This document shows positions 1 through 64,000 of a stretch of 64,000 nt of DNA, piece after piece. The DNA lies in NCBI GenBank assembly GCA_025463925.1, contig JAODBK010000004.1, forward strand, positions 1 through 64,000. The letters are read 5' to 3'. Origin of the DNA: Acidimicrobiales bacterium (GTDB taxonomy: Bacteria > Actinomycetota > Acidimicrobiia > Acidimicrobiales > AC-14). Below the pieces are notes generated by a model, which was not told the origin of the DNA, ran no database searches, and saw only the letters and a program-made list of their open reading frames with translations. The translations under genes were made by a program, and so were the position numbers. The number at the start of each line of letters is the position of its first letter. Position 1 is the first letter of the stretch.

Positions 1-237
1 GGTCGCGCCCGACGCGTCGTTTGCCGCCGGCCCGTTGGCCGCGCCGGGCCCGCTCCGTCCGCGTCCGGCCCCGCTCGAGGCCCCGACCACCAATGTGCGG
101 TGTGACGGCACCACCAGCGCGGCCACCAGCATGCCGAGGGCGGCGCCGAGCACGACCTTGAAGACACCGCCCGGCGTCGACCCGCTGACACGTCCGCGGT
201 TGGCGGCACCGCGGTTGGGCTCCCCAGCACCGACCAC
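1..237 (-). CDS. Partial N-terminus of an ABC substrate-binding-type protein (cut by left edge)
   Basis: Reading the minus strand from a GTG at 237, 79 codons stay open to the window edge. A basic N-terminus is followed by one hydrophobic segment (residues about 25-43), then VPSH and a long Ser/Gly/Ala-rich linker. The binding protein at 4474 has the same plan: membrane segment, LPSH, then a Gly/Ser/Ala linker with GRGARS. I infer that this is the start of a paralogous membrane-anchored binding protein for the importer next door. It is divergent from the gene at 307. The solute-binding domain lies outside the window, so the family call rests on the anchor and linker alone. Confidence 0.5.
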   Translation of the reverse strand, partial: MVGAGEPNRGAANRGRVSGSTPGGVFKVVLGAALGMLVAALVVPSHRTLVVGASSGAGRGRSGPGAANGPAANDASGAT

Positions 238-306
238 GCGGGGAGTGTATGTCGTGCCGAGCGACGGTGTACGTTCTCGGCGCGCCGCGATGCGGTCCGA
301 CGGACG

Positions 307-861
307 TTGCTGGGGGTAACGGCCTTGAACGACAGTGGGCTCCGGGTGGTGGTTCAGGCCCGCGACTGGTTGCGCAGCAACTTGACGCCCGGACAACGCT
401 GGACCGCCGCGCTGGCGATCGCGGTTGCGATGTCGGTCGTCGCGTTCGGCGCCCCGCGCACATCCGTGGTCGCCTCGGCCGACGAGCGCACTGCGTCGGC
501 ACCGGTCACACCGACGCGGGTGCCGAACCGCATGAGTGCCTTCCCCGCGGCACGAGGGCCGTCGCCTTCGCTACCGGCGCCGCTGTCGGTCACGAGCGCG
601 GCCGCCTCCGACCTCGTCGCCATCGGCCCGACCGCGCCGAGCCCGTCGAGCCCCTCGTCACCATCGCCATCACCGACGCCGGCACCGCCGACGCCCGGCC
701 CGTGCCACCTCGACACCGGCCTTCCGGTGCCGGTCGCCGAGCCGCTCGTCGGCGCGCTGGCGACGACCCAGACGACGATCGCCATGGTGACGGGCCAACC
801 GCCGCCGCTCGACCTCGCGGCCCTGCTCGGGACACTGGCCGGATGCCCGCCCCCGAAGTGA
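307..861 (+). CDS. Hypothetical exported Pro/Ser-rich protein
   Basis: About 184 residues from a TTG at 307; a TTG at 325 is an alternative. A basic N-terminal region precedes one hydrophobic segment (residues about 33-50), which suggests a membrane anchor or uncleaved signal. The rest is a low-complexity Ala/Ser/Pro/Thr-rich tail with a run of SPS/PTP repeats and two cysteines near the end. The stop overlaps the start of the LivF-type ATPase at 843 by 19 nt, so it is probably cotranscribed with the importer. I recognise no domain. Its position suggests an envelope accessory to the transporter, which is inference. The main doubt is that GC-rich DNA can hold chance frames, but the anchor-plus-linker design matches the two binding proteins nearby. 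Confidence 0.5.
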   Translation: MLGVTALNDSGLRVVVQARDWLRSNLTPGQRWTAALAIAVAMSVVAFGAPRTSVVASADERTASAPVTPTRVPNRMSAFPAARGPSPSLPAPLSVTSAAASDLVAIGPTAPSPSSPSSPSPSPTPAPPTPGPCHLDTGLPVPVAEPLVGALATTQTTIAMVTGQPPPLDLAALLGTLAGCPPPK

Positions 862-1610
862 CCGAAGTGACGCCGCCCCTCCTCGAGGTGCGCGGGCTGA
901 GCTGCTCGTACGGCCCGTTGCAGGTGCTGTTCGACGTGGACCTCGCCGTCCCGCAGGGGGGGCGGGTCGCGCTCCTCGGCACGAATGGTGCCGGCAAGTC
1001 CACGCTGCTGCGGGTCATCGCCGGCCTGGTGGAACCCTCCGCGGGCTCGGTGCTCGTCGGCGGCCGGGATGTCACGGCGTTGCGCCCAGACGCGCGGGTC
1101 GGCGTCGGCATGACGTTGGTGGAGGGCGGCCGGGCCATGTTCCCGGGACTGACGGTCAAGGACAACCTGCGGTTGGGCAGCTACGGCTTCCTGCGCGACC
1201 GGGCCCGGGTGGACCAGAGGCTCGACGAGGTGCTCGAGCTCTTCCCGCAGATCCGGCCGCGGCTGATGCAACCGGCCGGAACGCTGTCGGGTGGTGAGCA
1301 GCAGATGGTGGCGTTCGGGCGCGCGCTGATGGCCGATCCCAGGCTGCTGCTGATCGACGAACTGTCGATCGGCCTCGCCCCGGTCGTCATGCAGGGCATC
1401 GTCGCCGCCGTCGAGCGGCTCACGCGCGAGCGCGACATCACGTTGCTCATCGTCGAGCAGTCCCTCAACGTCGCGCTGAGCCTGGTCGAGCAGGCCTACT
1501 TCATGGAGAAGGGCGAGATCCGCTTCGCCGGGTCGCCGGCCGACCTGCTCGAGCGGGGCGACCTCGTGCGATCGGTGTTCTTCGGCCCGGCGGCCGAGGC
1601 GGTCGGATGA
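843..1610 (+). CDS. livF: Branched-chain amino acid-type ABC transporter ATPase (LivF-like)
   Basis: A 255-residue cytoplasmic ATPase of the HAAT family (leucine/isoleucine/valine, amide and related substrates). Walker A GTNGAGKST is at residues 46-54, the signature LSGGEQQ at 148-154, and Walker B LLLIDE at 168-173 followed by LSIGLAP, typical of LivF. The switch region reads VEQS rather than a His loop, also usual in LivF. The ATG at 843 is chosen because the conserved domain begins about 14 residues later; the longer upstream frame is non-homologous and overlaps the 307 gene. It overlaps the fused permease gene at 1607 by 4 nt (ATGA), so the two are translationally coupled. The substrate cannot be read from sequence. 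Confidence 0.93.
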   Translation: MPAPEVTEVTPPLLEVRGLSCSYGPLQVLFDVDLAVPQGGRVALLGTNGAGKSTLLRVIAGLVEPSAGSVLVGGRDVTALRPDARVGVGMTLVEGGRAMFPGLTVKDNLRLGSYGFLRDRARVDQRLDEVLELFPQIRPRLMQPAGTLSGGEQQMVAFGRALMADPRLLLIDELSIGLAPVVMQGIVAAVERLTRERDITLLIVEQSLNVALSLVEQAYFMEKGEIRFAGSPADLLERGDLVRSVFFGPAAEAVG

Positions 1611-4477
1611 TCGCGTTCGCGCACGAGGTGCGCCTCGAGGTCGTCGTGCTCGGCCTCATCACCGGGCTCTCGTACGCGCTGCTGGCCGTCGGGCTGGTGC
1701 TCACCTACAAGTCGTCGCGGGTGCTGAACTTCGCGCACGGGCAGATGGGCGCGCTCGGCGCTGCGCTCATCCCCGTCCTCGTCGTGCACGACCATCTGAA
1801 CTACTGGCTGGCCGTGTTGATCGCGCTCCTGGCGGCGGCCGCGGCCGGCGCGTTCTGCGAGTTGGTCGCGATCCGGAAGCTGGCCAAGGCGCCCCGGTTG
1901 GTGGCCTTGGTCGCGACGATCGGCCTCGCGCAACTGTTCTTCGCGGTCGAAGCACTGCTGCCCCGCAAGAACCTCGGCAGCGCGATCTTCCCGACGCCGT
2001 TCCGCGCCGACTTCACGATCGGCTCGCTGCACCTCCACTCGGCGCAGCTGCTCATCCTGGCGATCGCGCCGTTGATCGTCGTGGCGCTGTCGGCCTTCCT
2101 CCAGCGGACGACCGTCGGGCTGGCCAGCCGGGCGTCGGCCGAGAACACCGACGCCGCGTACCTGGCCGGGATCCCCGTCCGGAAGATCTCGCTCGCGGTG
2201 TGGATCGTCGCCGGCCTGCTGGCCGGCGTGTCGGCGATCCTCGTCGGCCCGACCCGCCCGATCATCACCCAGCAGTCGCTCGGCCCCGGGCTGCTGCTGC
2301 GGGCACTGGCTGCGGCGATGATCGGCGGCCTCGACAGCCTCCCGTGGGTGTTCGCCGGCGGCCTCGGCATCGGGCTGCTCGAATCCCTCGTGCTGTGGAA
2401 CTACCCGTCGGGCGGCACCCTCGAGGTCGTGCTCTTCGTCGTCGTGCTGGTGAGCTTCATCGCCCGGCGCCGCCTCGGGCAGCTGGCCCGCGGCGGCGAG
2501 CAGAGCTCGTGGTCGCTGGCCGGCGCGCTGCGGGCCGTCGACCCCGTGAAGGCGCGGCTCTCGCGTGTGCGGTTGGCGCGCCGCGTCGCCCTGGCCGCGG
2601 GCATCGTTGCGGCGGCGCTCGTCGCCGTGCCCATGAGCAACGCGCAGCGCGTGCTGGCCTCGTCGGTCGTGCTGTTCGCCATGATGGGGCTGTCCTTGGT
2701 CGTGCTCACCGGGTACGCCGGGCAGATCTCCCTCGGGCAGTTCGCGTTCGTCAGCCTGGGCGCGCTCGTCGGTGGCCGGCTGCACCAGTTGGGATACCCC
2801 GCTCCGGTCGCCATGCTGTACGCGGTCCTGGCCGGGGGACTGGCCGCGCTGATCGTCGGCCTTCCGGCGCTGCGGATCCGCGGCCTGTTCCTCGCGGTGA
2901 CGACGTTGGCCTTCGCGGTTGCCGGCCAGACATGGCTGTTCGGGCAGCACTGGCTGGTGCAGATCTCGGGCGGGACGACATCCCTCGAGATCCCGCGGCC
3001 GCACTGGTTCGGGATCAACTTCCAGCGCGAGCTCCCGTACTACTGGTTGTGTCTCGGCGTGCTGGTCGTCGTCGGCGCGATCGTGCACCGGTTGCCGAGA
3101 ACCGGCGCCGGGCGGGCGATGATGGCGGTGCGCGACAACGAGGCGGCCACCGCGACGCTGAGCGTGTCGCCCCGCCGCATCAAGCTCGTCGCGTTCGTGC
3201 TGTCGGGGATGATCGCGGCGCTGGCCGGCTACCTCTACGGTGGCATGCTCGTCAGCTTCGGCGACCCGAACACGTTCACCCCCGACTACTCGCTCACGCT
3301 GGTCGCGCTGGTCGTGCTCGGTGGGGTCACCACCGTGACCGGCGCGGTGCTCGGCGCGATCTGGGTGGAAGGGCTCGGCTACATCCTCGCGCCCATCCTT
3401 CCGGGCCTGCTCGGCGGTCAGGTGGCGCTCCTCATCTCGGGTGTCGGCCTCCTCGGGGCGATCCTCACGTTCCCGGGCGGCTTGGCGCAGGTCGCGTTCA
3501 TGGTCCGCGATCGGATCGTCGACCGCCTGGCCGGTGCGCCGGCCACCCGGAACGAAGATGCCGAAGACCCTGGCCTCGCCGCCGTTCCGGCCCGCGCCCG
3601 GCTGCAGCCGCGGGCGGGCGAGCACCTGCCGGCGGTCGACGGCGACGCGGTGCCACTGGAAGCGCGTGGTGTCACTGTCCGGTTCGGCGGCAACGTGGCC
3701 GTCGACGACGTCACGATGCGCGTGCGACGGGGCGAGATCCTCGGTCTCATCGGGCCGAACGGCGCCGGCAAGACGACCCTGTTCGACGTCCTCTCCGGGC
3801 AGTTGCGGCCCGACGCCGGCGAGGTCCTCTACGAGGGCGAGGACATCACGTGGCTGCCGCCCGAGCAGCGCGCCCGGCTCGGCCTCGGCCGGACGTTCCA
3901 GCAGGCGCGCCTGTTCGACGAGCTCCCGCTGGTCGACGCCGTCAAGGTCGCGCTGGAGCGCGAGGAGCCGTCGGAGTTCGTGCCCTCGCTGCTCGGCTTG
4001 CCGCCCTCGCGCGCTGCCGAACGCCGGAAGGACATCCGGGCGTCCGAGCTCATCGAGCTCCTCGGCCTGGGCCAGTACGCCGACCGCCACATCGCCGAGC
4101 TGTCCACCGGTGTCCGTCGCATGGCGGAGCTGGGTTGCGTGATCGCGCTGGGCGCCGAGGTCGTCCTGCTCGACGAGCCGACCGCGGGGATCGCGCAGCG
4201 GGAGGTGGAAGCGTTCCGGCCGGTCCTGCGGGAGGTCCGTGACCATCTCGACGCGACGGTGGTCCTCATCGAGCACGACATCCCGATGGTGATGTCGGTC
4301 GTCGACCGGTTGTACGTCCTGGTGAGCGGCTCGGTGATCGCCGAAGGGCCACCGTCCCTGCTCCGCGAGGATCCCGCGGTCATCGCCGCGTACCTCGGCA
4401 CCGACGAGCGGGTCATCGCCCGGTCCGGCACCGCGGCGACGGCGCTGGCCGCCGACCTCGTCGGGGGCCGGTCATGA
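1607..4477 (+). CDS. Fused LivH-LivM-LivG: two permeases and an ATPase in one chain
   Basis: One 956-residue open frame carries three normally separate HAAT subunits. Residues about 1-300 are a LivH permease (GLITGLSYALLAVGLVL, then FAHGQMG). Residues about 345-640 are a LivM permease (LTGYAGQISLGQ, then GLPALRIRG). Residues about 680-930 are a LivG ATPase with Walker A GPNGAGKTT near 716, signature LSTGVRRM near 830, Walker B VVLLDEPTAG near 851 and LIEHD near 887. The signature is LSTG rather than LSGG, as in other LivG proteins. With the LivF at 843 it completes a two-ATPase importer. It overlaps its neighbours by 4 nt on both sides. No stop interrupts the frame, so this is a true fusion in the sequence as given. 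Confidence 0.93.
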   Translation: MIAFAHEVRLEVVVLGLITGLSYALLAVGLVLTYKSSRVLNFAHGQMGALGAALIPVLVVHDHLNYWLAVLIALLAAAAAGAFCELVAIRKLAKAPRLVALVATIGLAQLFFAVEALLPRKNLGSAIFPTPFRADFTIGSLHLHSAQLLILAIAPLIVVALSAFLQRTTVGLASRASAENTDAAYLAGIPVRKISLAVWIVAGLLAGVSAILVGPTRPIITQQSLGPGLLLRALAAAMIGGLDSLPWVFAGGLGIGLLESLVLWNYPSGGTLEVVLFVVVLVSFIARRRLGQLARGGEQSSWSLAGALRAVDPVKARLSRVRLARRVALAAGIVAAALVAVPMSNAQRVLASSVVLFAMMGLSLVVLTGYAGQISLGQFAFVSLGALVGGRLHQLGYPAPVAMLYAVLAGGLAALIVGLPALRIRGLFLAVTTLAFAVAGQTWLFGQHWLVQISGGTTSLEIPRPHWFGINFQRELPYYWLCLGVLVVVGAIVHRLPRTGAGRAMMAVRDNEAATATLSVSPRRIKLVAFVLSGMIAALAGYLYGGMLVSFGDPNTFTPDYSLTLVALVVLGGVTTVTGAVLGAIWVEGLGYILAPILPGLLGGQVALLISGVGLLGAILTFPGGLAQVAFMVRDRIVDRLAGAPATRNEDAEDPGLAAVPARARLQPRAGEHLPAVDGDAVPLEARGVTVRFGGNVAVDDVTMRVRRGEILGLIGPNGAGKTTLFDVLSGQLRPDAGEVLYEGEDITWLPPEQRARLGLGRTFQQARLFDELPLVDAVKVALEREEPSEFVPSLLGLPPSRAAERRKDIRASELIELLGLGQYADRHIAELSTGVRRMAELGCVIALGAEVVLLDEPTAGIAQREVEAFRPVLREVRDHLDATVVLIEHDIPMVMSVVDRLYVLVSGSVIAEGPPSLLREDPAVIAAYLGTDERVIARSGTAATALAADLVGGRS

Positions 4478-5973
4478 CCTCGATCCTGTCGCGCTGGCGC
4501 CACCAACGGGTCGGCGCCTTCCAGCTCCTGGTCGGCTTCGCCGTCGGCCTGCTCGTCGCCGTCATCGTGCTGCCGTCGCATTCGTCGGGTCAGGTCGTCG
4601 CCGGCCGCGGCGCGCGCTCGGCGTCGAACGGGGGCCGCGCCGCCTCGTCCGATGCCGCCGGCGTCGCCGGCGACGCGGGATCGACGGCTTCCGACACCGG
4701 CATCTCCGGCGGGCCGGCCGCGGCCGTCGGTGGCGGGGGCGGGTCCGGAACCGGCGCGGCGCGGGCTTCGTCCGGCTCGTCGGGGCCGGCCGCAGGAGCT
4801 GCGGCGGTCGCCGGGCAACCCATCAAGGTCGACGTGGTCTACGCCGACCTCAGCGCGCTCAAGGCGCTCGGTCCGTCGTATGACAACGGCAACGTCCCGC
4901 AGCAGTGGCAGGCGATGATCGACGGCTGGCGCCGCGACCACCTGCTCCCCGTCAACGGGCACGACATCCAGCTGGCGTTCCACTCCTACAACGTGCTGTC
5001 ACAGGCTGATCAGCGCTCGGCCTGCATCGCGGCGACGCAGGACGACAAGGCCTTCGCGGTCGTCGGCGTCGCCTACTTCCAGACCGGTTCCGAGTGCGTC
5101 GCTCGCGAGCACCACACTCCGCTGATCACCTTCGACGGGCCCGAGGTGCCGGTGTTCCAGCGCAGCGCGCCGTACCTGTTCAGCATCGACCAGGCTTCCG
5201 ACCGGCTGCTCGACAACTTCATCTACTGGGCCGAGGCGCGCCACGCGTTCACCGGGCACCGGATCGGCCTGTACTACGACACCGACGCGCCGACGGCCGG
5301 CCTCATGAACCGCACGATCAAGGCCGAGCTGGCCCGTTTCGGGCACAAGGTGGTGGCCGAGGCCACGACGGGCGACAAGAACGGCGGGCCCGAGGATGCG
5401 GTCGCGGTGCAACGCTTCCAGTCCCAGCAGGTCGACGTCGCGCTGCTCTTCACGTCGAAGACGGGGTTCATGCAAGCGGCGCAAGCCCAGGGGTACAAGC
5501 CGACGTACCTCGAGAGCGACTTCCTCTACGGCACCGCCGACGTGACCACGTCCACCTACCCGGCGGCGCAGTTCGACGGCACGTTCGGGATCACGACGCA
5601 GTCCGGCGGCGAGGCGTCGGCCGGCATCCCGCCCACGCCCGGCATGACGGCCTGCATCAGCAACTACGAGCGGTTCTCCGGGATGCGGAACATGTCACCC
5701 AGCAGCGCGGCGTACGGCTACGTCCTGATCGGCTGCGACGAAGGGCGGGCGTTGCTCGACGGCCTTCGCAACGCCGGGCCCAACCTCACCGTGGCCTCGT
5801 TCGTGTCGGCGCTCGAAGGACTGTCGTCGTTCCCACTGGTGCGCGATCTGGGGAGCGGTGGCTTCAGTCCCAACAAGCACGACGCCGCCAACACCTACCG
5901 CACGCTGCAGTGGCGGCGCGGGTGCTCGTGTTGGGTCGCGATCGGCGACCCGGCGCCACTCTGGATCAGCTGA
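4474..5973 (+). CDS. Membrane-anchored ABC substrate-binding protein, HAAT family
   Basis: A 499-residue extracytoplasmic binding protein. Residues 18-34 form a single hydrophobic anchor with no lipobox cysteine after it. Residues about 35-110 are a Gly/Ser/Ala linker, and the rest is a periplasmic-binding-protein type I fold (VDVVYADLSALKALG, later GLYYDTDAPTAGLMN and TYLESDFLYGTAD). The start ATG overlaps the stop of the fused permease-ATPase by 4 nt, so it closes the importer operon. The last 8 nt overlap the tail of the convergent SDR gene. The substrate is unknown; the fold accepts amino acids, amides, urea and aromatic acids. It resembles the truncated protein at the left edge in its anchor and linker. 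Confidence 0.88.
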   Translation: MTSILSRWRHQRVGAFQLLVGFAVGLLVAVIVLPSHSSGQVVAGRGARSASNGGRAASSDAAGVAGDAGSTASDTGISGGPAAAVGGGGGSGTGAARASSGSSGPAAGAAAVAGQPIKVDVVYADLSALKALGPSYDNGNVPQQWQAMIDGWRRDHLLPVNGHDIQLAFHSYNVLSQADQRSACIAATQDDKAFAVVGVAYFQTGSECVAREHHTPLITFDGPEVPVFQRSAPYLFSIDQASDRLLDNFIYWAEARHAFTGHRIGLYYDTDAPTAGLMNRTIKAELARFGHKVVAEATTGDKNGGPEDAVAVQRFQSQQVDVALLFTSKTGFMQAAQAQGYKPTYLESDFLYGTADVTTSTYPAAQFDGTFGITTQSGGEASAGIPPTPGMTACISNYERFSGMRNMSPSSAAYGYVLIGCDEGRALLDGLRNAGPNLTVASFVSALEGLSSFPLVRDLGSGGFSPNKHDAANTYRTLQWRRGCSCWVAIGDPAPLWIS

Positions 5974-6787
5974 CGGGCCCGCTGGCGTCGAGCTTCATCA
6001 CGGTGAGGCCCAGCTCGGCGTTGAGGTCCAGGCTCACGTGCACCTTGCCGGTGCGGTCGGCCGGACAGCAGCACAACGCGACGGTGGCCTCGACCATGGC
6101 TTCCATCGACTCGATCATGTCGTCGGTGACCTTGTCGCCGATCAAGGCCAGCGCGCCTTCGCTCATGACCGCGGCTCGGGGCTCGACGGTGTTCACCCGC
6201 ACGCCGGTGCCGTAGACGTCGTGGGCCAGCGCGTTGGTGAGCCGGTTCAGCGCCGCCTTCGACGCGCCGTACATGCCAGTGCTCGCGCCGGTGATGCTCG
6301 GGCGGAACGGCGGGCCGGTCTCGTGCTTGGCGGTCGCGCTGGACACGTTCACGATCCAGCCCTCGCCGGCGGCCAGCATGTCGGGCAGCGCCTGCTGGGC
6401 CAGCTCGAAGGGCGCGTGCAGGTTCACCTCGAACGTGATGCGCCGCCGCTTCTCCGGGTAGGTGGCGATCGGCGCGTACATCGCCGCCGCGGCGTTGTTC
6501 ACCAAGATGTCGATCGGTCCGCCGAGCGCCTCGCTCGATCTCGCGACGACGTCGGACCGCGATTCGGGATCCGTGAGGTCGGCGGCGACGACGGCGACGG
6601 TCGTGCCGTAGGTCGCCAGCGTCGCCGCCGTCTGGTTGAGGCTGCCTTCGAGGGTCGCGTGCCGGTCGACGGTGCGGGCCACGATGGCGACCGCCGCCCC
6701 CTCGGCCGCGAGCCGCTCGGCCACGGCCGCGCCGATGCCGCGGCTGGCGCCGGTGACGAGGGCCCGCCGCCCGCCGAACCGCCTCAC
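5966..6787 (-). CDS. Short-chain dehydrogenase/reductase (selenoprotein operon)
   Basis: A 273-residue classical SDR. The cofactor motif TGASRGIG is near residues 11-18, VNNAAAA near 92, the catalytic serine in NVSSATA, and YGASK supplies the Tyr and Lys. A GTG at 6787 overlaps the stop of the NifU-like gene by 4 nt (GTGA) and sits eight codons before the glycine motif. It is the last gene of the minus-strand operon led by the gene at 8583. The substrate is unknown. Being cotranscribed with a UGSC selenoprotein suggests a pathway using NAD(P)H redox chemistry, but that is inference. Confidence 0.88.
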   Translation of the reverse strand: MRRFGGRRALVTGASRGIGAAVAERLAAEGAAVAIVARTVDRHATLEGSLNQTAATLATYGTTVAVVAADLTDPESRSDVVARSSEALGGPIDILVNNAAAAMYAPIATYPEKRRRITFEVNLHAPFELAQQALPDMLAAGEGWIVNVSSATAKHETGPPFRPSITGASTGMYGASKAALNRLTNALAHDVYGTGVRVNTVEPRAAVMSEGALALIGDKVTDDMIESMEAMVEATVALCCCPADRTGKVHVSLDLNAELGLTVMKLDASGPVS

Positions 6788-7011
6788 GGTTCGCGCGGGT
6801 CGTCGATGACGACGCGCTGCACCTCGGGCGCCGACCGGCGCAGGATCGCGAGCGCCATCTCCTCGAGGACCGGCCGGGGCATCACGCACTCGGCGCACGA
6901 CGCGTCCTCGACCTTCAGCGCCAGGCGGAGCGTGCCACCGTCCACGCCCACCACCTCGAAGTCGCTGCCGTCCGGGCGCACCAGCGCCCGCACCTCTTCG
7001 ATGTCGATCAA
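6784..7011 (-). CDS. Small NifU-like (NFU domain) protein
   Basis: A 75-residue protein with the pattern of the NifU C-terminal domain: VRPDGSDFEVVGVDGG, a CxxC (DASCAEC), then a helix ending APEVQRVV, matching the usual PEV...V ending of NFU domains. NFU domains use the CxxC to bridge an Fe-S cluster as a dimer. The start is a TTG at 7011 that overlaps the stop of the selenoprotein (TTGA), and its own stop overlaps the SDR start. This tight packing decides the start. It is shorter than most Nfu proteins and has no partner domain. A role in Fe-S delivery or as a redox partner of the upstream selenoprotein is inference. Confidence 0.65.
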   Translation of the reverse strand: MIDIEEVRALVRPDGSDFEVVGVDGGTLRLALKVEDASCAECVMPRPVLEEMALAILRRSAPEVQRVVIDDPREP

Positions 7012-7547
7012 CGTGCCACCCCTCCCGTGTACTGGTTGATGATGCGGTCGACCGCGGCGTCGGCCCGGGCCACGATCGTCGATTCGTCGGTGCCGCCGAG
7101 CGGGTGGTCGACGACGACGACGCGGCAGTCTGGCAGACCGAAGTTGGCCGCGACCCGCGTGGTGAGGTCGACGAACTTCGTCGTCGTCATGACGACGGTC
7201 GGCTTGCCCCGCTTCTCGAGCTCGACGGAGTCGTGGACACTCCACGACGTGCAACTCCCTCAATCGGCCGACCCGGTGAGAACCAGGTCGACCTCCTCCG
7301 TGATCCGGTCGAGCACCAGGTCGCTGCACGCGGTGGCGGCGTTGTGGCCCGGCCCCTTGTCGGTGACCAGTTCGACGACCGCGCCGGTGCGGGCGGCCAG
7401 CTGTTCGGCGGCCCGGGTCAGCAGCAGCCGGGCGTTCGGCTTGCCGTTGTCCAGCACGGCGACGCGGAGGCCGGTGAGCACCGCCGGCGACGGCGCCCGC
7501 GGCTTGGGCGGGACGCCGATGCGTCCGTCCGGGGCGTAGATCTTCAC
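7008..7547 (-). CDS. UGSC-family selenoprotein (in-frame TGA read as selenocysteine)
   Basis: One 179-residue protein interrupted only by TGA at 7262-7260. The first 95 codons (GTG at 7547, with GAGGAG upstream) run in the same frame into the 83 codons after the TGA. Reading TGA as Sec gives U96-G97-S98-C99, the signature of the UGSC family of bacterial (seleno)proteins, whose other members have Cys at the Sec position. A hairpin with a GU-containing loop starts 12 nt after the TGA. The protein has an alpha/beta appearance with VAVLDNGKPNA near the N-terminus and VVVVDHP near the end. It is presumably a thiol/selenol redox enzyme; its substrate is not known to me. It lies 10 nt after the 341-aa gene and overlaps the NifU-like gene. 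Confidence 0.9.
7230..7262 (-). promoter_or_regulatory. Predicted bacterial SECIS hairpin of the UGSC gene
   Basis: On the minus strand, TGA (7262-7260) is followed by an 11-nt spacer. Then comes a perfect 7-bp stem, GTCGTGG (7248-7242) with CCACGAC (7236-7230), closing a 5-nt loop AGUGU. Bacterial SECIS elements lie inside the reading frame, with the upper stem-loop about 11 nt after the UGA and a GU in the loop. The match is by eye; no folding energy was computed. Confidence 0.72.
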
Positions 7548-7557
7548 GTCAGGCTCC

Positions 7558-8583
7558 TCAGCTCTCGACGGGCACGGTCACGCTCTTGGTCATGCCCCAG
7601 CTCGGGATCACCGAGCTGTGCTTGCCGGCGCCGCCACAGACGAACACCTTGATGTTGTCCGGGCTGCCGGTCATCGGCATCAGTTCGCCGTCGGGCACCG
7701 CGTGCATCCACGGCGGCCAGGCGATCGAGGTGAAGTTGGCGCGGATCTCGGTCGCCGGCAGCCGGGCCCGCTCGAAGAGATAGGACGCGACGTCGCGCGT
7801 GGTCCACCCGGCGGACGCGATGGTCGCGGCGTGCTCCGGTCCGAGGGCGACGAGGTACTCGCCCTGCGCGATCACCACGTTGTTCTGGCCCAGCGACGCC
7901 ATCGCCGACGCGCACTTGTCGAGGATCCGACCGGGGTCGCCGCTCTCCATGTCGTGGAAGTTGTGCGGCGCCTCCCCGCAGTGGATCGTCACGGCCGACG
8001 CCAGTCCCGGCGCCAGACCTTCCCAAGGCGTGGCCGCGAGGTGCTCGGCGACGCAGTACGCGTACTTCGCCGGGCCACCCTGGGTCGACGCGTCACCCGG
8101 GCCGGGCACCGCACCGGCGACGTGCATCAGCACCAGCCGCAGGGCGCGGCCGGTGGTGGCGTTGGGCCGGTTGCCGGGGCCGAACGCGCCGAGCCCGCCG
8201 TTGTAGCCGGCCTGCTCCGCGATCTCGCCGGACACGATCAGCAGCGGCGCGACCGGATGGGTGGTCGCGTTGACGCCGCGCAGGTTGACCTCGGGTCGGG
8301 CCAGTGCGCGCACGGCACTTACCAACACGGGGAGGCAGGCCGGTGGGCAGCCCGCCAACACCGCGTTCACGGCGATGACGCGCCGCGTCGCCTCACCGAG
8401 CCGGGGCGGCAACGTCGCGATGACCTCGTCGGGGTCGACGTCGCCCAGCGCGGCCAGCGCGGCGTCGACCCGCGCCGGCGTGGGCGGCACCATCGGCAAC
8501 CCGTCGCCCCACCCGCGCGTCTCGTACAACGCGAGGACGGCCTCGGGGGAGTCGTCGGCGATCTCGAGCACGTCTGTCGACAT
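7558..8583 (-). CDS. Conserved-looking 341-aa protein of unknown function, first gene of UGSC operon
   Basis: I do not recognise the family. The 341 residues look soluble and globular: no signal peptide, no membrane segment, Pro/Gly-rich loops. Cysteines cluster in GCPPACLPV (near residue 100), in AVTIHCGEAPHNFHD (near 200), in DKCASAM, and in VFVCGGAGKHS near the C-terminus. A Cys-Gly-Glu/His-rich segment could be a metal or redox site, which is speculation. The ATG at 8583 starts the operon and the stop at 7558 is 10 nt before the selenoprotein start, so the two products probably act together. The promoter must lie in the 28-bp gap to the divergent TetR gene or inside it. Confidence 0.7.
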   Translation of the reverse strand: MSTDVLEIADDSPEAVLALYETRGWGDGLPMVPPTPARVDAALAALGDVDPDEVIATLPPRLGEATRRVIAVNAVLAGCPPACLPVLVSAVRALARPEVNLRGVNATTHPVAPLLIVSGEIAEQAGYNGGLGAFGPGNRPNATTGRALRLVLMHVAGAVPGPGDASTQGGPAKYAYCVAEHLAATPWEGLAPGLASAVTIHCGEAPHNFHDMESGDPGRILDKCASAMASLGQNNVVIAQGEYLVALGPEHAATIASAGWTTRDVASYLFERARLPATEIRANFTSIAWPPWMHAVPDGELMPMTGSPDNIKVFVCGGAGKHSSVIPSWGMTKSVTVPVES

Positions 8584-8598
8584 CAGCCACCAGTCTGA

Positions 8599-8604
8599 TA
8601 CGGT
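8599..8604 (+). promoter_or_regulatory. Likely -10 element for leaderless tetR
   Basis: TACGGT ends 7 nt before the GTG at 8612 with no Shine-Dalgarno between, the spacing expected when transcription starts at the start codon. The gap to the divergent gene at 8583 is only 28 bp. Confidence 0.45.
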
Positions 8605-8611
8605 TCGGCAG

Positions 8612-9172
8612 GTGGCCGCAAGGGTCGGGCTCGACCGTGATCAGGTCGTGGACGCCGCGGTCGACGTGCTGGTCGAGCGGGGCCGGCCGGAAGCGGTGGC
8701 CCTGGCCGAGGTGGCCGACCGGCTCGGCATCCGGACGCAGTCGCTCTACGCCCACGTCGACGGGGCCGACGGCCTCCGCCGCGAGCTGGCCCTGCGGGGT
8801 CTTCAGGCGCTGACGGAGCGGCTGAACGAGGCCGCCGTCGGTCGGGCCGGCGCCGACGCCATCGAGGCCATCGTCGTGGCGTGGGTCGAGTTCGCGGCCG
8901 AGCAGCCAGGTCTCTACGCGGCGTCGTTGCGGCCGCCCGGCGACGACGCCGAGCTGGCCAACGCCATCGCCGCCGCCACCCGACCGCTCAACCTGGTGTT
9001 CCGCTCCTACGGCCTCGACGACGATGCCGCCCGGCACTGGTTCCGGCTGATCTTCTCGACGGTCCACGGCTTCTCGGTGCTGCGCGCCGACGGGCTCCTC
9101 ACCGTCCTCGGCGATCCCGAGGACACGGTGCGCCACGCCATCCGGGTCTTCACGGACCAGCTCGCTCGGTGA
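8612..9172 (+). CDS. TetR-family transcriptional regulator
   Basis: A 186-residue regulator with an N-terminal helix-turn-helix of the TetR type: QVVDAAVDVLVERG, then EVADRLGIRTQSLYAHVDG in residues about 11-52, where the recognition helix ends in the usual YxHV. The C-terminal part fits a TetR ligand-binding domain (PGLYAASLRPP, HGFSVLRADGLL). The GTG at 8612 is chosen because the HTH begins ten residues later and a TANNNT box precedes it. Its stop overlaps the downstream SDR start by 4 nt. It is divergent from the UGSC operon by 28 bp, so it is the obvious candidate to control it, though no clear inverted repeat is visible there. Confidence 0.9.
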   Translation: MAARVGLDRDQVVDAAVDVLVERGRPEAVALAEVADRLGIRTQSLYAHVDGADGLRRELALRGLQALTERLNEAAVGRAGADAIEAIVVAWVEFAAEQPGLYAASLRPPGDDAELANAIAAATRPLNLVFRSYGLDDDAARHWFRLIFSTVHGFSVLRADGLLTVLGDPEDTVRHAIRVFTDQLAR

Positions 9173-9942
9173 TCGCGATCGACCACACCGGCCGGGTGGT
9201 GCTCGTCACCGGTGCCGGTGCCGGCATCGGTCGCGAGATCGCCCGGTGGTTCGCCCGTGCCGGCGCCGCGGTCGCGGTCGCCGACGTGCGGGCCGACAAG
9301 GCCGACGAGACCGTGGCCGCCATCGCCGCCGAAGGCGGCCGGGCCGTCGCCATCGTGAAGAACCTGCGCGACGACCCGGAGATCCAGGCGATGGTCGACG
9401 AGACGGTCGACGCCCTCGGGAGCCTCGACGTCGCGGTGAACAACGTCGGCAACTTCCCGCCGGGCCGAGTGCCGACACCGACGGTCGACATGGACGGCGC
9501 GTTCTGGCGCGACCTGCTCGACCAGAACCTCGTCATGGCCGCGCTCTCCGCAGCCGCCGAAGCCCGCGCCGGCGCCGACGTGATCCTGTTCGTGTCGTCC
9601 GGCGAGACCACGCGACCATCGCCCGGCATGGCGGCGTACGCCGCGGCCAAAGCCGGGATCAACCACCTGGTCACCACGCTGGCGGTCGAGCTCGCGCCGA
9701 CGCGCGTGCTGGCGATCGCGCCGGGCACCACGCTCACCGAGACCGTCGCGGCCGCGCTGCCGGACGACTACGTCGCCAAGATCATCGAGTCGACACCCCT
9801 GAAGCGCGGCGTCGAGTTCGACGAGCTGGCGCGGCTGGCCGTCTTCCTCGGCAGCGACCTGGCCCGCTGCATCACCGGCCAGCTGATCCTCGCCGACGCC
9901 GGTGCCTTCCTGAGCCGCAACCGCCCGCCCAGCGCAGGTTGA
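9169..9942 (+). CDS. Short-chain dehydrogenase/reductase paired with TetR
   Basis: A 257-residue SDR starting at a GTG that overlaps the TetR stop (GTGA). The cofactor motif TGAGAGIG lies at about residues 14-21, the NNVG motif near 88, catalytic Ser in FVSSGE and Tyr/Lys in YAAAK. The acidic residue after the second strand (ADVRADK) suggests preference for NAD over NADP, which is inference from family rules. The last residues are a typical SDR ending (GQLILADAGAFLS). Coupling to a TetR regulator suggests induction by the substrate or a related metabolite. The substrate cannot be named. Confidence 0.9.
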   Translation: MIAIDHTGRVVLVTGAGAGIGREIARWFARAGAAVAVADVRADKADETVAAIAAEGGRAVAIVKNLRDDPEIQAMVDETVDALGSLDVAVNNVGNFPPGRVPTPTVDMDGAFWRDLLDQNLVMAALSAAAEARAGADVILFVSSGETTRPSPGMAAYAAAKAGINHLVTTLAVELAPTRVLAIAPGTTLTETVAAALPDDYVAKIIESTPLKRGVEFDELARLAVFLGSDLARCITGQLILADAGAFLSRNRPPSAG

Positions 9943-9954
9943 ACGTCGGGGTGC

Positions 9955-11523
9955 TCAGTGCACCTGACGCGCCGAGTCCGTCCAGTAGCGGGCGCGGAGT
10001 GCCTTCTTGTCGGGCTTGCCCAGCGGGCTGAGCGGGATCGAGTCGACGAAGTCGACGCTCTTCGGCGCGTAGACCGCGCCCTTCTTCTCCTTGACCAGCG
10101 CGGCCAGCTCGTCCGGGTCGACGGTCGCGCCCGGCCGCAGCACGACGACCGCCTTGACGGCCTCGCCCCACTTGTCGTCGGGCACGCCGACGACCGCCAC
10201 CGAGCCGACCGCGGGATGGGTCGACAACACGTCCTCCACCTCGCGGGGGAAGACGTTGAACCCGCCGGACACGATCATGTCCTTCTTGCGATCCACGATG
10301 GTGAGGTAGCCGTCGGCGTCCTCGCGCGCCACGTCACCGGTGTGCAGCCAGCCACCGCGGAACGCCTCCTCCGTCTGCTCCGGCTTGTTGAGGTAGCCCT
10401 TCATCACGAGTGGGCCCTGCACGCAGATCTCGCCGGGCTCGCCCTTGGCCACCTCGTTGCCGTCGTCGTCGAGCAGCTTCACGTGCACCCACGGCACCGG
10501 GCGACCGCACGTCGCCAACCGCGCCGGATCGTTGACGTCGTGCTCCTCCTTGCGGAGCACGGTGATCGTCATGGGGCACTCGGCCTGGCCGTAGTACTGG
10601 AAGAAGATCGGACCGAAGCGCTCGATGGCCTCCTTCAGCCGCGTGGGCGACATCGCGGCCGCGCCGTAGTAGATCGTCTCGAGACTCGACAGGTCGTAGT
10701 CGCCGAGCTCGGGGTGGTCGAGCAGGACGTAGAGCATCGTCGGCACCAGCATGGTGGCGCTGATGCGGAACTTCTCGACCGTCTCCAGGAACTTGGTCGG
10801 TTCGAATCCCGGCAGCACGACGATCGAACCGTCGCGCAGCAGCGTCGGCATGAAGAACGCCGCGCCGGCATGCGACAGCGGCGTGCAGATGAGGAACCGG
10901 GCCTCGTCCGGCCACTGCCAGTCGCTCAGCTCGATTGCGGTGAGGGCCGCGCCGCTCCGGTAGGTGCCCATCACCCCCTTGGGCTTGCCGGTGGTGCCGC
11001 CGGTGTACGCGATGGTGGCGACATCGTCGGCGTCGACCGCCGGCGCGATCAGCGGCACCGGCGAGAACGACGCCGCCAGCTCGAGGTAGTTCTCGCCGAC
11101 GGTGCTCGGCCCGAACGCCAGCAGCCGCTTCAGTCCCGGAACACGGTCGCGCAGCGCCGCGGCCCGCTCGTCGTACACCGCGGGATCGAACACGAGCGTG
11201 TCGATCCCCGCGTCCTCGAGCACGTACGCGTGATCGTCGAGCGAGCCCATCGGGTGCAAAGGCGTGGGGCGGCAGCCGGTCACGTTGAACGCGCCGCTGT
11301 TGAACAGCACCTCGGGCCGGTTGGGCGACAACACGGACACCGGGCTGCCCTGGCGCACGCCCACCGACGCCAGCGCCTGGGCGTAGCACGACACCTGGTC
11401 GCGGACCTGGCGCGCCGTCAGGACCTGGTCGCCGAGGTACATGGCGGGCTTGTCGGGGTTGCGGTCCAGTGCCGCGATCAGCAGATCGGCCATGAACACG
11501 CCGCGGTGGAGTTGGTCGGTCAT
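9955..11523 (-). CDS. AMP-forming acyl-CoA synthetase / fatty-acid-CoA ligase-like
   Basis: A 522-residue ANL-superfamily ligase that activates a carboxylic acid as its AMP ester and transfers it to CoA. The P-loop motif YTGGTTGKPKGV is near residue 180, YYGAAAMSP near 290, the hinge region GWLHTGD and DRKKDMIVSGGFNV near 395-425, and the catalytic lysine in PLSPLGKPDKK near the end. The ATG at 11523 is used; longer frames lack homology. It is divergent from the crotonase at 11557 with a 33-bp gap, so the two may share regulation in a catabolic pathway. Chain length specificity is unknown. The convergent SDR ends 12 nt away. Confidence 0.92.
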   Translation of the reverse strand: MTDQLHRGVFMADLLIAALDRNPDKPAMYLGDQVLTARQVRDQVSCYAQALASVGVRQGSPVSVLSPNRPEVLFNSGAFNVTGCRPTPLHPMGSLDDHAYVLEDAGIDTLVFDPAVYDERAAALRDRVPGLKRLLAFGPSTVGENYLELAASFSPVPLIAPAVDADDVATIAYTGGTTGKPKGVMGTYRSGAALTAIELSDWQWPDEARFLICTPLSHAGAAFFMPTLLRDGSIVVLPGFEPTKFLETVEKFRISATMLVPTMLYVLLDHPELGDYDLSSLETIYYGAAAMSPTRLKEAIERFGPIFFQYYGQAECPMTITVLRKEEHDVNDPARLATCGRPVPWVHVKLLDDDGNEVAKGEPGEICVQGPLVMKGYLNKPEQTEEAFRGGWLHTGDVAREDADGYLTIVDRKKDMIVSGGFNVFPREVEDVLSTHPAVGSVAVVGVPDDKWGEAVKAVVVLRPGATVDPDELAALVKEKKGAVYAPKSVDFVDSIPLSPLGKPDKKALRARYWTDSARQVH

Positions 11524-11544
11524 CGCCCGAGAAGGTAACCCCCA

Positions 11545-11550
11545 TATGCT
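11545..11550 (+). promoter_or_regulatory. Likely -10 element for leaderless crotonase gene
   Basis: TATGCT ends 6 nt before the GTG at 11557 and no ribosome-binding site intervenes. Confidence 0.5.
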
Positions 11551-11556
11551 CCAGTC

Positions 11557-12342
11557 GTGCCAACCGTCGACATCGAGCGGGCCGACGACCAGGTCCGCAT
11601 CATCCGGATGAACCGGCCCGACCGGCTCAACGCCATGAACTACGACCTCGTGGGTGACCTCTACCTCGCGCTGGACGAGGTGGCGGCCGACGACGCGTGC
11701 AAGGTCGCGGTGCTCACCGGCGCCGGGCGGGGCTTCTGCTCGGGCCTCGACCTGAAGGACTTCGGCCGCCCGCCGGCGCCCGGTACCCACCCGTACCGCA
11801 CGGTCGGCGTGACCGGTCAGGCGTTCATCGCCAACCTCACTCGCCACATCCGGGCCACCCCGCAGATCGTCATCGCCGCCGTCAACGGCCCGGCGTTCGG
11901 CGGCGGCTTCTCACTGGCGCTGGCGTGTGACCTGCGGGTGGCATCGAGCACCGCCACGTTCTGCTCGGCCTTCATCAAGACCGGCCTCACCGGAACCGAC
12001 ATCGGCGTGACCTATCTGCTGCCCCGACTGATCGGCGCCGCCCGGGCGTTCGACATGATCGTCACCGGTCGCACCGTCGACGCGGTCGAGGCCGAGCACA
12101 TGGGCATCGTCTCGCGCCTGTTCGAGCCCGACGACCTCGAACGCGAAGCGCTCGCGCTCGCCGACGTGGTGGCCGGCTACACGTCATTCGGGCTCCGCAA
12201 CACCAAAGAGGTGATGTGGGCCAACCTCGACACGCCGAGCATGGCGGCGTGCATCGCGCTCGAGAACCGCAACCAGGAACTCGCCGCCCAGACTCCGGAA
12301 GTGCAGGAGTACATGGCCGCCTATTCGCAGCGAGTGCGCTGA
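11557..12342 (+). CDS. Enoyl-CoA hydratase/isomerase family protein (crotonase fold)
   Basis: A 261-residue crotonase. It has the CoA-binding and oxyanion-hole segments LTGAGRGFCSGLDLKDF (near residues 54-70) and NGPAFGGGFSLALACD (near 110-125), then KTGLTGTDIGVTYLLPRLIG, the pattern of the acyl-CoA hydratase subgroup with TGxDIG. The usual first catalytic Glu position is not obvious, while the Asp of TGTD is kept, so the exact reaction (hydratase, isomerase or hydrolase) is uncertain. The stop overlaps the next ATG by one base (TGATG), coupling it to the CrtC/AttH-like gene. It is divergent from an acyl-CoA ligase, consistent with acyl-CoA catabolism. Confidence 0.9.
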   Translation: MPTVDIERADDQVRIIRMNRPDRLNAMNYDLVGDLYLALDEVAADDACKVAVLTGAGRGFCSGLDLKDFGRPPAPGTHPYRTVGVTGQAFIANLTRHIRATPQIVIAAVNGPAFGGGFSLALACDLRVASSTATFCSAFIKTGLTGTDIGVTYLLPRLIGAARAFDMIVTGRTVDAVEAEHMGIVSRLFEPDDLEREALALADVVAGYTSFGLRNTKEVMWANLDTPSMAACIALENRNQELAAQTPEVQEYMAAYSQRVR

Positions 12343-13472
12343 TGCTGACGCCGTTCGACGACTACGCCATCCATCAGACGCCGCTGCCACTGGCCCACCC
12401 GGTGAGCGGCGATCCCAACCACTACGACCGCTACTTCTTCAACGGGTACGACCGCGACGGCGAGTACTTCTTCGGCGTCGCGATGGCGCTCTATCCCAAC
12501 CGGCGCGTCATCGACGCCGCCTTCAGCATCGTGCACGGCGGTCACCAGCGCTCGGTGTTCGCGTCCATGCCGATGCCGCGCGATCCCGGCGAGACGCGCG
12601 TGGGCCCGATCGCGATCGACATCGTCGAGCCACTACGGGTCAACCGCGTCCGCGTCGACGCCAATGCCGGCGGGATCGAGGCCGACCTCACCTACACCGC
12701 CCGGTCGGTCGCGATCGAGGAGCCCCGCCAGACGGCGACGGCCGGCCGCACCGTCGTCATGGACGCCACCCGGATCACCCAGCTGGGCACGTGGGCCGGA
12801 GCGGTCGACGTCGGCGGCGAGCGCCTCACCATGGACGACGCGCACACGTTCGGCACCAAGGACCGGTCGTGGGGCGTGCGCCCCGTGGGCGAGCCCACCC
12901 CCGGCGCCCCGCCCGACGCCGCCGGCGGGCCGCCCGGGCTGTGCTTCCTCTGGACGCCGCTCCACTTCGACGACGAGTGCTACTTCCTCGCGCTCTTCGA
13001 GCGGCCGACGGGGGAGCGTTGGTACGAGAGCGGCGGCCGTGTGCCCGTGCTCTTCGCCGGCGATGTCGCATACGCCGCCGACGACCGCTTCCGCCACATC
13101 CGGTCGGTGGACTACGACATCGACTTTCGGGCCGGCACGCGGCGCAGTCGGAGCGCGCAGTTCACGTACCGATTCGACGACGACACCGAGCGCAAGGTGC
13201 AGTTCACGCCGCTGATCGACTTCCAGATGCGGGGGATCGGCTACACCCACCCGACGTTCAAGCACGGCGCGTACCACGGCCCCGACCTCGTGGTCGGCTC
13301 GGACGACGTCGATCTCCGCTCGGTCGATCCGCTGGCACCCGAGAACATCCACGTCGAGCAGGCGTGCCGGGTGGACACCGACGACGGCCGCCAGGGCATT
13401 GGCACCTTCGAGCAGTTGATCTTCGGGCCGCACCGGCCGATGGGCTTCGCCGACTTCCTCGACGGCGCGTAG
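12342..13472 (+). CDS. CrtC/AttH-like beta-rich protein, function uncertain
   Basis: A 376-residue soluble protein rich in beta-strand patterns and aromatic/acidic residues (YFFNGYDRDGEYFFGVAMAL, then HTFGTKDRSWGVRPVG). DAHTFGTKDRSWGVR resembles the conserved core of the AttH/CrtC (hydroxyneurosporene synthase-like) lipocalin-type group often found near acyl-CoA genes in actinobacteria. The ATG overlaps the crotonase stop, so they form an operon. No signal peptide. I place it in this group by pattern only; a carotenoid role is not implied, and a lipid- or steroid-linked hydratase or binding role is as likely. Confidence 0.7.
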   Translation: MLTPFDDYAIHQTPLPLAHPVSGDPNHYDRYFFNGYDRDGEYFFGVAMALYPNRRVIDAAFSIVHGGHQRSVFASMPMPRDPGETRVGPIAIDIVEPLRVNRVRVDANAGGIEADLTYTARSVAIEEPRQTATAGRTVVMDATRITQLGTWAGAVDVGGERLTMDDAHTFGTKDRSWGVRPVGEPTPGAPPDAAGGPPGLCFLWTPLHFDDECYFLALFERPTGERWYESGGRVPVLFAGDVAYAADDRFRHIRSVDYDIDFRAGTRRSRSAQFTYRFDDDTERKVQFTPLIDFQMRGIGYTHPTFKHGAYHGPDLVVGSDDVDLRSVDPLAPENIHVEQACRVDTDDGRQGIGTFEQLIFGPHRPMGFADFLDGA

Positions 13473-13483
13473 GGCGACCGTCG

Positions 13484-14293
13484 ATGGCGAAGGGCAACGC
13501 CGCGGGGCCGATCCGCCTGACCACCAAGGAGTACGACAAGGAGCTCGAACGACTGCAGATCGAGCTCCTGTCGATGCAGGAGTGGATCCAGCACGAGGGC
13601 CAACGGTTGGTGGTGATCTTCGAGGGGCGCGACACCGCGGGCAAGGGCGGGACGATCAAGCGCATCACCGAGCTGCTCAACCCCCGGTACTGCAAGGTCG
13701 TGGCGCTGCCGGCGCCGACGGATCGTGAGAAGACGCAGTGGTACTTCCAGCGGTACGTCGCCCACCTGCCGGCGGCAGGCGAGATCGTGCTGTTCGACCG
13801 GAGTTGGTACAACCGCGCCGGCGTCGAGCGCGTCATGGGCTTCTGCACCGAGGACGAGTACCAGGAGTTCATGCGGCACACACCGCAACTGGAGCGGGCA
13901 TTGATCCGCTCGGGGATCATGCTGGTGAAGTACTGGCTCTCGGTGAGCGACGAGGAGCAGGAGCGCCGCTTCCAACGCCGGATCGACAACCCGCACAAGC
14001 GATGGAAGCTCAGCACCATCGACCTGCAGGCCCGGTCGCACTGGGTCGACTACTCAGAGGCCAAGGACGAGATGTTCGCCTACACCGACCTCAAGGAGTC
14101 GCCGTGGTGGGTCGTCGAGGGCGACGACAAGCGCGCCGCGCGCCTCAACCTCATCAGCCACCTGCTCAGCCTCGTCCCGTACCGGAAGGTCGACACCGCC
14201 GGCGTCGAGCTGCCGCCGAAGCAGCAGCGCCGGTACGAGCGGGCTCCCAAGGAGGCGCAGTCGATGGTGCCGGTGCGCTACCAGATCATCTGA
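13484..14293 (+). CDS. ppk2: Polyphosphate kinase 2 family protein
   Basis: A 269-residue PPK2 enzyme, which moves phosphate between polyphosphate and nucleotides. The Walker A segment GRDTAGKGG lies at residues 48-56, the lid/Walker B region has FDRSWYNR near 104, and YQEFMRHTPQLER follows as in PPK2 class I proteins. The C-terminus (RWKLSTIDLQARSHWVDYS, then SPWWVVEGDDKR) is also diagnostic. Length fits the single-domain class I type. The ATG at 13484 is 11 nt after the upstream stop. The direction (NDP phosphorylation or polyP synthesis) cannot be told from sequence. The neighbours give no functional link. Confidence 0.93.
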   Translation: MAKGNAAGPIRLTTKEYDKELERLQIELLSMQEWIQHEGQRLVVIFEGRDTAGKGGTIKRITELLNPRYCKVVALPAPTDREKTQWYFQRYVAHLPAAGEIVLFDRSWYNRAGVERVMGFCTEDEYQEFMRHTPQLERALIRSGIMLVKYWLSVSDEEQERRFQRRIDNPHKRWKLSTIDLQARSHWVDYSEAKDEMFAYTDLKESPWWVVEGDDKRAARLNLISHLLSLVPYRKVDTAGVELPPKQQRRYERAPKEAQSMVPVRYQII

Positions 14294-14334
14294 CCCAGCA
14301 TGTCGAACATCTCGGACCGCGAGAGGAGCGTCCC

Positions 14335-14799
14335 ATGGCGGCAGTGAAGCCCATCCCCGACGACTACCCGAAGGTGATGGCCTACCTGGCCATCGACGGT
14401 GCCGCCGGCGCCATCGACTTCTACAAGACGATCTTCGGCGCGGTCGAGCGGGTGCGCATGGACCAGCCCGACGGCCGGGTCGGCCACGCCGAGCTCCAGT
14501 TCGGCGACTCGGTGGTCATGCTGGCCGACACGTTTCCCGACATGGGCCACGTCGACCCGAAGCAGCTCGGTGGCACGCCGGTCGCCATGACGATCTACGT
14601 GGACGACGTCGACGCCACCTTCGCGGCCGCCATCGACGCCGGCGCCACCGAGACGCAGCCGGTGGAGGACAAGTTCTACGGCGACTGGGCCGGCCAGTTC
14701 GACGACCCGTGGGGCCACCGGTGGAACGTCATGACCCACGTGGAGGACGTGTCGCCCGAGGAGATGCAGAAGCGGATCGCCGCGCTCGACGCCGGCTGA
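14335..14799 (+). CDS. VOC/glyoxalase superfamily protein (PhnB-like)
   Basis: A 154-residue vicinal-oxygen-chelate protein of the YP_/PhnB subgroup: AYLAIDGAAGAIDFYKTIFG at the start, AELQFGDSVVMLAD, VYVDDVDATFAAAIDAGA and a closing FDDPWGHRW. One VOC module of beta-alpha-beta-beta-beta pairs is duplicated, as usual. GAGAGGAG upstream of the ATG at 14335 is a good ribosome-binding site, in contrast to the leaderless genes nearby. Such proteins are often of unknown substrate; some bind antibiotics or act as dioxygenases or epimerases. It is probably independent of the PPK2 gene 41 nt upstream. Confidence 0.88.
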   Translation: MAAVKPIPDDYPKVMAYLAIDGAAGAIDFYKTIFGAVERVRMDQPDGRVGHAELQFGDSVVMLADTFPDMGHVDPKQLGGTPVAMTIYVDDVDATFAAAIDAGATETQPVEDKFYGDWAGQFDDPWGHRWNVMTHVEDVSPEEMQKRIAALDAG

Positions 14800-14857
14800 C
14801 CGCCGCCCCCAAGGTCTGGCGAGTTCCCGGGAACCATTGCCGGCAACTCGCCGAGGC

Positions 14858-15681
14858 TCACGCAGCGCGGCGGTAGCGGGCGACGGCGATCGGCGCGAAC
14901 ACCGCGACGATGGCGACCGACCACGCGATCGACTGCAGCACCGGCGTCATGGTCGGCCCGCCGAGCACGAGTGCCCGCACCGCGTTCACGTTGATCGTGA
15001 GCGGCTGATGGGCCGAGAAGGCCTGGAGCCAGCCGGGCTGGGTCTTCAGCGGCACGAACGCCGACGACGCGAAGGTGAGCAGCGCGAGTGGCGGGAACGA
15101 CGCCGCCTGCGCGGCTTCGGAGTTGGGCACCGACAGGCCGATGAACGCGAACACCCACGCCAGGGCGAAGGCGAACATGAGCAGCAGGAGGATCGCGACC
15201 GCGAACGCGCCGATGTTGGTGTGGACGCGGAAGCCGACGAGGAAGCCCACGATCACCATCAGCGCGATCACGACGACGTCGCGCACGAGGTCGGCCACGG
15301 TTCGGCCGGCCAGTACCGCCGACCGGGCCATCGGCAACGAGCGGAAGCGCTCGATCAGACCCTTCTGCAGGTCCTCGGCGAGGCCGATGCCGGTGTTGAT
15401 CGAGCCGAAGGCGACGGTCTGGGCGAAGATGCCGGGCATCAGGTAGTCGACGTACCGCACGCCTGGGACTTTGATGGCGCCGCCGAACGCGTAGCGGAAC
15501 ATGAGCACGAACAGCACCGGCTGGATGGTGCTGAACACGATCACTTCCGGCACCCGCTGCATGGCGCGGAGGTTGCGGCCGGCGATGGCGAGGGTGTCGC
15601 TCACCGCCCAGCCGAGCTTCGACTTGTGGGCCTGTGCGACCGGGGCGGGCGCGGTGGGTGCGGTGGGTGCGGTGGTCGCGG

Positions 15682-15685
<4 letters not shown>
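14858..15685 (-). CDS. ABC-2 type permease, DrrB-like
   Basis: A 275-residue membrane protein with about six membrane segments, including VVVIALMVIVGFLVGF, FAVAILLLLMFAFALAWVFAFIGL and a last SIAWSVAIVAVFAPIAVA. It carries the ABC-2 signature near FRSLPMARSAVLAGR, the EF-like loop seen in DrrB/NodJ-type permeases. The Ala/Pro/Thr-rich N-terminus (residues 1-20) is low complexity. The ATG at 15685 overlaps the ATPase stop by 4 nt, so the pair is one exporter. The partner is a DrrA-type ATPase and the divergent gene is MarR, a common layout for drug or lipid efflux. The substrate is unknown. Confidence 0.9.
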
Positions 15686-16653
<968 letters not shown>

Positions 16654-16676
16654 GTGCTCCACCCTGGCACCGGTTA

Positions 16677-16718
16677 TTGACTCGGGTCAACCATTTTCTT
16701 GAGTAAACTCAATGGTTG
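16677..16718. promoter_or_regulatory. Two palindromic operator candidates between DrrAB and MarR
   Basis: TTGAC-TCGG-GTCAA (16677-16690) is followed 8 nt later by TTGAGT-AA-ACTCAA (16699-16712). An outer pair CAACCA (16688-16693) and TGGTTG (16713-16718) frames the second site. The shared half-site TTGA(C/G) and the position between a MarR gene and its divergent exporter fit MarR operators. Confidence 0.65.
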
Positions 16719-16753
16719 CCTAGCCACAAAGGTCATCGTACCCTTGGGGGACC

Positions 16754-17191
16754 GTGGGAACACGCCGGATGTCAGCCGCCCGTGAGGCATGGCAGTACGT
16801 CGCCGAGTTGTGGTTCGGCGAGGAGAACCACGACCGCTTCCACAACGCGTGCGAGGCGGCCGACGTGTCGCCGCCACAGCTCAAGGCATTGCTGTCGATG
16901 GAGAAGGGGCAGCCGCAGCCGATGCGGACGCTGGCCGAGAACTGGCGGTGCGACGCGTCGTGGGTGACGGGCATCGTTGACGGTCTCGAGGAGCGGGGCT
17001 ACGCCGAGCGCCGGGCCCATCCCACCGACCGGCGGGTGAAGGTGGTCGAGATCACCGCCCTCGGCGACAAGGCGAAGGCGAAGGCACTCGAACGTCTGCA
17101 CGAGCCGCCGGCCTCGGTGCTCGCGCTCACCGCAAGGGAGCAGGCGACCCTGCGCGACCTGCTCCGGAAGGTGCGCGACCACGCAACCTGA
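16754..17191 (+). CDS. MarR-family transcriptional regulator
   Basis: A 145-residue (GTG 16754) or 140-residue (ATG 16769) winged-helix regulator. The MarR core is clear: SPPQLKALLSME, then MRTLAENWRCDASWVTGIVDGLEERGYAERRAHPTDRR read across residues about 35-95 (here quoted in parts: recognition helix CDASWVTGIVDGLEERG, wing HPTDRRVKVVEIT). The last helix (REQATLRDLLRKV) serves dimerisation in the family. It is divergent from the DrrAB-type exporter with palindromes in the gap, so it probably represses that exporter and itself until a ligand binds. The ligand is unknown. Confidence 0.92.
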   Translation: MGTRRMSAAREAWQYVAELWFGEENHDRFHNACEAADVSPPQLKALLSMEKGQPQPMRTLAENWRCDASWVTGIVDGLEERGYAERRAHPTDRRVKVVEITALGDKAKAKALERLHEPPASVLALTAREQATLRDLLRKVRDHAT

Positions 17192-17272
17192 CGGCTACGA
17201 GCACGATGCCGGCCGTCACCAGCGCGAGCACCGATCCCACCAGCGGGCAAACGGTCACGCCCGCGACGAAGG

Positions 17273-17278
17273 TACCGT
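17273..17278 (+). promoter_or_regulatory. Likely -10 element for leaderless phosphatase-family gene
   Basis: TACCGT ends 6 nt before the GTG at 17285. It supports that start over the TTG at 17279. Confidence 0.45.
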
Positions 17279-17284
17279 TTGGCG

Positions 17285-19012
17285 GTGGGCCCGAGGCGGG
17301 TGATGGCGATCGCCATCGACGCCCTCGAGTGGCGGTTCCTCGAGGGGTGGATGGCCGAGGGGATGTTGCCGCGTCTGCGCGGGTTCATCGACGACGCCGC
17401 GTTCTGCGAGTTGAAGAACGTCGACTACTACCGGTCGGAGTACATCTGGACGCAGCTCGTCACCGGCAAGCCGATGGAGGTCACGCGCTACTTCGGGATC
17501 GAGTACTTCGACCCCGCGACCTATTCGGGCCGCGGCATCGGCCCGTACCTGGGCCGCCCCTGGTACGCCGGCACCGGCATCCCCACGATCATCTTCGATT
17601 GCCCGCAGCTCGCCATCGCCGACGACGTGGACGGCATCCAGGTCACCGCGTGGGGTGCGCACGGCGCGCACTACCCGAGGGCGTCGTCGCCGATGGGCAC
17701 CCTCACCGAGATCGATGCGCGCCATGGGCCCCACCCGGCACTGGGCAACGACTTCGACCCTGCCTGGCATCTGAAGTCGTACTGCGACATCCAGGCGGAC
17801 TGGTGCATCGCCGGCGTGCGGTCCCGTCCCGGCATCGCCCGCGACCTGATGGCACAGCGGCCCGATTGGCGCCTGTTCCTGACGTCACTGTCGGAGTTCC
17901 ACACGTTCGGTCACAACTTCTGGCACGGCGTCGACGCCAGCCATCCGCTGGCCGACCATCCCACCGCGGCGCACGCGCGTGAGCGGTTCGGGGACGTCCT
18001 GGCCGCCATCGACGAGTCGTTCGGCGAGCTCGTCGACGGCCTCGGCGACGACGTCGACGTCGTGCTCTTCGCGCTGCACGGCTTCTGCCCGGCCGACGAC
18101 ATCCCGTCCATGGTGCTGGTGCCCGAGCTGATCGCCCGACTCCAGACCGGGCGGCGCTTCCTTCGTGTGGACGGCGACGCCGAGGAGTGGCGTCGCCGCG
18201 GCTGCCCAGCGGTCGTGCCGGCCTCGTCGAAGGCGTGGGCGTCGAACACCTGGCTGCGCGACCGTTTCGCGATCAGCGGGAAGCACCGGGCCCGGAACGC
18301 GGTTCGGCGCGTGCTGCCCGAGGGTGCCATCGAGGGCCTGAAGCGCGCCGCCCGGCGAACCGGTGCGGTCGAGTCGGGCATCCCCGAGCCGATCGCTCCT
18401 GAGCTGTTCCTGTCGCGCGACGCGATCCGCGACCAGCGGTTGGCCGACGAGGCGATCGACTGGCAGCCGGCGTATTGGTACTCCGCGCTGTGGCCGTCGA
18501 TGCGCTACTTCGCCTTGCCGACGTTCACGGACGTGCACGTGCGGGTGAACCTCCGTGGCCGGGAGCGCGACGGCGTCGTCGATCCGGCCGACTACCACGC
18601 CACGTGCGACGAGGTGGCCGCGCAGCTGCGCGCCATCCGGGACCCGCGAACCGCCGAGCCCGCGGTCGCCGAGGTGTACTTCCCTCGCCGCGACGACCCG
18701 TTCGAGGTCGACGGTCCCGACGCCGACGTCCTCGCGGTGTTCGACCGGGCCACCGACGCGATCGAGCACCCGGAGGTCGGGATGCTCGGCCCGGTTCCGT
18801 TCCAGCGGCTCGCGGCCCACACCAAGAACGGCTTCGTCGCCGCCAAGGGCCCGTCGTTCCGGAAGGTGCAGGTGAATCGTCGGCCGGCCGAGGATCTGCC
18901 GGCGACGCTCATGGCGCTGCTCGACGTCGCGCCACCCGACGGCGCGACCGGGTCGTCGCTGCTCGACGCGTTCGGGGCGCCTACGTCGTCAACACCGACG
19001 ATTTCGAGTTGA
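17285..19012 (+). CDS. Alkaline-phosphatase-superfamily protein (type I phosphodiesterase/pyrophosphatase-like)
   Basis: About 575 residues. The N-terminus MAIAIDALEWRFLEGWM resembles the first metal-binding strand of the type I phosphodiesterase/nucleotide pyrophosphatase group (normally GLDGxxW). A long middle part has PTIIFDCPQLA, SLSEFHTFGHNFWHGVD and VVLFALHGFCPADDIPS; the last stands where active members have a metal-binding Asp-His, here partly degenerate. The C-terminal third (WYSALWPSMRYFALPTFTDVHVRVN in parts) resembles AP-superfamily proteins near glycan or sulfatase genes. Catalytic competence is uncertain. The GTG at 17285 is chosen for the TANNNT box 6 nt upstream. It stands alone between a MarR gene and an LLM oxidoreductase. 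Confidence 0.75.
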   Translation: MGPRRVMAIAIDALEWRFLEGWMAEGMLPRLRGFIDDAAFCELKNVDYYRSEYIWTQLVTGKPMEVTRYFGIEYFDPATYSGRGIGPYLGRPWYAGTGIPTIIFDCPQLAIADDVDGIQVTAWGAHGAHYPRASSPMGTLTEIDARHGPHPALGNDFDPAWHLKSYCDIQADWCIAGVRSRPGIARDLMAQRPDWRLFLTSLSEFHTFGHNFWHGVDASHPLADHPTAAHARERFGDVLAAIDESFGELVDGLGDDVDVVLFALHGFCPADDIPSMVLVPELIARLQTGRRFLRVDGDAEEWRRRGCPAVVPASSKAWASNTWLRDRFAISGKHRARNAVRRVLPEGAIEGLKRAARRTGAVESGIPEPIAPELFLSRDAIRDQRLADEAIDWQPAYWYSALWPSMRYFALPTFTDVHVRVNLRGRERDGVVDPADYHATCDEVAAQLRAIRDPRTAEPAVAEVYFPRRDDPFEVDGPDADVLAVFDRATDAIEHPEVGMLGPVPFQRLAAHTKNGFVAAKGPSFRKVQVNRRPAEDLPATLMALLDVAPPDGATGSSLLDAFGAPTSSTPTISS

Positions 19013-19090
19013 TCGGCGGGGCGATGCCCTCGCCATCGTCGACCCATGGGTCGGCTTGCGGAAGATCGGCGGCGCCGGACGCGTTGCAAC

Positions 19091-20095
19091 ATGGGTATGC
19101 CGGCGCTCTCCATCCTCGACCTCGCGCCCGTGGGGCAAGGATCCGACGCCGCCACCGCCCTCGCCAACTCGGTCGCGCTGGCCCGACTGGCCGAGCGCCT
19201 CGGGTACCGGCGGATCTGGGTCGCCGAGCACCACAACATGCCGGGGATCGCCAGCTCGTCGCCGCCGGTGCTCATCGCGCACCTGGCGGCGTCGACTTCG
19301 ACCATCCGCGTGGGCGCCGGCGGCGTGATGCTGCCCAATCACGCGTCACTGGTGGTCGCCGAGCAGTTCAGCATGCTCGAGGCACTGCACGCCGGCCGCA
19401 TCGACCTCGGGATCGGCCGGGCGCCCGGAACCGATCCGATCACCGCGGCCGCCCTCCGCCGGAACCCCGCGGCGTTCGCGGTCGACGACTTCCCCGAGCA
19501 GCTGCGCGACCTGTTGGCGTTCTTCGACGGGACGCATCCGCAGATCACCGCGGTCCCGGGCCGCGGGTACCGACCGGCCCTCTGGATGCTCGGCTCCAGT
19601 GACTACAGCGCGCAGGTCGCCGGGCTCCTCGGGCTGCCGTTCTCGTTCGCGCACCACTTCGCGTCGGGGAACACGGTCGCGGCCGTCGCCGCGTACCGGG
19701 CGTCGTTCCGGCCGTCGGCCGAGCTGGCCGAGTCCTACGTGATGCTCGGTGTCCCTGTCGTGTGCGCCGAGACTGCCGAGCAGGCGCGGTGGCTCGCCGG
19801 CCCCAGCGCGCTGTCGATCGTGCGCCTGCGCCAGGGCCGCCCGACACAGCTGCCGACCCCGGAGGAGGCGGCCGAACACGTATTCACGCCCGCCGAGCGG
19901 GAGATCGTCCGTGGCTGGACCGCGCCGCTCATCGCCGGCGACCCCGACACCGTTCGCCGTGGCTTGGACGAGCTGGTCGATCGGACCGCGGCCGACGAGC
20001 TGATGATCACCACGATGGTGCACGGTCACGCCGATCGGCTGCGGTCCTACGAGCTCGTCGCGGAGGCCTTCGACAGCGCGACCATTGGTTCGTGA
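19091..20095 (+). CDS. LLM-class flavin-dependent oxidoreductase
   Basis: A 334-residue luciferase-like monooxygenase. The N-terminus PALSILDLAPVGQG and the block YRRIWVAEHHNMPGIASSSP, then RVGAGGVMLPNH and GRIDLGIGRAPG, match the group with the alkanal-monooxygenase-like MsnO8/YhbW pattern. These enzymes use reduced flavin (FMNH2 or F420H2) as a co-substrate. The ATG at 19091 is chosen because the conserved sequence begins three residues later. It overlaps the next frame only if that gene starts at the upstream TTG. Which flavin is used cannot be read here. Confidence 0.92.
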   Translation: MGMPALSILDLAPVGQGSDAATALANSVALARLAERLGYRRIWVAEHHNMPGIASSSPPVLIAHLAASTSTIRVGAGGVMLPNHASLVVAEQFSMLEALHAGRIDLGIGRAPGTDPITAAALRRNPAAFAVDDFPEQLRDLLAFFDGTHPQITAVPGRGYRPALWMLGSSDYSAQVAGLLGLPFSFAHHFASGNTVAAVAAYRASFRPSAELAESYVMLGVPVVCAETAEQARWLAGPSALSIVRLRQGRPTQLPTPEEAAEHVFTPAEREIVRGWTAPLIAGDPDTVRRGLDELVDRTAADELMITTMVHGHADRLRSYELVAEAFDSATIGS

Positions 20096-20114
20096 ACCCG
20101 AGCGAGCACGAGCA

Positions 20115-20621
20115 ATGTCCGGCCTGACGGGCGCGGCGCGAGACGAGTGGACGAGCCGGCGCGAGGCGATCGCCGCCCGCCATCTCCGGCCGAGGGGTGA
20201 ACGCCCGTCGTCCTCGGCGCGTGGTGTGCACCACGTCGCGCTCTTGAGCAGCGACGTCGAGCGGACGGTCGACTTCTACCAAGGACTGCTCGAGTTCCCC
20301 CTCACCGACATGTTCGAGAACCGCGACTACACCGGCTCGACGCACTTCTTCTTCGACATCGGCAACGGCAACGCGCTGGCGTTCTTCGATCTGCCAGGGC
20401 TCGACCTCGGACCGTATGCCGAGGTGCTCGGCGGCCTGCACCATCTCGCCATCTCGGTGCCGCCGGATCGCTGGCGGCACCTGAAGGCCAAGCTGGACGA
20501 GGCCGCCGTCGAGTACGCCCACATCGACGGCTCGTCGATCTACTTCCGCGACCCCGACGGCGCCCGCCTCGAGCTCATCAGCGACCCGCTGGGTGAGATG
20601 TACGGCAACCCGGTGATCTGA
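20115..20621 (+). CDS. VOC/glyoxalase superfamily protein
   Basis: About 168 residues from the ATG at 20115. An N-terminal helix is followed by a VOC domain: RGVHHVALLSSDVERTVDFY, then TDMFENRDYTGSTHFFFDIG and GLHHLAISVPP, ending FRDPDGARLELIS. Metal ligand positions (His in HHVAL and HHLAI, Glu in LELIS) are present, so a metal-dependent activity (dioxygenase or lyase) is plausible. It follows the LLM oxidoreductase by 19 nt on the same strand, which suggests a shared transcript and perhaps an aromatic-degradation step; that is inference. Confidence 0.88.
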   Translation: MSGLTGAARDEWTSRREAIAARHLRPRGERPSSSARGVHHVALLSSDVERTVDFYQGLLEFPLTDMFENRDYTGSTHFFFDIGNGNALAFFDLPGLDLGPYAEVLGGLHHLAISVPPDRWRHLKAKLDEAAVEYAHIDGSSIYFRDPDGARLELISDPLGEMYGNPVI

Positions 20622-20650
20622 GCCGTTCGCGGCCAGGCTGCGGTGTGGTG

Positions 20651-21916
20651 TCAGTAGGCGTTCGGGTCGGCTTGCACCTCGGGCGGAACCGGATGCCGGT
20701 ACAGCGTGGCCGCGTTCTCCCAGGTGATCCTGCGCACGTCGTTGCTCGGCAGATCGCCGATCTCGTGGCGGATGACCGCCTGGGTGTTCGGCCAGGTCGA
20801 GTCGCAGTGCGGGTAGTCGCTCTCGACCAGGATGTTCTCGACGCCGATCCTGTCCCGCTGGACGAACGCGCTGGGGTCCTCCACCGCGCAGAACCAGAAG
20901 TTGCGGTGGAGCACTTCGGCCGGCGTGAGCTCGATGCCGGACCACGTGCCGTACATCTCGTGGTACCGCAGCATGTGGTCCAACCGGTCCATGAGCCCCG
21001 CGACCCAACCGATGCCGCCCTCCGACAGGCACACCTTCAGGTCTGGGAATCGCACCGGCAGCAGCGAGTAGAGCCAGTCGACGGCGGCGAACATCGCGAA
21101 CGCGAAGAACAGCACGCCGACGGTGTCGGGCGGCGCGTCGTCGGAGGTCGCAGGGGACGTTCCCGACGAGCCGATGTGGAGGTTGACCACGGTCCCGGTC
21201 TCGGCGCAGGCCCGCATGATCGGGTCCCAGTGGCCGGTGTGCAGTGACGGCAGGCCGAGCTTCTGCGGCGCTTCCGAGAACGTGATCGCCTTGAAGCCGC
21301 GCTCGGCGTTGCGGTACACCTCGGCCGCGCCGACCTCGGGGTCGAGCAGCCACGGCAACTGGCACGGGATGATGCGGCCCGGGTGCGGGCCGGCCCATGC
21401 CTCGATGTGCCAGTCGTTCCACGCGCGGAACGCCGCGAAGGCCAGCTCCTTGTCCGTGGTCGTCATCTGCAACCGCTGCCCGGCGAAGCCCGGCAGGAAC
21501 GAGGGGAAGTTGACGGACGCATAGACGCCGTTCAGGTCCATGTCGGCGATGCGAGCATCGATGTCCCACGCCCCGCGCCGCATCTCGTCGAACCGCGCCG
21601 GCTCGAAGCTGTACTCCGCCACCGGCCGGCCGACGACTGCGTTGAAGCCGACGTTGGGCAGCGCCACCGAGTCGTACACCCACGTCTCCGAGCCGTCTTC
21701 CAGCTCGACGACACGGGGCGCCCGATCGGCGAACTTCGCCGGCACCCGGCCGGCGAACGTGTCGGGCGGCTCGACGATGTGATCGTCGGCGCTGATGACG
21801 GTGTAGTGGCGCTCCCGCCGCTCAGGCTCGGGGAGGAACGTCGCCCCGCCCGTCTTCGACTTGCCGCCCGCCGTGAAGTTGGTGTTGGCGGCGAGATCGT
21901 CGATGTTGATCGACAT
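20651..21916 (-). CDS. Amidohydrolase family 2 protein (decarboxylase-like)
   Basis: A 421-residue TIM-barrel metal hydrolase of the amidohydrolase-2 group, which includes aminocarboxymuconate semialdehyde decarboxylase and 2-pyrone-dicarboxylate lactonase. The N-terminal metal motif is VISADDHIVEPP, later VNLHIGSSG and the catalytic-Asp strand NILVESDYPHCDSTWP. The ATG at 21916 overlaps the class II aldolase-like stop by one base (TGATG), so the two are one operon. Residues 5-25 form a variable lead. Similar proteins occur at 28248 and 52232. The substrate is unknown. Confidence 0.92.
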   Translation of the reverse strand: MSINIDDLAANTNFTAGGKSKTGGATFLPEPERRERHYTVISADDHIVEPPDTFAGRVPAKFADRAPRVVELEDGSETWVYDSVALPNVGFNAVVGRPVAEYSFEPARFDEMRRGAWDIDARIADMDLNGVYASVNFPSFLPGFAGQRLQMTTTDKELAFAAFRAWNDWHIEAWAGPHPGRIIPCQLPWLLDPEVGAAEVYRNAERGFKAITFSEAPQKLGLPSLHTGHWDPIMRACAETGTVVNLHIGSSGTSPATSDDAPPDTVGVLFFAFAMFAAVDWLYSLLPVRFPDLKVCLSEGGIGWVAGLMDRLDHMLRYHEMYGTWSGIELTPAEVLHRNFWFCAVEDPSAFVQRDRIGVENILVESDYPHCDSTWPNTQAVIRHEIGDLPSNDVRRITWENAATLYRHPVPPEVQADPNAY

Positions 21917-22773
21917 CAGTCCATGACCTCCGGCTGGGTTCGCAGGAGCCGGCGCACCGCGCCGGCCCAGAACACGTCGGTGCCGCGTTCGAGCAGCGAC
22001 GCCTTCATGGCACCCCGCACGTCCGGCGTGACGGTGGTTGCGGCGCGGCCGGCGACGAGCAGGTCGTACGCCAGGCGGCACTGGCGGTCGAAGCTCGCGG
22101 CCCGGTAGGTGACCTCTTCGACCGTCGGTCCGGTGACGATGACGCCGTGGTTGGCGAGCACGACCACCGATGCGTCGCCGATGCGCTGGGCCAGGTCCGC
22201 GCCGAGCTCGCGCGAGTCGATCTCACCGGCGTACTCGGCGACGAAGCCGAGATCGCCGTCGAACATCGTCCCGGTCTGGTGGAAGATGTCTGGCAAGAGG
22301 CCGAGCGCCGCAAGCACCGTCGCGTGGTACGGGTGGTTGTGGGCGACGACCCGCGCCCGCGGATCCGCCCGGTGGATCTCGGTGTGGATGTGGATCGCCG
22401 GCGTGACGTCCCAGCGCCCGGCGACGAACTCGGCGTCGGCCGTCACCACGCAGAGGTCGGACGCCTTCACCTCCTCCCACCACAGGCCCCACGGGTTCAC
22501 CAGCATGGTGCCGCGGTCGTCCCGTACCCACGTGATGTGGCCCGCGATGTTCTCGCTGAATGCGCACTCGGCCAGGATGCGGAACGCGCACGCGAGCGTC
22601 TGCTCGTCGGTGAGGTCGATACCGATGGGGGGTGTGACGCGGGGCGACCATGCGTCCAACCCACCTTGCGACGGCGTGACACCCTCGGGCACCGGAGCGG
22701 GCCGGGCGGTCGCCCCTTCAACGATGCTGCCGGACCGGCGGAGCTCCGTCATCGACCGCGAAGTGTCGCTCAC
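21916..22773 (-). CDS. Class II aldolase/adducin family protein
   Basis: A 285-residue protein of the class II aldolase/adducin fold. The zinc ligands are visible as HIHTEIH (residues about 129-135), and the domain also shows ENIAGHITWV, VVAHNHPYH and VLANHGVIVTG. Such enzymes cleave sugar phosphates or decarboxylate or isomerise hydroxy-acids. The 50 N-terminal residues before the domain are low in homology. The gene reads into the amidohydrolase gene with a one-base overlap. Upstream lies a 16-bp perfect palindrome next to a divergent FadR-type regulator, so this two-gene operon is probably controlled by that regulator. Confidence 0.9.
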   Translation of the reverse strand: MSDTSRSMTELRRSGSIVEGATARPAPVPEGVTPSQGGLDAWSPRVTPPIGIDLTDEQTLACAFRILAECAFSENIAGHITWVRDDRGTMLVNPWGLWWEEVKASDLCVVTADAEFVAGRWDVTPAIHIHTEIHRADPRARVVAHNHPYHATVLAALGLLPDIFHQTGTMFDGDLGFVAEYAGEIDSRELGADLAQRIGDASVVVLANHGVIVTGPTVEEVTYRAASFDRQCRLAYDLLVAGRAATTVTPDVRGAMKASLLERGTDVFWAGAVRRLLRTQPEVMD

Positions 22774-22798
22774 CTGTCCCCCTTGCGCGCTATGTTCT

Positions 22799-22814
22799 TA
22801 TCTTCTAGAAGATA
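22799..22814. promoter_or_regulatory. Perfect 16-bp palindrome, GntR/FadR operator candidate
   Basis: TATCTTCTAGAAGATA is fully self-complementary and AT-rich in a GC-rich setting. It lies in the 145-bp gap between the class II aldolase operon and the divergent GntR gene, 26 bp upstream of the aldolase start. Confidence 0.65.
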
Positions 22815-22918
22815 GCCACGGCGGCCGTCAGCCGGCAAGGAGTTTCCGTGTCGAGTCACGGGTTGGTCACTGTTCTCGACTCGCCCCGCACCGAGTCGCC
22901 AAGTGTCACGATGGCCCG

Positions 22919-23743
22919 GTGAGGACGACCGGCGCGGGATCCGCCGACGACCAGCGCATGCGCTTCGGTGATCGGCTTCCGTTGCGCAACCAGCGGCTCG
23001 GCGAACTCATCGCCGACCGGTTGCGGACGTTGATCCTTGCCGGCGATCTCGCCGACGGCGACCTCCTGCCGAAGGAGGAGGACCTCCGCGCGCAGTTCCC
23101 CGTGAGCAAGCCCTCGTTGCGCGAGGCGATGCGGATCCTGGAGACGGAAGGGCTCATCACCGTCCGGCGGGGCAACATGGGTGGCGCCGTGGTGCACCGG
23201 CCGACCGCGGCCCACGTCGCGTACACCCTGGGATTGGTGCTCACCGCGAAGCGCGTGCCCGTCGGCGACGTCGCCAAGGCGCTGCAGCTGGTCGAACCGG
23301 TGTGCGCGGTGCTGTGCGCCGAGCGTCGTGACCGACGCCGCACCGTGCTGCCGGCGCTCCGGCGCTTGCAACGCGAGGCGCTCCGTGAGGTCGACGATCT
23401 CTATCGCGTCACGAACCTGTCCCGCGCCTTCCACGAGGCGCTGGTGGAGCACTGCAAGAACGACACGTTGAAGGTGATGGTCGGCGCGCTCGAAGCGCTC
23501 TGGTCGACGCACGAGGCCACGTGGGCCGCCCGGTCGCACGGCCTCGCCGTCCCGGTCGACGAGCGCCGGGCGGTGCTGGCCGAGCACCAGGAGGTCATCG
23601 ACCTCATCGACGCCGGCGACGCCGACGCTGTCCGCCTCGCGGTCGTCGAGCACTTGGAACGCGCCCAGCAGTACCCGGGTACGGACAATTCGCAACCGAC
23701 GGTTGATCTCGACACGTTTCGCCACCGTCTGCAAGCGCCGTGA
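22919..23743 (+). CDS. GntR/FadR-family regulator (FCD domain)
   Basis: About 274 residues from a GTG at 22919. The winged helix shows RLGELIADRLRTLILAG, then LPKEEDLRAQFPVSKPSLRE (recognition helix) and ILETEGLITVRRGNMGG, in residues about 20-90. The C-terminal helical part (AKALQLVEPVCAVLCAERR, LSRAFHEALVEHCKN, LAEHQEVIDLIDAGD) is an FCD ligand-binding domain, which senses small carboxylic acids, often with a metal. The divergent class II aldolase and amidohydrolase genes are the likely targets, through the palindrome at 22799. Confidence 0.92.
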   Translation: MRTTGAGSADDQRMRFGDRLPLRNQRLGELIADRLRTLILAGDLADGDLLPKEEDLRAQFPVSKPSLREAMRILETEGLITVRRGNMGGAVVHRPTAAHVAYTLGLVLTAKRVPVGDVAKALQLVEPVCAVLCAERRDRRRTVLPALRRLQREALREVDDLYRVTNLSRAFHEALVEHCKNDTLKVMVGALEALWSTHEATWAARSHGLAVPVDERRAVLAEHQEVIDLIDAGDADAVRLAVVEHLERAQQYPGTDNSQPTVDLDTFRHRLQAP

Positions 23744-23827
23744 CCGGTCCGGCGGCAACGACCAGCCCGTTCGGGCCACGCGATCCGGTCACGACCTAGC
23801 CCGATCCGACCATTTCCGCGATGGCCC

Positions 23828-24043
23828 GTGTCGGACGGCCCGGGTGATCCGATTGCAGATGCGATGACAACGATCACGACCCCGACCGACCGCTGGGAGG
23901 GTCACGGGAGCCTGCTGGAGCTCGTTCGGCACCGCCTCGACGAGCTCGTCGACCTCCGCTGCTTCATGGTGTTGAGCGAGACCGAGCAGGCCGAGTACGA
24001 GGGCCTCGTCGAACTCGAGGAGCGGCTGCTCCGGCGAATGTGA
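23828..24043 (+). CDS. Small hypothetical acidic protein
   Basis: 71 residues from a GTG at 23828, or 59 from an ATG at 23864. The C-terminal half is a predicted helix pair rich in Leu, Glu and Arg (LLELVRHRLDELVDLRCF, then TEQAEYEGLVELEERLL), which looks like a real folded helical hairpin rather than random translation. No known family is recognised. It ends 4 nt before the CCA end of the convergent tRNA-Lys gene. Confidence 0.5.
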   Translation: MSDGPGDPIADAMTTITTPTDRWEGHGSLLELVRHRLDELVDLRCFMVLSETEQAEYEGLVELEERLLRRM

Positions 24044-24046
24044 GGT

Positions 24047-24121
24047 TGGTGCGCCCCCAGGGATTCGAACCCTGAACCTGCGGATTAAGAGTCCGTTGCT
24101 CTGCCATTGAGCTAGAGGCGC
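24047..24121 (-). tRNA. tRNA-Lys (anticodon CTT)
   Basis: The minus strand folds as a cloverleaf: acceptor GCGCCTC with GGGGCGC, D-arm GCTCAATGGCAGAGC, anticodon loop CTCTTAA (CTT, decoding AAG), T-arm with GGTTCGAATCC, discriminator A. CCA (TGG at 24047-24049) is encoded. Confidence 0.95.
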
Positions 24122-24135
24122 GAGGCGCCACCATA

Positions 24136-24161
24136 CCCGCCGGGTCGAACGGCCCGGCGGG
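24136..24161. terminator. GC hairpin between the two tRNA genes
   Basis: CCCGCCGGG and CCCGGCGGG form a perfect 9-bp stem with an 8-nt loop between tRNA-His and tRNA-Lys. No T-run follows, so it may aid termination or tRNA processing rather than act as a classic terminator. Confidence 0.5.
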
Positions 24162-24172
24162 ACTCCGCATGG

Positions 24173-24247
24173 GGTGACCGAGGGGATTCGAACCCCCGAC
24201 TTCCAGGACCACAACCTGGCGCTCTAACCAACTGAGCTACGGCCACC
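24173..24247 (-). tRNA. tRNA-His (anticodon GTG)
   Basis: On the minus strand: acceptor GTGGCCG with CGGTCAC, D-arm GCTCAGTTGGTTAGAGC, anticodon loop TTGTGGT (GTG), T-arm with GGTTCGAATCC. An extra 5' G (24247) faces discriminator C (24173), the identity element of tRNA-His. CCA is not encoded. Confidence 0.95.
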
Positions 24248-24289
24248 AAGGGGCGTCCAGCATGGCACAGCGACCGAGGGCCGCCGCCG

Positions 24290-26272
24290 CTAGTTGACGC
24301 CGGCCGCCGCCTTGAACACCTCGGGAATGAGCCAGCGCGCGATCAGCGGGCCGGCCGGGCCGTCGTAGTGGATGCCGTCCGGTCGGAGCACCACGCCGTC
24401 GACCCGCTGCACGCAACTCGTGGGGCCCGACGGGCACACGTGCATGGCCAGGCCGACGAGCGCCGCGCCCGGGGTGGTCGTCGCGACCCGCCGGTAGATC
24501 GCGTTCACGCAGTCGATGCGCCGGGCTGCCTCGGCCTGGCCGGACACCAGGATCCCGCCGTTGAGGTACGGCGCGTCGAGGATCACGACCGGCGCGCCGC
24601 GCGCACCGAGCACCGCGACCGCGTTGCGCACCTGACCCTCGTACCACGCGTCGAACTCGGGTTGGCACGCGTGGCCCCACACACCGTCGTGCTGGATCTC
24701 CGTGGTGTCCCAGCCGCCGACGAGCAACACGGTGACGTCGGGCACGAACGTCGTGAGGTCGGCCGCCCAGCGGGTGGGCCACGACAGGCACTCCTGGCCC
24801 TGGGTCACCTGCTTCGTCGCCAGCTTGATGCGCCCGCTGCCCCGGGCCACGCCGCACCCGAGGAAGCCGCGGTTGAGCACCGCGTCGATGCCGAACTCGG
24901 ATGCGACCTTGCCCATGCCGACGCCAACCGTCATCGCGACCGAGTCGCCGGCGATCATCAGCCGGCGCGGTTGCACCGGCCCCGGCGTTGACGCCGGTGC
25001 CAGGGTCGTTGCTGCTGCCGGGTTCGCGGCGGCCGGTGGTGCCGGGACGACCGCGCCGGTGCGCCCGGCCGCGCTCGCCACCGCGCTGGCGATCGAGACG
25101 GCCGGCTCGGCGCCGGCGGTCGTCGCGATGAGCGCGACGACCACCGCACCGGCAGCCGCCGGCGTCGCCGCCCACGACCGCCAGCCGGCCAGCGACCCAC
25201 GGCGGATCGGCGTCTCGATCAACCGGTACGAGAGCACCGACACCGCGAGGGTGACGGCGACGCGTGCGACATCGACCGGCAGCCCCGACGAGAGGTGGGT
25301 GCGCTCCGGTGTCATCAGCACGAACACCGGCCAGTGCCACAGGTACACGCCGTAGGAGATGCGGCCCAGCCATTGCAGCGGCCGGACGGACAACGCCCAC
25401 GCCACCGGGCCCGGCGATGGATGGGCCGCGGCCGCGATGACCGCCACGACGGCCAGCCCGCACAACGCGAGGCCGCCCTCGTACAGGCCGTTCGTCTGCC
25501 CGCCGACGGTGGCCCACGCGAACGCCACACCGGCCACGGCGAGCAGGGCTGCGACCTCGACACCGGCCCGCGCCCGAGCCGACCGCACCGGACCGCGGCG
25601 GGCCAGCACGATCGCCAGCGCCGCGCCCATGAGGATCGCGGCCACTCGGGTGTCGGTGCCGTAGTAGACGCGCGACGGATCGCCGCCTCGGTGGTGGAGG
25701 AACACCATGGCGGCCGCCGACGTCGCCGCCAGCGCGGCGGTGACGGCGAGCAGGACCCGCAGCGAGCCGCGGCCGATCCGGAGCACCGCGACGACGACCA
25801 GCGGCCACACCACGTAGAACTGCTCCTCGATCGCCAGCGACCACGTGTGCTGCAGCAGCGACGGGGTCTCGAACGACGCCCAGTAGCCGTGGCCGGCCGA
25901 GATCGAGTGCCAGTTGGCGATGTAGAAGAGCGTCGCCAACCCGTCGTCACGTACCCGCCCGAGGTCGCGGGCCGCGACCCACACGGTGGCTGCGAACGCG
26001 ACGGCCACCAGCACGACGAGCAGCGCCGGCAACAGGCGCCGGGCGCGCCGAGCCCAGAACGCCGCCAGGTGGATGGTGCCGGCGGTGGCGTGCTCGGCCA
26101 GCAGCAGCGAGGTTATGAGGAACCCCGACAGCACGAAGAACGCGTCCACCCCGAGGTAGCCGCCGGTCAGGCGCCCGAGATGGAAGGCCAGCACGCCCGC
26201 GACCGCGACGCCTCGCAGCCCGTCGAGCGCGGGCATGTGCGCCAGATGCGGCCGCTGGCCGTCCCCCTCCAT
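24290..26272 (-). CDS. OafA-like acyltransferase fused to SGNH hydrolase domain
   Basis: A 660-residue two-domain envelope protein. Residues about 1-370 are an acyltransferase-3 domain with about ten membrane segments (LDGLRGVAVAGVLAFHLG near the start, HTWSLAIEEQFYVVWPL in the middle). A Pro/Ala-rich linker follows near residues 410-450. The C-terminal SGNH domain has the GDSVAM nucleophile block, GGWDTTEIQ, and RPDGIHYDG with the Asp-His pair. Such fusions O-acetylate surface sugars. The ATG at 26272 is the first that keeps the GLRG block near the N-terminus. The divergent MsrB starts 31 bp away. The target glycan is unknown. Confidence 0.92.
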   Translation of the reverse strand: MEGDGQRPHLAHMPALDGLRGVAVAGVLAFHLGRLTGGYLGVDAFFVLSGFLITSLLLAEHATAGTIHLAAFWARRARRLLPALLVVLVAVAFAATVWVAARDLGRVRDDGLATLFYIANWHSISAGHGYWASFETPSLLQHTWSLAIEEQFYVVWPLVVVAVLRIGRGSLRVLLAVTAALAATSAAAMVFLHHRGGDPSRVYYGTDTRVAAILMGAALAIVLARRGPVRSARARAGVEVAALLAVAGVAFAWATVGGQTNGLYEGGLALCGLAVVAVIAAAAHPSPGPVAWALSVRPLQWLGRISYGVYLWHWPVFVLMTPERTHLSSGLPVDVARVAVTLAVSVLSYRLIETPIRRGSLAGWRSWAATPAAAGAVVVALIATTAGAEPAVSIASAVASAAGRTGAVVPAPPAAANPAAATTLAPASTPGPVQPRRLMIAGDSVAMTVGVGMGKVASEFGIDAVLNRGFLGCGVARGSGRIKLATKQVTQGQECLSWPTRWAADLTTFVPDVTVLLVGGWDTTEIQHDGVWGHACQPEFDAWYEGQVRNAVAVLGARGAPVVILDAPYLNGGILVSGQAEAARRIDCVNAIYRRVATTTPGAALVGLAMHVCPSGPTSCVQRVDGVVLRPDGIHYDGPAGPLIARWLIPEVFKAAAGVN

Positions 26273-26290
26273 TGGTGGCCCAATGGTACG

Positions 26291-26296
26291 TAGAGT
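26291..26296 (+). promoter_or_regulatory. Likely -10 element for leaderless msrB
   Basis: TAGAGT ends 6 nt before the msrB ATG at 26303, in a 30-bp divergent gap. Confidence 0.5.
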
Positions 26297-26302
26297 TCGG
26301 CC

Positions 26303-26719
26303 ATGTCCGATCAGCGCGACGTCCCGGTTTCCGACGAGGAATGGCACGAGCGACTGACGCCGGCGCAGTACGAGGTGCTCCGTCGGAAGGGCACCGAGCC
26401 GGCGTTCAGTGGCGCATACGCCCACTCCAAGGACGACGGCATGTACCACTGCGCCGGGTGCGGCGCCGCCTTGTTCTCCTCCGACACCAAGTTCGAGTCG
26501 GGCACCGGATGGCCGAGCTTCACCGAGCCGGTGGTCGCCGAGGCGGTCGAGCTCCACGAGGACCGGAGCCACGGGATGGTCCGCACCGAGGTCACCTGTC
26601 GGCGGTGTGGCGGCCACCTCGGCCACGTGTTCCCGGACGGCCCGGGCCCGGACGGCCAGCGCTACTGCATCAACTCGCTGTCACTCGAGATGGAGCCCGC
26701 CGATGCCGGTCGCGACTGA
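26303..26719 (+). CDS. msrB: Peptide methionine-(R)-S-oxide reductase MsrB
   Basis: A 138-residue MsrB that reduces the R epimer of methionine sulfoxide. Zinc ligands are C50, C53, C99 and C102 (CAGC and CRRC), and the catalytic Cys is C122 in [16 protein letters not shown] and [12 protein letters not shown] are family signatures. The catalytic residue is Cys, not Sec, although the genome appears to make selenoproteins. The 3' end overlaps the following SDR gene by 17 nt, so they are cotranscribed, though no functional link is evident. Confidence 0.95.
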
Positions 26720-27482
26720 CCGCCTTCTCGAGGGCCGGGCGGCACTGATCACCGGCGCGGCGTCCGGCCAGGGCCGAGCGGCGTCGGTGCTGTTCGCCGA
26801 GCACGGCGCGTCCATCTGCGTCGCCGACATCAACGACGACGGCTCCAAGGAGACGGTGGCGATGGTCGAGGCGGTCGGCGGCCGGGCGGTCGCCGTCCAC
26901 GCCGACGTGTCCGACGCCGCCGACGCGGTCGCGATGGTCGACGCCGGCATGGACGCGTTCGGCCGGCTCGACGTCCTGTACAACAACGCCGCGATCCAGA
27001 TGTCCGGTCGGCTCGTCGACTGCACCGAGCAGCAGTGGGACGACACCATCGGCACCAACCTCACCGCGGTCTTCCGCACCTGCCGGGCTGCGATCCCGAA
27101 GATGCTCGCCGGCGAGGGCGGCTCGATCATCTCGACTGCGTCCGTGCTCGGGCTCATCGGCTCCGAGGGCTACGCCGCCTACGGCGCGTCGAAAGCCGGG
27201 CTGGTCGCGCTCACCCGCCAGATCGCGGTCGAGTTCGGCCCCAAGGTCCGGGCCAACGTGATCGCGCCCGGCTCGATCGACACGCCTCGCTTCCGGAAAG
27301 TCGCCGAGGAGATGCCGGACCCGCAAGGGTTCCTCGACGGCCTGACCGCCACCATCCCGCTGCACCGGCTGGGGCAGGCGGGCGACGTCGCCGGGATCGC
27401 GCTGTTCCTCGCCAGCGACCTCTCCTCGTACACGTCCGGCGCGGTGATTCCCGCCGACGGCGGACTGGCGGCGTACCGGTGA
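26703..27482 (+). CDS. Short-chain dehydrogenase/reductase
   Basis: A 259-residue SDR with TGAASGQG (cofactor loop, residues 18-25), ADIND after the second strand (NAD-type acidic residue), NNAAIQ, catalytic Ser in STASVLG and YGASK. Ends [10 protein letters not shown], as usual. It overlaps the MsrB end by 17 nt and the next SDR start by 4 nt. The neighbour at 27479 is a second SDR, and both precede an amidohydrolase, suggesting one catabolic operon acting on a hydroxylated substrate. Confidence 0.92.
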
Positions 27483-28237
27483 GCGGCGCGAGCGAGCAGG
27501 TCGCGATCGTCGCCGGCGGCGCGTCGGGATTGGGTGAGGCCATCGCCCACGGTCTGGCGGCTCGCGGTGATCGCGTCCTCGTCGCGGACATCGACGGTGA
27601 GGGCGCGGCGCGCGTCGCCAAGTCGATCGGCGACACCGCGGAGGCCCACGAGGCCGACATCCGCGTCGACCGCGACGTCGAGCGGCTCATCGCCGCGGCC
27701 GCCGATGCCGGCGGGCTGCACAGCCTCGTCCTGAGCGCCGCGGTCGAGACGCGGGCCAGCATCGTCGACTGCACCGACGACGACTGGCAGCGCGTCGTCG
27801 ACACCAACCTCAAGGGCGCGTTCCTCTGCTTGCGCCGCGGCATCCCGCTCATGGTGGCGAGTGGCGGTGGCGGGGTCGTCGCCCTCGGTTCGGTGCTCGG
27901 GTCGATCGTGGCGCCGCAGTACGCCGCGTACTGCGCGTCGAAGACGGCGCTCGTCAACCTCTGCAAGCAGGCGGCGATCGAGCACGCGCCCGACGGAGTC
28001 CGGGTAAACGTGGTGTCGCCGTCGGCGTGCGAGGCCGGGCTGTTCATGCAGGTGACCTCGATGGCGCCCGACCCGGACGCGGTGCGGAGGATGGTCGCGT
28101 CGAACACGCCGATGAAGCGGCTCGGCACCGCGGCGGACGTCGTCAACGCGGTGCTGTTCCTCACGTCGGAGCAGTCGAGCTACATCAGCGGCGCGGTGAT
28201 CCCGCTCGACGGCGGCATGGCCGCCCGTCGCAGCTGA
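27479..28237 (+). CDS. Short-chain dehydrogenase/reductase
   Basis: A 252-residue SDR from a GTG overlapping the upstream stop (GTGA). Motifs: AGGASGLG, VADIDGE, LSAAVE in place of NNAG, catalytic Ser in GSVLGSI and YCASK. The change of NNAG to LSAA is a deviation near the cofactor and substrate region. It ends SGAVIPLDGG. Ten nt separate it from the downstream amidohydrolase. Sequence similarity to the 26703 SDR suggests an old tandem duplication. Confidence 0.9.
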   Translation: MSGASEQVAIVAGGASGLGEAIAHGLAARGDRVLVADIDGEGAARVAKSIGDTAEAHEADIRVDRDVERLIAAAADAGGLHSLVLSAAVETRASIVDCTDDDWQRVVDTNLKGAFLCLRRGIPLMVASGGGGVVALGSVLGSIVAPQYAAYCASKTALVNLCKQAAIEHAPDGVRVNVVSPSACEAGLFMQVTSMAPDPDAVRRMVASNTPMKRLGTAADVVNAVLFLTSEQSSYISGAVIPLDGGMAARRS

Positions 28238-28247
28238 GGAACGAGTC

Positions 28248-29306
28248 GTGCGCGACGGCCACCGCGTGCTCGACGCCGACGCCCACGTCGTCGAGCCCGC
28301 GATCTGGGGCGACGCGCTGCCGGCAGGGGCCTGGCCGATGGACCTGCCGCCGACGACGCCGTCGGTGATGTGCGGCGACGGTGCAGTGATCGCCGACCAG
28401 CTCGAGCACGGCTTCGACGCGCCGTCGTACCTGCGGGCGATGGACGCGCAGGGCATCGACGCCGTCGTGCTCTACCCGTCGATGGGATTGTTCGTGCCGT
28501 TCCAGCCGACGCTCGATGCCACAGGGTCGGCGGCGGCGTGCCGGGCCTACAACGACTGGATGGCGTCGTACTGCGCGACCGATCCGGGCCGGCTGGCAGG
28601 CGTCGGGCTCGTGCCGATGATCGACCCGCACCTCGCCGCAGTCGTCGCGGCCGAGGCCGCCGCGCTCGGGCTGGTCGGCGTGCTGGTGCGACCCAACCAG
28701 CTCTACGGGCGCAACCTCGGCGACGCCGCGTACGACCCGTTGTACGACGCGGTGGCCGGAAGCGACGTCGTCCTGGCCGTGCACGAGGGGCTCGGCGTGC
28801 TGGCACCGACGATCGGCGACCGCTTCCCCGGCTCGTTCTCGTTGCGCCACGCGTGCTCGCATCCGATGGAGCAGATGGCCTCGCTGGCGAGCCTGTTCCT
28901 CGAGGGCGCGCTCGAGCGGCACCCGTCGATGCGGGTGGCGTTCCTGGAGTCCGGCACCGGCTGGCTGCCGTACTGGCTCGCCCGGCTCGACGGGCATCGC
29001 GAGTGGATGGCCGCCACCGAGTGCGCCGGGCTGTCGCTGTCGCCGTCGGAGTACTTCGCCCGGCAGTGCGCGATCTGCACCGATCCCGACGACCCGCTGG
29101 CGGCATGGGTCGCGGGCGAGGTCGGCGCCGACCACGTGATGTGGGCCAGCGACTTCCCGCACCCCGACGCGCTCTTCCCGAACGCGGTCGACGCGTTCCT
29201 GAAGGAGTCCCACGAGCACGGCCTGACCGGCGCCGACCTCGACGCCGTCCTGTGGTCGACCCCCGCACGGTTCTACCGCCTCGACCCCCGCTTTTCGCGT
29301 CGCTGA
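28248..29306 (+). CDS. Amidohydrolase family 2 protein
   Basis: A 352-residue TIM-barrel metal hydrolase from a GTG at 28248. The N-terminal metal motif is VLDADAHVVEP; later come VVLAVHEGLG, HPSMRVAFLESGTGWLPYWL and the Asp strand HVMWASDFPHPD. This pattern (LESG.GW.P.W.) is common in actinobacterial amidohydrolases annotated as decarboxylases of aromatic acid intermediates. It is the last gene of the msrB-SDR-SDR run. The 3' end overlaps an inverted repeat that probably separates it from convergent YqgE. Confidence 0.92.
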   Translation: MRDGHRVLDADAHVVEPAIWGDALPAGAWPMDLPPTTPSVMCGDGAVIADQLEHGFDAPSYLRAMDAQGIDAVVLYPSMGLFVPFQPTLDATGSAAACRAYNDWMASYCATDPGRLAGVGLVPMIDPHLAAVVAAEAAALGLVGVLVRPNQLYGRNLGDAAYDPLYDAVAGSDVVLAVHEGLGVLAPTIGDRFPGSFSLRHACSHPMEQMASLASLFLEGALERHPSMRVAFLESGTGWLPYWLARLDGHREWMAATECAGLSLSPSEYFARQCAICTDPDDPLAAWVAGEVGADHVMWASDFPHPDALFPNAVDAFLKESHEHGLTGADLDAVLWSTPARFYRLDPRFSRR

Positions 29307-29338
29307 AGCGCGGTATTCGCGCTCGGGGGACGCGAAAA
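29292..29338. terminator. Nested inverted repeat between convergent genes
   Basis: Outer arms TTTTCGCGTC (29292-29301) and GACGCGAAAA (29329-29338) enclose an inner stem AGCGCG/CGCGCT with loop GTATT. The symmetric A/T ends could serve both convergent transcripts. Confidence 0.6.
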
Positions 29339-29352
29339 ACCAGGTTGTCGCG

Positions 29353-29907
29353 TCAGTTCATCGACGGGTCATCGGGGAACGCCGCGAACAGCGCGAGGTC
29401 GCCGGGCTGGCGCCGCAACACGACGCGCCAGAGCGCGTCCGGGTCCGGCGACAGCGCGTCGGCCGGGTCGGCGTGGACCACGAACCACGCGCCCTGCTCG
29501 ATCTCCTCCTCGAGCTGGCCCGGTCCCCAGCCGGCGTACCCGGCGAAGATGCGCACGCCGTCGAGCCGCGGGCCGCGGCCGTCCGGCTCCCAGTCGAGGT
29601 CGAGGATCCCGACATCGGCGAGCACCGGCGTGACCACGCCGTCGGCCGCGGCGTCGGCGCGGGCCAGCCCGATGGCCGCCGTCCGCTCGACCGGACCGCC
29701 GACGAACACCACCGGCGGGTCGGCGGCGCGCGCCGCCCACTCCGGCAGGGCGTCGACCAGTCCGGTGTCGCTCGGCCGATTGAGGATGATCCCGACGGCG
29801 CCGTCGTCGTTGGCCTCGAGCAGCAGCACCACGGTCCGCTCGAAGTTCGGGTCGCCCAACATGGGTGTCGCCACCAGGAGGCGCCCCCGACCGGGCTCGA
29901 CCGTCAT
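29353..29907 (-). CDS. YqgE/AlgH family protein
   Basis: A 184-residue YqgE/AlgH protein: GRLLVATPMLGDPNFERTVV at the start, GAVGIILNRPS, VFVGGPVER, and RIFAGYAGWGPGQLEEEI near 120-138. This family is widespread and of unclear biochemical function; in Pseudomonas it was linked to alginate control. The ATG at 29907 overlaps the TetR stop by 4 nt, so it is translationally coupled to that regulator, although a functional tie is doubtful. Confidence 0.92.
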   Translation of the reverse strand: MTVEPGRGRLLVATPMLGDPNFERTVVLLLEANDDGAVGIILNRPSDTGLVDALPEWAARAADPPVVFVGGPVERTAAIGLARADAAADGVVTPVLADVGILDLDWEPDGRGPRLDGVRIFAGYAGWGPGQLEEEIEQGAWFVVHADPADALSPDPDALWRVVLRRQPGDLALFAAFPDDPSMN

Positions 29908-30536
29908 CGGCCAATCATGCCGCGGGCGCGGCCGATGGAGCGATGCGCGGCGCGCCGGTCGTCGCCATAGCCGACGAGGAGGTTGAGCGACGCCCCCGCG
30001 AGGGACTCGCTGGCCTGGTCGAGCTCCAGGAAGCCGGTGAGGTGCAGCGCGACCAGCCCGTGGGTGACGGCCCAGATCTGCGTGGCCAGCTCCACCGCGT
30101 CGGCGGGGGAGAGCCGCCCGGCGTCGATGCACCGCTGGATGCTGGTGACGAGCGTCTGGAAGGTCTCGATGCCGCTCGCCGCGTCCTCGAGATCGATCGG
30201 CTGTTCCATGAACATGGCGCGGTAGAGGTTCGGGTTCGTGATCGCGTTGGTGAAGTACGCCCAGCCCAGGAGCGACAGGTGCGTCACGGGATCGCGGCTG
30301 GTCGCGACGCCGTTCATGTGCTCGGCGAGCCTGGCGAACCCCTCGCGGCGCACTTCGCGGCGCAACTCGTTCATCCCGCCGAAGTGGGTGTAGATCGCCA
30401 TCGTCGACGTGCCGACCTCATCAGCCAGTCGGCGCAGCGTCAGCGCGCCCTCCGTCGCCAGGAGGCGGGCCGCGGTCTCGATCAACGTGGTCCGGACCGC
30501 CGGATCGGCGACTTTGGGGCTCACCCTCGACACCAT
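29904..30536 (-). CDS. TetR-family regulator (WHG-type C-terminal domain)
   Basis: A 210-residue regulator. The HTH covers residues about 14-58 (LIETAARLLATEGALTLRRL, then EVGTSTMAIYTHFGG). The C-terminal domain contains ELATQIWAVTHGLVALHLTG, the W-HG pattern that names this TetR subgroup. It is divergent from a carotenoid cleavage oxygenase with 59 bp between starts, and two perfect inverted repeats in that gap are the likely operator. Probable role: repressor of the oxygenase and of itself. Confidence 0.93.
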   Translation of the reverse strand: MVSRVSPKVADPAVRTTLIETAARLLATEGALTLRRLADEVGTSTMAIYTHFGGMNELRREVRREGFARLAEHMNGVATSRDPVTHLSLLGWAYFTNAITNPNLYRAMFMEQPIDLEDAASGIETFQTLVTSIQRCIDAGRLSPADAVELATQIWAVTHGLVALHLTGFLELDQASESLAGASLNLLVGYGDDRRAAHRSIGRARGMIGR

Positions 30537-30539
30537 GCC

Positions 30540-30566
30540 ATAGCAGTGCTATAGGTTATCCATAAC
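30540..30566. promoter_or_regulatory. Two adjacent palindromes, TetR operator candidates
   Basis: ATAGCA-G-TGCTAT (30540-30552) and GTTAT-CC-ATAAC (30555-30566) are both perfect inverted repeats, AT-rich in a GC-rich region, in the gap between divergent tetR and the carotenoid oxygenase gene. Confidence 0.65.
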
Positions 30567-30595
30567 GGCGCGATGAATCGTCCACTGGAGGACCC

Positions 30596-32044
30596 GTGAA
30601 CCTGTCGACCGGCAACCGCTACCTCGACGGCAACTTCGGCCCGGTCCGGGAGGAGCTCACGGTCGACGACCTCCCGGTCGTCGGGTCGATGCCCGAGTTC
30701 CTGGACGGGCGCTACCTCCGCAACGGCCCGAACCCGGTGACCGACCCCGATCCCGCGGCCTACCACTGGTTCACCGGCGCCGGCATGGTGCACGGCCTGC
30801 GCATCGAGGCCGGCCGCGCTCGCTGGTACCGCAACCGGTGGGTCCGCAGCGCCGCGGTGGCCCGAGCGCTCGGCGAGCAGCCGCGTCCCGGTCCGGTGCA
30901 CGCCGGATTCGACTTCTCGCCCAACACCCACGTCATCGGCCACGCCGGCCGCACGCTCGCGATCGTGGAAGGCGGCGGCAATCCCTACGAGTTGACCGAC
31001 GAGCTCGACACGATCGGTCCCAACGACTTCGACGGCACCCTGCCCGGCGGGTACACCGCCCATCCGTTGCGCGACCCCGAGAGCGGCGAGCTGCACGCCA
31101 TCTCGTACTACTGGGGCTGGGGCCCGAAGGTGCAGTACACCGTGGTAGGCCGCGACGGCCGGGTGCGCCGCGTCGTCGACATCGAGGTCGAGGGCGGCCC
31201 GATGATGCACTCGTTCTCGCTCACAGAGAGCCACGTCGTCATCTACGACCTGCCGGTGACCTTCGACGTCGAGGGCACGGCCGGGCTGGTGCCGAAGGCG
31301 ATCGCCAAGCCGTTCACGTCGATCGCGTCGCGCATGGCCGGGCGGCCGACGCCGAAGGTGATCGCCACCCGCATCAACCGGCGCGCCAGCGCGGTCGACA
31401 CGCCCTTCCCGTACGCGTGGAACCCGGAGCATCCGGCTCGGGTCGGCGTGATGGATCGCGACGACGACACCGGCGCGGTGCGATGGTTCGACGTCGAGCC
31501 GTGCTACGTGTACCACCCGCTCAACGCATACGACGACGGCGAGCGGATCGTGCTCGACGTCGTGCGGCACCCCAAGATGTTCGACACCGACCGCCACGGT
31601 CCCAACGAAGGCGCGCCCACCTTCGACCGCTGGACCGTCGACCTCACCGCCGGCAAAGTGCTCGAGGAACGGCTCGATGACCGGGGGCAGGAGTTCCCCC
31701 GCGTCGACGAGCGCGTGGTCGGGCGCCGGCACCGCTACGGCTACGCGTCCGGGTTCGAGGCCGGCATTCTCAACAGTGGCGTCGTCTACAAGCACGACCT
31801 CGTGTCCGGCGCGAGCGAGCAGCGGTCGTTCGGAGCCGGCCACGCCGCCGACGAGTTCGTGTTCGTGCCGGCGAGTGGCGCGGCCGCCGAGGACGACGGC
31901 GTGTTGATGGGGTTCGTGTACGACGTCGCCGCCGACCGCAGCGCGCTCGAAGTCCTCGACGCGCAGACGCTGGAGTCGGTTGCGACGGTGGCGCTGCCCA
32001 CCCGTGTGCCCCACGGCTTCCACGGCAGCTGGATCCCTACCTGA
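30596..32044 (+). CDS. Carotenoid cleavage oxygenase family protein
   Basis: A 482-residue RPE65/CCD-family non-heme iron oxygenase. The four iron-binding histidines are visible at H156 (GYTAHPLRD), H205 (MMHSFSLTE), H305 (YVYHPLNAY) and H476 (PHGFHGSW). The N-terminus has GRYLRNGPNP and HWFTGAGMVHG, family hallmarks. Substrates in this family include carotenoids, apocarotenoids and stilbenes. The GTG at 30596 follows GGAGG closely. The divergent TetR gene with its palindromes probably controls it. The last 8 nt overlap the convergent secreted LVIVD protein. Confidence 0.95.
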   Translation: MNLSTGNRYLDGNFGPVREELTVDDLPVVGSMPEFLDGRYLRNGPNPVTDPDPAAYHWFTGAGMVHGLRIEAGRARWYRNRWVRSAAVARALGEQPRPGPVHAGFDFSPNTHVIGHAGRTLAIVEGGGNPYELTDELDTIGPNDFDGTLPGGYTAHPLRDPESGELHAISYYWGWGPKVQYTVVGRDGRVRRVVDIEVEGGPMMHSFSLTESHVVIYDLPVTFDVEGTAGLVPKAIAKPFTSIASRMAGRPTPKVIATRINRRASAVDTPFPYAWNPEHPARVGVMDRDDDTGAVRWFDVEPCYVYHPLNAYDDGERIVLDVVRHPKMFDTDRHGPNEGAPTFDRWTVDLTAGKVLEERLDDRGQEFPRVDERVVGRRHRYGYASGFEAGILNSGVVYKHDLVSGASEQRSFGAGHAADEFVFVPASGAAAEDDGVLMGFVYDVAADRSALEVLDAQTLESVATVALPTRVPHGFHGSWIPT

Positions 32045-33452
32045 GGAGGTTCGCCACTCCGTTGGTGAGCTTGACCTCGAAGAAGCCGCGATTGCCGTCG
32101 GTGTACCAGACCTCGCCGCGATCCGGCGCGAACGCCGGCGCCGACATCGCCCAGTTGCCGCTCTTGTCGTTCATCGGCGCGTTGAAGTAGGCGACTTCGC
32201 GCGGGTGGTACGGGTCCTCGATGTCGAAGACCCGCAGGCCCGACGTGATGAAGGAGCAGGCGACCACGCGGGGATCGTCGCGCCGCGGCACCGCGCAGTA
32301 GTGCCCGGCGGTGCCCTGGGCGGGCGTCGAGAACCCCGGGTCGTGGGCGATCTGCGCTCGGTTCGCCGGCATGTGCACCTCGAGGCGGATGTTCGAGATG
32401 ACCTTGGGGTGGCGAACATCGGCGATGTCGATGATGCGCGCCGCGCCGACCGACGCCTTCGGGTCCATCGAGACACCGGCGATGCCGTTCCCGGTCGACG
32501 CGTACTCGTCGATCTCGACGAGGAAGGGATGCCCGCCGATGGTGACGGGGATCGGCACCTGCGGCAGGCTCACCGTCTTCCACGTCAATGAGCTGAGCTG
32601 CCGGACGCTCGGGACGCGCACCCGACGCTGCACCTGGCTGACGTCGAGGATGTACAACCCGGGCTTGGTCGTCGGGTCGCCGTAGTAGAGGGTGTTGCCG
32701 TCGGCGCTGATGTTGAGACCGTGCGGGTGGAACTCGGTGCTCGACCACACGGTGACCGGCACCGACGGATTGGTGACGTCGATCGCGGTCAACGTGCCGG
32801 TCGGCGACGCGACCCAGAACGTCCTTCCGTCGGGTGAGAACGCGCCCTCGTGACCGGCGACGCCGAGCGGGAGACTCGCCTTCAGCACGGGATGGCGGCA
32901 GTCCCGGCTGACGTCGTACAGGTCGAACACCGACGGGTAGGTCGCCAAGTTGCCGAGGTCGGCGGCGAGCAGGCCGCGCGTGACGTTGAGGCTCAGCGAT
33001 TCGTGCGGCGACTGCATCGCCGGCGTGCGCAGAACGTCGGACCGCACCGGGTGGGCGGGGGCGGCCATGTCGAGGACCCACACGCCGCTGGTGTCGCTCG
33101 CCTTCGTGAGGAACACCGTCGGGAACATCAGCGTGCTGTCGAAGTACGCGCACTCGTGGCCATGGATGTCGCGGTAGCGCTGCACGCGGAACCCGCCGGT
33201 GCGGCCGTAGCGCGTGATCATCTCGGTGTTGCAGGTGATGCCCTTGGCGGCCCGCCCGCTGTCGACATCGGCGCCGCTCAGTCGCCCCTGCATCCCCGAC
33301 TCCGGGCGCGATCCCGACCCGCAGATCGCCCGCGGTGTGGGGCCCGGGTCGACCGCCGGGGGCGACACCGCGCCCGCGGTCAAGGGGATCGCGGACAGCA
33401 GGAGCGCCGACGCGACCGCAAGGACCAGCAGCCGGTGGGGCACCTTGGGCAC
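32037..33452 (-). CDS. Secreted LVIVD-repeat (beta-propeller) protein
   Basis: A 471-residue exported protein. Residues 1-28 are a signal peptide (basic KVPHR, hydrophobic LLVLAVASALLLSAIPL, cleavage near AGA-VS). The body consists of repeated blades with VWVLDMAAP, LTAIDVTNP, LYILDV, RIIDIADVRHPKVI and LRVFDIEDPYHPREV, matching LVIVD-type repeats that form a propeller. Several Cys (CNTEM, HECAYF, HYCAVP) may form disulfides. No catalytic motif is visible. It converges on the carotenoid oxygenase; a role outside the membrane is clear, but the partner is unknown. Confidence 0.85.
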   Translation of the reverse strand: MPKVPHRLLVLAVASALLLSAIPLTAGAVSPPAVDPGPTPRAICGSGSRPESGMQGRLSGADVDSGRAAKGITCNTEMITRYGRTGGFRVQRYRDIHGHECAYFDSTLMFPTVFLTKASDTSGVWVLDMAAPAHPVRSDVLRTPAMQSPHESLSLNVTRGLLAADLGNLATYPSVFDLYDVSRDCRHPVLKASLPLGVAGHEGAFSPDGRTFWVASPTGTLTAIDVTNPSVPVTVWSSTEFHPHGLNISADGNTLYYGDPTTKPGLYILDVSQVQRRVRVPSVRQLSSLTWKTVSLPQVPIPVTIGGHPFLVEIDEYASTGNGIAGVSMDPKASVGAARIIDIADVRHPKVISNIRLEVHMPANRAQIAHDPGFSTPAQGTAGHYCAVPRRDDPRVVACSFITSGLRVFDIEDPYHPREVAYFNAPMNDKSGNWAMSAPAFAPDRGEVWYTDGNRGFFEVKLTNGVANLLR

Positions 33453-33511
33453 GTCAGTCGGTTCGGCGCTCGGACGGGCCCTTCCTGCCTGACCAAATAA
33501 GGTGTGAGGGC

Positions 33512-33817
33512 ATGCGGGAGCAACTCATCGACGAACTGGTGGCGGCCGTCACCGCGGGACCGGGCCGGCTCGACCCGCACCTTCGCCTCCAGGCGTTCCA
33601 GGGCCATGCCATGCCGGCCGAGATCGCCGGCTACGCCGCCAAGGTCCGGGATCGTGCCTACACCGTCACCGATGAGGACGTGCGCGCCGTCGTGGCCGCC
33701 GGTTGGAGCGAGGACGAGGTCTTCGAGCTGACCGTGGCGCTGGCCCTCGGGGCCGGGCATCTCCGGCTCCGGGCGGCGGCGGACGCGCTCGATGCCGCGC
33801 GCGACGAGGCGAGCTGA
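33512..33817 (+). CDS. Small CMD/AhpD-like partner protein upstream of selenoprotein
   Basis: A 101-residue helical protein from the ATG at 33512. YTVTDEDVRAVVAAGWSEDE followed by FELTVALALGAGHLRL resembles the C-terminal helices of carboxymuconolactone decarboxylase/AhpD-like proteins, but it has no Cys at all, so it cannot do thiol chemistry alone. The stop overlaps the ATG of the AhpD-like selenoprotein by one base (TGATG), so the two are coupled. A regulatory or structural subunit of the downstream redox protein is the obvious guess. Confidence 0.75.
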   Translation: MREQLIDELVAAVTAGPGRLDPHLRLQAFQGHAMPAEIAGYAAKVRDRAYTVTDEDVRAVVAAGWSEDEVFELTVALALGAGHLRLRAAADALDAARDEAS

Positions 33818-34416
33818 TGCGGATCGCCACCCTCGACCACGGCCACCGCCTGCGGAACCGGCTGTTCCTCGGGATGATCCGGTTCATGAGCAAGGAGGAG
33901 CCCCACGACGTCCTGAAGATGCTGCACTACCGGCCGTCGTTCTTCGGCGGCCCGTTCTCCAAGCTCGTGCAGGACGTGATGCGGGGCCCGTCCGAGTGGT
34001 CGGTCGGCGACCGTGAGATCTTCGCCGCTTATACCTCGCGGCTGAATCAGTGCCCGTTCTGAACGGGGGCCCACGGCGCGGTCGCGTCGGCGGTGTACGG
34101 CAAGGAGCTCGTCAACGCGGTGCTCCGCGACGGCCCGGACGCGCCGGTGTCGGTGCAGTTGAAGGCCGCCCTCCGGCTGACCTCGGCCATGACGCTGGAA
34201 CCTGACCGCGTTGCCGCGTCGGTGGCCGCGATGCGGGCGATCGGCATGTCGGACCAGAAGATCCGGGACACGGTCGACGTCTGCTTCGTCTTCAACACCA
34301 TCGACCGCCTCGCCGACTCGTTCTCCTTCGCACTGCCCGGCGAGGAGAGCCACGACAAGGCGGCGCAGATCCTCCTCAAGCGTGGGTACGTGATGCCGGG
34401 GATCCTCGCCCGGTGA
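33817..34416 (+). CDS. AhpD-like selenoprotein with CxxU redox centre (in-frame TGA)
   Basis: A 199-residue protein read through TGA at 34060-34062. The 81 codons before and 117 after share a frame. Reading TGA as Sec gives C79-P80-F81-U82-T-G-A-H86. Cys homologues in the AhpD/CMD family have CPFCTGAH at this place, where the CxxC and the nearby His form the peroxidase centre. The second, solvent-facing or resolving Cys is therefore the Sec. A 6-bp hairpin with loop GGUC begins 12 nt after the TGA. The ATG overlaps the upstream small gene; a D-aminoacylase-like gene follows. A nonsense mutation is unlikely since both halves are intact and the motif is exact. Confidence 0.9.
34060..34089 (+). 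promoter_or_regulatory. Predicted bacterial SECIS hairpin of the AhpD-like gene
   Basis: After TGA (34060-34062) an 11-nt spacer leads to CGGCGC (34074-34079), loop GGUC (34080-34083) and GCGTCG (34084-34089), a 6-bp stem with one G-U pair. Spacer length equals that of the UGSC hairpin and the loop holds GU. Confidence 0.68.
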
Positions 34417-34428
34417 AAGGATCTGCTC

Positions 34429-36129
34429 ATGCTTGATCTGGTGATCCGGGGTGGGACGCTCGTGGACGGGACGGGCCGGCCCCGTCGCACCGCCGATGTC
34501 GGCGTGTCGGACGGGCGAGTGGTGACGGTCGGCCGGGTGGACGAGCCGGCAACCGAGACGATCGACGCCGACGGCGCGCTGGTGACGCCGGGCTTCGTCG
34601 ACATCCACACGCACTACGACGGGCAGGCAACGTGGGACCCGCGGCTCCAACCGTCGTCGAACCACGGTGTCACCACGATCGTGATGGGCAACTGCGGCGT
34701 GGGCTTCGCCCCCGTGCGCCCGAGCGATCACGGCCAGCTGATCGAGCTGATGGAGGGCGTCGAGGACATCCCGGGCGCGGCGCTGCACGAGGGGCTGCCC
34801 TGGGACTGGGGAAGCATCGACGAGTATCTCGACGCGCTCGAGCGCCGCGAGCACGACATCGACTTCGCGACGCAGGTCTGCCACGGACCGGTGCGGCTGT
34901 TCGTCATGGGCCAGCGCGGCGCCGACCGCGAGCCGGCGACCGCGGAGGAGATCGCCGAGATGGGCCGCGTTGTGGCCGCGGGGATCCGCGCCGGCGCGCT
35001 GGGCTTCACCACGTCGCGCACCTTGAACCACCGCACCAGCCGGGGCGAGCCCACGCCGACGCTCACCGCGGCGCGCGCCGAGCTGGTCGGCATCGCCCGC
35101 GCCCTCGGCGAGACGGGCGCCGGCGTGCTGCAGGTGGTCTCCGACTTCCCCGACTACGACGACGAGACCGAGACACTGCTCGAGATGATGCGGGTGTCGG
35201 CCCGGCCGTTGTCGTTCTCGCTCTCGCAGGGCCGGGCCGGCACGAGCTACCGCCATCTCCTCGACCTGCTCACGCGGGCGCGCCGCGAGGGGCTGACGAT
35301 GCGCGGCCAGGTCGCGGCGCGGGCCATCGGCGTCGTCATGGGTCTGCAGGGCTCGGTGAACCCGCTCAAGGGATCGGCGACGTTCCGGTCCATCGAGTCG
35401 CTCCCGCTGGCCGAGTTGGTCGCCCGCCTCGCCGAGCCGGCGGTGCGGGTCGCGGTCACGTCGGAGTTGGGCGCGGCCGATGGTCGGGCGTTGGGCCTCG
35501 ACATGGTGTTCGAGCTGGCCGACCCGCCGGACTACGAGCCCGACCCCGTCGACAGCATCGCGGCGCGCGCCGGCCGGGCCGGGATCGCGCCGGTCGACCT
35601 CATGTACGACCTCTTGCTCGGCGACGGCGGCCGGGCGCTGCTCTACTGGCCGGTGCTCAACTACGCCGACGGCAACCTCGACGCCGCCGGTGAATTGCTC
35701 GAGCACGAGTGCACCGTCCCGGGCCTCAGCGACGGCGGCGCCCATGTCGGGACGATCTGCGACGGCAGCTTCCCGACCACCCTCCTCGCGCATTGGGGCC
35801 GCGACCGCACTCGCGGGCGGAAGTTCGAGGTCGAGTGGCTCGTGCAGCAGCAGTGCCGATCCACCGCGGAAGCGCTCGGGCTGCGCGACCGCGGCATCCT
35901 CGCGCCGGGGTACAAGGCCGACATCAACGTGATCGACTTCGAGCACCTCGGCAACGCGCGCCCGCGCATCGTGTTCGACCTGCCGGCCGGCGGCAAGCGG
36001 CTGCTCCAGCAGGCGTTCGGCTATCTGCACACGTTCGTCAGCGGTGTGGAGATCGCCCGCGACGGCGAGCCCACGGGCGCGACGCCGGGGCGTCTGGTCC
36101 GCGGCTCGCAGCCGGATTCCGTCGGGTAG
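34429..36129 (+). CDS. N-acyl-D-amino-acid deacylase-type amidohydrolase
   Basis: A 566-residue amidohydrolase-3/D-aminoacylase family protein. The N-terminal metal HxH is at H60 and H62 (VDIHTHYDGQATWDP), NHGVTTIVMGNCGVGFAPV follows, and near the C-terminus GLSDGGAHVG gives the catalytic Asp. TLVDGTGRPRR and the final LLQQAFGYLHTFVSGV are typical of this group. It starts 12 nt after the AhpD-like selenoprotein, probably in one operon. D-aminoacylases release D-amino acids from N-acyl forms, but many members in actinobacteria have other, unknown amide substrates. Confidence 0.93.
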   Translation: MLDLVIRGGTLVDGTGRPRRTADVGVSDGRVVTVGRVDEPATETIDADGALVTPGFVDIHTHYDGQATWDPRLQPSSNHGVTTIVMGNCGVGFAPVRPSDHGQLIELMEGVEDIPGAALHEGLPWDWGSIDEYLDALERREHDIDFATQVCHGPVRLFVMGQRGADREPATAEEIAEMGRVVAAGIRAGALGFTTSRTLNHRTSRGEPTPTLTAARAELVGIARALGETGAGVLQVVSDFPDYDDETETLLEMMRVSARPLSFSLSQGRAGTSYRHLLDLLTRARREGLTMRGQVAARAIGVVMGLQGSVNPLKGSATFRSIESLPLAELVARLAEPAVRVAVTSELGAADGRALGLDMVFELADPPDYEPDPVDSIAARAGRAGIAPVDLMYDLLLGDGGRALLYWPVLNYADGNLDAAGELLEHECTVPGLSDGGAHVGTICDGSFPTTLLAHWGRDRTRGRKFEVEWLVQQQCRSTAEALGLRDRGILAPGYKADINVIDFEHLGNARPRIVFDLPAGGKRLLQQAFGYLHTFVSGVEIARDGEPTGATPGRLVRGSQPDSVG

Positions 36130-36152
36130 CCGTCGTTCGTCGGCCCGGGCCG

Positions 36153-36761
36153 TCAGGACCGGGTGGGCGCGCCGATCAGGGTCAGCAGCTCGTGCTGCGA
36201 GTGCACGCCGTACATCCGGAAGATCGCCGACAGGTGGTTGCGCACCGTGCTGGTGCTGAGGAAGAGGCTCTTGGCGATCGCCGGAACCCGTTCGCCGGCA
36301 GCCAGCCGGTCGAGGATCTCGGCCTGCCGGGGGCTGAGCTCGTCCCCGTCGCCGTCGGCGGTGAGGTCGAGGCGATTCGGTCTGGCGTGGCGCAAGGGGC
36401 TCAACTCGACGGCGAGGACGGCGGTCGGGACCCGCCGGGGCAGTGGCGCCAGGGGCCACAGCCGGTAACGCACGTCGAACACGCCGCCGTCGCCGCGGCG
36501 GAACTCGGCCCGGCCTTGCCAGTACTCGATGGTCCCGTCCCGAAGTCCGTCGGAGAGGTCGTCGGCGCTGGGCCGGTGATCGGCGGGAAGCAGCGCCTCG
36601 AACGCGAGGCCGGCGATGTCGGGCCGCTCGATGCGCATGAGCCCGAGGAACAGCTCGTTGGCTCGTCGCAGTTGCCCAGACGATGTGTCCAGGACGGCGA
36701 GCGGCACCGGGCTGCCGTGGAAGAGTGCGTCGAGGTCGGCGTCGTCGAGTCGAGTCGTCAT
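36153..36761 (-). CDS. PAS-LuxR type regulator
   Basis: A 202-residue protein from the ATG at 36761. Residues about 10-125 form a PAS-like sensor (GSPVPLAVLDTSSGQLRRAN, then VFDVRYRLWPL). Residues about 140-200 are a LuxR-type HTH: LSPRQAEILDRLAAGERVPAI, then LFLSTSTVRNHLSAIFRMYG, with the recognition helix STSTVRNHLSAIF. There is no receiver domain, so activation would be by ligand or redox at the PAS. It converges on the D-aminoacylase gene. Targets are unknown. Confidence 0.88.
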   Translation of the reverse strand: MTTRLDDADLDALFHGSPVPLAVLDTSSGQLRRANELFLGLMRIERPDIAGLAFEALLPADHRPSADDLSDGLRDGTIEYWQGRAEFRRGDGGVFDVRYRLWPLAPLPRRVPTAVLAVELSPLRHARPNRLDLTADGDGDELSPRQAEILDRLAAGERVPAIAKSLFLSTSTVRNHLSAIFRMYGVHSQHELLTLIGAPTRS

Positions 36762-36886
36762 GTGGAGGAAAGGCACTGTCCGTGGTCGAAAGAGTACGAG
36801 CGGGAAGACTTGGAGGTCACAGGACCCAGTGCGACTGAGCGCGCCGGATCGCTCGGGGGCGACCCAGGCAGCGCTGCCGCGCGCGG

Positions 36887-37060
36887 TCAGGCAGGGCTTT
36901 GCGTCGGACAGACCCGCACGTACGGCGGGCCGTCGCTGGGACCCACGTACACGCACTGTGCACGTTCCAACGTCGCCGACCCCGTGGCGATCCACGGAGT
37001 TAGAAGCGCAGTGCTCAGCGTGCTGACGGCGAAAATGGCGGAGATGAGTGCAACCTTCAC
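36887..37060 (-). CDS. 57-aa secreted peptide
   Basis: A short gene from a GTG at 37060 with a strong AAGGAG ribosome site 5 nt upstream. The first 30 residues are a signal peptide (KVALISAIFAVSTLSTALL), and the mature part has two Cys 15 residues apart (CVYVGPSDGPPYVRVC), so a single disulfide loop is likely. No family is recognised. It is divergent from the membrane-tailed sigma-like gene at 37073 with only 12 bp between start codons. Confidence 0.65.
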   Translation of the reverse strand: MKVALISAIFAVSTLSTALLTPWIATGSATLERAQCVYVGPSDGPPYVRVCPTQSPA

Positions 37061-37072
37061 GGGGTCTCCTTC

Positions 37073-38017
37073 GTGAGTCTTCAACCCCGTACACGTGGCA
37101 CTGGCGTCGTGATTACATCGGGTTGGGAGAATGCCGTTTGGTCCGACGTCCTCGGCCGCGTGCAGGCGTTCCTGCGACGCCAGGGCGTGGATCCCGCGAC
37201 CGCCGAGGACATCAGCCAGGAAGTCGCGGTCCGGGCCCTTGACCGGCGCATCGGGTTCACGTCGGCGGACGACCTGATGGCCTGGGCCTGCACCGTGGCG
37301 AAGCGGCTGGCGGTCGATGACTGGCGTCGCGGTCGGCGGACGCAACCCGACGGCATCGAGATGGAGCGACCCGCCGCGGTCGACGTGGCGGAACAAGCCG
37401 TGCACCGAATCCAACTGAGCGAGCTCTCGGACGGCCTGTCGCGGCTCACGGATCCGCAACGCGCCGCCATCGTTTCTGGCGTCTCAGGCCTGCTGCCGCG
37501 TGATCGAGGCGAGACAGTCCGCCTCGCGGTGAACCGTCACCGGGCTCGCCTGCGGCTGCTCTCGTGGACGGACGGGATCGCATGTGGCGTTGCGCGGGTT
37601 CGCTTTCGACTCCGTTCGTGGTTCGAAGGCGGGCAGCCGACGCTCGCCAGCCTCGTGCCGTACGTCGCCGCGGTGGGCCTCATGCTTCCGCTGCCCTCCT
37701 CCGACGCGCCGCGCGCCGTGGAGCGTCCATCGTTGACCGCAATCGCGCGAACCCCAGCGGTGGCCTATCGAACGGTGAATCGTTCGCGGCCGGTTGCGGT
37801 AGCACCGCCGGCTCGGCCCGACCGGCCCGCGGTGGCGCGGCGTCGTTCAGGAACGGGCCCGGCACCGAAGGTGGAGGCGACGATCCCGACGCCGGCCGGC
37901 CAGAGCTATGTCGTCGGCACCGATGAGACACGTCCGGACGACTCCCTCGTTTGTGTTGGCAACATCGCCGGCGTGCCGCAGAGCTGCTTCGGAAAGCCGA
38001 TCAAGCCGCCTCTGTGA
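37073..38017 (+). CDS. ECF sigma-like protein with C-terminal membrane segment and exported tail
   Basis: A 314-residue protein. Residues about 20-90 fit sigma-70 region 2 (LGRVQAFLRRQGVDPATAED, then LMAWACTVAKRLAVDDWRR). A region-4-like part follows (LSDGLSRLTDPQRAAIVSGV) but its helix-turn-helix is weak. A short hydrophobic segment near 195-210 (LVPYVAAVGLMLPLP) and a Pro/Arg-rich tail end in VCVGNIAGVPQSCFGK with two Cys. ECF sigma factors with a C-terminal membrane extension are known, and sense or tether through it. No anti-sigma gene is adjacent. It is divergent from the 57-aa secreted peptide, which makes that gene a candidate target. Confidence 0.7.
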   Translation: MSLQPRTRGTGVVITSGWENAVWSDVLGRVQAFLRRQGVDPATAEDISQEVAVRALDRRIGFTSADDLMAWACTVAKRLAVDDWRRGRRTQPDGIEMERPAAVDVAEQAVHRIQLSELSDGLSRLTDPQRAAIVSGVSGLLPRDRGETVRLAVNRHRARLRLLSWTDGIACGVARVRFRLRSWFEGGQPTLASLVPYVAAVGLMLPLPSSDAPRAVERPSLTAIARTPAVAYRTVNRSRPVAVAPPARPDRPAVARRRSGTGPAPKVEATIPTPAGQSYVVGTDETRPDDSLVCVGNIAGVPQSCFGKPIKPPL

Positions 38018-38098
38018 GGTCGCCGAGAAGTCGGTGTGCCCACCCGCACCGCATGAACGCGAGGTAGCCGCCGACCGGCACCGTACGATTGTCGGGCC

Positions 38099-38173
38099 GC
38101 CCCTGTAGCTCAGCCCGGATAGAGCAGCTGCCTTCTAAGCAGCGGGTCGTAGGTTCAAGTCCTACCGGGGGCA
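38099..38173 (+). tRNA. tRNA-Arg (anticodon TCT)
   Basis: Acceptor GCCCCTG with CGGGGGC (one G-U pair), D-arm GCTCAGCCCGGATAGAGC, anticodon stem CTGCC/AGCAG region with loop holding TCT, T-arm GTAGGTTCAAGTCCTAC, discriminator A. CCA is not encoded. Confidence 0.93.
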
Positions 38174-38180
38174 CAATTGT

Positions 38181-38219
38181 GATGTCGCGAGACATCGGAG
38201 ACAGATGTCGCGCGACATC
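38181..38219. repeat. Two near-identical 16-bp palindromes next to tRNA-Arg
   Basis: GATGTC-GCGA-GACATC (38181-38196) and the perfect palindrome GATGTCGCGCGACATC (38204-38219) lie 23 bp apart, just after the tRNA and before a transposase remnant. They may be ends or terminator-like repeats of the decayed element. Confidence 0.6.
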
Positions 38220-38233
38220 GTGGACGATCCTGA

Positions 38234-38420
38234 TCACCCGAGTGGCTGGTAGGACCGATTGGGGTCGAGGGTCAGGTGACGGAGGAGCTCGCCGGCGAGG
38301 TTGAGCACGCGGACGTCGCGGTCGGCTACGAGCACGAGTACCCGTGTGCGCTCGTGACGGCGGCCGACGAACGCGCTCGTGAAGCCCACCGGAAGATGGC
38401 GCCGTGCCGCAGCGAAGGCC
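38234..38420 (-). mobile_element. Decayed IS481-like transposase C-terminal fragment
   Basis: On the minus strand, a frame ending at 38234 reads RVLVLVADRDVRVLNLAGEL followed by LRHLTLDPNRSYQPLG, which matches the usual C-terminus of IS481/IS3-type integrase-core transposases (DLxVRVL....GELLRxLTLDPxRxYQP). The frame upstream loses likeness, and no catalytic DDE region is present, so this is a remnant. It lies between tRNA-Arg and the YfhO-like gene. Confidence 0.6.
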
Positions 38421-38462
38421 GCTGAGGCGAGCCCGGAACTTCGGTGTCCTCTTCATGTCTGC

Positions 38463-40856
38463 TCATCGACGCGATCGATGTTGTCGCGTGGGCCGTCGGG
38501 GCCGGCCCTCGGAGACGCGTCGATGCGCGAGGACCGAACGCACCCGGCGAACGACGGGCGCGCTGCCGAGCAGCGCCACCAGTGACAACAGGGTGATGAG
38601 CGCTCCGGCTCGGAGACCGGGCGGACGGAAGCCGACCCGCACGACGTGATGACCCGCCGGCACGGGTACGCCGAGCACGAGTCCGTTCGTGCGCAACACT
38701 TCGGCCGAGTGACCGTCGACTGTCGCGTGCCAGCCCGCTTCCCAATCGTGCGACAGCACCAGCAGGCTGTCGCGCGGCGCGTCCACGACGATGCGGCCTG
38801 AGCCGAGGACATCGGCCGCCTCGACGCGGCCGGCCGCACTGACGTCGTCGAGGCGGTGGATGTTCGCGTCAAGGCGATCGACGAACGCTGTGGTGAGCAT
38901 CGGGCTCGACGGATCGACCAGCGCGGCGCGGATGGCGGCCAACGGCGCGACCGTCACGCGACCAACGAGGTAGGCCTCCGGCAGACGCGGCTCGCGCTCC
39001 CAGCGCGTCATGGCGAGTCCGGGTACGGATCCCACCCTTCGCCACGCCGGGTCCGTCGGAGCGATCTTGTCGTCCAGGATGAGGGTGCTCACGCGAAGTA
39101 CGTCAGCGAGCCAGCCCGGATGCCAGAAGTCTGGGCGGGTCGGGTTCCCGTCGTATGCGAATCCGGCTGCCGTCGACGCCCAGTCCTTCTGGATCAGCGG
39201 GTCGTAGCCGTTGACTCCCCGCATGTTCTTTGCCAGGGAGACGCTGCGCAACCCGTAGGTGTCCGTGATCCACCGGTCGACGCCTCCTGGCGCGGCGTAC
39301 GGAAGGCCGAACGACGGTGGTGTGGACGCGTCGTAGAACGCGTGCAAGTCGTGGATCGGCGCCGACTGTCCACGCCACTCCGCGGCGTACGCAAATGAGA
39401 CGACCTCGAACGAGCAGATCGCGACCAACGTGCACGCCCCCACACGCGGATGAACCACCGTGATGGCGACTGCAGCAACCAAGCCAACGAGGAATGCGAC
39501 CGGAAGCCCGCGAGCCACAATGCCATACGGTCCGCCCACGAGGAAGTTCCGGAAGGAAGAGATGTGCGGTAGCCAAAGGGCGACGATCGCGAGAGAGACC
39601 ATGGCAGCGCCAAGACCGAGCACCGCACGCAGAGGTGACCGAATCACCTCACGGACGCCCGCGCCAGCGAGCATCGCGACGGCGAGGTTCAAGAGCAGCA
39701 TGGTGCGCGCCCACACCCGGAAGCTCTTGGCCAGCGGCAAGACGTTGTAGAAGAGATGACCCAAAGGCGTGGATCGGCCGAGTGCGATGAGCACGGACAC
39801 CACGGCGACGGCTGCCAACCCCCGAACCACCACATCGCGACGACGCCAGATGAGAGCGATCACGGCGAGCGCGACGATCGTGGCGCCCGCGAACATGCCG
39901 ACCTCGTGCTGGGTGTCGCCACCCAGCCATGGCGAGGAGAACACCGAGCCCTGGCTCGACCCGCCGTACAGCCAAGGGAACGTCAGCGTGAGCAGATGGT
40001 GTGGCGAGAGGGACAAGTCAAACGCGGCAGCCATCGAAAGCGACGGCCGCTGGCTCGTGCGGCTGAACTGCCACAGCGGAAGTAGCTGAACGGCCGAGAT
40101 CCCGACGCCCAGGGCGGCCGCTGCGGCGACCCGGGCGACGCTTCTCAGACCGGCCTGCTTGGACGTGGCACGCACGACTGCGTAGACGATGACGCCCACG
40201 AGCGCGATCCAGAGCATCTGCGGCTGACCCGCGAATGCGATCATGGCGATGGCCATTGCAACGAGAAGCGCCCGCAGCGTCGTCCATTGCTCACGCACCA
40301 GGTCCACGCCGCAAAACAAGACCGGAAGCCACGCCACCGCGATCACGAACGGCGGGTGGACGAGATGGAACACCGCGAAGCCGCTGCCGGAGTATGCGAC
40401 GCCCGACACGATTGCCCCAGCGCGCGAGCCGAAGCGGCGCCAAGACCACGCGAAGGCGCCGGCGGTTGCGATCCAGAGGTGCACGAGCAGCCAACACCGG
40501 TACGCGGTGACCGGCTCGAGGAGGCCGAACACTGCGTTGAGTGGATAGAAGATCGCGTACTGACCGGCCCCGAGCATCGAATGTCCGGCGAAGACGTTCG
40601 GCGTCCACCACGGCCAATGCCCAGCAGTGATCGAGCGCCAGACCGCAACGTATTGGGGAACCATCACATCGTTGACGTCGCCGTACATCGCGCTGCGATG
40701 CCCGGAGAGGACTTCCCAATACGGGAGCGACGCGATTGCGAGCGCCGCCCCGAGCGCGAGCGCGGTCGGTCTTGCAGTGGACCAGTCGCCACGCCTGGAA
40801 ACGACAGCTGCGTCGACTGGCTCGGGCCCGTCGGGCGACTCGACGATGAGCATCAT
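38463..40856 (-). CDS. YfhO-family membrane protein
   Basis: A polytopic membrane protein of 797-799 residues (ATG at 40856, or GTG at 40862) with about 12 or more hydrophobic segments and a soluble C-terminal part. SMLGAGQYAIFYPLNAVFGL, VYLP-like and FAGQPQMLWIALVG are typical of the YfhO/glycosyltransferase-like group, as is the C-terminal SHDWEAGWHATVDGHSAEVL, which precedes PAGHHVVRVGFRPPGL. YfhO proteins are linked to transfer of sugars from lipid carriers to teichoic acids or glycans. Codon use is less GC-biased than its neighbours (many CGATNG- and AT-ending codons), so transfer is plausible. The acceptor is unknown. Confidence 0.85.
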   Translation of the reverse strand: MMLIVESPDGPEPVDAAVVSRRGDWSTARPTALALGAALAIASLPYWEVLSGHRSAMYGDVNDVMVPQYVAVWRSITAGHWPWWTPNVFAGHSMLGAGQYAIFYPLNAVFGLLEPVTAYRCWLLVHLWIATAGAFAWSWRRFGSRAGAIVSGVAYSGSGFAVFHLVHPPFVIAVAWLPVLFCGVDLVREQWTTLRALLVAMAIAMIAFAGQPQMLWIALVGVIVYAVVRATSKQAGLRSVARVAAAAALGVGISAVQLLPLWQFSRTSQRPSLSMAAAFDLSLSPHHLLTLTFPWLYGGSSQGSVFSSPWLGGDTQHEVGMFAGATIVALAVIALIWRRRDVVVRGLAAVAVVSVLIALGRSTPLGHLFYNVLPLAKSFRVWARTMLLLNLAVAMLAGAGVREVIRSPLRAVLGLGAAMVSLAIVALWLPHISSFRNFLVGGPYGIVARGLPVAFLVGLVAAVAITVVHPRVGACTLVAICSFEVVSFAYAAEWRGQSAPIHDLHAFYDASTPPSFGLPYAAPGGVDRWITDTYGLRSVSLAKNMRGVNGYDPLIQKDWASTAAGFAYDGNPTRPDFWHPGWLADVLRVSTLILDDKIAPTDPAWRRVGSVPGLAMTRWEREPRLPEAYLVGRVTVAPLAAIRAALVDPSSPMLTTAFVDRLDANIHRLDDVSAAGRVEAADVLGSGRIVVDAPRDSLLVLSHDWEAGWHATVDGHSAEVLRTNGLVLGVPVPAGHHVVRVGFRPPGLRAGALITLLSLVALLGSAPVVRRVRSVLAHRRVSEGRPRRPTRQHRSRR

Positions 40857-40862
40857 GTGCAC

Positions 40863-41199
40863 CCTCTATCGCCAAGGCGAGCTTGGGCAAGGCCGACAGG
40901 TTTCCTGCCACGTCGGTCACACCCCGACGGGTCAGAGGTGACGATCGGCCAACAACATCCGAGCACCGTCACACCGGATGTGGGGTTCTCAGATCCGTTG
41001 CGCTCGACGCCAGCTGGCCGAGGCCAATCACGGGAACCGAGGAGCGACACGCGTTGGTGTAGGACGCGGTGAACCTCGGACCGTTCGAGCGTCAACGCAA
41101 ATGGGCCCGATCTAGTCATGGAATGACTCGCGCGGCGAGGTCCACCATCTTGGACAGGGGAACGACGCCGAGCGCGTGGCGAGCGGTGCGTGAGGGGCG
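40863..41199. other. Intergenic stretch without a supported gene
   Basis: No frame on either strand looks like a protein. It includes one perfect inverted repeat, AGTCAT-GGA-ATGACT (41114-41128), of unknown role. Base composition is less GC-rich than the flanks. Confidence 0.5.
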
Positions 41200-41400
41200 G
41201 ACCTGAACCGGACTGCATCAGGAAGCGAAGCTGCCTTTGGCAAGAACGGTGGCTGGCAGGGCTACGGCATCTTCAAGAACCAAGGCGACTGCGTCAGCTA
41301 CGCGGTCACCGGGGCTCACAATCCGCCTGGCCAGCCAAGCGGGGGTTCACCGACGTTGTCATCGTCAAAGGGGACGCCCGTTCGCAACCGAATCCGATGA
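41200..41400 (+). pseudogene. 3' fragment of a secreted-protein gene
   Basis: A frame closed upstream by TGA at 41191 reads AFGKNGGWQGYGIFKNQGDC then VSYAVTGAHNPP. The GGW...FKNQGDCVSYV pattern is a C-terminal module of many hypothetical exported proteins in actinobacteria and relatives. There is no start codon context and no N-terminal part, so it is a truncated remnant. Confidence 0.45.
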
Positions 41401-41481
41401 CACCAACTCGCCAGTCGAACGTGGATGGGGCATCGCGTACCGATTCGTGATCTCGGCAGATCGAACCACCGGCGCCCGACA

Positions 41482-41736
41482 TCAGTCGACGCGCCAGGCG
41501 ATTCCGTCTTCGCGGATCAACCCGTCCTCGTACGAGAGCATGACCCGGCTCGGGCCGATGATCTCGCAACGGAACCTGTCGCCGGGCTTGCCGTGCTGCC
41601 TCAGCCACTTCTCGACGGCGGCCTTGTCGCTGAAGCCGCTTTCCTGGAGCCGATCAGCATGGCCGGGTCGCAGGACGATTCGGCAGGTCAGTTCCACGGC
41701 CGGGGAGTATTCGCGATCGCGGGCGTCCAAGGCCAT
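41482..41736 (-). CDS. Small protein with ILRP...RQHGxPGDR pattern
   Basis: 84 residues from an ATG at 41736, or 71 from a GTG at 41697 that aligns better with its relative. CRIVLRPGHADRLQESGF and EKWLRQHGKPGDRFRC match the 64-residue protein at 52014 (VILRPDTPDEKKARGL, WVRQHGRPGDRVRW). The two are divergent copies of an unrecognised small family. Nothing catalytic is visible; a beta-strand, helix, turn plan is likely. Confidence 0.65.
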   Translation of the reverse strand: MALDARDREYSPAVELTCRIVLRPGHADRLQESGFSDKAAVEKWLRQHGKPGDRFRCEIIGPSRVMLSYEDGLIREDGIAWRVD

Positions 41737-41829
41737 AGGCGAACCGTCTAGGCAACTGCATTTCTTGCGGAGGTTCCGACCCTATGGTGTTCGACGCAGC
41801 AATCGGCGAACGGGGACCCGCGTCGGGCG

Positions 41830-42564
41830 CTAATCGATGAGGAATTCTTCGGGCTCCAGGTAGGTCGCGCTGGCGGTTGACTCGTTTCCTCGCTCGATTC
41901 GCGGGTGGGTCGCACGCGCCGCGGCCAGCAGGTCCGCCGACGCTGCGCGCGTGTCGTAGGGACACACGATCGTGACCGGTGACGACACGAACGCGGCGTT
42001 GAGCATGGACTCGTAGCGCGTCCATGTCTGGACCTCGTGTTCGGATCGACCTCGCCACACCGGCTCGCCGACGACCCGCACCCAGGATGCCCCCTGCGCG
42101 ACGTGGTCGGCGAAGAAGGCGCGGTAGCGACCCAAGGCGTCACGGGGGGAGCGGTACCAGCGCGAGGACTCGGCGAACTCGATCCGTTGGGCATCGCCGC
42201 CGCACGCCTTCTGGAGGCGTCGGATCCGCGCCCGCGTCGTGACGACCAGCACCGCCTCAGCCCGTTCGACGCCCTCGGCGACGAACGGAACCGTCGCGGC
42301 GAGGAACTCCTCATCGGAGTCGTACGGGAGGAGGCGATGCTCGAGCAGAGGAGGGATCGGCGCGCCGCCGCGCACGAGGTAGTCCACGCTGACGCCGAGG
42401 GCCCCGGCGAGCGCGACGAGGCTCTTCAGCCGCACGTCGCTGCGACGCCCGGACTCGATCTGGGCGATCGCCGACCAGCTGACGCCGGCGTGGAACGCGA
42501 GCTCCTCCCGGCTCCAGCCGAGCCGCGCCCGCGCCGCTCTGAGCAGTGTCCCGATGTCCGCCAT
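41830..42564 (-). CDS. XRE-type HTH protein with MEDS/DcmR-like sensory domain
   Basis: A 244-residue protein. Residues about 5-60 are an XRE/Cro helix-turn-helix (RLGWSREELAFHAGVSWSAI, then AQIESGRRSDVRLKSLVALA). Residues about 75-230 fit the MEDS (DcmR sensory) domain: HRLLPYDSDEEFLAATVPFV, then VTTRARIRRLQKACGG and a closing VCPYDTRAAS. In DcmR this domain senses a halogenated C1 compound or its metabolites; in other bacteria it occurs with PAS or kinase domains. It starts a signalling cluster. Divergent PAS protein at 42645 or 42741. Confidence 0.85.
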   Translation of the reverse strand: MADIGTLLRAARARLGWSREELAFHAGVSWSAIAQIESGRRSDVRLKSLVALAGALGVSVDYLVRGGAPIPPLLEHRLLPYDSDEEFLAATVPFVAEGVERAEAVLVVTTRARIRRLQKACGGDAQRIEFAESSRWYRSPRDALGRYRAFFADHVAQGASWVRVVGEPVWRGRSEHEVQTWTRYESMLNAAFVSSPVTIVCPYDTRAASADLLAAARATHPRIERGNESTASATYLEPEEFLID

Positions 42565-42647
42565 AGGAGTTCGTCTGGCCTTTCCCGCAAGTTGGCCGCC
42601 CGCACCGAAGGTAGCAGAACCCGAGAGACCAATGTGTTAATTGAGTG

Positions 42648-42659
42648 TGTCATTTGACA
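42648..42659. promoter_or_regulatory. Inverted repeat upstream of PAS gene
   Basis: TGTCA-TT-TGACA, a perfect inverted repeat in an unusually AT-rich patch (TGTTAATTGAGTGTGT lies just before) between the divergent XRE-MEDS and PAS genes. Candidate site for the XRE regulator. Confidence 0.45.
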
Positions 42660-42740
42660 TTGTCGATCGACGTAGGCAAGGATCCCGAGCGTGCACAATG
42701 CCCGTGTCCACGCGAGATCACCACTGAACCGAGTCGGGCC

Positions 42741-43112
42741 ATGAAGGACTTCGCCGACTCCGATGACATCGCGTCCGAGGTCGAGGGCATGCTCGCCGTC
42801 GAGAACACGCCGCTGCCGCTCATCGTGATGCTGCCGAACCGCCGTGTCGCGATGGCCAATCGCGCCTGGCGGGACCTCATGGGCTACCGATCCGAAGACG
42901 TCTGTGGTCGCGACGTCCTGGATTTCGTGATCGAGCGCGACATCGCGGATCAGCGACAGGCCGAACTCCTCGCGACGGGTCGCACGAGCGAGTCCACGGT
43001 CGCGCTCCGCCGGCGCGACGGGAAGCCGATCGACGTTCGGTCGTCGAGCATCCTCGTGTATGGCGACAGCGGTGAACCTCGCTTGGTGATCTGTCGCCTT
43101 GCCGCGGCCTGA
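42741..43112 (+). CDS. Stand-alone PAS-domain protein
   Basis: About 123 residues from the ATG at 42741; an ATG at 42645 would add 32 residues of low homology that overlap a likely operator. A single PAS domain: NTPLPLIVMLPNRRVAMANR, AWRDLMGYRSEDVCGRDVLD, then VALRRRDGKPIDVRSSSILV. There is no output domain, so it may bind another signalling protein. It resembles the convergent PAS protein at 43122 along its full length, with a gap of 9 bp between their stops. Confidence 0.82.
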   Translation: MKDFADSDDIASEVEGMLAVENTPLPLIVMLPNRRVAMANRAWRDLMGYRSEDVCGRDVLDFVIERDIADQRQAELLATGRTSESTVALRRRDGKPIDVRSSSILVYGDSGEPRLVICRLAAA

Positions 43113-43121
43113 CGCCGGCGC

Positions 43122-43535
43122 TCAGGAGATCTCGAGCGCCGCTCGGGTCACGACGTAGCGAGCGGCGCCCTGGTCGTCAGCGACGACGACGCTCGACGCG
43201 CGGACCGCGATGTGGGAACGGTCCTTGCGGACCAACCGGACTCGCCGTTCCGGCGTCACGCCGTCGTTGGCGGACACCCACTCCTGCCAGGCTCGATGCG
43301 GATCGTCCACGGGAAGCACCACGAGCTCGAAGATCGACATGCCGACGATCTCCTCGAACTCGTATCCGAGCACGGCGCGCAACGCCCGGTTCGCCATCAC
43401 GATCCTGCCGACCGGGCAGATCACCGCCAAGGGGATGGCGGCATTCTCGAACGTGAGAAGTGATTCCGCGGTGTCGCTGATCGTCTCTTCGTCGGGGCGT
43501 GAAGCGTCTCCGTGGTGCCGCGCATCCTCGACCAT
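43122..43535 (-). CDS. Stand-alone PAS-domain protein
   Basis: 137 residues. A short acidic N-terminus is followed by a PAS domain: NAAIPLAVICPVGRIVMANR, ALRAVLGYEFEEIVGMSIFE, then VRLVRKDRSHIAVRASSVVV. Shares the layout and many positions of the PAS protein at 42741 (LxVEN, MANRAxR, GYxxEx). The two are convergent. Twelve nt separate its start from the XRE gene stop, so it may be cotranscribed with the 43548 regulator. Confidence 0.82.
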   Translation of the reverse strand: MVEDARHHGDASRPDEETISDTAESLLTFENAAIPLAVICPVGRIVMANRALRAVLGYEFEEIVGMSIFELVVLPVDDPHRAWQEWVSANDGVTPERRVRLVRKDRSHIAVRASSVVVADDQGAARYVVTRAALEIS

Positions 43536-43547
43536 GATTGCGGTTGG

Positions 43548-43886
43548 TCAGTCAGACAGCGATGCGTGTCCGCGATGGCCGGAGCGGCGGTCGCGGAGGA
43601 GTCGAGCGAACTCGGCGGGCGGACGTTCGAGGTCGGTCAGGCTCAGACCGAGGGCGAGCGCGATGAGCAGGACGTTCTTGATCGACGTGTCCGTCTGATC
43701 GAGGAAGCCCTTGACCGTCCCGACCGACACGCCGGTGAACGCCGAGATCGTCACCGCGTCCTGGCCCGTCGCCTCGATCGCGGCCCGAGCGTTGGCCCGG
43801 ATCCAGCCGAGCCGTTCCACCGCCGCGGTGTCGACGAGCCTGCGGACCTCGACGACGAGCGTGCCGTCAGCCAGCTGTTCACGCAT
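43548..43886 (-). CDS. Small helix-turn-helix protein
   Basis: 112 residues from the ATG at 43886. AIEATGQDAVTISAFTGVSV and GTVKGFLDQTDTSIKNVLLI give a helix-turn-helix of lambda-repressor type with a helical tail (GLSLTDLERPPAEFARLLR). Predicted to be a DNA-binding regulator, perhaps of the EAL gene across the 102-bp divergent gap and of the PAS gene behind it. Confidence 0.75.
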   Translation of the reverse strand: MREQLADGTLVVEVRRLVDTAAVERLGWIRANARAAIEATGQDAVTISAFTGVSVGTVKGFLDQTDTSIKNVLLIALALGLSLTDLERPPAEFARLLRDRRSGHRGHASLSD

Positions 43887-43927
43887 GGATTCGTTCCTAA
43901 CACAGATCGAGAATGCTGACCAGTATC

Positions 43928-43955
43928 TTGACACAAAGTTCTCGAACAGTATGCT
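43928..43955 (+). promoter_or_regulatory. Sigma-70-type promoter of the EAL gene
   Basis: TTGACA (43928-43933), 16-bp spacer, TATGCT (43950-43955). Inverted arms CGAGAA (43908-43913) and TTCTCG (43939-43944) flank the -35 box. A GGAAGGAGGG ribosome site lies before the ATG at 43989. Confidence 0.6.
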
Positions 43956-43988
43956 TCTGGCACAATTGCTGGGAAGGAGGGACGGCTC

Positions 43989-45038
43989 ATGGGCGGCGGT
44001 CCCGCGACAACAGCGCTTCGGCGGACACGCATCGCGGTGTGGGTCATGGTCCCGGTGGCCGTGATCGACGTGCTCGACCTGGCGCGCATCACGAGCGGCG
44101 CCGCGCTTCCGGCCTGGCTGGCGACCATTCGCACGTTGGGTGCGGTGGCGCTTTTACCGGTGCTGCTCTCGGCGATCACGAGCTGGCGCCCACTCACCCA
44201 AGAGGTCGCCCTGGAAGAACGCGAGCTGACGGAGCGCCGCCGGATGGACGCTGCAGATCGGGCGTCGACCGCCGCCAAACGGGCCGATGTCGAGGGCGCC
44301 CTGGTCGACGACGGTGTCTTCCGCATGGCGTTCCAGCCCCTGGTCGCGCTGTCGAACCGGTGGATCGTGGGCTATGAGGCGCTCGCCCGGTTCGTGGACG
44401 GACGAGCACCCAACCTCTGGTTCGAGGACGCGCACAGCGTCGGGCTCGGTATCGAGCTCGAGATGCGCGCGCTGGCCCGGGCGCTCGGGTGCGCGGCGTA
44501 CCGGCGCGGCTACTACATCGCGGTGAACCTGAGCCCGGCGACGCTCACGTCGGGCACGCTCGCGAACTGGTTGGCAAACGCCGACGTCGAGAACGCGAAC
44601 ATCGTGCTCGAGCTCACCGAGCACGATGTCGTGAGCGATTACGACGCGATGCGCGACGCCTTCGATCGCATCCACCGCCGCGGCCTGCGCATCGCGATCG
44701 ACGACGTCGGAAGTGGGTTCGCGACATTGCGCCACGTCGTCGACCTCCGGCCCGACGTGATCAAGCTCGACCGGAGCTTGGTCTCCTACGTCGACGAGGA
44801 TCCGGCTCGATACAGCCTCACCGCGTCCCTGGTGCAGTTCGCGTCGACGACGGGGTGCGCGGTCGTCGCCGAGGGCATCGAACGACCCGAGGAGCTGGAG
44901 GCCTGCCGGAAGATCGGCGTCGAGTTCGGGCAGGGATTCCTGTTCGGTCGACCCGGCGAGCTTCCGTCCTCCGTTCCGCCGGCGCGCTCGCCTGCCACCC
45001 GTCAGAGTGGTGTCATCCCAGGCGGGTACGCGAGATGA
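43989..45038 (+). CDS. Membrane-anchored EAL-domain protein (c-di-GMP phosphodiesterase-like)
   Basis: A 349-residue protein. Two hydrophobic segments near residues 14-32 and 45-63 are followed by a helical linker (EVALEERELTERRRMDAADR). Residues about 105-330 are an EAL domain: GYEALARF, NLSPATL, ELTEHDV, the metal-binding DDVGSG, KLDRSLV, VVAEGIE and GQGFLFGRP. Residues known for catalysis (E of EAL, N of NLSP, E of ELTE, DD, K, E) are all present, so hydrolysis of c-di-GMP is likely. There is no GGDEF domain. A good promoter and ribosome site precede it. Confidence 0.92.
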   Translation: MGGGPATTALRRTRIAVWVMVPVAVIDVLDLARITSGAALPAWLATIRTLGAVALLPVLLSAITSWRPLTQEVALEERELTERRRMDAADRASTAAKRADVEGALVDDGVFRMAFQPLVALSNRWIVGYEALARFVDGRAPNLWFEDAHSVGLGIELEMRALARALGCAAYRRGYYIAVNLSPATLTSGTLANWLANADVENANIVLELTEHDVVSDYDAMRDAFDRIHRRGLRIAIDDVGSGFATLRHVVDLRPDVIKLDRSLVSYVDEDPARYSLTASLVQFASTTGCAVVAEGIERPEELEACRKIGVEFGQGFLFGRPGELPSSVPPARSPATRQSGVIPGGYAR

Positions 45039-45081
45039 ACGGAATGGTCGCGGCGCCGGACCGCGATGTGGTGCTCGAAGT

Positions 45082-46656
45082 TCAGGCCACGCCCGCGCCG
45101 GCAGGAGCCACCGGTCCGAGGGTGTATCGGTACACGGTGCGCCCCGTCTGGAAGAGGTAGACGTCGCCTTCGATCGTGCGGTGATGGAGGATGAACGAGC
45201 CCTCTTGGTCGGCGAGTCGGGCGAGGTCCTCCATGGTCGTCAGGTCGACCATGGTGATGTTGGCGTTGCGCGCTGCGGTCGCCACGGGGACGATTCGCCG
45301 GCCGTGACGGAGCTCGATCCGAGCGGGCTGGGCCCGCAGTCGCCGCCGCAAGACGGCACCGACGAGGAGCGCGGCCATCGCCACCGGGATCGCGGCCAGT
45401 CCCACGCGGCGGGCGTCAGTGACGGCCACGTCGACCTGCCCAAAGAGGTCGAGACGAGCCGGCGCGGTCCGCGTCGGCCGGGCGACGCCCGACTGACGCG
45501 GGCGCAACTCGTCGTCGCCGGCGGTGTCGCCGCCATTCGAAGTGGACCGACTGAGTCGCAGCTGCATGGGATCGAGCTGGAAGTGCAGTCGCGGTTGGAA
45601 GCGATCAACCACTGGCGTGCCGGCGACGGACCCGTCGACGTGCACGTCCGGCACCAGGGTGACCGTCGCGACGCCACTTTGCATGCCGGTCACGGCGTGG
45701 ACCTGGGCAACGAGTGCCTGGATGTCGGCAACCGCGAGGCGGCCCCGTGCCTCGGCGCGATCGCCACGGAACTTGGTTGCCGGCTGGAGCGGGACGCTTC
45801 GCGTCCAGCCGGTTCCGTCGCCGACCTCGGCGTTCAGTGCGATCGTGCCGGAAACGGTGCGGTGGGCCGACGAGGTGAACGAGTACGTGAACCCGACGTC
45901 GAGCGCCGGCACCAGCCGCAGGTACACAGGATCGCCGGTGCGGACCGCGCCGGTCTCGTAGACCGGCCCGGCGGGAGCGTCGGCGCGATAGCTGAACTCG
46001 CCCGCCTGCGCGTACGCGGCGCGCGTCGAGATCGTGCGAGTGGTGGGTCGGGTGTAGGCGATCGCCCCGATGGCCGCGAGGGCGGCGGCCAAGCCCGCGA
46101 GGCCCATGGTGGCGCCACGCCAGACACGCAGCCGGGAACCGCTGGCCTTGGGCATCGGGGTCGAATCCTTTCGACGATGTCGGCGGATGGTGCGCGTGGA
46201 CGTCGCGCCGCCCGTCAGGACGAGGCCCAACGCGGCCAGCCCGAGGAGGCGGCCGCGCCGGCCGTGGATGGCGTTGCCGCCGTGGGGGATCTGCACCTGC
46301 AACGTGCCGATCAGTTCGGCCTTGGTCGGCGTGTCACGGTCGAGCCAGCTGTTGTTGTCGCCCTTGAAGACGTAGCGATCGCCCTGCCGGGCGACGATGC
46401 GGTGCAGCACGACGGTGTCGAGGAGGTGACTGTGGTACGCGACGACGTCGCCGATGCGGTAGGACGGCGAGCGTCGGACGATCGCCAGGTCGCCTTGGTG
46501 GAAGCGCGGCTCCATGCTCGTCCCATGGGTCGTGACGAGCGCCAGTTGGCCCGTCGCGATCGCCAGGCACGCCAGCGCCGCGGCCGCCGCCATGGCCAGA
46601 CCGCAGGCGGCGGCGAATCGGCGGAGATGGCTGCGGACTCGCATGGTTCGGGTCAT
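45082..46656 (-). CDS. Sec11/SipW-type signal peptidase fused to a DUF5305-like domain
   Basis: A 524-residue membrane protein. Residues 1-160 form a signal peptidase I of the ER/archaeal type: S47 in GTSMEP and H85 in VVLHRIV (His, not Lys, as general base), D100 in FKGDNN. A second membrane segment is near 140-155. From about residue 190 there is a further anchor, then a long extracytoplasmic domain (YSFTSSAHRTVSGTIALNAE, QPATKFRGDRAEARGRLAVA) of the DUF5305 type, which usually occurs as a separate gene beside such peptidases. Here the two are one gene. The small exported protein at 46726 is the likely substrate. Confidence 0.85.
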   Translation of the reverse strand: MTRTMRVRSHLRRFAAACGLAMAAAAALACLAIATGQLALVTTHGTSMEPRFHQGDLAIVRRSPSYRIGDVVAYHSHLLDTVVLHRIVARQGDRYVFKGDNNSWLDRDTPTKAELIGTLQVQIPHGGNAIHGRRGRLLGLAALGLVLTGGATSTRTIRRHRRKDSTPMPKASGSRLRVWRGATMGLAGLAAALAAIGAIAYTRPTTRTISTRAAYAQAGEFSYRADAPAGPVYETGAVRTGDPVYLRLVPALDVGFTYSFTSSAHRTVSGTIALNAEVGDGTGWTRSVPLQPATKFRGDRAEARGRLAVADIQALVAQVHAVTGMQSGVATVTLVPDVHVDGSVAGTPVVDRFQPRLHFQLDPMQLRLSRSTSNGGDTAGDDELRPRQSGVARPTRTAPARLDLFGQVDVAVTDARRVGLAAIPVAMAALLVGAVLRRRLRAQPARIELRHGRRIVPVATAARNANITMVDLTTMEDLARLADQEGSFILHHRTIEGDVYLFQTGRTVYRYTLGPVAPAGAGVA

Positions 46657-46725
46657 CCGGATCGAAGGACGTTCGTCAGGGGGCGGCTGTCATCGGGGCC
46701 GCCCCCTGACGGCGTCATCGACTGG

Positions 46726-47100
46726 TCAGCTGGCGACCAGCGCGAACTTCGTGGTGCCACCGACCGTCTGGCTGACGACGCAGCTGTAGGTCGTCTGGTC
46801 GGCAATCGACGCGTAGGTGCCGGCGTCCGAGCAGGTGGCCGGGGCGTCGTCGTTGAAGGCGATCTGGATCGTCTTCAACGTGGTGTCGCCCGTCAGCACC
46901 AGGCCGACCGAGGTGACGGTGTCGGCTGCGGTGTTGGTGTTGTACGTCACCGAGGTGGCGGTCACGCCGGTGATGCTCTGCGAGCCGTAGCCCTTGGTGA
47001 CCGAGGCGGCCGGCAGCGAGTTGCTGGCCGTGAACGCCGTCCCACCGGCGGCGAGCATGCCCACCGCCGCGGCCGCACCGAGAATCTTGCCCATCTTCAT
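46726..47100 (-). CDS. Small exported protein, probable SipW-type signal peptidase substrate
   Basis: 124 residues with a signal peptide of SipW-dependent type (KMGKILGAAAAVGMLAAGGT, then AFTASNSLPAAS) and a mature beta-strand-rich domain with Thr/Ala/Asn-rich repeats (ITGVTATSVTYNTNTAADTV). The plan recalls TasA/camelysin-like fibre proteins cut by Sec11-type peptidases. AAGGAGAAACG precedes the ATG. It is upstream of, and on the same strand as, the fused signal peptidase, with 69 nt between. A fibre or surface role is inference; the protein is shorter than TasA. Confidence 0.8.
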   Translation of the reverse strand: MKMGKILGAAAAVGMLAAGGTAFTASNSLPAASVTKGYGSQSITGVTATSVTYNTNTAADTVTSVGLVLTGDTTLKTIQIAFNDDAPATCSDAGTYASIADQTTYSCVVSQTVGGTTKFALVAS

Positions 47101-47322
47101 CTTCGTTTCTCCTTGTCATTCGGTAGCCCGGCCGACCCGGTGTTGGGCTCCGTGGCTTTGCGACCCCGCCTTGCAACGGGTGTGCCTTTTCGGTTGACGA
47201 CGGCACAATGTCCGTCTTCGCAGGTTTCGTCCGACCAGCCCGCTTCCTCAAGCCGCTGAGACCAGAGTTGTCTGCGCCGTGACCGCCGTTGTCTGCCCGT
47301 TGTCCGCCGGGGCCGTGATGCG
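47101..47322. promoter_or_regulatory. Divergent regulatory region with direct repeats of an OmpR-type site
   Basis: This 222-bp gap holds GTTGTCTGC (47267-47275), GTTGTCTGC (47288-47296) and GTTGTCCGC (47299-47307). The starts are 21 and 11 bp apart, so the repeats lie on one face of the helix, as OmpR/PhoB-family proteins require. The regulator gene starts at 47323. Confidence 0.6.
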
Positions 47323-48024
47323 GTGACCCCGCTGACGAACCGCCCGCTCCGGGTACTCGTCGTGGAGGACGCGGCGCCGATGCGGGCGCTCGTGGCCGAC
47401 GCGCTCGGCCGTCCGGACTTCACGGTCGACGAGGCATCGGGGATCGCCGAGGCCCGCGCCCACATCGCGGCCTGGCCGCCCGACGTCGTCCTGCTCGACC
47501 TCGGTCTCGAAGCCGGCGATGGCCTGGACCTCCTGCGCGAGCTCGGTCCCTCGGGCCACCTCCCGGTGGTGGTGCTCAGCAGCCGCGGCGACGAGATCGA
47601 CCGCGTGCTGGGTCTCGAGCTCGGGGCCGAGGACTACGTGGTCAACCCGTTCTACCCGAGAGAGCTCGCGGCCCGACTGCGACGCGTTGCCCGGCGCCGA
47701 GGGTCGGCGCCGACGCCGACGCGCCACGAGGTCGGTGGGCTGGTGGTCGACCGGGGAAGTCGGGAGGCGTGGCTGGACGGTCGTCTCGTCGCCTTGACGG
47801 ACCGCGAGTTCGACCTGCTGGCGCACCTGGCCGGCTCACCCCGGCGGGTGTTCTCGCGTGACGAGCTGCTGCGCGACGTGTGGCGGTCGTCGCGTGAGTG
47901 GCAGTCGCGCAAGACGGTGACCGAGCACGTGCGCCGCCTGCGGCAGAAGATCGAACGCGACCCGGCCCGGCCCCGTTGGATCGTCACCGTCGGCACGTCG
48001 GGCTACCGCCTCGAGCCCCAGTAG
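47323..48024 (+). CDS. OmpR/PhoB-family response regulator lacking the conserved Lys
   Basis: A 233-residue two-domain regulator. The receiver has D16, phosphoacceptor D59 (VVLLDLGL) and a Ser at the Thr/Ser switch (VVLSSRG), but the lysine that contacts the phosphoryl group is Asn (N108 in DYVVNPF). Residues about 130-230 are a winged helix (LTDREFDLLAHLAGSPRRVF, VTEHVRRLRQKIERDPARPR). There is no kinase gene beside it. The change suggests weak or phosphorylation-independent activity. Direct repeats spaced 11 bp lie just before the gene. Confidence 0.9.
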   Translation: MTPLTNRPLRVLVVEDAAPMRALVADALGRPDFTVDEASGIAEARAHIAAWPPDVVLLDLGLEAGDGLDLLRELGPSGHLPVVVLSSRGDEIDRVLGLELGAEDYVVNPFYPRELAARLRRVARRRGSAPTPTRHEVGGLVVDRGSREAWLDGRLVALTDREFDLLAHLAGSPRRVFSRDELLRDVWRSSREWQSRKTVTEHVRRLRQKIERDPARPRWIVTVGTSGYRLEPQ

Positions 48025-48071
48025 TCGGCCGAGCACGCGGCAACCGGCCGCGGCGGCGCGCTCGACCGTGA

Positions 48072-49304
48072 TCAGTCGTCGGACGTGGCGGTCGCGAGCC
48101 GGGCCGCCTTGGTGGTGAGGTAGTGCTGTTCGCGGGCGTTTGCCGTACCGGCCGCCGCCGCTCGGAACTCGATGGCCGCGGTCGTGGTGTCGCCGGCCAG
48201 CTCGAGCAGGTGGGCCCGCACGGAGTGGAGCCGGTGGTGGTCGCCGAGCCGCTCGCCGAGACCGTCCAGCATGGCGAGCCCGGCTTGCGGCCCGTGGACC
48301 ATCGCGGCCGCCACGGCCCGGTTGAGGGTCACCATCGGATTGCCGGTCATCCGTTCGAGCAGACCATAGAGCGCCAGGATCTCGGCCCACTCGGTGTCGG
48401 CGTGGCGCGCCGCCTGGTCGTGCACCGCGGCGATCGCGGCCTGCACCTGGTACTCGCCCATCTGCCGGCGCCGCATGGCCTCGGTGATCAGTGCGACACC
48501 TTCGGCGATCAGCTCGCGATCCCAACGGGCGCGGTCCTGCTCGGCGAGGGGGATCAGCTCGCCGTCGGCGGCGGTGCGCGCCGGTCGCCGGGCGTCGGTG
48601 AGCAGCATGAGCGCGAGCAGGCCGGTGACCTCGGGATCGTCGGGCAACGCCGCGTGCACGCCGCGCGCCAGGCGAATCGCCTCACCGGAGAGATCGGTCC
48701 GAGCCAGGTCGGGCCCGCGGCTGCTGGCATAGCCCTCGTTGAAGAGGAGATAGAGGACGTGCAGCACCGACCGGAGCCGCTCGGCGCGCGTCTCGGGCGA
48801 CGGCAGCGTGAAGGGCTCGTCCGACGCCGCGAGGGTCGCCTTGGCCCGGCTGATCCGCTTGGCCATGGTCGCCTCGGGAACCAGGAAGGCGGTCGCGATC
48901 TCGCGCGTGGTGAGGCCACCGACGGCCCGCAGCGTGAGCGGAATCGCCGACCCAGGTGCGAGCCATGGGTGGCAGCACATGAACATCAGGATCAGCGAGT
49001 CGTCGTGGCCGGTCACCGGTTGCGGGCGAGCGATCGACCACGACGCCGCGAGGTCCTCGCGTCGTCGTCGGGCGTCCTCACGGCGGTACTGCTCGACCAT
49101 GCGCCGCGACGCCACCCGGATGAGCCAGCCCAGGGGGTTGTCCGGCTCGCCCTCGGTCGGCCACTCGGCGGCGGCGGCGATCAAGGCGTCCTGCACCGCG
49201 TCCTCGGCGTCGGCGAAATCGCCGTAGCGGCGGACGACGGCACCGAGGACCCGCGGCGCGAGCTCGCGCAACCGGCCGTCGGTGCTCGCCGCGGCGGGGG
49301 TCAC
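48072..49304 (-). CDS. ECF42-type sigma factor with DUF6596-like extension
   Basis: A 410-residue sigma factor. Residues about 12-80 are region 2 (RRYGDFADAEDAVQDALIAA, NPLGWLIRVASRRMVEQYRR). Region 4 is around 115-165 (LTLRAVGGLTTREIATAFLV, EATMAKRISRAKATL). The C-terminal half is a long helical TPR-like extension (LLFNEGYASSRGPDL, LLALMLLTDARRPAR, GLLERMTGNPMVTLNRAVA), which defines the ECF42 group; the extension replaces an anti-sigma factor as control device. The start overlaps the DGPF-protein stop by 4 nt. ECF42 factors are usually paired with DGPF proteins, as here. Confidence 0.93.
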   Translation of the reverse strand: MTPAAASTDGRLRELAPRVLGAVVRRYGDFADAEDAVQDALIAAAAEWPTEGEPDNPLGWLIRVASRRMVEQYRREDARRRREDLAASWSIARPQPVTGHDDSLILMFMCCHPWLAPGSAIPLTLRAVGGLTTREIATAFLVPEATMAKRISRAKATLAASDEPFTLPSPETRAERLRSVLHVLYLLFNEGYASSRGPDLARTDLSGEAIRLARGVHAALPDDPEVTGLLALMLLTDARRPARTAADGELIPLAEQDRARWDRELIAEGVALITEAMRRRQMGEYQVQAAIAAVHDQAARHADTEWAEILALYGLLERMTGNPMVTLNRAVAAAMVHGPQAGLAMLDGLGERLGDHHRLHSVRAHLLELAGDTTTAAIEFRAAAAGTANAREQHYLTTKAARLATATSDD

Positions 49305-49702
49305 ACTTCGGGATCGGGTGCGCTCAGCACCTCGCGCACCTCGATGGCCTGACGGATCGGCGCCCCGTCCGGCCCCGGCGCCGCCGACGCCTGGGCGGCG
49401 ATCTCGAGCGCCCGGGCCAGGCTCTCGACGTCGACCATGCGGTAGCCGGCGAGCAGCTCCTTCGACTCGGGGAACGGGCCGTCGGTGATCACCGGCGCGC
49501 CAGTGCCGGCCGACACCACGAATCTCGCCTGATCGGGCCCGGCGAGGCCTTGGGCGTCGACCAGCTCACCGCGCTCGGTGAGCTCCTGGTTCAACGCGTG
49601 CTGGAAGTCGATGTGGGCCTTCACGTCCCCCGGCGTCCACTCCGTCATCGGCGCGCAGCCGGACTCCACCTCGCCGTAGTTCTGCAGCAGCATGAATCGC
49701 AT
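49301..49702 (-). CDS. DGPF/YCII-domain protein, ECF42 partner
   Basis: A 133-residue YCII-related protein (ATG 49702; an upstream ATG at 49717 would add five residues). The signature TDGPFPESKELLAGY lies at residues 73-87 and the fold begins MRFMLLQNYGE. DGPF proteins are cotranscribed with ECF42 sigma factors and are among their conserved targets. The stop overlaps the sigma start by 4 nt. The actual ligand is not known. Confidence 0.92.
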   Translation of the reverse strand: MRFMLLQNYGEVESGCAPMTEWTPGDVKAHIDFQHALNQELTERGELVDAQGLAGPDQARFVVSAGTGAPVITDGPFPESKELLAGYRMVDVESLARALEIAAQASAAPGPDGAPIRQAIEVREVLSAPDPEV

Positions 49703-49845
49703 CGCTCCATCCTTCATGGTCTGGCGGCCCCTCGGTGGCGCCGCTCCACCCAGATGTCGATGCTGCGGCGCCGTTCTGGACATCGATGTCCCGACCGATG
49801 GGGATGCCCGGCAGGTCTTGCCCGGATCATGTCGAATTGTCGGGG

Positions 49846-52017
49846 GTGCTCCACGGGTCGCCACGCCGGGCCGTGTTCCTCGGGCTCGTGATCGCCCTCC
49901 TCGCCGGCGTGATCCCCGTGGCCCTCGGCGCCGGACCGCCAGCCGCCGTGCAGGTGCGCGTCCTTTCGAACCGCGCCGACCTGGTGTCCGGCGGCGACGC
50001 CCTCACCGAAGTGGTGCTGCCGCCGGCGGTGTCACCGTCGTCGGTCCGGGTGACGTTGAACGGCGGCGACGTCACCGGCGCGTTCGCGCAGCGCGCCGAC
50101 CATCGCTACGAAGGCCTCCTCACCGGCCTCCGCCTCGGGACCAACCTCGTCGTGGCCCGATTGGCGGACGGCCGGGGCGCCCGGCTGACGATCACCAACC
50201 ACCCCCTCGGCGGGCCGGTCTTCTCGGGCCCGCAGATCCAACCATGGACGTGCCAGTCCGGCGCCAAGGACGCGCAGTGCGACCAGGCGCCGACGTTTTC
50301 GTACCAGTACATGCCCGCCGGGCTGAGCAGCGCCGGGGCCGGAATCACCGGCGTCGCTTCCGTCAACGCCTTCCGCCCCTACGACCCGAAGAGCCCGCCG
50401 CCGACGGGCGCGATCGCGACCACGACCACGACGGACGGCGTCACGCTGCCGTTCATCGTGCGCGTCGAGACCGGCTTCATCGATCGCGACCAGTATGCGA
50501 TCGCCGCCCTCTGGCAGCCCGGACAGCCGTGGCAACCGTGGGCGCCCCAGCGGCAGTTCAACGGCCGGCTCGTCATCACCCACGGCGCCAGTTGCGACAC
50601 GACGTATGGCGCCGGCACCGCGCCCGGCGTGCTCGACGCCAAGGTGCTCGGCGGCGGCTTCGTCGTCATGTCGAACGCATTGGACAACGCCGGCCACAAC
50701 TGCAATCTGGTCACGCAAGCCGAATCGCTCGTGATGACGAAGGAGTACGTCGTCGATCACTACGGCCCGGTGCGCTGGACGATCGGCATGGGCTGCTCGG
50801 GTGGCTCGCTGGTGCAGCAGCAGGTGGCGAACGCCTACCCGGGCATCTACCAGGGCATCACGCCGCAGTGCTCCTTCACCGACGCGTGGTCGTCGGCGAT
50901 GCAGTACGTCGACTACGACATCCTCCTGCGGTACTTCAAGGACCCGTCGCGGTGGGACCCCGGCACCGCGTGGACGCCGGTCCAGATCAGCGAGGTCATC
51001 GACCATCCCAACATCGGCAACCCCGTCACGTTCACGAACGTCATCCCGAACAGCGGCAACCCCAGTCGCTCGTGCCCGGGCGTGCCGGCCGGGAAGACCT
51101 ACAACCAGAAGACCAATCCCAAGGGCGTGAGATGCACGCTGCAGGACTACATGATCAACGCGTTCGGCCCGCGTCCCGACGGCTTCGCCAACCGACCCTT
51201 CGGCAACGCCGGCATCCAGTACGGCCTCAAGGCCCTGCGCGAGGGCATCCTGACCGCGGCCCAGTTCGTCGACCTCAACACCAACGTCGGCGGGCTCGAC
51301 TACAACGACGACGTCCAAAGTGCTCGCAGCGTCCCGGATCTCGCCGGTCTGGCCCGGGCCTACACCACGGGCGCCGTCGACTCAGCCAATCATCTCGACC
51401 AGGTGGCGATCATCGACCTGCGGGGCCCGGATCCCGGCTTCTTCCACGACGTGTACCGCACCTACGCGATGCGCGCCCGGCTGCTGCGCAACTTCGGCAC
51501 CGCCGCCAACCAGGTGCTGTGGCGAGGCCAGGCCGCGATCGCGGGCGACGTGACGTTCGCCGACGACGCGGTGTTCGCGGTCGATCGTTGGCTGGCTCGG
51601 GTCGATGCCGACCATCGGGCCGTCGCGCTGGCGACGAAGATCACCCAGGACAAGCCCGACACGATCGCACCTCGCTGCACCGACGGTGCCGGTCATGACA
51701 TCCCGAGCGAGGTGTGCGACCAGACGGTGGCGTCCTACGGGACGCCGCGGTTGGGCGCCGACGAACCGCTCACCGACGACGTATTGCAGTGCCAGTTCAA
51801 ACCGATGAACAAGGCCGATTACCGAGTTGCGTTCAGCAACGCGCAATGGACGCGGCTGCAGCGGGCGTTCCCGAACGGCGTGTGCGACTACAGCAAGCCG
51901 GGTCTGGCCCAACGGGGCGCGCTCACGTGGCAGACCTATCAGGACCGCTCGGGCACCGTGCTCTACGGCGGCCTGCCGTTGGGGCCGGCCCCGCAATCGG
52001 TCCCGGCGAGTCGCTAA
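49846..52017 (+). CDS. Secreted DUF6351-like protein with GCSGGS nucleophile elbow
   Basis: About 723 residues from a GTG at 49846 (an ATG at 49789 or 49735 is possible). An N-terminal hydrophobic stretch AVFLGLVIALLAGVIPVALG is a signal peptide. The mature part contains RLVITHGASCDTTYGAG, VVMSNALDNAGHNCNL and MGCSGGSLVQQQVANAYPGI; GCSGGS looks like the nucleophile elbow of an alpha/beta hydrolase. The C-terminal part has many Cys (PRCTDGAGHDIPSEVCDQ, QCQFKPMNKADY) that may be disulfide-bonded. Long DUF6351-type proteins of unknown substrate are common in actinobacteria. Probably an extracellular esterase-like enzyme. Confidence 0.82.
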   Translation: MLHGSPRRAVFLGLVIALLAGVIPVALGAGPPAAVQVRVLSNRADLVSGGDALTEVVLPPAVSPSSVRVTLNGGDVTGAFAQRADHRYEGLLTGLRLGTNLVVARLADGRGARLTITNHPLGGPVFSGPQIQPWTCQSGAKDAQCDQAPTFSYQYMPAGLSSAGAGITGVASVNAFRPYDPKSPPPTGAIATTTTTDGVTLPFIVRVETGFIDRDQYAIAALWQPGQPWQPWAPQRQFNGRLVITHGASCDTTYGAGTAPGVLDAKVLGGGFVVMSNALDNAGHNCNLVTQAESLVMTKEYVVDHYGPVRWTIGMGCSGGSLVQQQVANAYPGIYQGITPQCSFTDAWSSAMQYVDYDILLRYFKDPSRWDPGTAWTPVQISEVIDHPNIGNPVTFTNVIPNSGNPSRSCPGVPAGKTYNQKTNPKGVRCTLQDYMINAFGPRPDGFANRPFGNAGIQYGLKALREGILTAAQFVDLNTNVGGLDYNDDVQSARSVPDLAGLARAYTTGAVDSANHLDQVAIIDLRGPDPGFFHDVYRTYAMRARLLRNFGTAANQVLWRGQAAIAGDVTFADDAVFAVDRWLARVDADHRAVALATKITQDKPDTIAPRCTDGAGHDIPSEVCDQTVASYGTPRLGADEPLTDDVLQCQFKPMNKADYRVAFSNAQWTRLQRAFPNGVCDYSKPGLAQRGALTWQTYQDRSGTVLYGGLPLGPAPQSVPASR

Positions 52018-52208
52018 CCGGTGAACTGATACTCGTTCGGGGCGCCGGCCGCCGGCTCGGTCGGCCCCTCGCGGAACCACCGCACCCGATCGCCCGGCCG
52101 GCCGTGCTGGCGGACCCACGCGTCCATCGAGTCCCGGTCCGGCAGGCCGCGCGCCTTCTTCTCGTCAGGCGTGTCCGGGCGGAGGATGACGTGATAGGTG
52201 ACCTGCAT
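52014..52208 (-). CDS. Small protein, relative of the one at 41482
   Basis: 64 residues: VILRPDTPDEKKARGL and WVRQHGRPGDRVRW, then a short variable tail. The pattern (hydrophobic-hydrophobic-LRP, acidic linker, W-RQHG-PGDR) matches the 41482 protein. The 3' end overlaps the DUF6351-like gene by 4 nt convergently. The function is unknown. With two divergent copies in one window it looks like a dispersed family. Confidence 0.65.
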   Translation of the reverse strand: MQVTYHVILRPDTPDEKKARGLPDRDSMDAWVRQHGRPGDRVRWFREGPTEPAAGAPNEYQFTG

Positions 52209-52219
52209 CCCGACGACGG

Positions 52220-52225
52220 TAGCGT
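52220..52225 (+). promoter_or_regulatory. Likely -10 element for leaderless amidohydrolase gene
   Basis: TAGCGT ends 6 nt before the GTG at 52232; the same GGTAGCGT box precedes the SDR at 61122. Confidence 0.5.
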
Positions 52226-52231
52226 CCGCAT

Positions 52232-53644
52232 GTGGCGTCGTTCGTCCGAAGCGATGAGGTGGCCCGGATCCGCACCAAGCTCGGGCACCCGGTCATCGAC
52301 TCGGACGGGCACCTCATCGAGTTCACGCCGGTCGTGCGCGATTTCATCGTCGACATCGCCGGCGAGGACGTGGCGAAGCGCTTCGACGTGCTGGTCGACC
52401 ACGGCCGCATCGTCCGGCAGGTGCCGCCGGGAGAGGAGCGACGCAAGCTCGGGCTGTCGCGCAGCGCGTGGTGGGGCCTTCCGACGCGGAACACGCTCGA
52501 CCGGGCGACGGCCATGTTGCCCGGCCTGCTGTACGACCGGCTCGACGAGATCGGCATCGACGTGGCGGTGGTGTACCCGACTTACGGGCTCACCGTCACG
52601 GCACTGCCCGACGACGAGTTGCGACAGGCGATGGCACGCGCGTGCAACCGCTATTACGCCGAGGCGTTCGCCGACTACTCGGACCGCCTGGTACCCGTCG
52701 CCGCGATCCCGATGTTCACCCCGGACGAAGCGGTGGCGGAGATCGACCACGCAGTCGGCGAGCTGGGCCTCAAGGCGGTCATGCTCTCCGGCGTCATACC
52801 GCGCGCCGTCGCGGGCGCCGAAGCCGTTCGGGGCGCCCGCTGGGTCGACACGCCGGGTCACGACTCTCCCTTCGACTACGACCCGGTGTGGGCCGCGTGC
52901 CAGAGCCGCGACGTGGCCGCGACGTTCCACGCGAGCGGCATGGGTTGGGGCTCGCGGGCGTCGACCAGCAACTACGTGTTCAACCACATCGGCAACTTCG
53001 CGGCCGCCGGCGAGGCGACGGCGCGCGCGTTGTTCTTCGGCGGTGTGCCGCGCCGGTTTCCCGAGCTGCGGTTCGCGTTCCAGGAGGGCGGCGTGGCGTG
53101 GGCCTGCAACCTCTTGTCGGACATCCTCGGGCATTTCGCCAAGCGCAATCGGGGCGCCATCGGCAACTACGACCCGGCCGAGCTCGACCGGGCCCGGCTC
53201 GGCGCGCTGTTCGACGAGTTCGCGACCGGCCCGCTGAAGGGGCAGGGGAGTCGCCTCGCCGACGGCCTCAACATGCTGTCCGAGCCCGACGCCGACCCGG
53301 ATGACGAGTTCGCGGCCGCGTTGATCGACGGAGCCGCCGACGTGATCGACGTCTTCACCCGGCAGTACCACTTCGGCTGCGAGGCCGACGATCCCATGAA
53401 CGCGATCGCATTCGCCACGAAGCTGAACCCGCACGGCGCCCGGCTGCGAGCGGTGTTCGCGTCCGACATCGGGCATTGGGACGTGCCCGATGTCCGCGAG
53501 GTGCTCGTCGAGGCGCACGAGCTCGTGGACCACGGGCATCTGTCCGACGAGGACTTCCGCGACTTCGTGTTCACCAACCCGCGGTCGCTGTGGGGCCGGG
53601 CCTTCTTCGAGGGGACCATCGTCGGAGCCGGAGCCGATCCCTAG
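52232..53644 (+). CDS. Amidohydrolase family 2 protein
   Basis: A 470-residue TIM-barrel metal hydrolase. VIDSDGHLIEF gives the N-terminal metal site; AATFHASGMGWGS and VFASDIGHWDVPD provide the later His and Asp. A long insert (residues about 50-90, RKLGLSRSAWWGLPT) is typical of the actinobacterial clade often near steroid or aromatic catabolism genes. The GTG start is supported by a TANNNT box 6 nt before it. It is the third such protein in the window. The substrate is unknown. Confidence 0.92.
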   Translation: MASFVRSDEVARIRTKLGHPVIDSDGHLIEFTPVVRDFIVDIAGEDVAKRFDVLVDHGRIVRQVPPGEERRKLGLSRSAWWGLPTRNTLDRATAMLPGLLYDRLDEIGIDVAVVYPTYGLTVTALPDDELRQAMARACNRYYAEAFADYSDRLVPVAAIPMFTPDEAVAEIDHAVGELGLKAVMLSGVIPRAVAGAEAVRGARWVDTPGHDSPFDYDPVWAACQSRDVAATFHASGMGWGSRASTSNYVFNHIGNFAAAGEATARALFFGGVPRRFPELRFAFQEGGVAWACNLLSDILGHFAKRNRGAIGNYDPAELDRARLGALFDEFATGPLKGQGSRLADGLNMLSEPDADPDDEFAAALIDGAADVIDVFTRQYHFGCEADDPMNAIAFATKLNPHGARLRAVFASDIGHWDVPDVREVLVEAHELVDHGHLSDEDFRDFVFTNPRSLWGRAFFEGTIVGAGADP

Positions 53645-53699
53645 GATTTCGAGGGCGAATTCACAGGTTCGTCCAAGGTTCCTCGGTTTTCCTGTGGAG

Positions 53700-55553
53700 A
53701 TGTTCCACCTGGTCTATGTCGCCAGGGAACTCCGACGCCGCCTCGGCCGGACGCTGCTGACGGCGTTGGGGCTGGCGCTCGGGGTCGGCCTGGTGATCGG
53801 CATCATCGGTGTGTCGCAGGGCCTCGACGATGCGCAGAACAAGGTGCTGGCGCCGCTGCAGTCGATCGGCACCGACGTCCTCGTCACCCGGGTGGCGGGC
53901 GCCCAGCCGACCACGGGCTCGTCGGGCGCGACCGCCACGACGTCGACGACGCAGGCGGACAACCAGGGTCGCGGCGGCGGCTTCTTCGCCGGCGGCGGCG
54001 GCGGTGGCGGCGGTGGCGGCGGTGGCGGCGGTGGCGGCGGGAACAACGCGCTCAACGTCGCCGACACGAGCGCGCTGTTGAACGAGAACTCCAACGTGGT
54101 GACGGACTTGTCGAAACTCGGCAAGCCCGGTGACAAGTTCACCCATGACTTCTTCCTCTCGGCCACCTTGCTGAGCTTCCCGCAGGACGCCATCGCGCAG
54201 ATCGCCAAGGTGCAAGGCGTCGCCTCGGCCACCGGCGGACTGGTCCAGCAGGCCGAGCACCAGACCGGCACCGTCCCGAACATCGTCGCCAGCATCCAGA
54301 CCGGCGGGCAGACCTACACGCAGACGGTGCGGCCGGCGCCGATGACCGCCGCCGAGCGCCAGGCGTTCGCCGACTGCCTCCAGGCCAAGGGCGTCACCAT
54401 CGGACCGCGTGCTGGTGGAACCGGTGGGACCGGCGGCGGCGGGACCGGCGGTACCACTGGTACCACCGAGGCCCCCGGCGGCGGCGGTCGGGGTGGTGGC
54501 TTCCGCGACAACCCGGCGTTCCAGGACTGCCTGCCGGCGCGGTTCCAGCAGTTCAACGCGCAGTTCACCACGCCATTGCAGACGGTGCAGCAGGTCGTCA
54601 ATCCGCCGTCGACCGACATCAACAACCAGCCGTACGTCGCGGCCGGCGTCGATCCAGCGACGCCGAAGGTCGGACTGGTGACGACCGATCAGCTGACGAC
54701 CGGTCGCTGGCTGGCGAAGGACGCGCCCAACGAGATCCTCGTCAACGTGGCATACGCGAACACCAAGTCGTTGAAGCTCGGTTCGACCATCCCGATCAAC
54801 GGCACCGACTACACCATCGTCGGGCTGGTGAACCCCACGCTCACCGGGAGCACCGCCGACATCTACTTCCCGCTGACGACGTTGCAGAAGCTCGCCGGCA
54901 AGGACGGTCGCGTCACGCAGGTGTTGGTGAAGGCAACCAACGCCAAGTCGTTGGCCTCCGTCACCGCGGAGATCAAGAAGCTGCTGCCCGGCGCCGAGGT
55001 CGTGACGTCCAAGGGCCTCGCCGACCAGGTGACCGGCAACCTGGCCGACGCCCACAACCTGGCCAAGAACTTCGGCGGTGTGCTGTCGGTGATCGTGCTG
55101 CTCGCGGCGTTCACCATCGCGGTGCTGCTCACGCTCTCGTCCATCGGGAAGCGCGTCCGTGAGATCGGCACCTTGCGGGCCATCGGGTGGTCGAAGGTCC
55201 GCGTGCTCCGGCAGCTCCTCGGCGAGACGCTGGGCATCGGCCTCCTCGGCGGGGTCCTCGGTGTCGCAGTGGGCTTCGCCGCGGCCGCTGGCGTCCATGC
55301 GTTGTCGCCATCCCTGTCGGCGACCACCGCCGGCGTGCCCGGCCTCAACAGCGCGTCGAGCCTGTCGCGCATCTTCGGGCAGACGACCACGGTGGTCCAC
55401 ACGTCGAAGGTGACGCTCAGTGCGCCACTGCACGCCGGCACCCTGCTCCTCGGTGTCGTGTTCGCGCTCATCGGGGGCGCGCTGGCCGGGCTGTTCGGCG
55501 GATGGCGGGCGGCCCGCCTCGCGCCGGCGGTTGCCCTGAGGGACATCGGATGA
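53700..55553 (+). CDS. MacB/FtsX-type ABC permease with poly-Gly insert
   Basis: A 617-residue permease of the MacB class. Membrane segment 1 is at residues about 18-40 (RTLLTALGLALGVGLVIGII). A long extracytoplasmic domain follows (residues 41-455) with a 17-residue Gly run at 98-114 and a second Gly/Thr-rich stretch near 240-265. Three membrane segments lie at the C-terminus (LSVIVLLAAFTIAVLLTLSS, GLLGGVLGVAVGFAAAAGVH, GTLLLGVVFALIGGALAGLF), with the FtsX signature GTLRAIGWSK between. The four-segment plan with a large exposed domain fits mechanotransmission, not classical transport. The stop overlaps the ATPase start by 4 nt. Confidence 0.92.
   Translation: MFHLVYVARELRRRLGRTLLTALGLALGVGLVIGIIGVSQGLDDAQNKVLAPLQSIGTDVLVTRVAGAQPTTGSSGATATTSTTQADNQGRGGGFFAGGGGGGGGGGGGGGGGGNNALNVADTSALLNENSNVVTDLSKLGKPGDKFTHDFFLSATLLSFPQDAIAQIAKVQGVASATGGLVQQAEHQTGTVPNIVASIQTGGQTYTQTVRPAPMTAAERQAFADCLQAKGVTIGPRAGGTGGTGGGGTGGTTGTTEAPGGGGRGGGFRDNPAFQDCLPARFQQFNAQFTTPLQTVQQVVNPPSTDINNQPYVAAGVDPATPKVGLVTTDQLTTGRWLAKDAPNEILVNVAYANTKSLKLGSTIPINGTDYTIVGLVNPTLTGSTADIYFPLTTLQKLAGKDGRVTQVLVKATNAKSLASVTAEIKKLLPGAEVVTSKGLADQVTGNLADAHNLAKNFGGVLSVIVLLAAFTIAVLLTLSSIGKRVREIGTLRAIGWSKVRVLRQLLGETLGIGLLGGVLGVAVGFAAAAGVHALSPSLSATTAGVPGLNSASSLSRIFGQTTTVVHTSKVTLSAPLHAGTLLLGVVFALIGGALAGLFGGWRAARLAPAVALRDIG
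53991..54041 (+). repeat. GGCGGCGGT-type tandem repeat coding poly-Gly
   Basis: Seventeen Gly codons, mostly in 9-bp units GGC-GGC-GGT, inside the permease gene at residues 98-114. The frame is kept by any change of 9 bp, so length variation is expected. Confidence 0.85.
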
Positions 55554-56287
55554 CCACTGCGTTGTATGACCTGACCGACGTCCAGCGGGTGTATCGCACC
55601 GCCGCGGGAGAGGTGCGGGCGCTCGACGGCATCGACCTCGTGATCGGCAGCGGCGAGTTCGTCGCGGTCGAGGGACCGAGCGGTTCGGGCAAGAGCACGC
55701 TCCTCCAACTCCTCGGCGCGCTCGACACACCGACGGGGGGATCCCTGGTGTTCGACGGCCGCGACCTCGGCCGCTTCAGCTCCGCCGAGCTCACCCAAGT
55801 GCGCTCGCGCGACATCGGCTTCGTCTTCCAGGCCTTCAACCTGATCCCGACGCTCACCGCGGCCGAGAACGTCGAGGCGGCGATGGTGCCCTTGAAGCGC
55901 GGCCGCCGTCAGCGCCGGAGCCGGGCCCGCGAGCTCCTCGAACGGGTCGGCCTGGCGCACCGGGCCGACCACCTGCCGTCGTTGCTGTCCGGCGGCGAGC
56001 AGCAGCGCGTCGCGATCGCGCGCTCGCTCGCCAACGAGCCGCGGGTCATCCTCGCCGACGAGCCGACCGGCAACCTCGACACCGCGACGGCGGCCGAGGT
56101 GGTCAGCACGCTGGGTTCGTTGGCGGAGCAGGGTGTCACCGTGATCGTGGTGACGCACGCCGAGGATGTCGCCCGGCGCACCGCCCGACGCATCCGCTTG
56201 CGCGACGGCCGGGTCGTGCCCGATCCGGACGCCGCCTGGCGGGCCGAGCCGCCGGCGCACGACCAGCCGGGCGTCAGCTTCTCCTGA
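55550..56287 (+). CDS. ABC transporter ATPase (MacB/LolD-like)
   Basis: A 245-residue ATPase of the LolD/MacB group: Walker [10 protein letters not shown] near residue 43, Q-loop [13 protein letters not shown], signature [14 protein letters not shown], Walker [13 protein letters not shown] and switch His VVTHAEDVA. The pattern [13 protein letters not shown] is characteristic of this class. The ATG overlaps the permease stop by 4 nt (ATGA). Together they form a lipoprotein/peptide-type or envelope-tension ABC system. The substrate is unknown. Confidence 0.95.
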
Positions 56288-56316
56288 TCGCCTGATCTTC
56301 TGATCTTCTGACTGCC
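56285..56316 (+). repeat. Short 8-bp tandem repeat after ATPase gene
   Basis: TGATCGCC, TGATCTTC, TGATCTTC, TGACTGCC: four 8-bp units beginning at the stop codon of the ATPase. Each unit starts with TGA. It fills most of the 33-bp convergent gap. Confidence 0.6.
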
Positions 56317-56320
56317 GGAC

Positions 56321-56695
56321 TCAGCCGGCGGTCGGTGCCGCGGCGAGCACCTCGAGCACGACCCGCCCGAGGGCGTCGAAATCGGGCTTGTCGACGAAGG
56401 CGCGAGCGCCGGCGGCGAGCGTCTGGCCGCGCAATCCGTCGTGGGCGCTGAAGACGACGACCGCCGTGCGCGGGGCGAGCGCGGTGATGTCCCTGAGGCT
56501 TTCGGACATGTCGGTCGTGCCGGTGACGACGAGGTCGAGGATCACGACGTCGGGCTTCGCCTGGTCGATGACGTCGGCGAGCAGTGGGACCGAGTCGCCG
56601 TCGGCGATGACGACCACGTCGAGCGATCGGAGCACCGACGCGATGACGCCTCGCAGTTGCGGATCATCCTCGACGACTACCGCGCGACCTCCCAC
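56321..56695 (-). CDS. Single-domain response regulator
   Basis: A 124-residue receiver without output domain: acidic pair near residues 9-11 (VVEDDPQL), phosphoacceptor Asp in [10 protein letters not shown], switch Ser in VVFSAHDG, conserved Lys in FVDKPDF. Such proteins shuttle phosphate or act by docking. No kinase lies beside it. It converges on the ABC ATPase gene and is divergent from the CoA transferase at 56759. Confidence 0.88.
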
Positions 56696-56745
56696 CAGCG
56701 CACGATACCCATTGGCCAGCGTCCATGGACGGACCTAGCAGTTGC

Positions 56746-56751
56746 TATGAT
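56746..56751 (+). promoter_or_regulatory. Likely -10 element for leaderless CoA transferase gene
   Basis: TATGAT, the best -10 match in the window, ends 7 nt before the ATG at 56759. It makes the ATG at 56747 (inside the box) an unlikely start. Confidence 0.55.
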
Positions 56752-56758
56752 CCCGCCG

Positions 56759-59167
56759 ATGCCCGGCGTCTTCGACGAGCTCCGCGTGCTCGACCTCTCC
56801 TGGGGCATCGCCGGACCGATGACCACGATGCTGCTGGCCGACAACGGCGCCGGGGTCACCAAGATCGAGCCGCCGGGCGGCGACCCGTTCGACGGGTATT
56901 CCGGCGCCCGCGTCTGGCACCGCGGCAAGCGACGGGCGGCGCTCGACCTGAGCGTGGCCGAGGGCCGCGACGCGTTCCTCGCGCTGGCGGCCGGCGCCGA
57001 CGTCGTCGTCGAGAGCTTCTCGCCCGGCACGACCGAGAAGCTCGGCCTCGGCTTCGACGCGCTCCACGCCGCCAACCCCGGGCTGATCGTCTGCTCCATC
57101 ACCGGGTACGGGCGCGGCAACCCGCTCAGCGAACGCCCCGGCTACGACGGGCTGGTCGCGGCCCGCACCGGGATCCTGTTCGACCAGAAGGGTCGCCGGG
57201 GCACGCCGATGGAGTTCATCAACGGGCGGCCGGGGCCGCATCCCGAGTTCGATGGCCCGGAAGGAATGCGCCGGGGCGCCGACCGCGACGGGCCGGTGTT
57301 CCCGCGCTCCACCTGGCCGAGCCTCGGCGCGACGTATCTCGCCACGCTCGGCATCGCGGCCGCCCTCCGGGCCCGTGAGGTGACGGGCGAGGGCCAGTGG
57401 GTCGAGACGTCGCTCCTGCAGGGCGCGCTCGCCGCGGTGGCGCTCAACTGGCAGCGCGTCGACAACCCCGACGCGCCGCTCTACTGGATGTGGCCGGTCG
57501 ACGGCCGGTCGATCGAGGGCCTGTACGAGTGTGCCGACGGCCGCTGGGTGCACCACTGGACGGTCCGGCCCAGCTGGGTGCTTTCCGCGGCCGAGGGCGA
57601 CGAGCTCCGGCCGGTCGGCATCGACACTGCGTACCGCGACGATCCCGACCGGCTGTCGATGGAGCCCGACGGCCTGCTCACCGGCATCTTCCTGCACCCG
57701 CTGCTGGCCGAGGCCTTCGGCAAGTTTCCGTCCGACGCGTGGGTCGCGGCCGCGGAAGCGGCGCAGATGGGCGTGGCGCTCGTGCGGTCGCCGGCCGAGG
57801 CGCTGGCCGACCCGTCGTTCCTGGCCGACGGCTGCGTGGTGGAGGTGGACGATCCCCGGCTCGGACGGATCCGCCACGTCGGCAACGTGCTCGAGTTCGA
57901 GGACACTCCTGGATCGGTGGGGGGTCCGACGGCAACGCCGGGCGCGCACACCGCCGAGGTCTTGGCCGAGGCGGCGGCTCCGGCACGCCGCACCGAGCGG
58001 GCCGGCGGAGACGCGTTGACGCGGCCGCTCGAGGGGGTGCGCGTCTTGGACCTCGGGCTCGGCGTGGCCGGCCCGTTCGCGCCCCGGATGCTCGCCGACC
58101 TCGGCGCCGAGGTGATCAAGCTGCACGCGCTGCACGACACCTTCTGGGCCGGCACCCACATGGGTCTCGGCACGAACCGCGGCAAGCGCAGCATCTCGCT
58201 GAACGTCAAGGACGAGCGCGGGCGCGAGGCGCTGCACCGGCTCGTCGACTGGGCCGACGTCGTGGCGACCAACTGGCGCCCGGGCGCGGCGGCCCGGCTG
58301 GGCATCGACTACGAGTCGTTGCGCGAGCGGCACCCGCGCCTCGTGTACTGCAACACCCGTGGGTACGAGAAGGGACCGCGCTCCGATCTGCCGGGCACTG
58401 ATCAGACGGCGGCCGCACTCACCGGCATCGAGTGGGAGGACGGCGGATGCGACGCCGGCAACCCGCCGATGTGGAGCCGGAGCAACATGGGCGACACCGG
58501 CAACGCCCTGCTCGCCGCGATCGCGATCACTGCCGCGCTGTACCACCGCGACCGCACCGGCCATGGTCAAGCAGTGAGCACGTCGATCGTGAACGCCGGC
58601 CTGCTCGGGATGTCGTACGCGTGGATCCACGCCGACGGGACGCCCGGGGACTGGGCCCACGTCGATGCCGGCCAGTACGGCCTCTCGCCGCGCTACCGGC
58701 TGTACGAGTGCGCCGACGGATGGCTGTTCCTCGCCGCGGTCAGCGACGGGCACCGCGCCGCGCTCGCCGGCGTCATGGGCGAATCGGACACCGCCCTCGA
58801 CGACGCCGACAAGCTCGCCGCGGTGCTGGAGGCCCGCTTTCGCGAACGACCGGCGGCCGACTGGTTCGCGGCGCTCGACGATGCCGGGGTCCCCGTAGAG
58901 GTCGTCGACGAGCAGTTCGCGCGCGAGCTGTTCGACGATCCCGCGTGGCGGGCCCACCAGTTGGTGTCCGAGACCTGGGCCGCGGGCGTCGGGCGGTTCG
59001 AGGACCCTGGGCTGCTCGTCAACCTCTCGGCGACCCCGGGCGCCATCAGCCGCGGACCGTGCCTGTGCGGCCAGCACTCGCGCGAGATCCTCCGGGAGCT
59101 CGGGTACGACGACGCCGACGTCGACGCGCTGGTCGCGGCCGGGGTCGTCCGCGACGAACCCGTCTGA
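56759..59167 (+). CDS. Tandem CaiB/BaiF (family III) CoA transferase in one chain
   Basis: An 802-residue protein made of two CoA transferase-III modules. Module 1 (residues about 5-395) has RVLDLSWGIAGPMTTMLLAD, VTKIEPPGGDPF, and PGYDGLVAARTGI with the catalytic Asp. Module 2 (about 420-800) has RVLDLGLGVAGPFAPRMLAD, GAEVIKLHALHD, and PGTDQTAAALTGI. Family III enzymes normally dimerise as interlocked rings; here two copies are fused. Module 1 keeps the Asp in a GYDG context, module 2 in GTDQ. They transfer CoA between carboxylic acids through mixed anhydride and thioester intermediates. The acids are unknown. Leaderless start by the TATGAT box. Confidence 0.92.
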   Translation: MPGVFDELRVLDLSWGIAGPMTTMLLADNGAGVTKIEPPGGDPFDGYSGARVWHRGKRRAALDLSVAEGRDAFLALAAGADVVVESFSPGTTEKLGLGFDALHAANPGLIVCSITGYGRGNPLSERPGYDGLVAARTGILFDQKGRRGTPMEFINGRPGPHPEFDGPEGMRRGADRDGPVFPRSTWPSLGATYLATLGIAAALRAREVTGEGQWVETSLLQGALAAVALNWQRVDNPDAPLYWMWPVDGRSIEGLYECADGRWVHHWTVRPSWVLSAAEGDELRPVGIDTAYRDDPDRLSMEPDGLLTGIFLHPLLAEAFGKFPSDAWVAAAEAAQMGVALVRSPAEALADPSFLADGCVVEVDDPRLGRIRHVGNVLEFEDTPGSVGGPTATPGAHTAEVLAEAAAPARRTERAGGDALTRPLEGVRVLDLGLGVAGPFAPRMLADLGAEVIKLHALHDTFWAGTHMGLGTNRGKRSISLNVKDERGREALHRLVDWADVVATNWRPGAAARLGIDYESLRERHPRLVYCNTRGYEKGPRSDLPGTDQTAAALTGIEWEDGGCDAGNPPMWSRSNMGDTGNALLAAIAITAALYHRDRTGHGQAVSTSIVNAGLLGMSYAWIHADGTPGDWAHVDAGQYGLSPRYRLYECADGWLFLAAVSDGHRAALAGVMGESDTALDDADKLAAVLEARFRERPAADWFAALDDAGVPVEVVDEQFARELFDDPAWRAHQLVSETWAAGVGRFEDPGLLVNLSATPGAISRGPCLCGQHSREILRELGYDDADVDALVAAGVVRDEPV

Positions 59168-59212
59168 TCCGGCGGGCGGTTCACGGCCGGACCGGCCGGG
59201 AACACTCCGGGG

Positions 59213-59545
59213 ATGCCAGACGACAGGGCGAGCGAGGTGCCGCGCGCGCGGCCGCCGGCCGAGGCGCCGGTGGAGGACGAGGTCGAGAGCGTTCCTCTCG
59301 AGCTCGACGACGGTGAGGTCGTGCGCATCGAGCAGGAGCCCGTCGGCCGGGCGAACGTGCTCGGGCACGGGGAATGGCCGGACCCGTATGACGCCGAGCC
59401 CTCCGCCCCGGCACCGGGGGTCGACGAAGAGGAGCGACTGCGGATCGAGGCGGCGCGCCGCGAGCAGGCTCGACGCGATCATGCGGACCACGGGCTGAAG
59501 GACGCGATCGAGAAGGACGACGCCCGCCGCCTCGGGCTCTCGTGA
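59213..59545 (+). CDS. Small acidic hypothetical protein
   Basis: 110 residues, strongly acidic and probably disordered in the first half (PVEDEVESVPLELDDGE), with a charged helix at the end (EEERLRIEAARREQARRDHA). No family recognised. It converges on the methyltransferase gene at 59549 with 3 nt between stops. Codon pattern and clean placement between genes favour a real gene. Confidence 0.55.
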   Translation: MPDDRASEVPRARPPAEAPVEDEVESVPLELDDGEVVRIEQEPVGRANVLGHGEWPDPYDAEPSAPAPGVDEEERLRIEAARREQARRDHADHGLKDAIEKDDARRLGLS

Positions 59546-59548
59546 CGC

Positions 59549-60298
59549 TCAGGCCCGGCGGGCCAGCAGCAGGATCTTGTCGTCGGTGAACGCCACCGTC
59601 GTGCCGTCCTGACGTTCGATCTCGAGGGCCTCGATCGCGGCGGCGGGCGCCGTCCCGAAGCGGGCGCGCACCGCGTCGGCACCGGCTTCATCGCAGTCGC
59701 CGCGGGCCAACCACGACTCGAAGCCGCGCCGCTTCCGGAAGGACTCCGAGTGCTCCACGGAGAGCCCCGCCCGCTCGAGCGCGGCCACCCACTGCCCGGC
59801 GGTCAGCGTGCGCAGATGGGTGCTGTCGCGTGCCACCTCGACCTCGTGCAGGAAGCGCGCCGCGTCGGCGTCGTCCGGCGCCACGCTGTCCTCCAGCACG
59901 TAACGGCCACCCGGCTTCAGCACCCGGGCGACTTCTCGCAGCGACGGGTCGAGGTCGTCGAAGTGGTGGGGCGCGATGCGGCACGTGACGATGTCGAAGG
60001 TCGCGGCTGGGAACGGCAGCTCATGGGCGTCGGCCCACCGCGCCTCGACGTTGGTGACGCCCCGTGACGACGCCAGCTCGCGCGTCTGCGCCAGCATCGC
60101 CTCCGAGCGGTCGGTCGCGATCACCCGGGCGACGTGGGGTGCCAGCGCGATCGCGGTGTGGCCGGCACCGGTCGCGATGTCCAGCGCGACCTCGGTACCG
60201 CTGCCGGAAGCCACCTCGATCAGCGCATCCAGATCCGTTCCGGCGCGGTGCTCGCTCGTGGCGTAGAGCGGCGCCGCCGAGTCCCATCGGTCAGCCAT
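59549..60298 (-). CDS. Class I SAM-dependent methyltransferase (UbiE-like)
   Basis: A 249-residue methyltransferase. Motif I ALDIATGAGHTAIALAPHV near 38-56, VIATDRSEAML with the acidic residue binding the ribose, WADAHELPFPAATFDIVTCR and LREVARVLKPGGRYVLEDSV near 125-140. This matches the UbiE/COQ5-like group. The ATG overlaps the GntR gene stop by 8 nt on the same strand. The acceptor is unknown; a housekeeping menaquinone role would need context not seen here. Confidence 0.92.
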   Translation of the reverse strand: MADRWDSAAPLYATSEHRAGTDLDALIEVASGSGTEVALDIATGAGHTAIALAPHVARVIATDRSEAMLAQTRELASSRGVTNVEARWADAHELPFPAATFDIVTCRIAPHHFDDLDPSLREVARVLKPGGRYVLEDSVAPDDADAARFLHEVEVARDSTHLRTLTAGQWVAALERAGLSVEHSESFRKRRGFESWLARGDCDEAGADAVRARFGTAPAAAIEALEIERQDGTTVAFTDDKILLLARRA

Positions 60299-61052
60299 CG
60301 GACACCTCGTTCCTCGTCGTCGGCCGCACGCCGGGCAGGCCGGCGGCGGCGGTGGGGTGGGGCAACTCGACCTCGAAGACCGTCCGCTCGCCGGCGTACC
60401 GATGCTCGGAGAGCACGACGGGCCGGCCATCGACTGCGAACGTGAGGCGGCGGCACGCCAGCACCGGCGCGCCGGCCCGCACGCCGAGGGCCCGTGCATC
60501 GGCCCGCTCGGCGGCGCGGGCGGCGATCGTGACCTCACTGCGCGCCAGTGGCGTGCCGTGTCGCGGGAGCAGGTCGTAGAAGGTGGCGCCTTCGACATCG
60601 GCCCGCGAGAGCGGGGCGCCGAGGTCCCCCGGCACCCAGACCGTCACGACGCCGAAGGGCTCGCCGCCGGCGGTCGTCAAGCGGCGGACGCGCAGCACCT
60701 CGTCGCCGGCCCCCAGCGCGAGTGGACCGGCGACCTCGGGGTCGGCGGCCTCGTAGCGGAAGGAGAGCACCCGCCGGCCCGGGACGGCGCCGGCGGCTTC
60801 GAGTGCGGCCTCGACCGTGGTGAAGCGGCCGAGCGCCTGGCGAACGGGGTCGGCGGTGACGAACCAGCCCGCCCCTTGGCGCGACGCGACGACGCCTTCG
60901 TCGCGGAGGACCTCGAGCGCCCGGCGGACCGTCACCCGGCTCACGCCGTGCTCCCGACCGATCGTGGCCTCGCTGGGCAGCGCGCCCCCGGACCCGAACG
61001 CGCCGGCCGCGAGGCGGGAGCGCAGCGCGTCGGCCAGGGAGAGGTAGCGCAT
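60291..61052 (-). CDS. GntR-family regulator with UTRA domain
   Basis: A 253-residue HutC-type regulator. The winged helix is residues about 3-70 (LADALRSRLAAGAFGSGGAL, PSEATIGREHGVSRVTVRRA, LRDEGVVASRQGAGWFV). The UTRA domain follows (RFTTVEAALEAAGAV, VLRVRRLTTAGGEPFGVVTV, YDLLPRHG, ACRRLTFAVDGRPVVLSEHR). UTRA domains bind small metabolites. The gene is divergent from an SDR with an inverted repeat over its own -10 box, which implies autoregulation and control of the SDR. The stop overlaps the methyltransferase start by 8 nt. Confidence 0.92.
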   Translation of the reverse strand: MRYLSLADALRSRLAAGAFGSGGALPSEATIGREHGVSRVTVRRALEVLRDEGVVASRQGAGWFVTADPVRQALGRFTTVEAALEAAGAVPGRRVLSFRYEAADPEVAGPLALGAGDEVLRVRRLTTAGGEPFGVVTVWVPGDLGAPLSRADVEGATFYDLLPRHGTPLARSEVTIAARAAERADARALGVRAGAPVLACRRLTFAVDGRPVVLSEHRYAGERTVFEVELPHPTAAAGLPGVRPTTRNEVSDG

Positions 61053-61054
61053 TG

Positions 61055-61078
61055 CTTGTACCTTAAGCGCCATACAAG
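61055..61078. promoter_or_regulatory. GntR operator candidate overlapping a -10 box
   Basis: CTTGTA (61055-61060) and TACAAG (61073-61078) form an inverted repeat with 12 bp between. The minus-strand box TAAGGT (61065-61060), which ends 7 nt before the GntR ATG, lies inside it, so binding would block gntR transcription. Confidence 0.62.
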
Positions 61079-61109
61079 TTGGAGACAAGTGGCTGGCGGG
61101 CGCAATGGG

Positions 61110-61115
61110 TAGCGT
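61110..61115 (+). promoter_or_regulatory. Likely -10 element for leaderless SDR gene
   Basis: TAGCGT ends 6 nt before the SDR ATG at 61122. Confidence 0.5.
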
Positions 61116-61121
61116 TCGTCC

Positions 61122-61940
61122 ATGTCCAAGGGCACGGTCCTGACGACGGGGGCAAACTCCGGCATCGGTCTCGCGACCGCGATCGACGTCGCCCGCCGAG
61201 GCTTCCACTCGATCGGCAGCGTGCGATCCGAGGACAAGGCCGAACACCTGACGGCGGCGGCGCGGGCGGCCGGTGTCGACGTCGAGCCGGTGCTGCTCGA
61301 CGTCACTGATGCCGACGCGTGCGAGAAGGTGATGGCCGGGCTCGAGCTCGCCGGCCTGGTCAACAACGCGGGTTACACCAACACCGGCGCGGTCGAGGAC
61401 GTCGGCGACGACGATGTTCGCCGGCAACTCGAGACGATGACCGTCGCGCCCATGCGGCTGGCCCGGCTCGCGCTCCCCGCGATGCGGGCCGCGGGACGCG
61501 GCCGGATCGTCAACGTCTCGTCGATCTACGGCCGGACCACGACGCCGCTCACCGGCTGGTACCAGGCGACGAAGCACGCGCTCGAAGCCGTCAGCGACGC
61601 GCTGCGCATGGAGGTCGCGGCCAGTGGGGTCAAGGTCGTGCTCGTCGAGCCGGGCGGGTTCCGAACCGGCATCTGGGAGGGGAATCAAGACGCTGTCGCC
61701 CGCCACGCGGGCTCGCAGTACGAGAGTGCATACCAGCGGGAGCTGCTGCTGACGCGGCTGGCCCAGCCCTTGATGGGCGACCCGTCGCGCGTGGCCCGGG
61801 TGATCGGCCGCGCCCTGGAGGCGCGCCTGCCGCGGGCCCGCTATCTGGTCGGGTACGACGCGCAGGCGCTGGCGCTGGTCGAGCGGATCACGCCGACGTC
61901 GGTGAAGGACCTGGTCACGCGCTTCGGCCTCGGGCTCTGA
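61122..61940 (+). CDS. Short-chain dehydrogenase/reductase
   Basis: A 272-residue SDR: TGANSGIG near residues 9-16, GSVRSEDK after strand two (no acidic residue, so NADP is likely), VNNAGYT near 80, Ser in NVSSIYG, and YQATK as the Tyr-Lys motif. A conserved PGGFRTGIW follows as in the 17beta-hydroxysteroid/retinol-type group. It is divergent from a GntR/UTRA regulator that probably controls it. Confidence 0.92.
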   Translation: MSKGTVLTTGANSGIGLATAIDVARRGFHSIGSVRSEDKAEHLTAAARAAGVDVEPVLLDVTDADACEKVMAGLELAGLVNNAGYTNTGAVEDVGDDDVRRQLETMTVAPMRLARLALPAMRAAGRGRIVNVSSIYGRTTTPLTGWYQATKHALEAVSDALRMEVAASGVKVVLVEPGGFRTGIWEGNQDAVARHAGSQYESAYQRELLLTRLAQPLMGDPSRVARVIGRALEARLPRARYLVGYDAQALALVERITPTSVKDLVTRFGLGL

Positions 61941-62032
61941 TCGCGCCGTGCGTGGCGGCATGACCTTGGTACGGCTCGGGTACGGGTTGGGCAGCGGCGG
62001 ACCACGGCGGACGATTTGGGAAGGCGATCTCG

Positions 62033-62491
62033 ATGGCGCGTGCCAGGGAGACCCCAGTGCAGATCAACTTGAACTTGAGCCTCCCGAGGGATGAGTCGAC
62101 GGTAACGGTGGCCCGGCACGTCGTGCGGGTATCGCTCTGCGAGATCGGCGTCACCGAGGACTGCGTCGCCGACATCGAGGTCGCGTTGAGCGAGGCGTCG
62201 ACCAACGTGCTGCGCCACTCCGGGCCCGGCGACGCCTATGAGGTCAGCTGCGAGATGAACGACGCGAGCTGCATCATCCGGGTGATCGACGCCGGCCGCG
62301 GCTTCGACCACGCGTCGCTGGGTTTCGGCGAAGCCGACGGCACCGCCGAGCAGGGCCGCGGGATCCAGCTCATGCGGTCCCTCGTCGACTCGGTCCGGTT
62401 CGAGTCGATTCCGGAGGACGGCACGATCGTCCACCTCGAGAAGGGGCTCGAGTTCACCGAACGCTCGCTGGTGGCCCGTAGCCGGCGCTGA
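62033..62491 (+). CDS. RsbW-like anti-sigma/serine kinase (HATPase)
   Basis: A 152-residue GHKL ATPase of the anti-sigma factor type. The N-box is EVALSEASTNVLRHS (residues about 50-64), the G1 box DAGRGFDH near 88 and the G2 region EQGRGIQLMRSLVD near 109. It lacks a dimerisation helix of histidine kinases, so a serine kinase or anti-sigma role is expected. GGAAGG is 9 nt before the ATG. No sigma or anti-anti-sigma gene is in view. A receiver-domain gene lies 570 nt downstream. Confidence 0.9.
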   Translation: MARARETPVQINLNLSLPRDESTVTVARHVVRVSLCEIGVTEDCVADIEVALSEASTNVLRHSGPGDAYEVSCEMNDASCIIRVIDAGRGFDHASLGFGEADGTAEQGRGIQLMRSLVDSVRFESIPEDGTIVHLEKGLEFTERSLVARSRR

Positions 62492-62503
62492 GCGCGGGGC
62501 CGC

Positions 62504-62911
62504 TCAGCGGGAGGTCACGACCAGCCGGCGCACGACGGCTCCGGCACACAGCAGCAGGACCGCTGCGACCACGAAGGGATCGCCGCCGGTCTTCGGGACC
62601 TCGCCACCCATCGCGACCTGCCCGGCACCACCCGTTCCCAGGCCGCTCTGGGCGACCGTGGTTGCGGTCGCGCCCGCGACCGCCGTCGTGGGTGTCGCCG
62701 CCGGCGCGGCCGTCGTCGGGGGCTCGGCGGTGGTCGTCGTCGGCCCGCTCGAGGTGGTCGATCGGGCGGTTCCCAGGGTCGTGGTCGGGGTGCCCTTCGA
62801 CGACGAGGTCGACTTGCCCGATCGGGCCACCGCGGTCCCGACCGCGACGACGAGGATGATCGCGATGATCGCGATCATCCCGTTCCGGACGGGCGTGGTC
62901 AGCTTCGTCAT
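62504..62911 (-). CDS. Surface protein with sortase-like C-terminal signal
   Basis: A 135-residue envelope protein. Residues about 11-30 are a hydrophobic N-terminal segment (MIAIIAIILVVAVGTAVA). A Thr/Ser/Pro/Ala-rich stalk follows (residues 32-95). The C-terminus has VPKTGG, a hydrophobic stretch (FVVAAVLLLCAGAVV) and a short basic tail (RRLVVTSR), the layout of an LPXTG-type sorting signal with Val in place of Leu. No sortase gene is in view. It converges on the RsbW-like gene. Confidence 0.75.
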   Translation of the reverse strand: MTKLTTPVRNGMIAIIAIILVVAVGTAVARSGKSTSSSKGTPTTTLGTARSTTSSGPTTTTAEPPTTAAPAATPTTAVAGATATTVAQSGLGTGGAGQVAMGGEVPKTGGDPFVVAAVLLLCAGAVVRRLVVTSR

Positions 62912-63073
62912 TGGGGGTTCGCGGCAGGTGGGCGCGGCGCCGTCACCGTACTTCCGAGGTCGTGCGAGTCCGGGGATCCCGGCGCCGGGCCCTTCCTACC
63001 CCGTCCTCCTCGGCGAACTCAACTTCGGTGACCGTCCGCGCGAAGCGTTCACACTTTGGGTAAGAGATTGGCT

Positions 63074-63445
63074 GTGTCGCTCACCGTCGTCGTCGTGGAC
63101 GACGAGCCCGACGTCCGGGCGCTCGTGCGTCATCAGCTCGAACGTGACGGCCGGTTCGACGTGGTGGGTGAGGCGGAGGACGGCGAGCAGGCGGTGCGGC
63201 TCGTCGAACAGCACCATCCCGATGCCGTCGTGCTCGACCTGTGGATGCCCGTCCGGAGTGGGCTCGAGGCGCTGCCCGACATCGTCAAGGTCTCGAAGGA
63301 CACCCGCGTGATCGTCTACACCGCGGCGACTGACGGCCAGTCGCGCCGCGAAGCGATTGCCCTCGGCGCCCACGCGTGCGTCATCAAGGGAGGACTGCTG
63401 ATGGCCGACCTGCCCGAGCTCGTCGCGCGCCTGTGCGGACCGTGA
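63074..63445 (+). CDS. Single-domain response regulator
   Basis: About 123 residues from a GTG at 63074, where the receiver begins (a TTG at 63056 adds six). Acidic pair in VVVVDDEPDVR, phosphoacceptor Asp in AVVLDLWMP, Thr in VIVYTAATDG, Lys in CVIKGG. There is no output domain. The gene overlaps the convergent membrane-protein gene by about 62 nt at its 3' end. A role with the RsbW-like kinase 580 nt upstream is possible. Confidence 0.88.
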   Translation: MSLTVVVVDDEPDVRALVRHQLERDGRFDVVGEAEDGEQAVRLVEQHHPDAVVLDLWMPVRSGLEALPDIVKVSKDTRVIVYTAATDGQSRREAIALGAHACVIKGGLLMADLPELVARLCGP

Positions 63446-64000
63446 GCGTCACGACCGCGACCGCGGCGACCAGCGTCGCCAGGCGCGCCCCGAACACGAG
63501 GGTGCGCAAGGCGTGGTCGAGCAGGTCGGGCTGGGTCACCTTGCCGTAGGAGTAGGCGAACGCCAGGACGATCGACTGGGCGAACACGAGCCGGGCGACA
63601 CGCGAGCGGTGCTCGAGCGCCGCCAACGGCAATCCCCACATCGAGTACCACGGGAGGATGTACGCCGCGCCGACGAGGTAGCCGGCGGTGGCGCGCAATG
63701 TCGCGTCCGCCGCGGTCGACCGCCGGTGGTGCCACACGAGGGCGGCGCTGAGGCCCCCGACCAACCCGACCGCGAGGAGCGGCACCGACGCCACGAACGG
63801 CTGGCCGTTGCGGTAGGGGAACAGCTCCCAAAGGCTGATCCGGCTGACGCCCGACGTCGCCCGGGCCAACGGCGCCAGGGCGGCCCTCCCACCGAATGCC
63901 ACGTACCCGACGAGCGCCGGCCCGGTGGCGACGGCCAGGACCTCGGCCGCCCGCCGCGGGCCGCGGTTCACCCACAGCCAGCACGCGAGCCCGAGCGCCG
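63384..64000 (-). CDS. Membrane protein, C-terminal part (cut by right edge)
   Basis: About 205 residues are visible. The frame is open to the edge (hydrophobic ALGLACWLWV upstream of a GTG at 63971), so the true start lies outside. About five membrane segments are seen, including FVASVPLLAVGLVGGLSAAL, TAGYLVGAAYILPWYSMWGL and LATLVAAVAVVTLTV. The motif YILPWYSMWGLPLAAL recalls GT-C-type glycosyltransferases (GT87/mannosyltransferase-like), which have a membrane-embedded WY motif late in the chain. The assignment is tentative. It overlaps the receiver gene convergently. Confidence 0.6.
   Translation of the reverse strand, partial: ALGLACWLWVNRGPRRAAEVLAVATGPALVGYVAFGGRAALAPLARATSGVSRISLWELFPYRNGQPFVASVPLLAVGLVGGLSAALVWHHRRSTAADATLRATAGYLVGAAYILPWYSMWGLPLAALEHRSRVARLVFAQSIVLAFAYSYGKVTQPDLLDHALRTLVFGARLATLVAAVAVVTLTVRTGARRARAGRPSAVLP

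Follow-up and report, generated by a model that had tools for sequence, protein, structure and literature searches.

An AhpD-like gene with a predicted selenocysteine codon and a conserved, cysteine-less upstream partner in an Acidimicrobiales genome

The window analyzed here, a stretch of 64,000 nucleotides from an Acidimicrobiales bacterium (assembly GCA_025463925.1, contig JAODBK010000004.1, positions 1 to 64,000), contains an AhpD-like gene with an in-frame TGA, a short gene located directly upstream of it, and a second predicted selenoprotein gene on the opposite strand (Table 1). Frame 1 of the AhpD-like gene (MRIATLDHG...NQCPF*TGAHGAV...GILAR) yields 199 amino acids when the TGA is translated as selenocysteine (Sec, U), and this codon, in the context CPF-U-TGAH, is its single internal stop. 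The third-position GC content is 0.90 on the 5' side and 1.00 on the 3' side of the TGA, so that both halves look coding, and the alignment to the homologs is collinear across the codon. A preliminary description of this stretch had noted a frame that passes through a TGA at the position equivalent to the second Cys of CPFC, followed by TGAH, with two intact halves and a retained partner His. Each of these features was recovered in our analysis, with the His identified as H86.

Table 1. Positions of the predicted genes, codons and RNA elements in the 64,000-nucleotide window.
Feature	Position	Strand	Remarks
Partner gene, Cys-less half-CMD protein	33512..33817	+	101 aa; directly 5' of the selenoprotein gene
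AhpD-like (TIGR01926/CMD) selenoprotein gene	33817..34416	+	199 aa; ATG start; stop TGA 34414-34416
E67	34015-34017	+	Alignment column invariant
CPFU (CxxU) redox motif, C79 and U82	34051..34062	+	Columns of E67, C/U82 and H86 invariant; C79 nearly invariant
In-frame UGA, codon 82, predicted Sec	34060..34062	+	14 aligned Sec relatives have TGA; the remaining ones have Cys codons
H86	34072-34074	+	Alignment column invariant
Predicted bSECIS apical hairpin, CGGCGC-GGUC-GCGUCG	34074..34089	+	6 bp, loop GGUC; from folding and synonymous-site conservation
UGSC-family selenoprotein gene	about 7577-7010, TGA at 7262	-	Match to NF041046; GSAD-U-GSC

The best family match by far was to TIGR01926 (peroxidase-related enzyme), with a score of 73.5 bits as compared to a cut-off of 81.8 bits. 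When the Sec relatives of the same clade were scored singly against this model, they obtained 74.8–98.8 bits, and 6 out of 9 were above the cut-off. The match to the CMD family (PF02627) was slightly below its cut-off. As in the AhpD-like CxxU selenoproteins assigned to TIGR01926, the U of the CxxU motif is aligned with Cys in homologs. The predicted structure (pLDDT 92.7) has TM-scores of about 0.7 to 3c1l, 2pfx, 2prr, 2oyo and 6k40, and a sequence profile matched 6k40 with an E-value of 4.7e-30. The model has the peroxidase-related AhpD fold of the 3c1l/2pfx/6k40 type, and is overall nearer to 3c1l and 6k40 than to 1gu9.

The protein shares a two-helix catalytic motif and the E-x11-C-x2-C-x3-H spacing with AhpD from M. 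tuberculosis and PA0269 from P. aeruginosa (PMC3141380), with E67, C79, U82 and H86 in the form E-x11-C-x2-U-x3-H. In M. tuberculosis AhpD, the proton relay consists of Glu118, Cys130, His132, Cys133 and His137 (PMC3141380). Four of these five positions are kept in the window protein, in which Sec replaces the second Cys (Cys133) and Phe81 replaces His132; the full five-residue relay is thus not present. Since PA0269, which is weakly active, also departs at the position of His132 (Tyr50; PMC3141380), Phe81 does not exclude a mechanism similar to that of AhpD.

Relatives were collected by protein searches in several hundred genomes from the genome's relatives, order and phylum, which are independent of the codon and hence unbiased with respect to codon 82. 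The seven closest relatives identified in these searches (L020, L063-L068; 46–55% identity) have TGA at codon 82 without exception, and the conservation of the TGA in related genomes that was to be checked according to the preliminary description is thereby confirmed. Its expectation of a Cys at position 82 in the homologs held for the more distant ones, with TGC or TGT in L050 (43% identity), L051, L069 and homologs yet further away, but not for the closest relatives, all of which have TGA. TAA or TAG at this codon in close relatives had been set beforehand as grounds for rejection; neither was found among all aligned relatives, which have TGA in the Sec-type sequences and TGC or TGT in the rest. 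Candidate TAG and TGA codons at position 82 in L050 and L052 were rejected, as the listed stops fall elsewhere and codon 82 is TGC in both.

Codon-82 TGA was also found in relatives from four other phyla, giving five phyla in total. A search with a DNA pattern that requires TGA, and is therefore biased for codon 82, identified 19 places, about ten of which are relatives. The loci that were added by the pattern come from records named Planctomycetota, Acidobacteriota, Desulfobacterales, Myxococcaceae, Actinomycetes and a Terrabacteria-group bin. As the pattern does not extend beyond codon 87, the conservation of codons 88–91 in these loci is not created by the pattern itself. A first contig scan, in which U was replaced by Cys in the query, recovered no relative. 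The tree of Sec and Cys sequences has little resolution within the clade to which the window gene belongs, and supports neither direction of change between Sec and Cys.

The preliminary description had made the case dependent on selenocysteine genes in the genome, and these are present. A tRNA-Sec with the anticodon tca was identified above the Rfam cut-off, and both selB and selD scored above their cut-offs. The selA gene was recovered in two pieces, covering positions 61-257 (C29:46-600) and 273-454 (C95:10400-10888). Because both pieces are located at contig ends and the piece on C95 adjoins selB, only a few bases apart, the simplest reading is a single selA gene that has been split by the assembly. 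Contigs C29 and C95 are probably neighbors in the genome. Among the seven TGA-bearing relatives, tRNA-Sec was identified in five and selA in six, with at least one of them in all seven. No tRNA-Sec match was obtained in the incomplete assemblies of the Sec-form genomes G645 and G672, in which selA was found, and no selA match in the Sec-form genome G431, in which tRNA-Sec was found. The tRNA-Sec is by itself a weaker marker, since some of the control genomes, among them Caulobacter and Thermotoga, also gave matches above the cut-off of the model. At a stricter threshold for selA, E. coli was the sole positive among 14 control genomes.

The predicted bSECIS hairpin downstream of the UGA is lengthened by a lower stem to about 34067-34096. 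The stem begins 11 nt past the UGA, and the distance from the UGA to the loop is 17 nt. In the published bSECIS model, the loop has 3–9 nt with a G within its first two positions, the upper stem has 4–16 bp, the UGA-to-loop distance is 16–37 nt, and the MFE is -7.5 kcal/mol or lower (PMC13188914). The hairpin agrees with the model in loop, stem, loop G, spacing and MFE, the last being -8.1 kcal/mol for the hairpin alone and -14.5 kcal/mol within a 36-nt stretch. The apical stem alone has a z-score of -2.3, and the folding energy of the whole region is not below that of shuffled sequence.

The mean synonymous-codon identity in 15 Sec sequences is 0.84 at codons 85–91, as compared to 0.50 (sd 0.18) elsewhere, and the highest six-codon windows in the gene start at codons 85–87. 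There is no such rise in the Cys sequences, for which the values are 0.55 at codons 85–91 and 0.56 elsewhere. Two of the six base pairs have changed on both sides, from C-G to U-A in L080 and from G-U to C-G in L078, the latter accompanied by replacements of Gly by Ala and of Ser by Ala. As the stem is nearly invariant and contains only these two events, the covariation by itself is suggestive; in combination with the synonymous-site signal, it is strong. The bSECIS core is kept at synonymous sites over five phyla at protein identities down to about 45%, and offers a compact natural test of recognition by SelB.

The comparative data make the reading of the UGA at codon 82 as Sec very well supported. 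The mechanical list of open reading frames splits the gene at this position and contains a GTG-start frame at 34093-34416, as would fit a true stop codon, either in a pseudogene or between two genes at 33817-34062 and 34093-34416. The probability of this is negligible, given that relatives from five phyla share the TGA at codon 82 and conserve the protein before and after it, that the coding composition is intact on either side, that E67 and H86 do not vary and C79 hardly does, and that no relative has TAA or TAG. Read-through of UGA is also known in bacteria, and another residue could be inserted instead of Sec, such as Trp by near-cognate read-through, or Cys. We regard this as very improbable, since codon 82 aligns with the catalytic Cys, the genome contains the Sec machinery, and the apical hairpin is kept at synonymous sites in the UGA group only.

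Accepting Sec at codon 82, the role of the upstream gene needs to be considered. Its stop codon, TGA (33815-33817), shares one base with the ATG of the selenoprotein gene. Within the clade, each of the 17 relatives, 14 of the Sec and 3 of the Cys form, has a homolog directly upstream, which is absent from this position in the canonical TIGR01926 outgroups L070, L021 and L052. Among 396 genomes from the phylum, nine have the partner, and eight of these are exactly the genomes that have the AhpD gene of this clade; the ninth match begins 74 bases from the end of its contig, so that a following gene would be cut off. In a profile alignment by hhalign (probability 94%, E 9e-8), the partner matches residues 96–170 of the selenoprotein, and it is thus a homolog of the C-terminal half of the fold. 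The partner family has no conserved Cys, and the predicted structure has a pLDDT of 96. No description of the partner was found in a word-based search of the literature. The copy in the window has no Pfam or NCBIfam match above cut-off, which would be compatible with an incidental neighbor that has no function in common with a genuine selenoprotein. We find this unlikely in view of the placement immediately upstream in all 17 loci of the clade, which span five phyla, the co-occurrence in the phylum genomes, and the homology of the half-fold to the selenoprotein.

From linkage, coupling and homology, we infer instead that the two proteins probably form a complex, and that their translation is probably coupled. 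What may be new in the finding is this partner-linked clade. More tentatively, and at slightly less than even probability, the selenoprotein and its Cys-less half-CMD partner could be the two obligate subunits of one hetero-oligomeric AhpD-type selenoperoxidase or disulfide reductase. This would represent an undescribed two-component system, carried by five or more phyla as a cassette in which the bSECIS core hardly varies. The conserved partner provides a testable handle on the function of the AhpD-like selenoprotein family.

In the mechanism suggested by the comparative evidence, SelB and tRNA-Sec would decode the UGA at codon 82 as Sec, directed by the downstream hairpin, and Sec82 would stand in for the second Cys of CxxC, which corresponds to Cys133 of M. 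tuberculosis AhpD. In analogy to that protein, in which the residues have the same spacing, Glu67 and His86 may hold the selenol reactive, and Sec82 may attack a hydroperoxide or a disulfide, after which Cys79 would close a selenenylsulfide that could be reduced by a cellular thiol donor. The complex with the partner, which might cap the helical bundle or set substrate access, is the weakest step in the scheme. For the explanation as a whole, i.e., an AhpD-like thiol/selenol oxidoreductase with a hairpin-directed Sec82, AhpD-like catalysis and a complex with a coupled partner, our confidence is high, within what can be deduced from sequence.

The Sargasso Sea and GOS metagenomes have already yielded AhpD-like CxxU selenoproteins (PMC1088965, PMC2398784), and a 2026 review (PMC13188914) tabulates them under TIGR01926. 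This kind of protein is thus already catalogued, and the gene in the window is a well-supported further member. It has the CxxU motif, the best-matching NCBIfam model, the bSECIS past the UGA and the widespread Cys homologs in common with the AhpD-like family (COG2128 / TIGR01926), but belongs to the partner-linked clade, which is separated from the canonical TIGR01926 outgroups with a support of 100/100. An AhpD-type domain with CxxU is also found in NF041238 (AhpD_rel_CFYUT; alkylhydroperoxidase-related selenoprotein, Sargasso hypothetical protein 1), a model of 357 positions with the motif CFYUT, as compared to CPFUT in the window protein, which scored only 34.6 bits against the equivalog cut-off of 175. 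In the same order, a second AhpD-related type with an in-frame TGA and the motif CHYUxxHH was observed in L028, L031 and L034, with GCGGTCTGCG-type hairpins past the TGA in L028 and L031.

The preliminary description had also counted a second selenoprotein in the window, which is most likely the UGSC-family gene. Its score against NF041046 was 121.8 bits, as compared to a cut-off of 125, and NF041046 is likewise a known Sec family, although unrelated to the AhpD-like protein in fold and motif. A possible hairpin, GTCGTG-GAGTGTC-CACGAC, is located past the UGA of this gene. A search of the genome with a model of the bSECIS described above gave one strong match, which is the AhpD-like gene itself; the weaker matches L094, L095 and L099 were inspected as candidates for a second selenoprotein, and none was convincing. 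The window thus contains two independent selenoprotein genes in a genome with the full Sec machinery, and an annotation that does not consider Sec would shorten both. Directly 3' of the AhpD-like selenoprotein gene is a gene of the Amidohydro_3 family (34429-36129, plus strand), and L020 has a different downstream gene. Elsewhere in the window, a c-di-GMP-I riboswitch aptamer was identified on the minus strand (47119-47196), above the Rfam gathering score.
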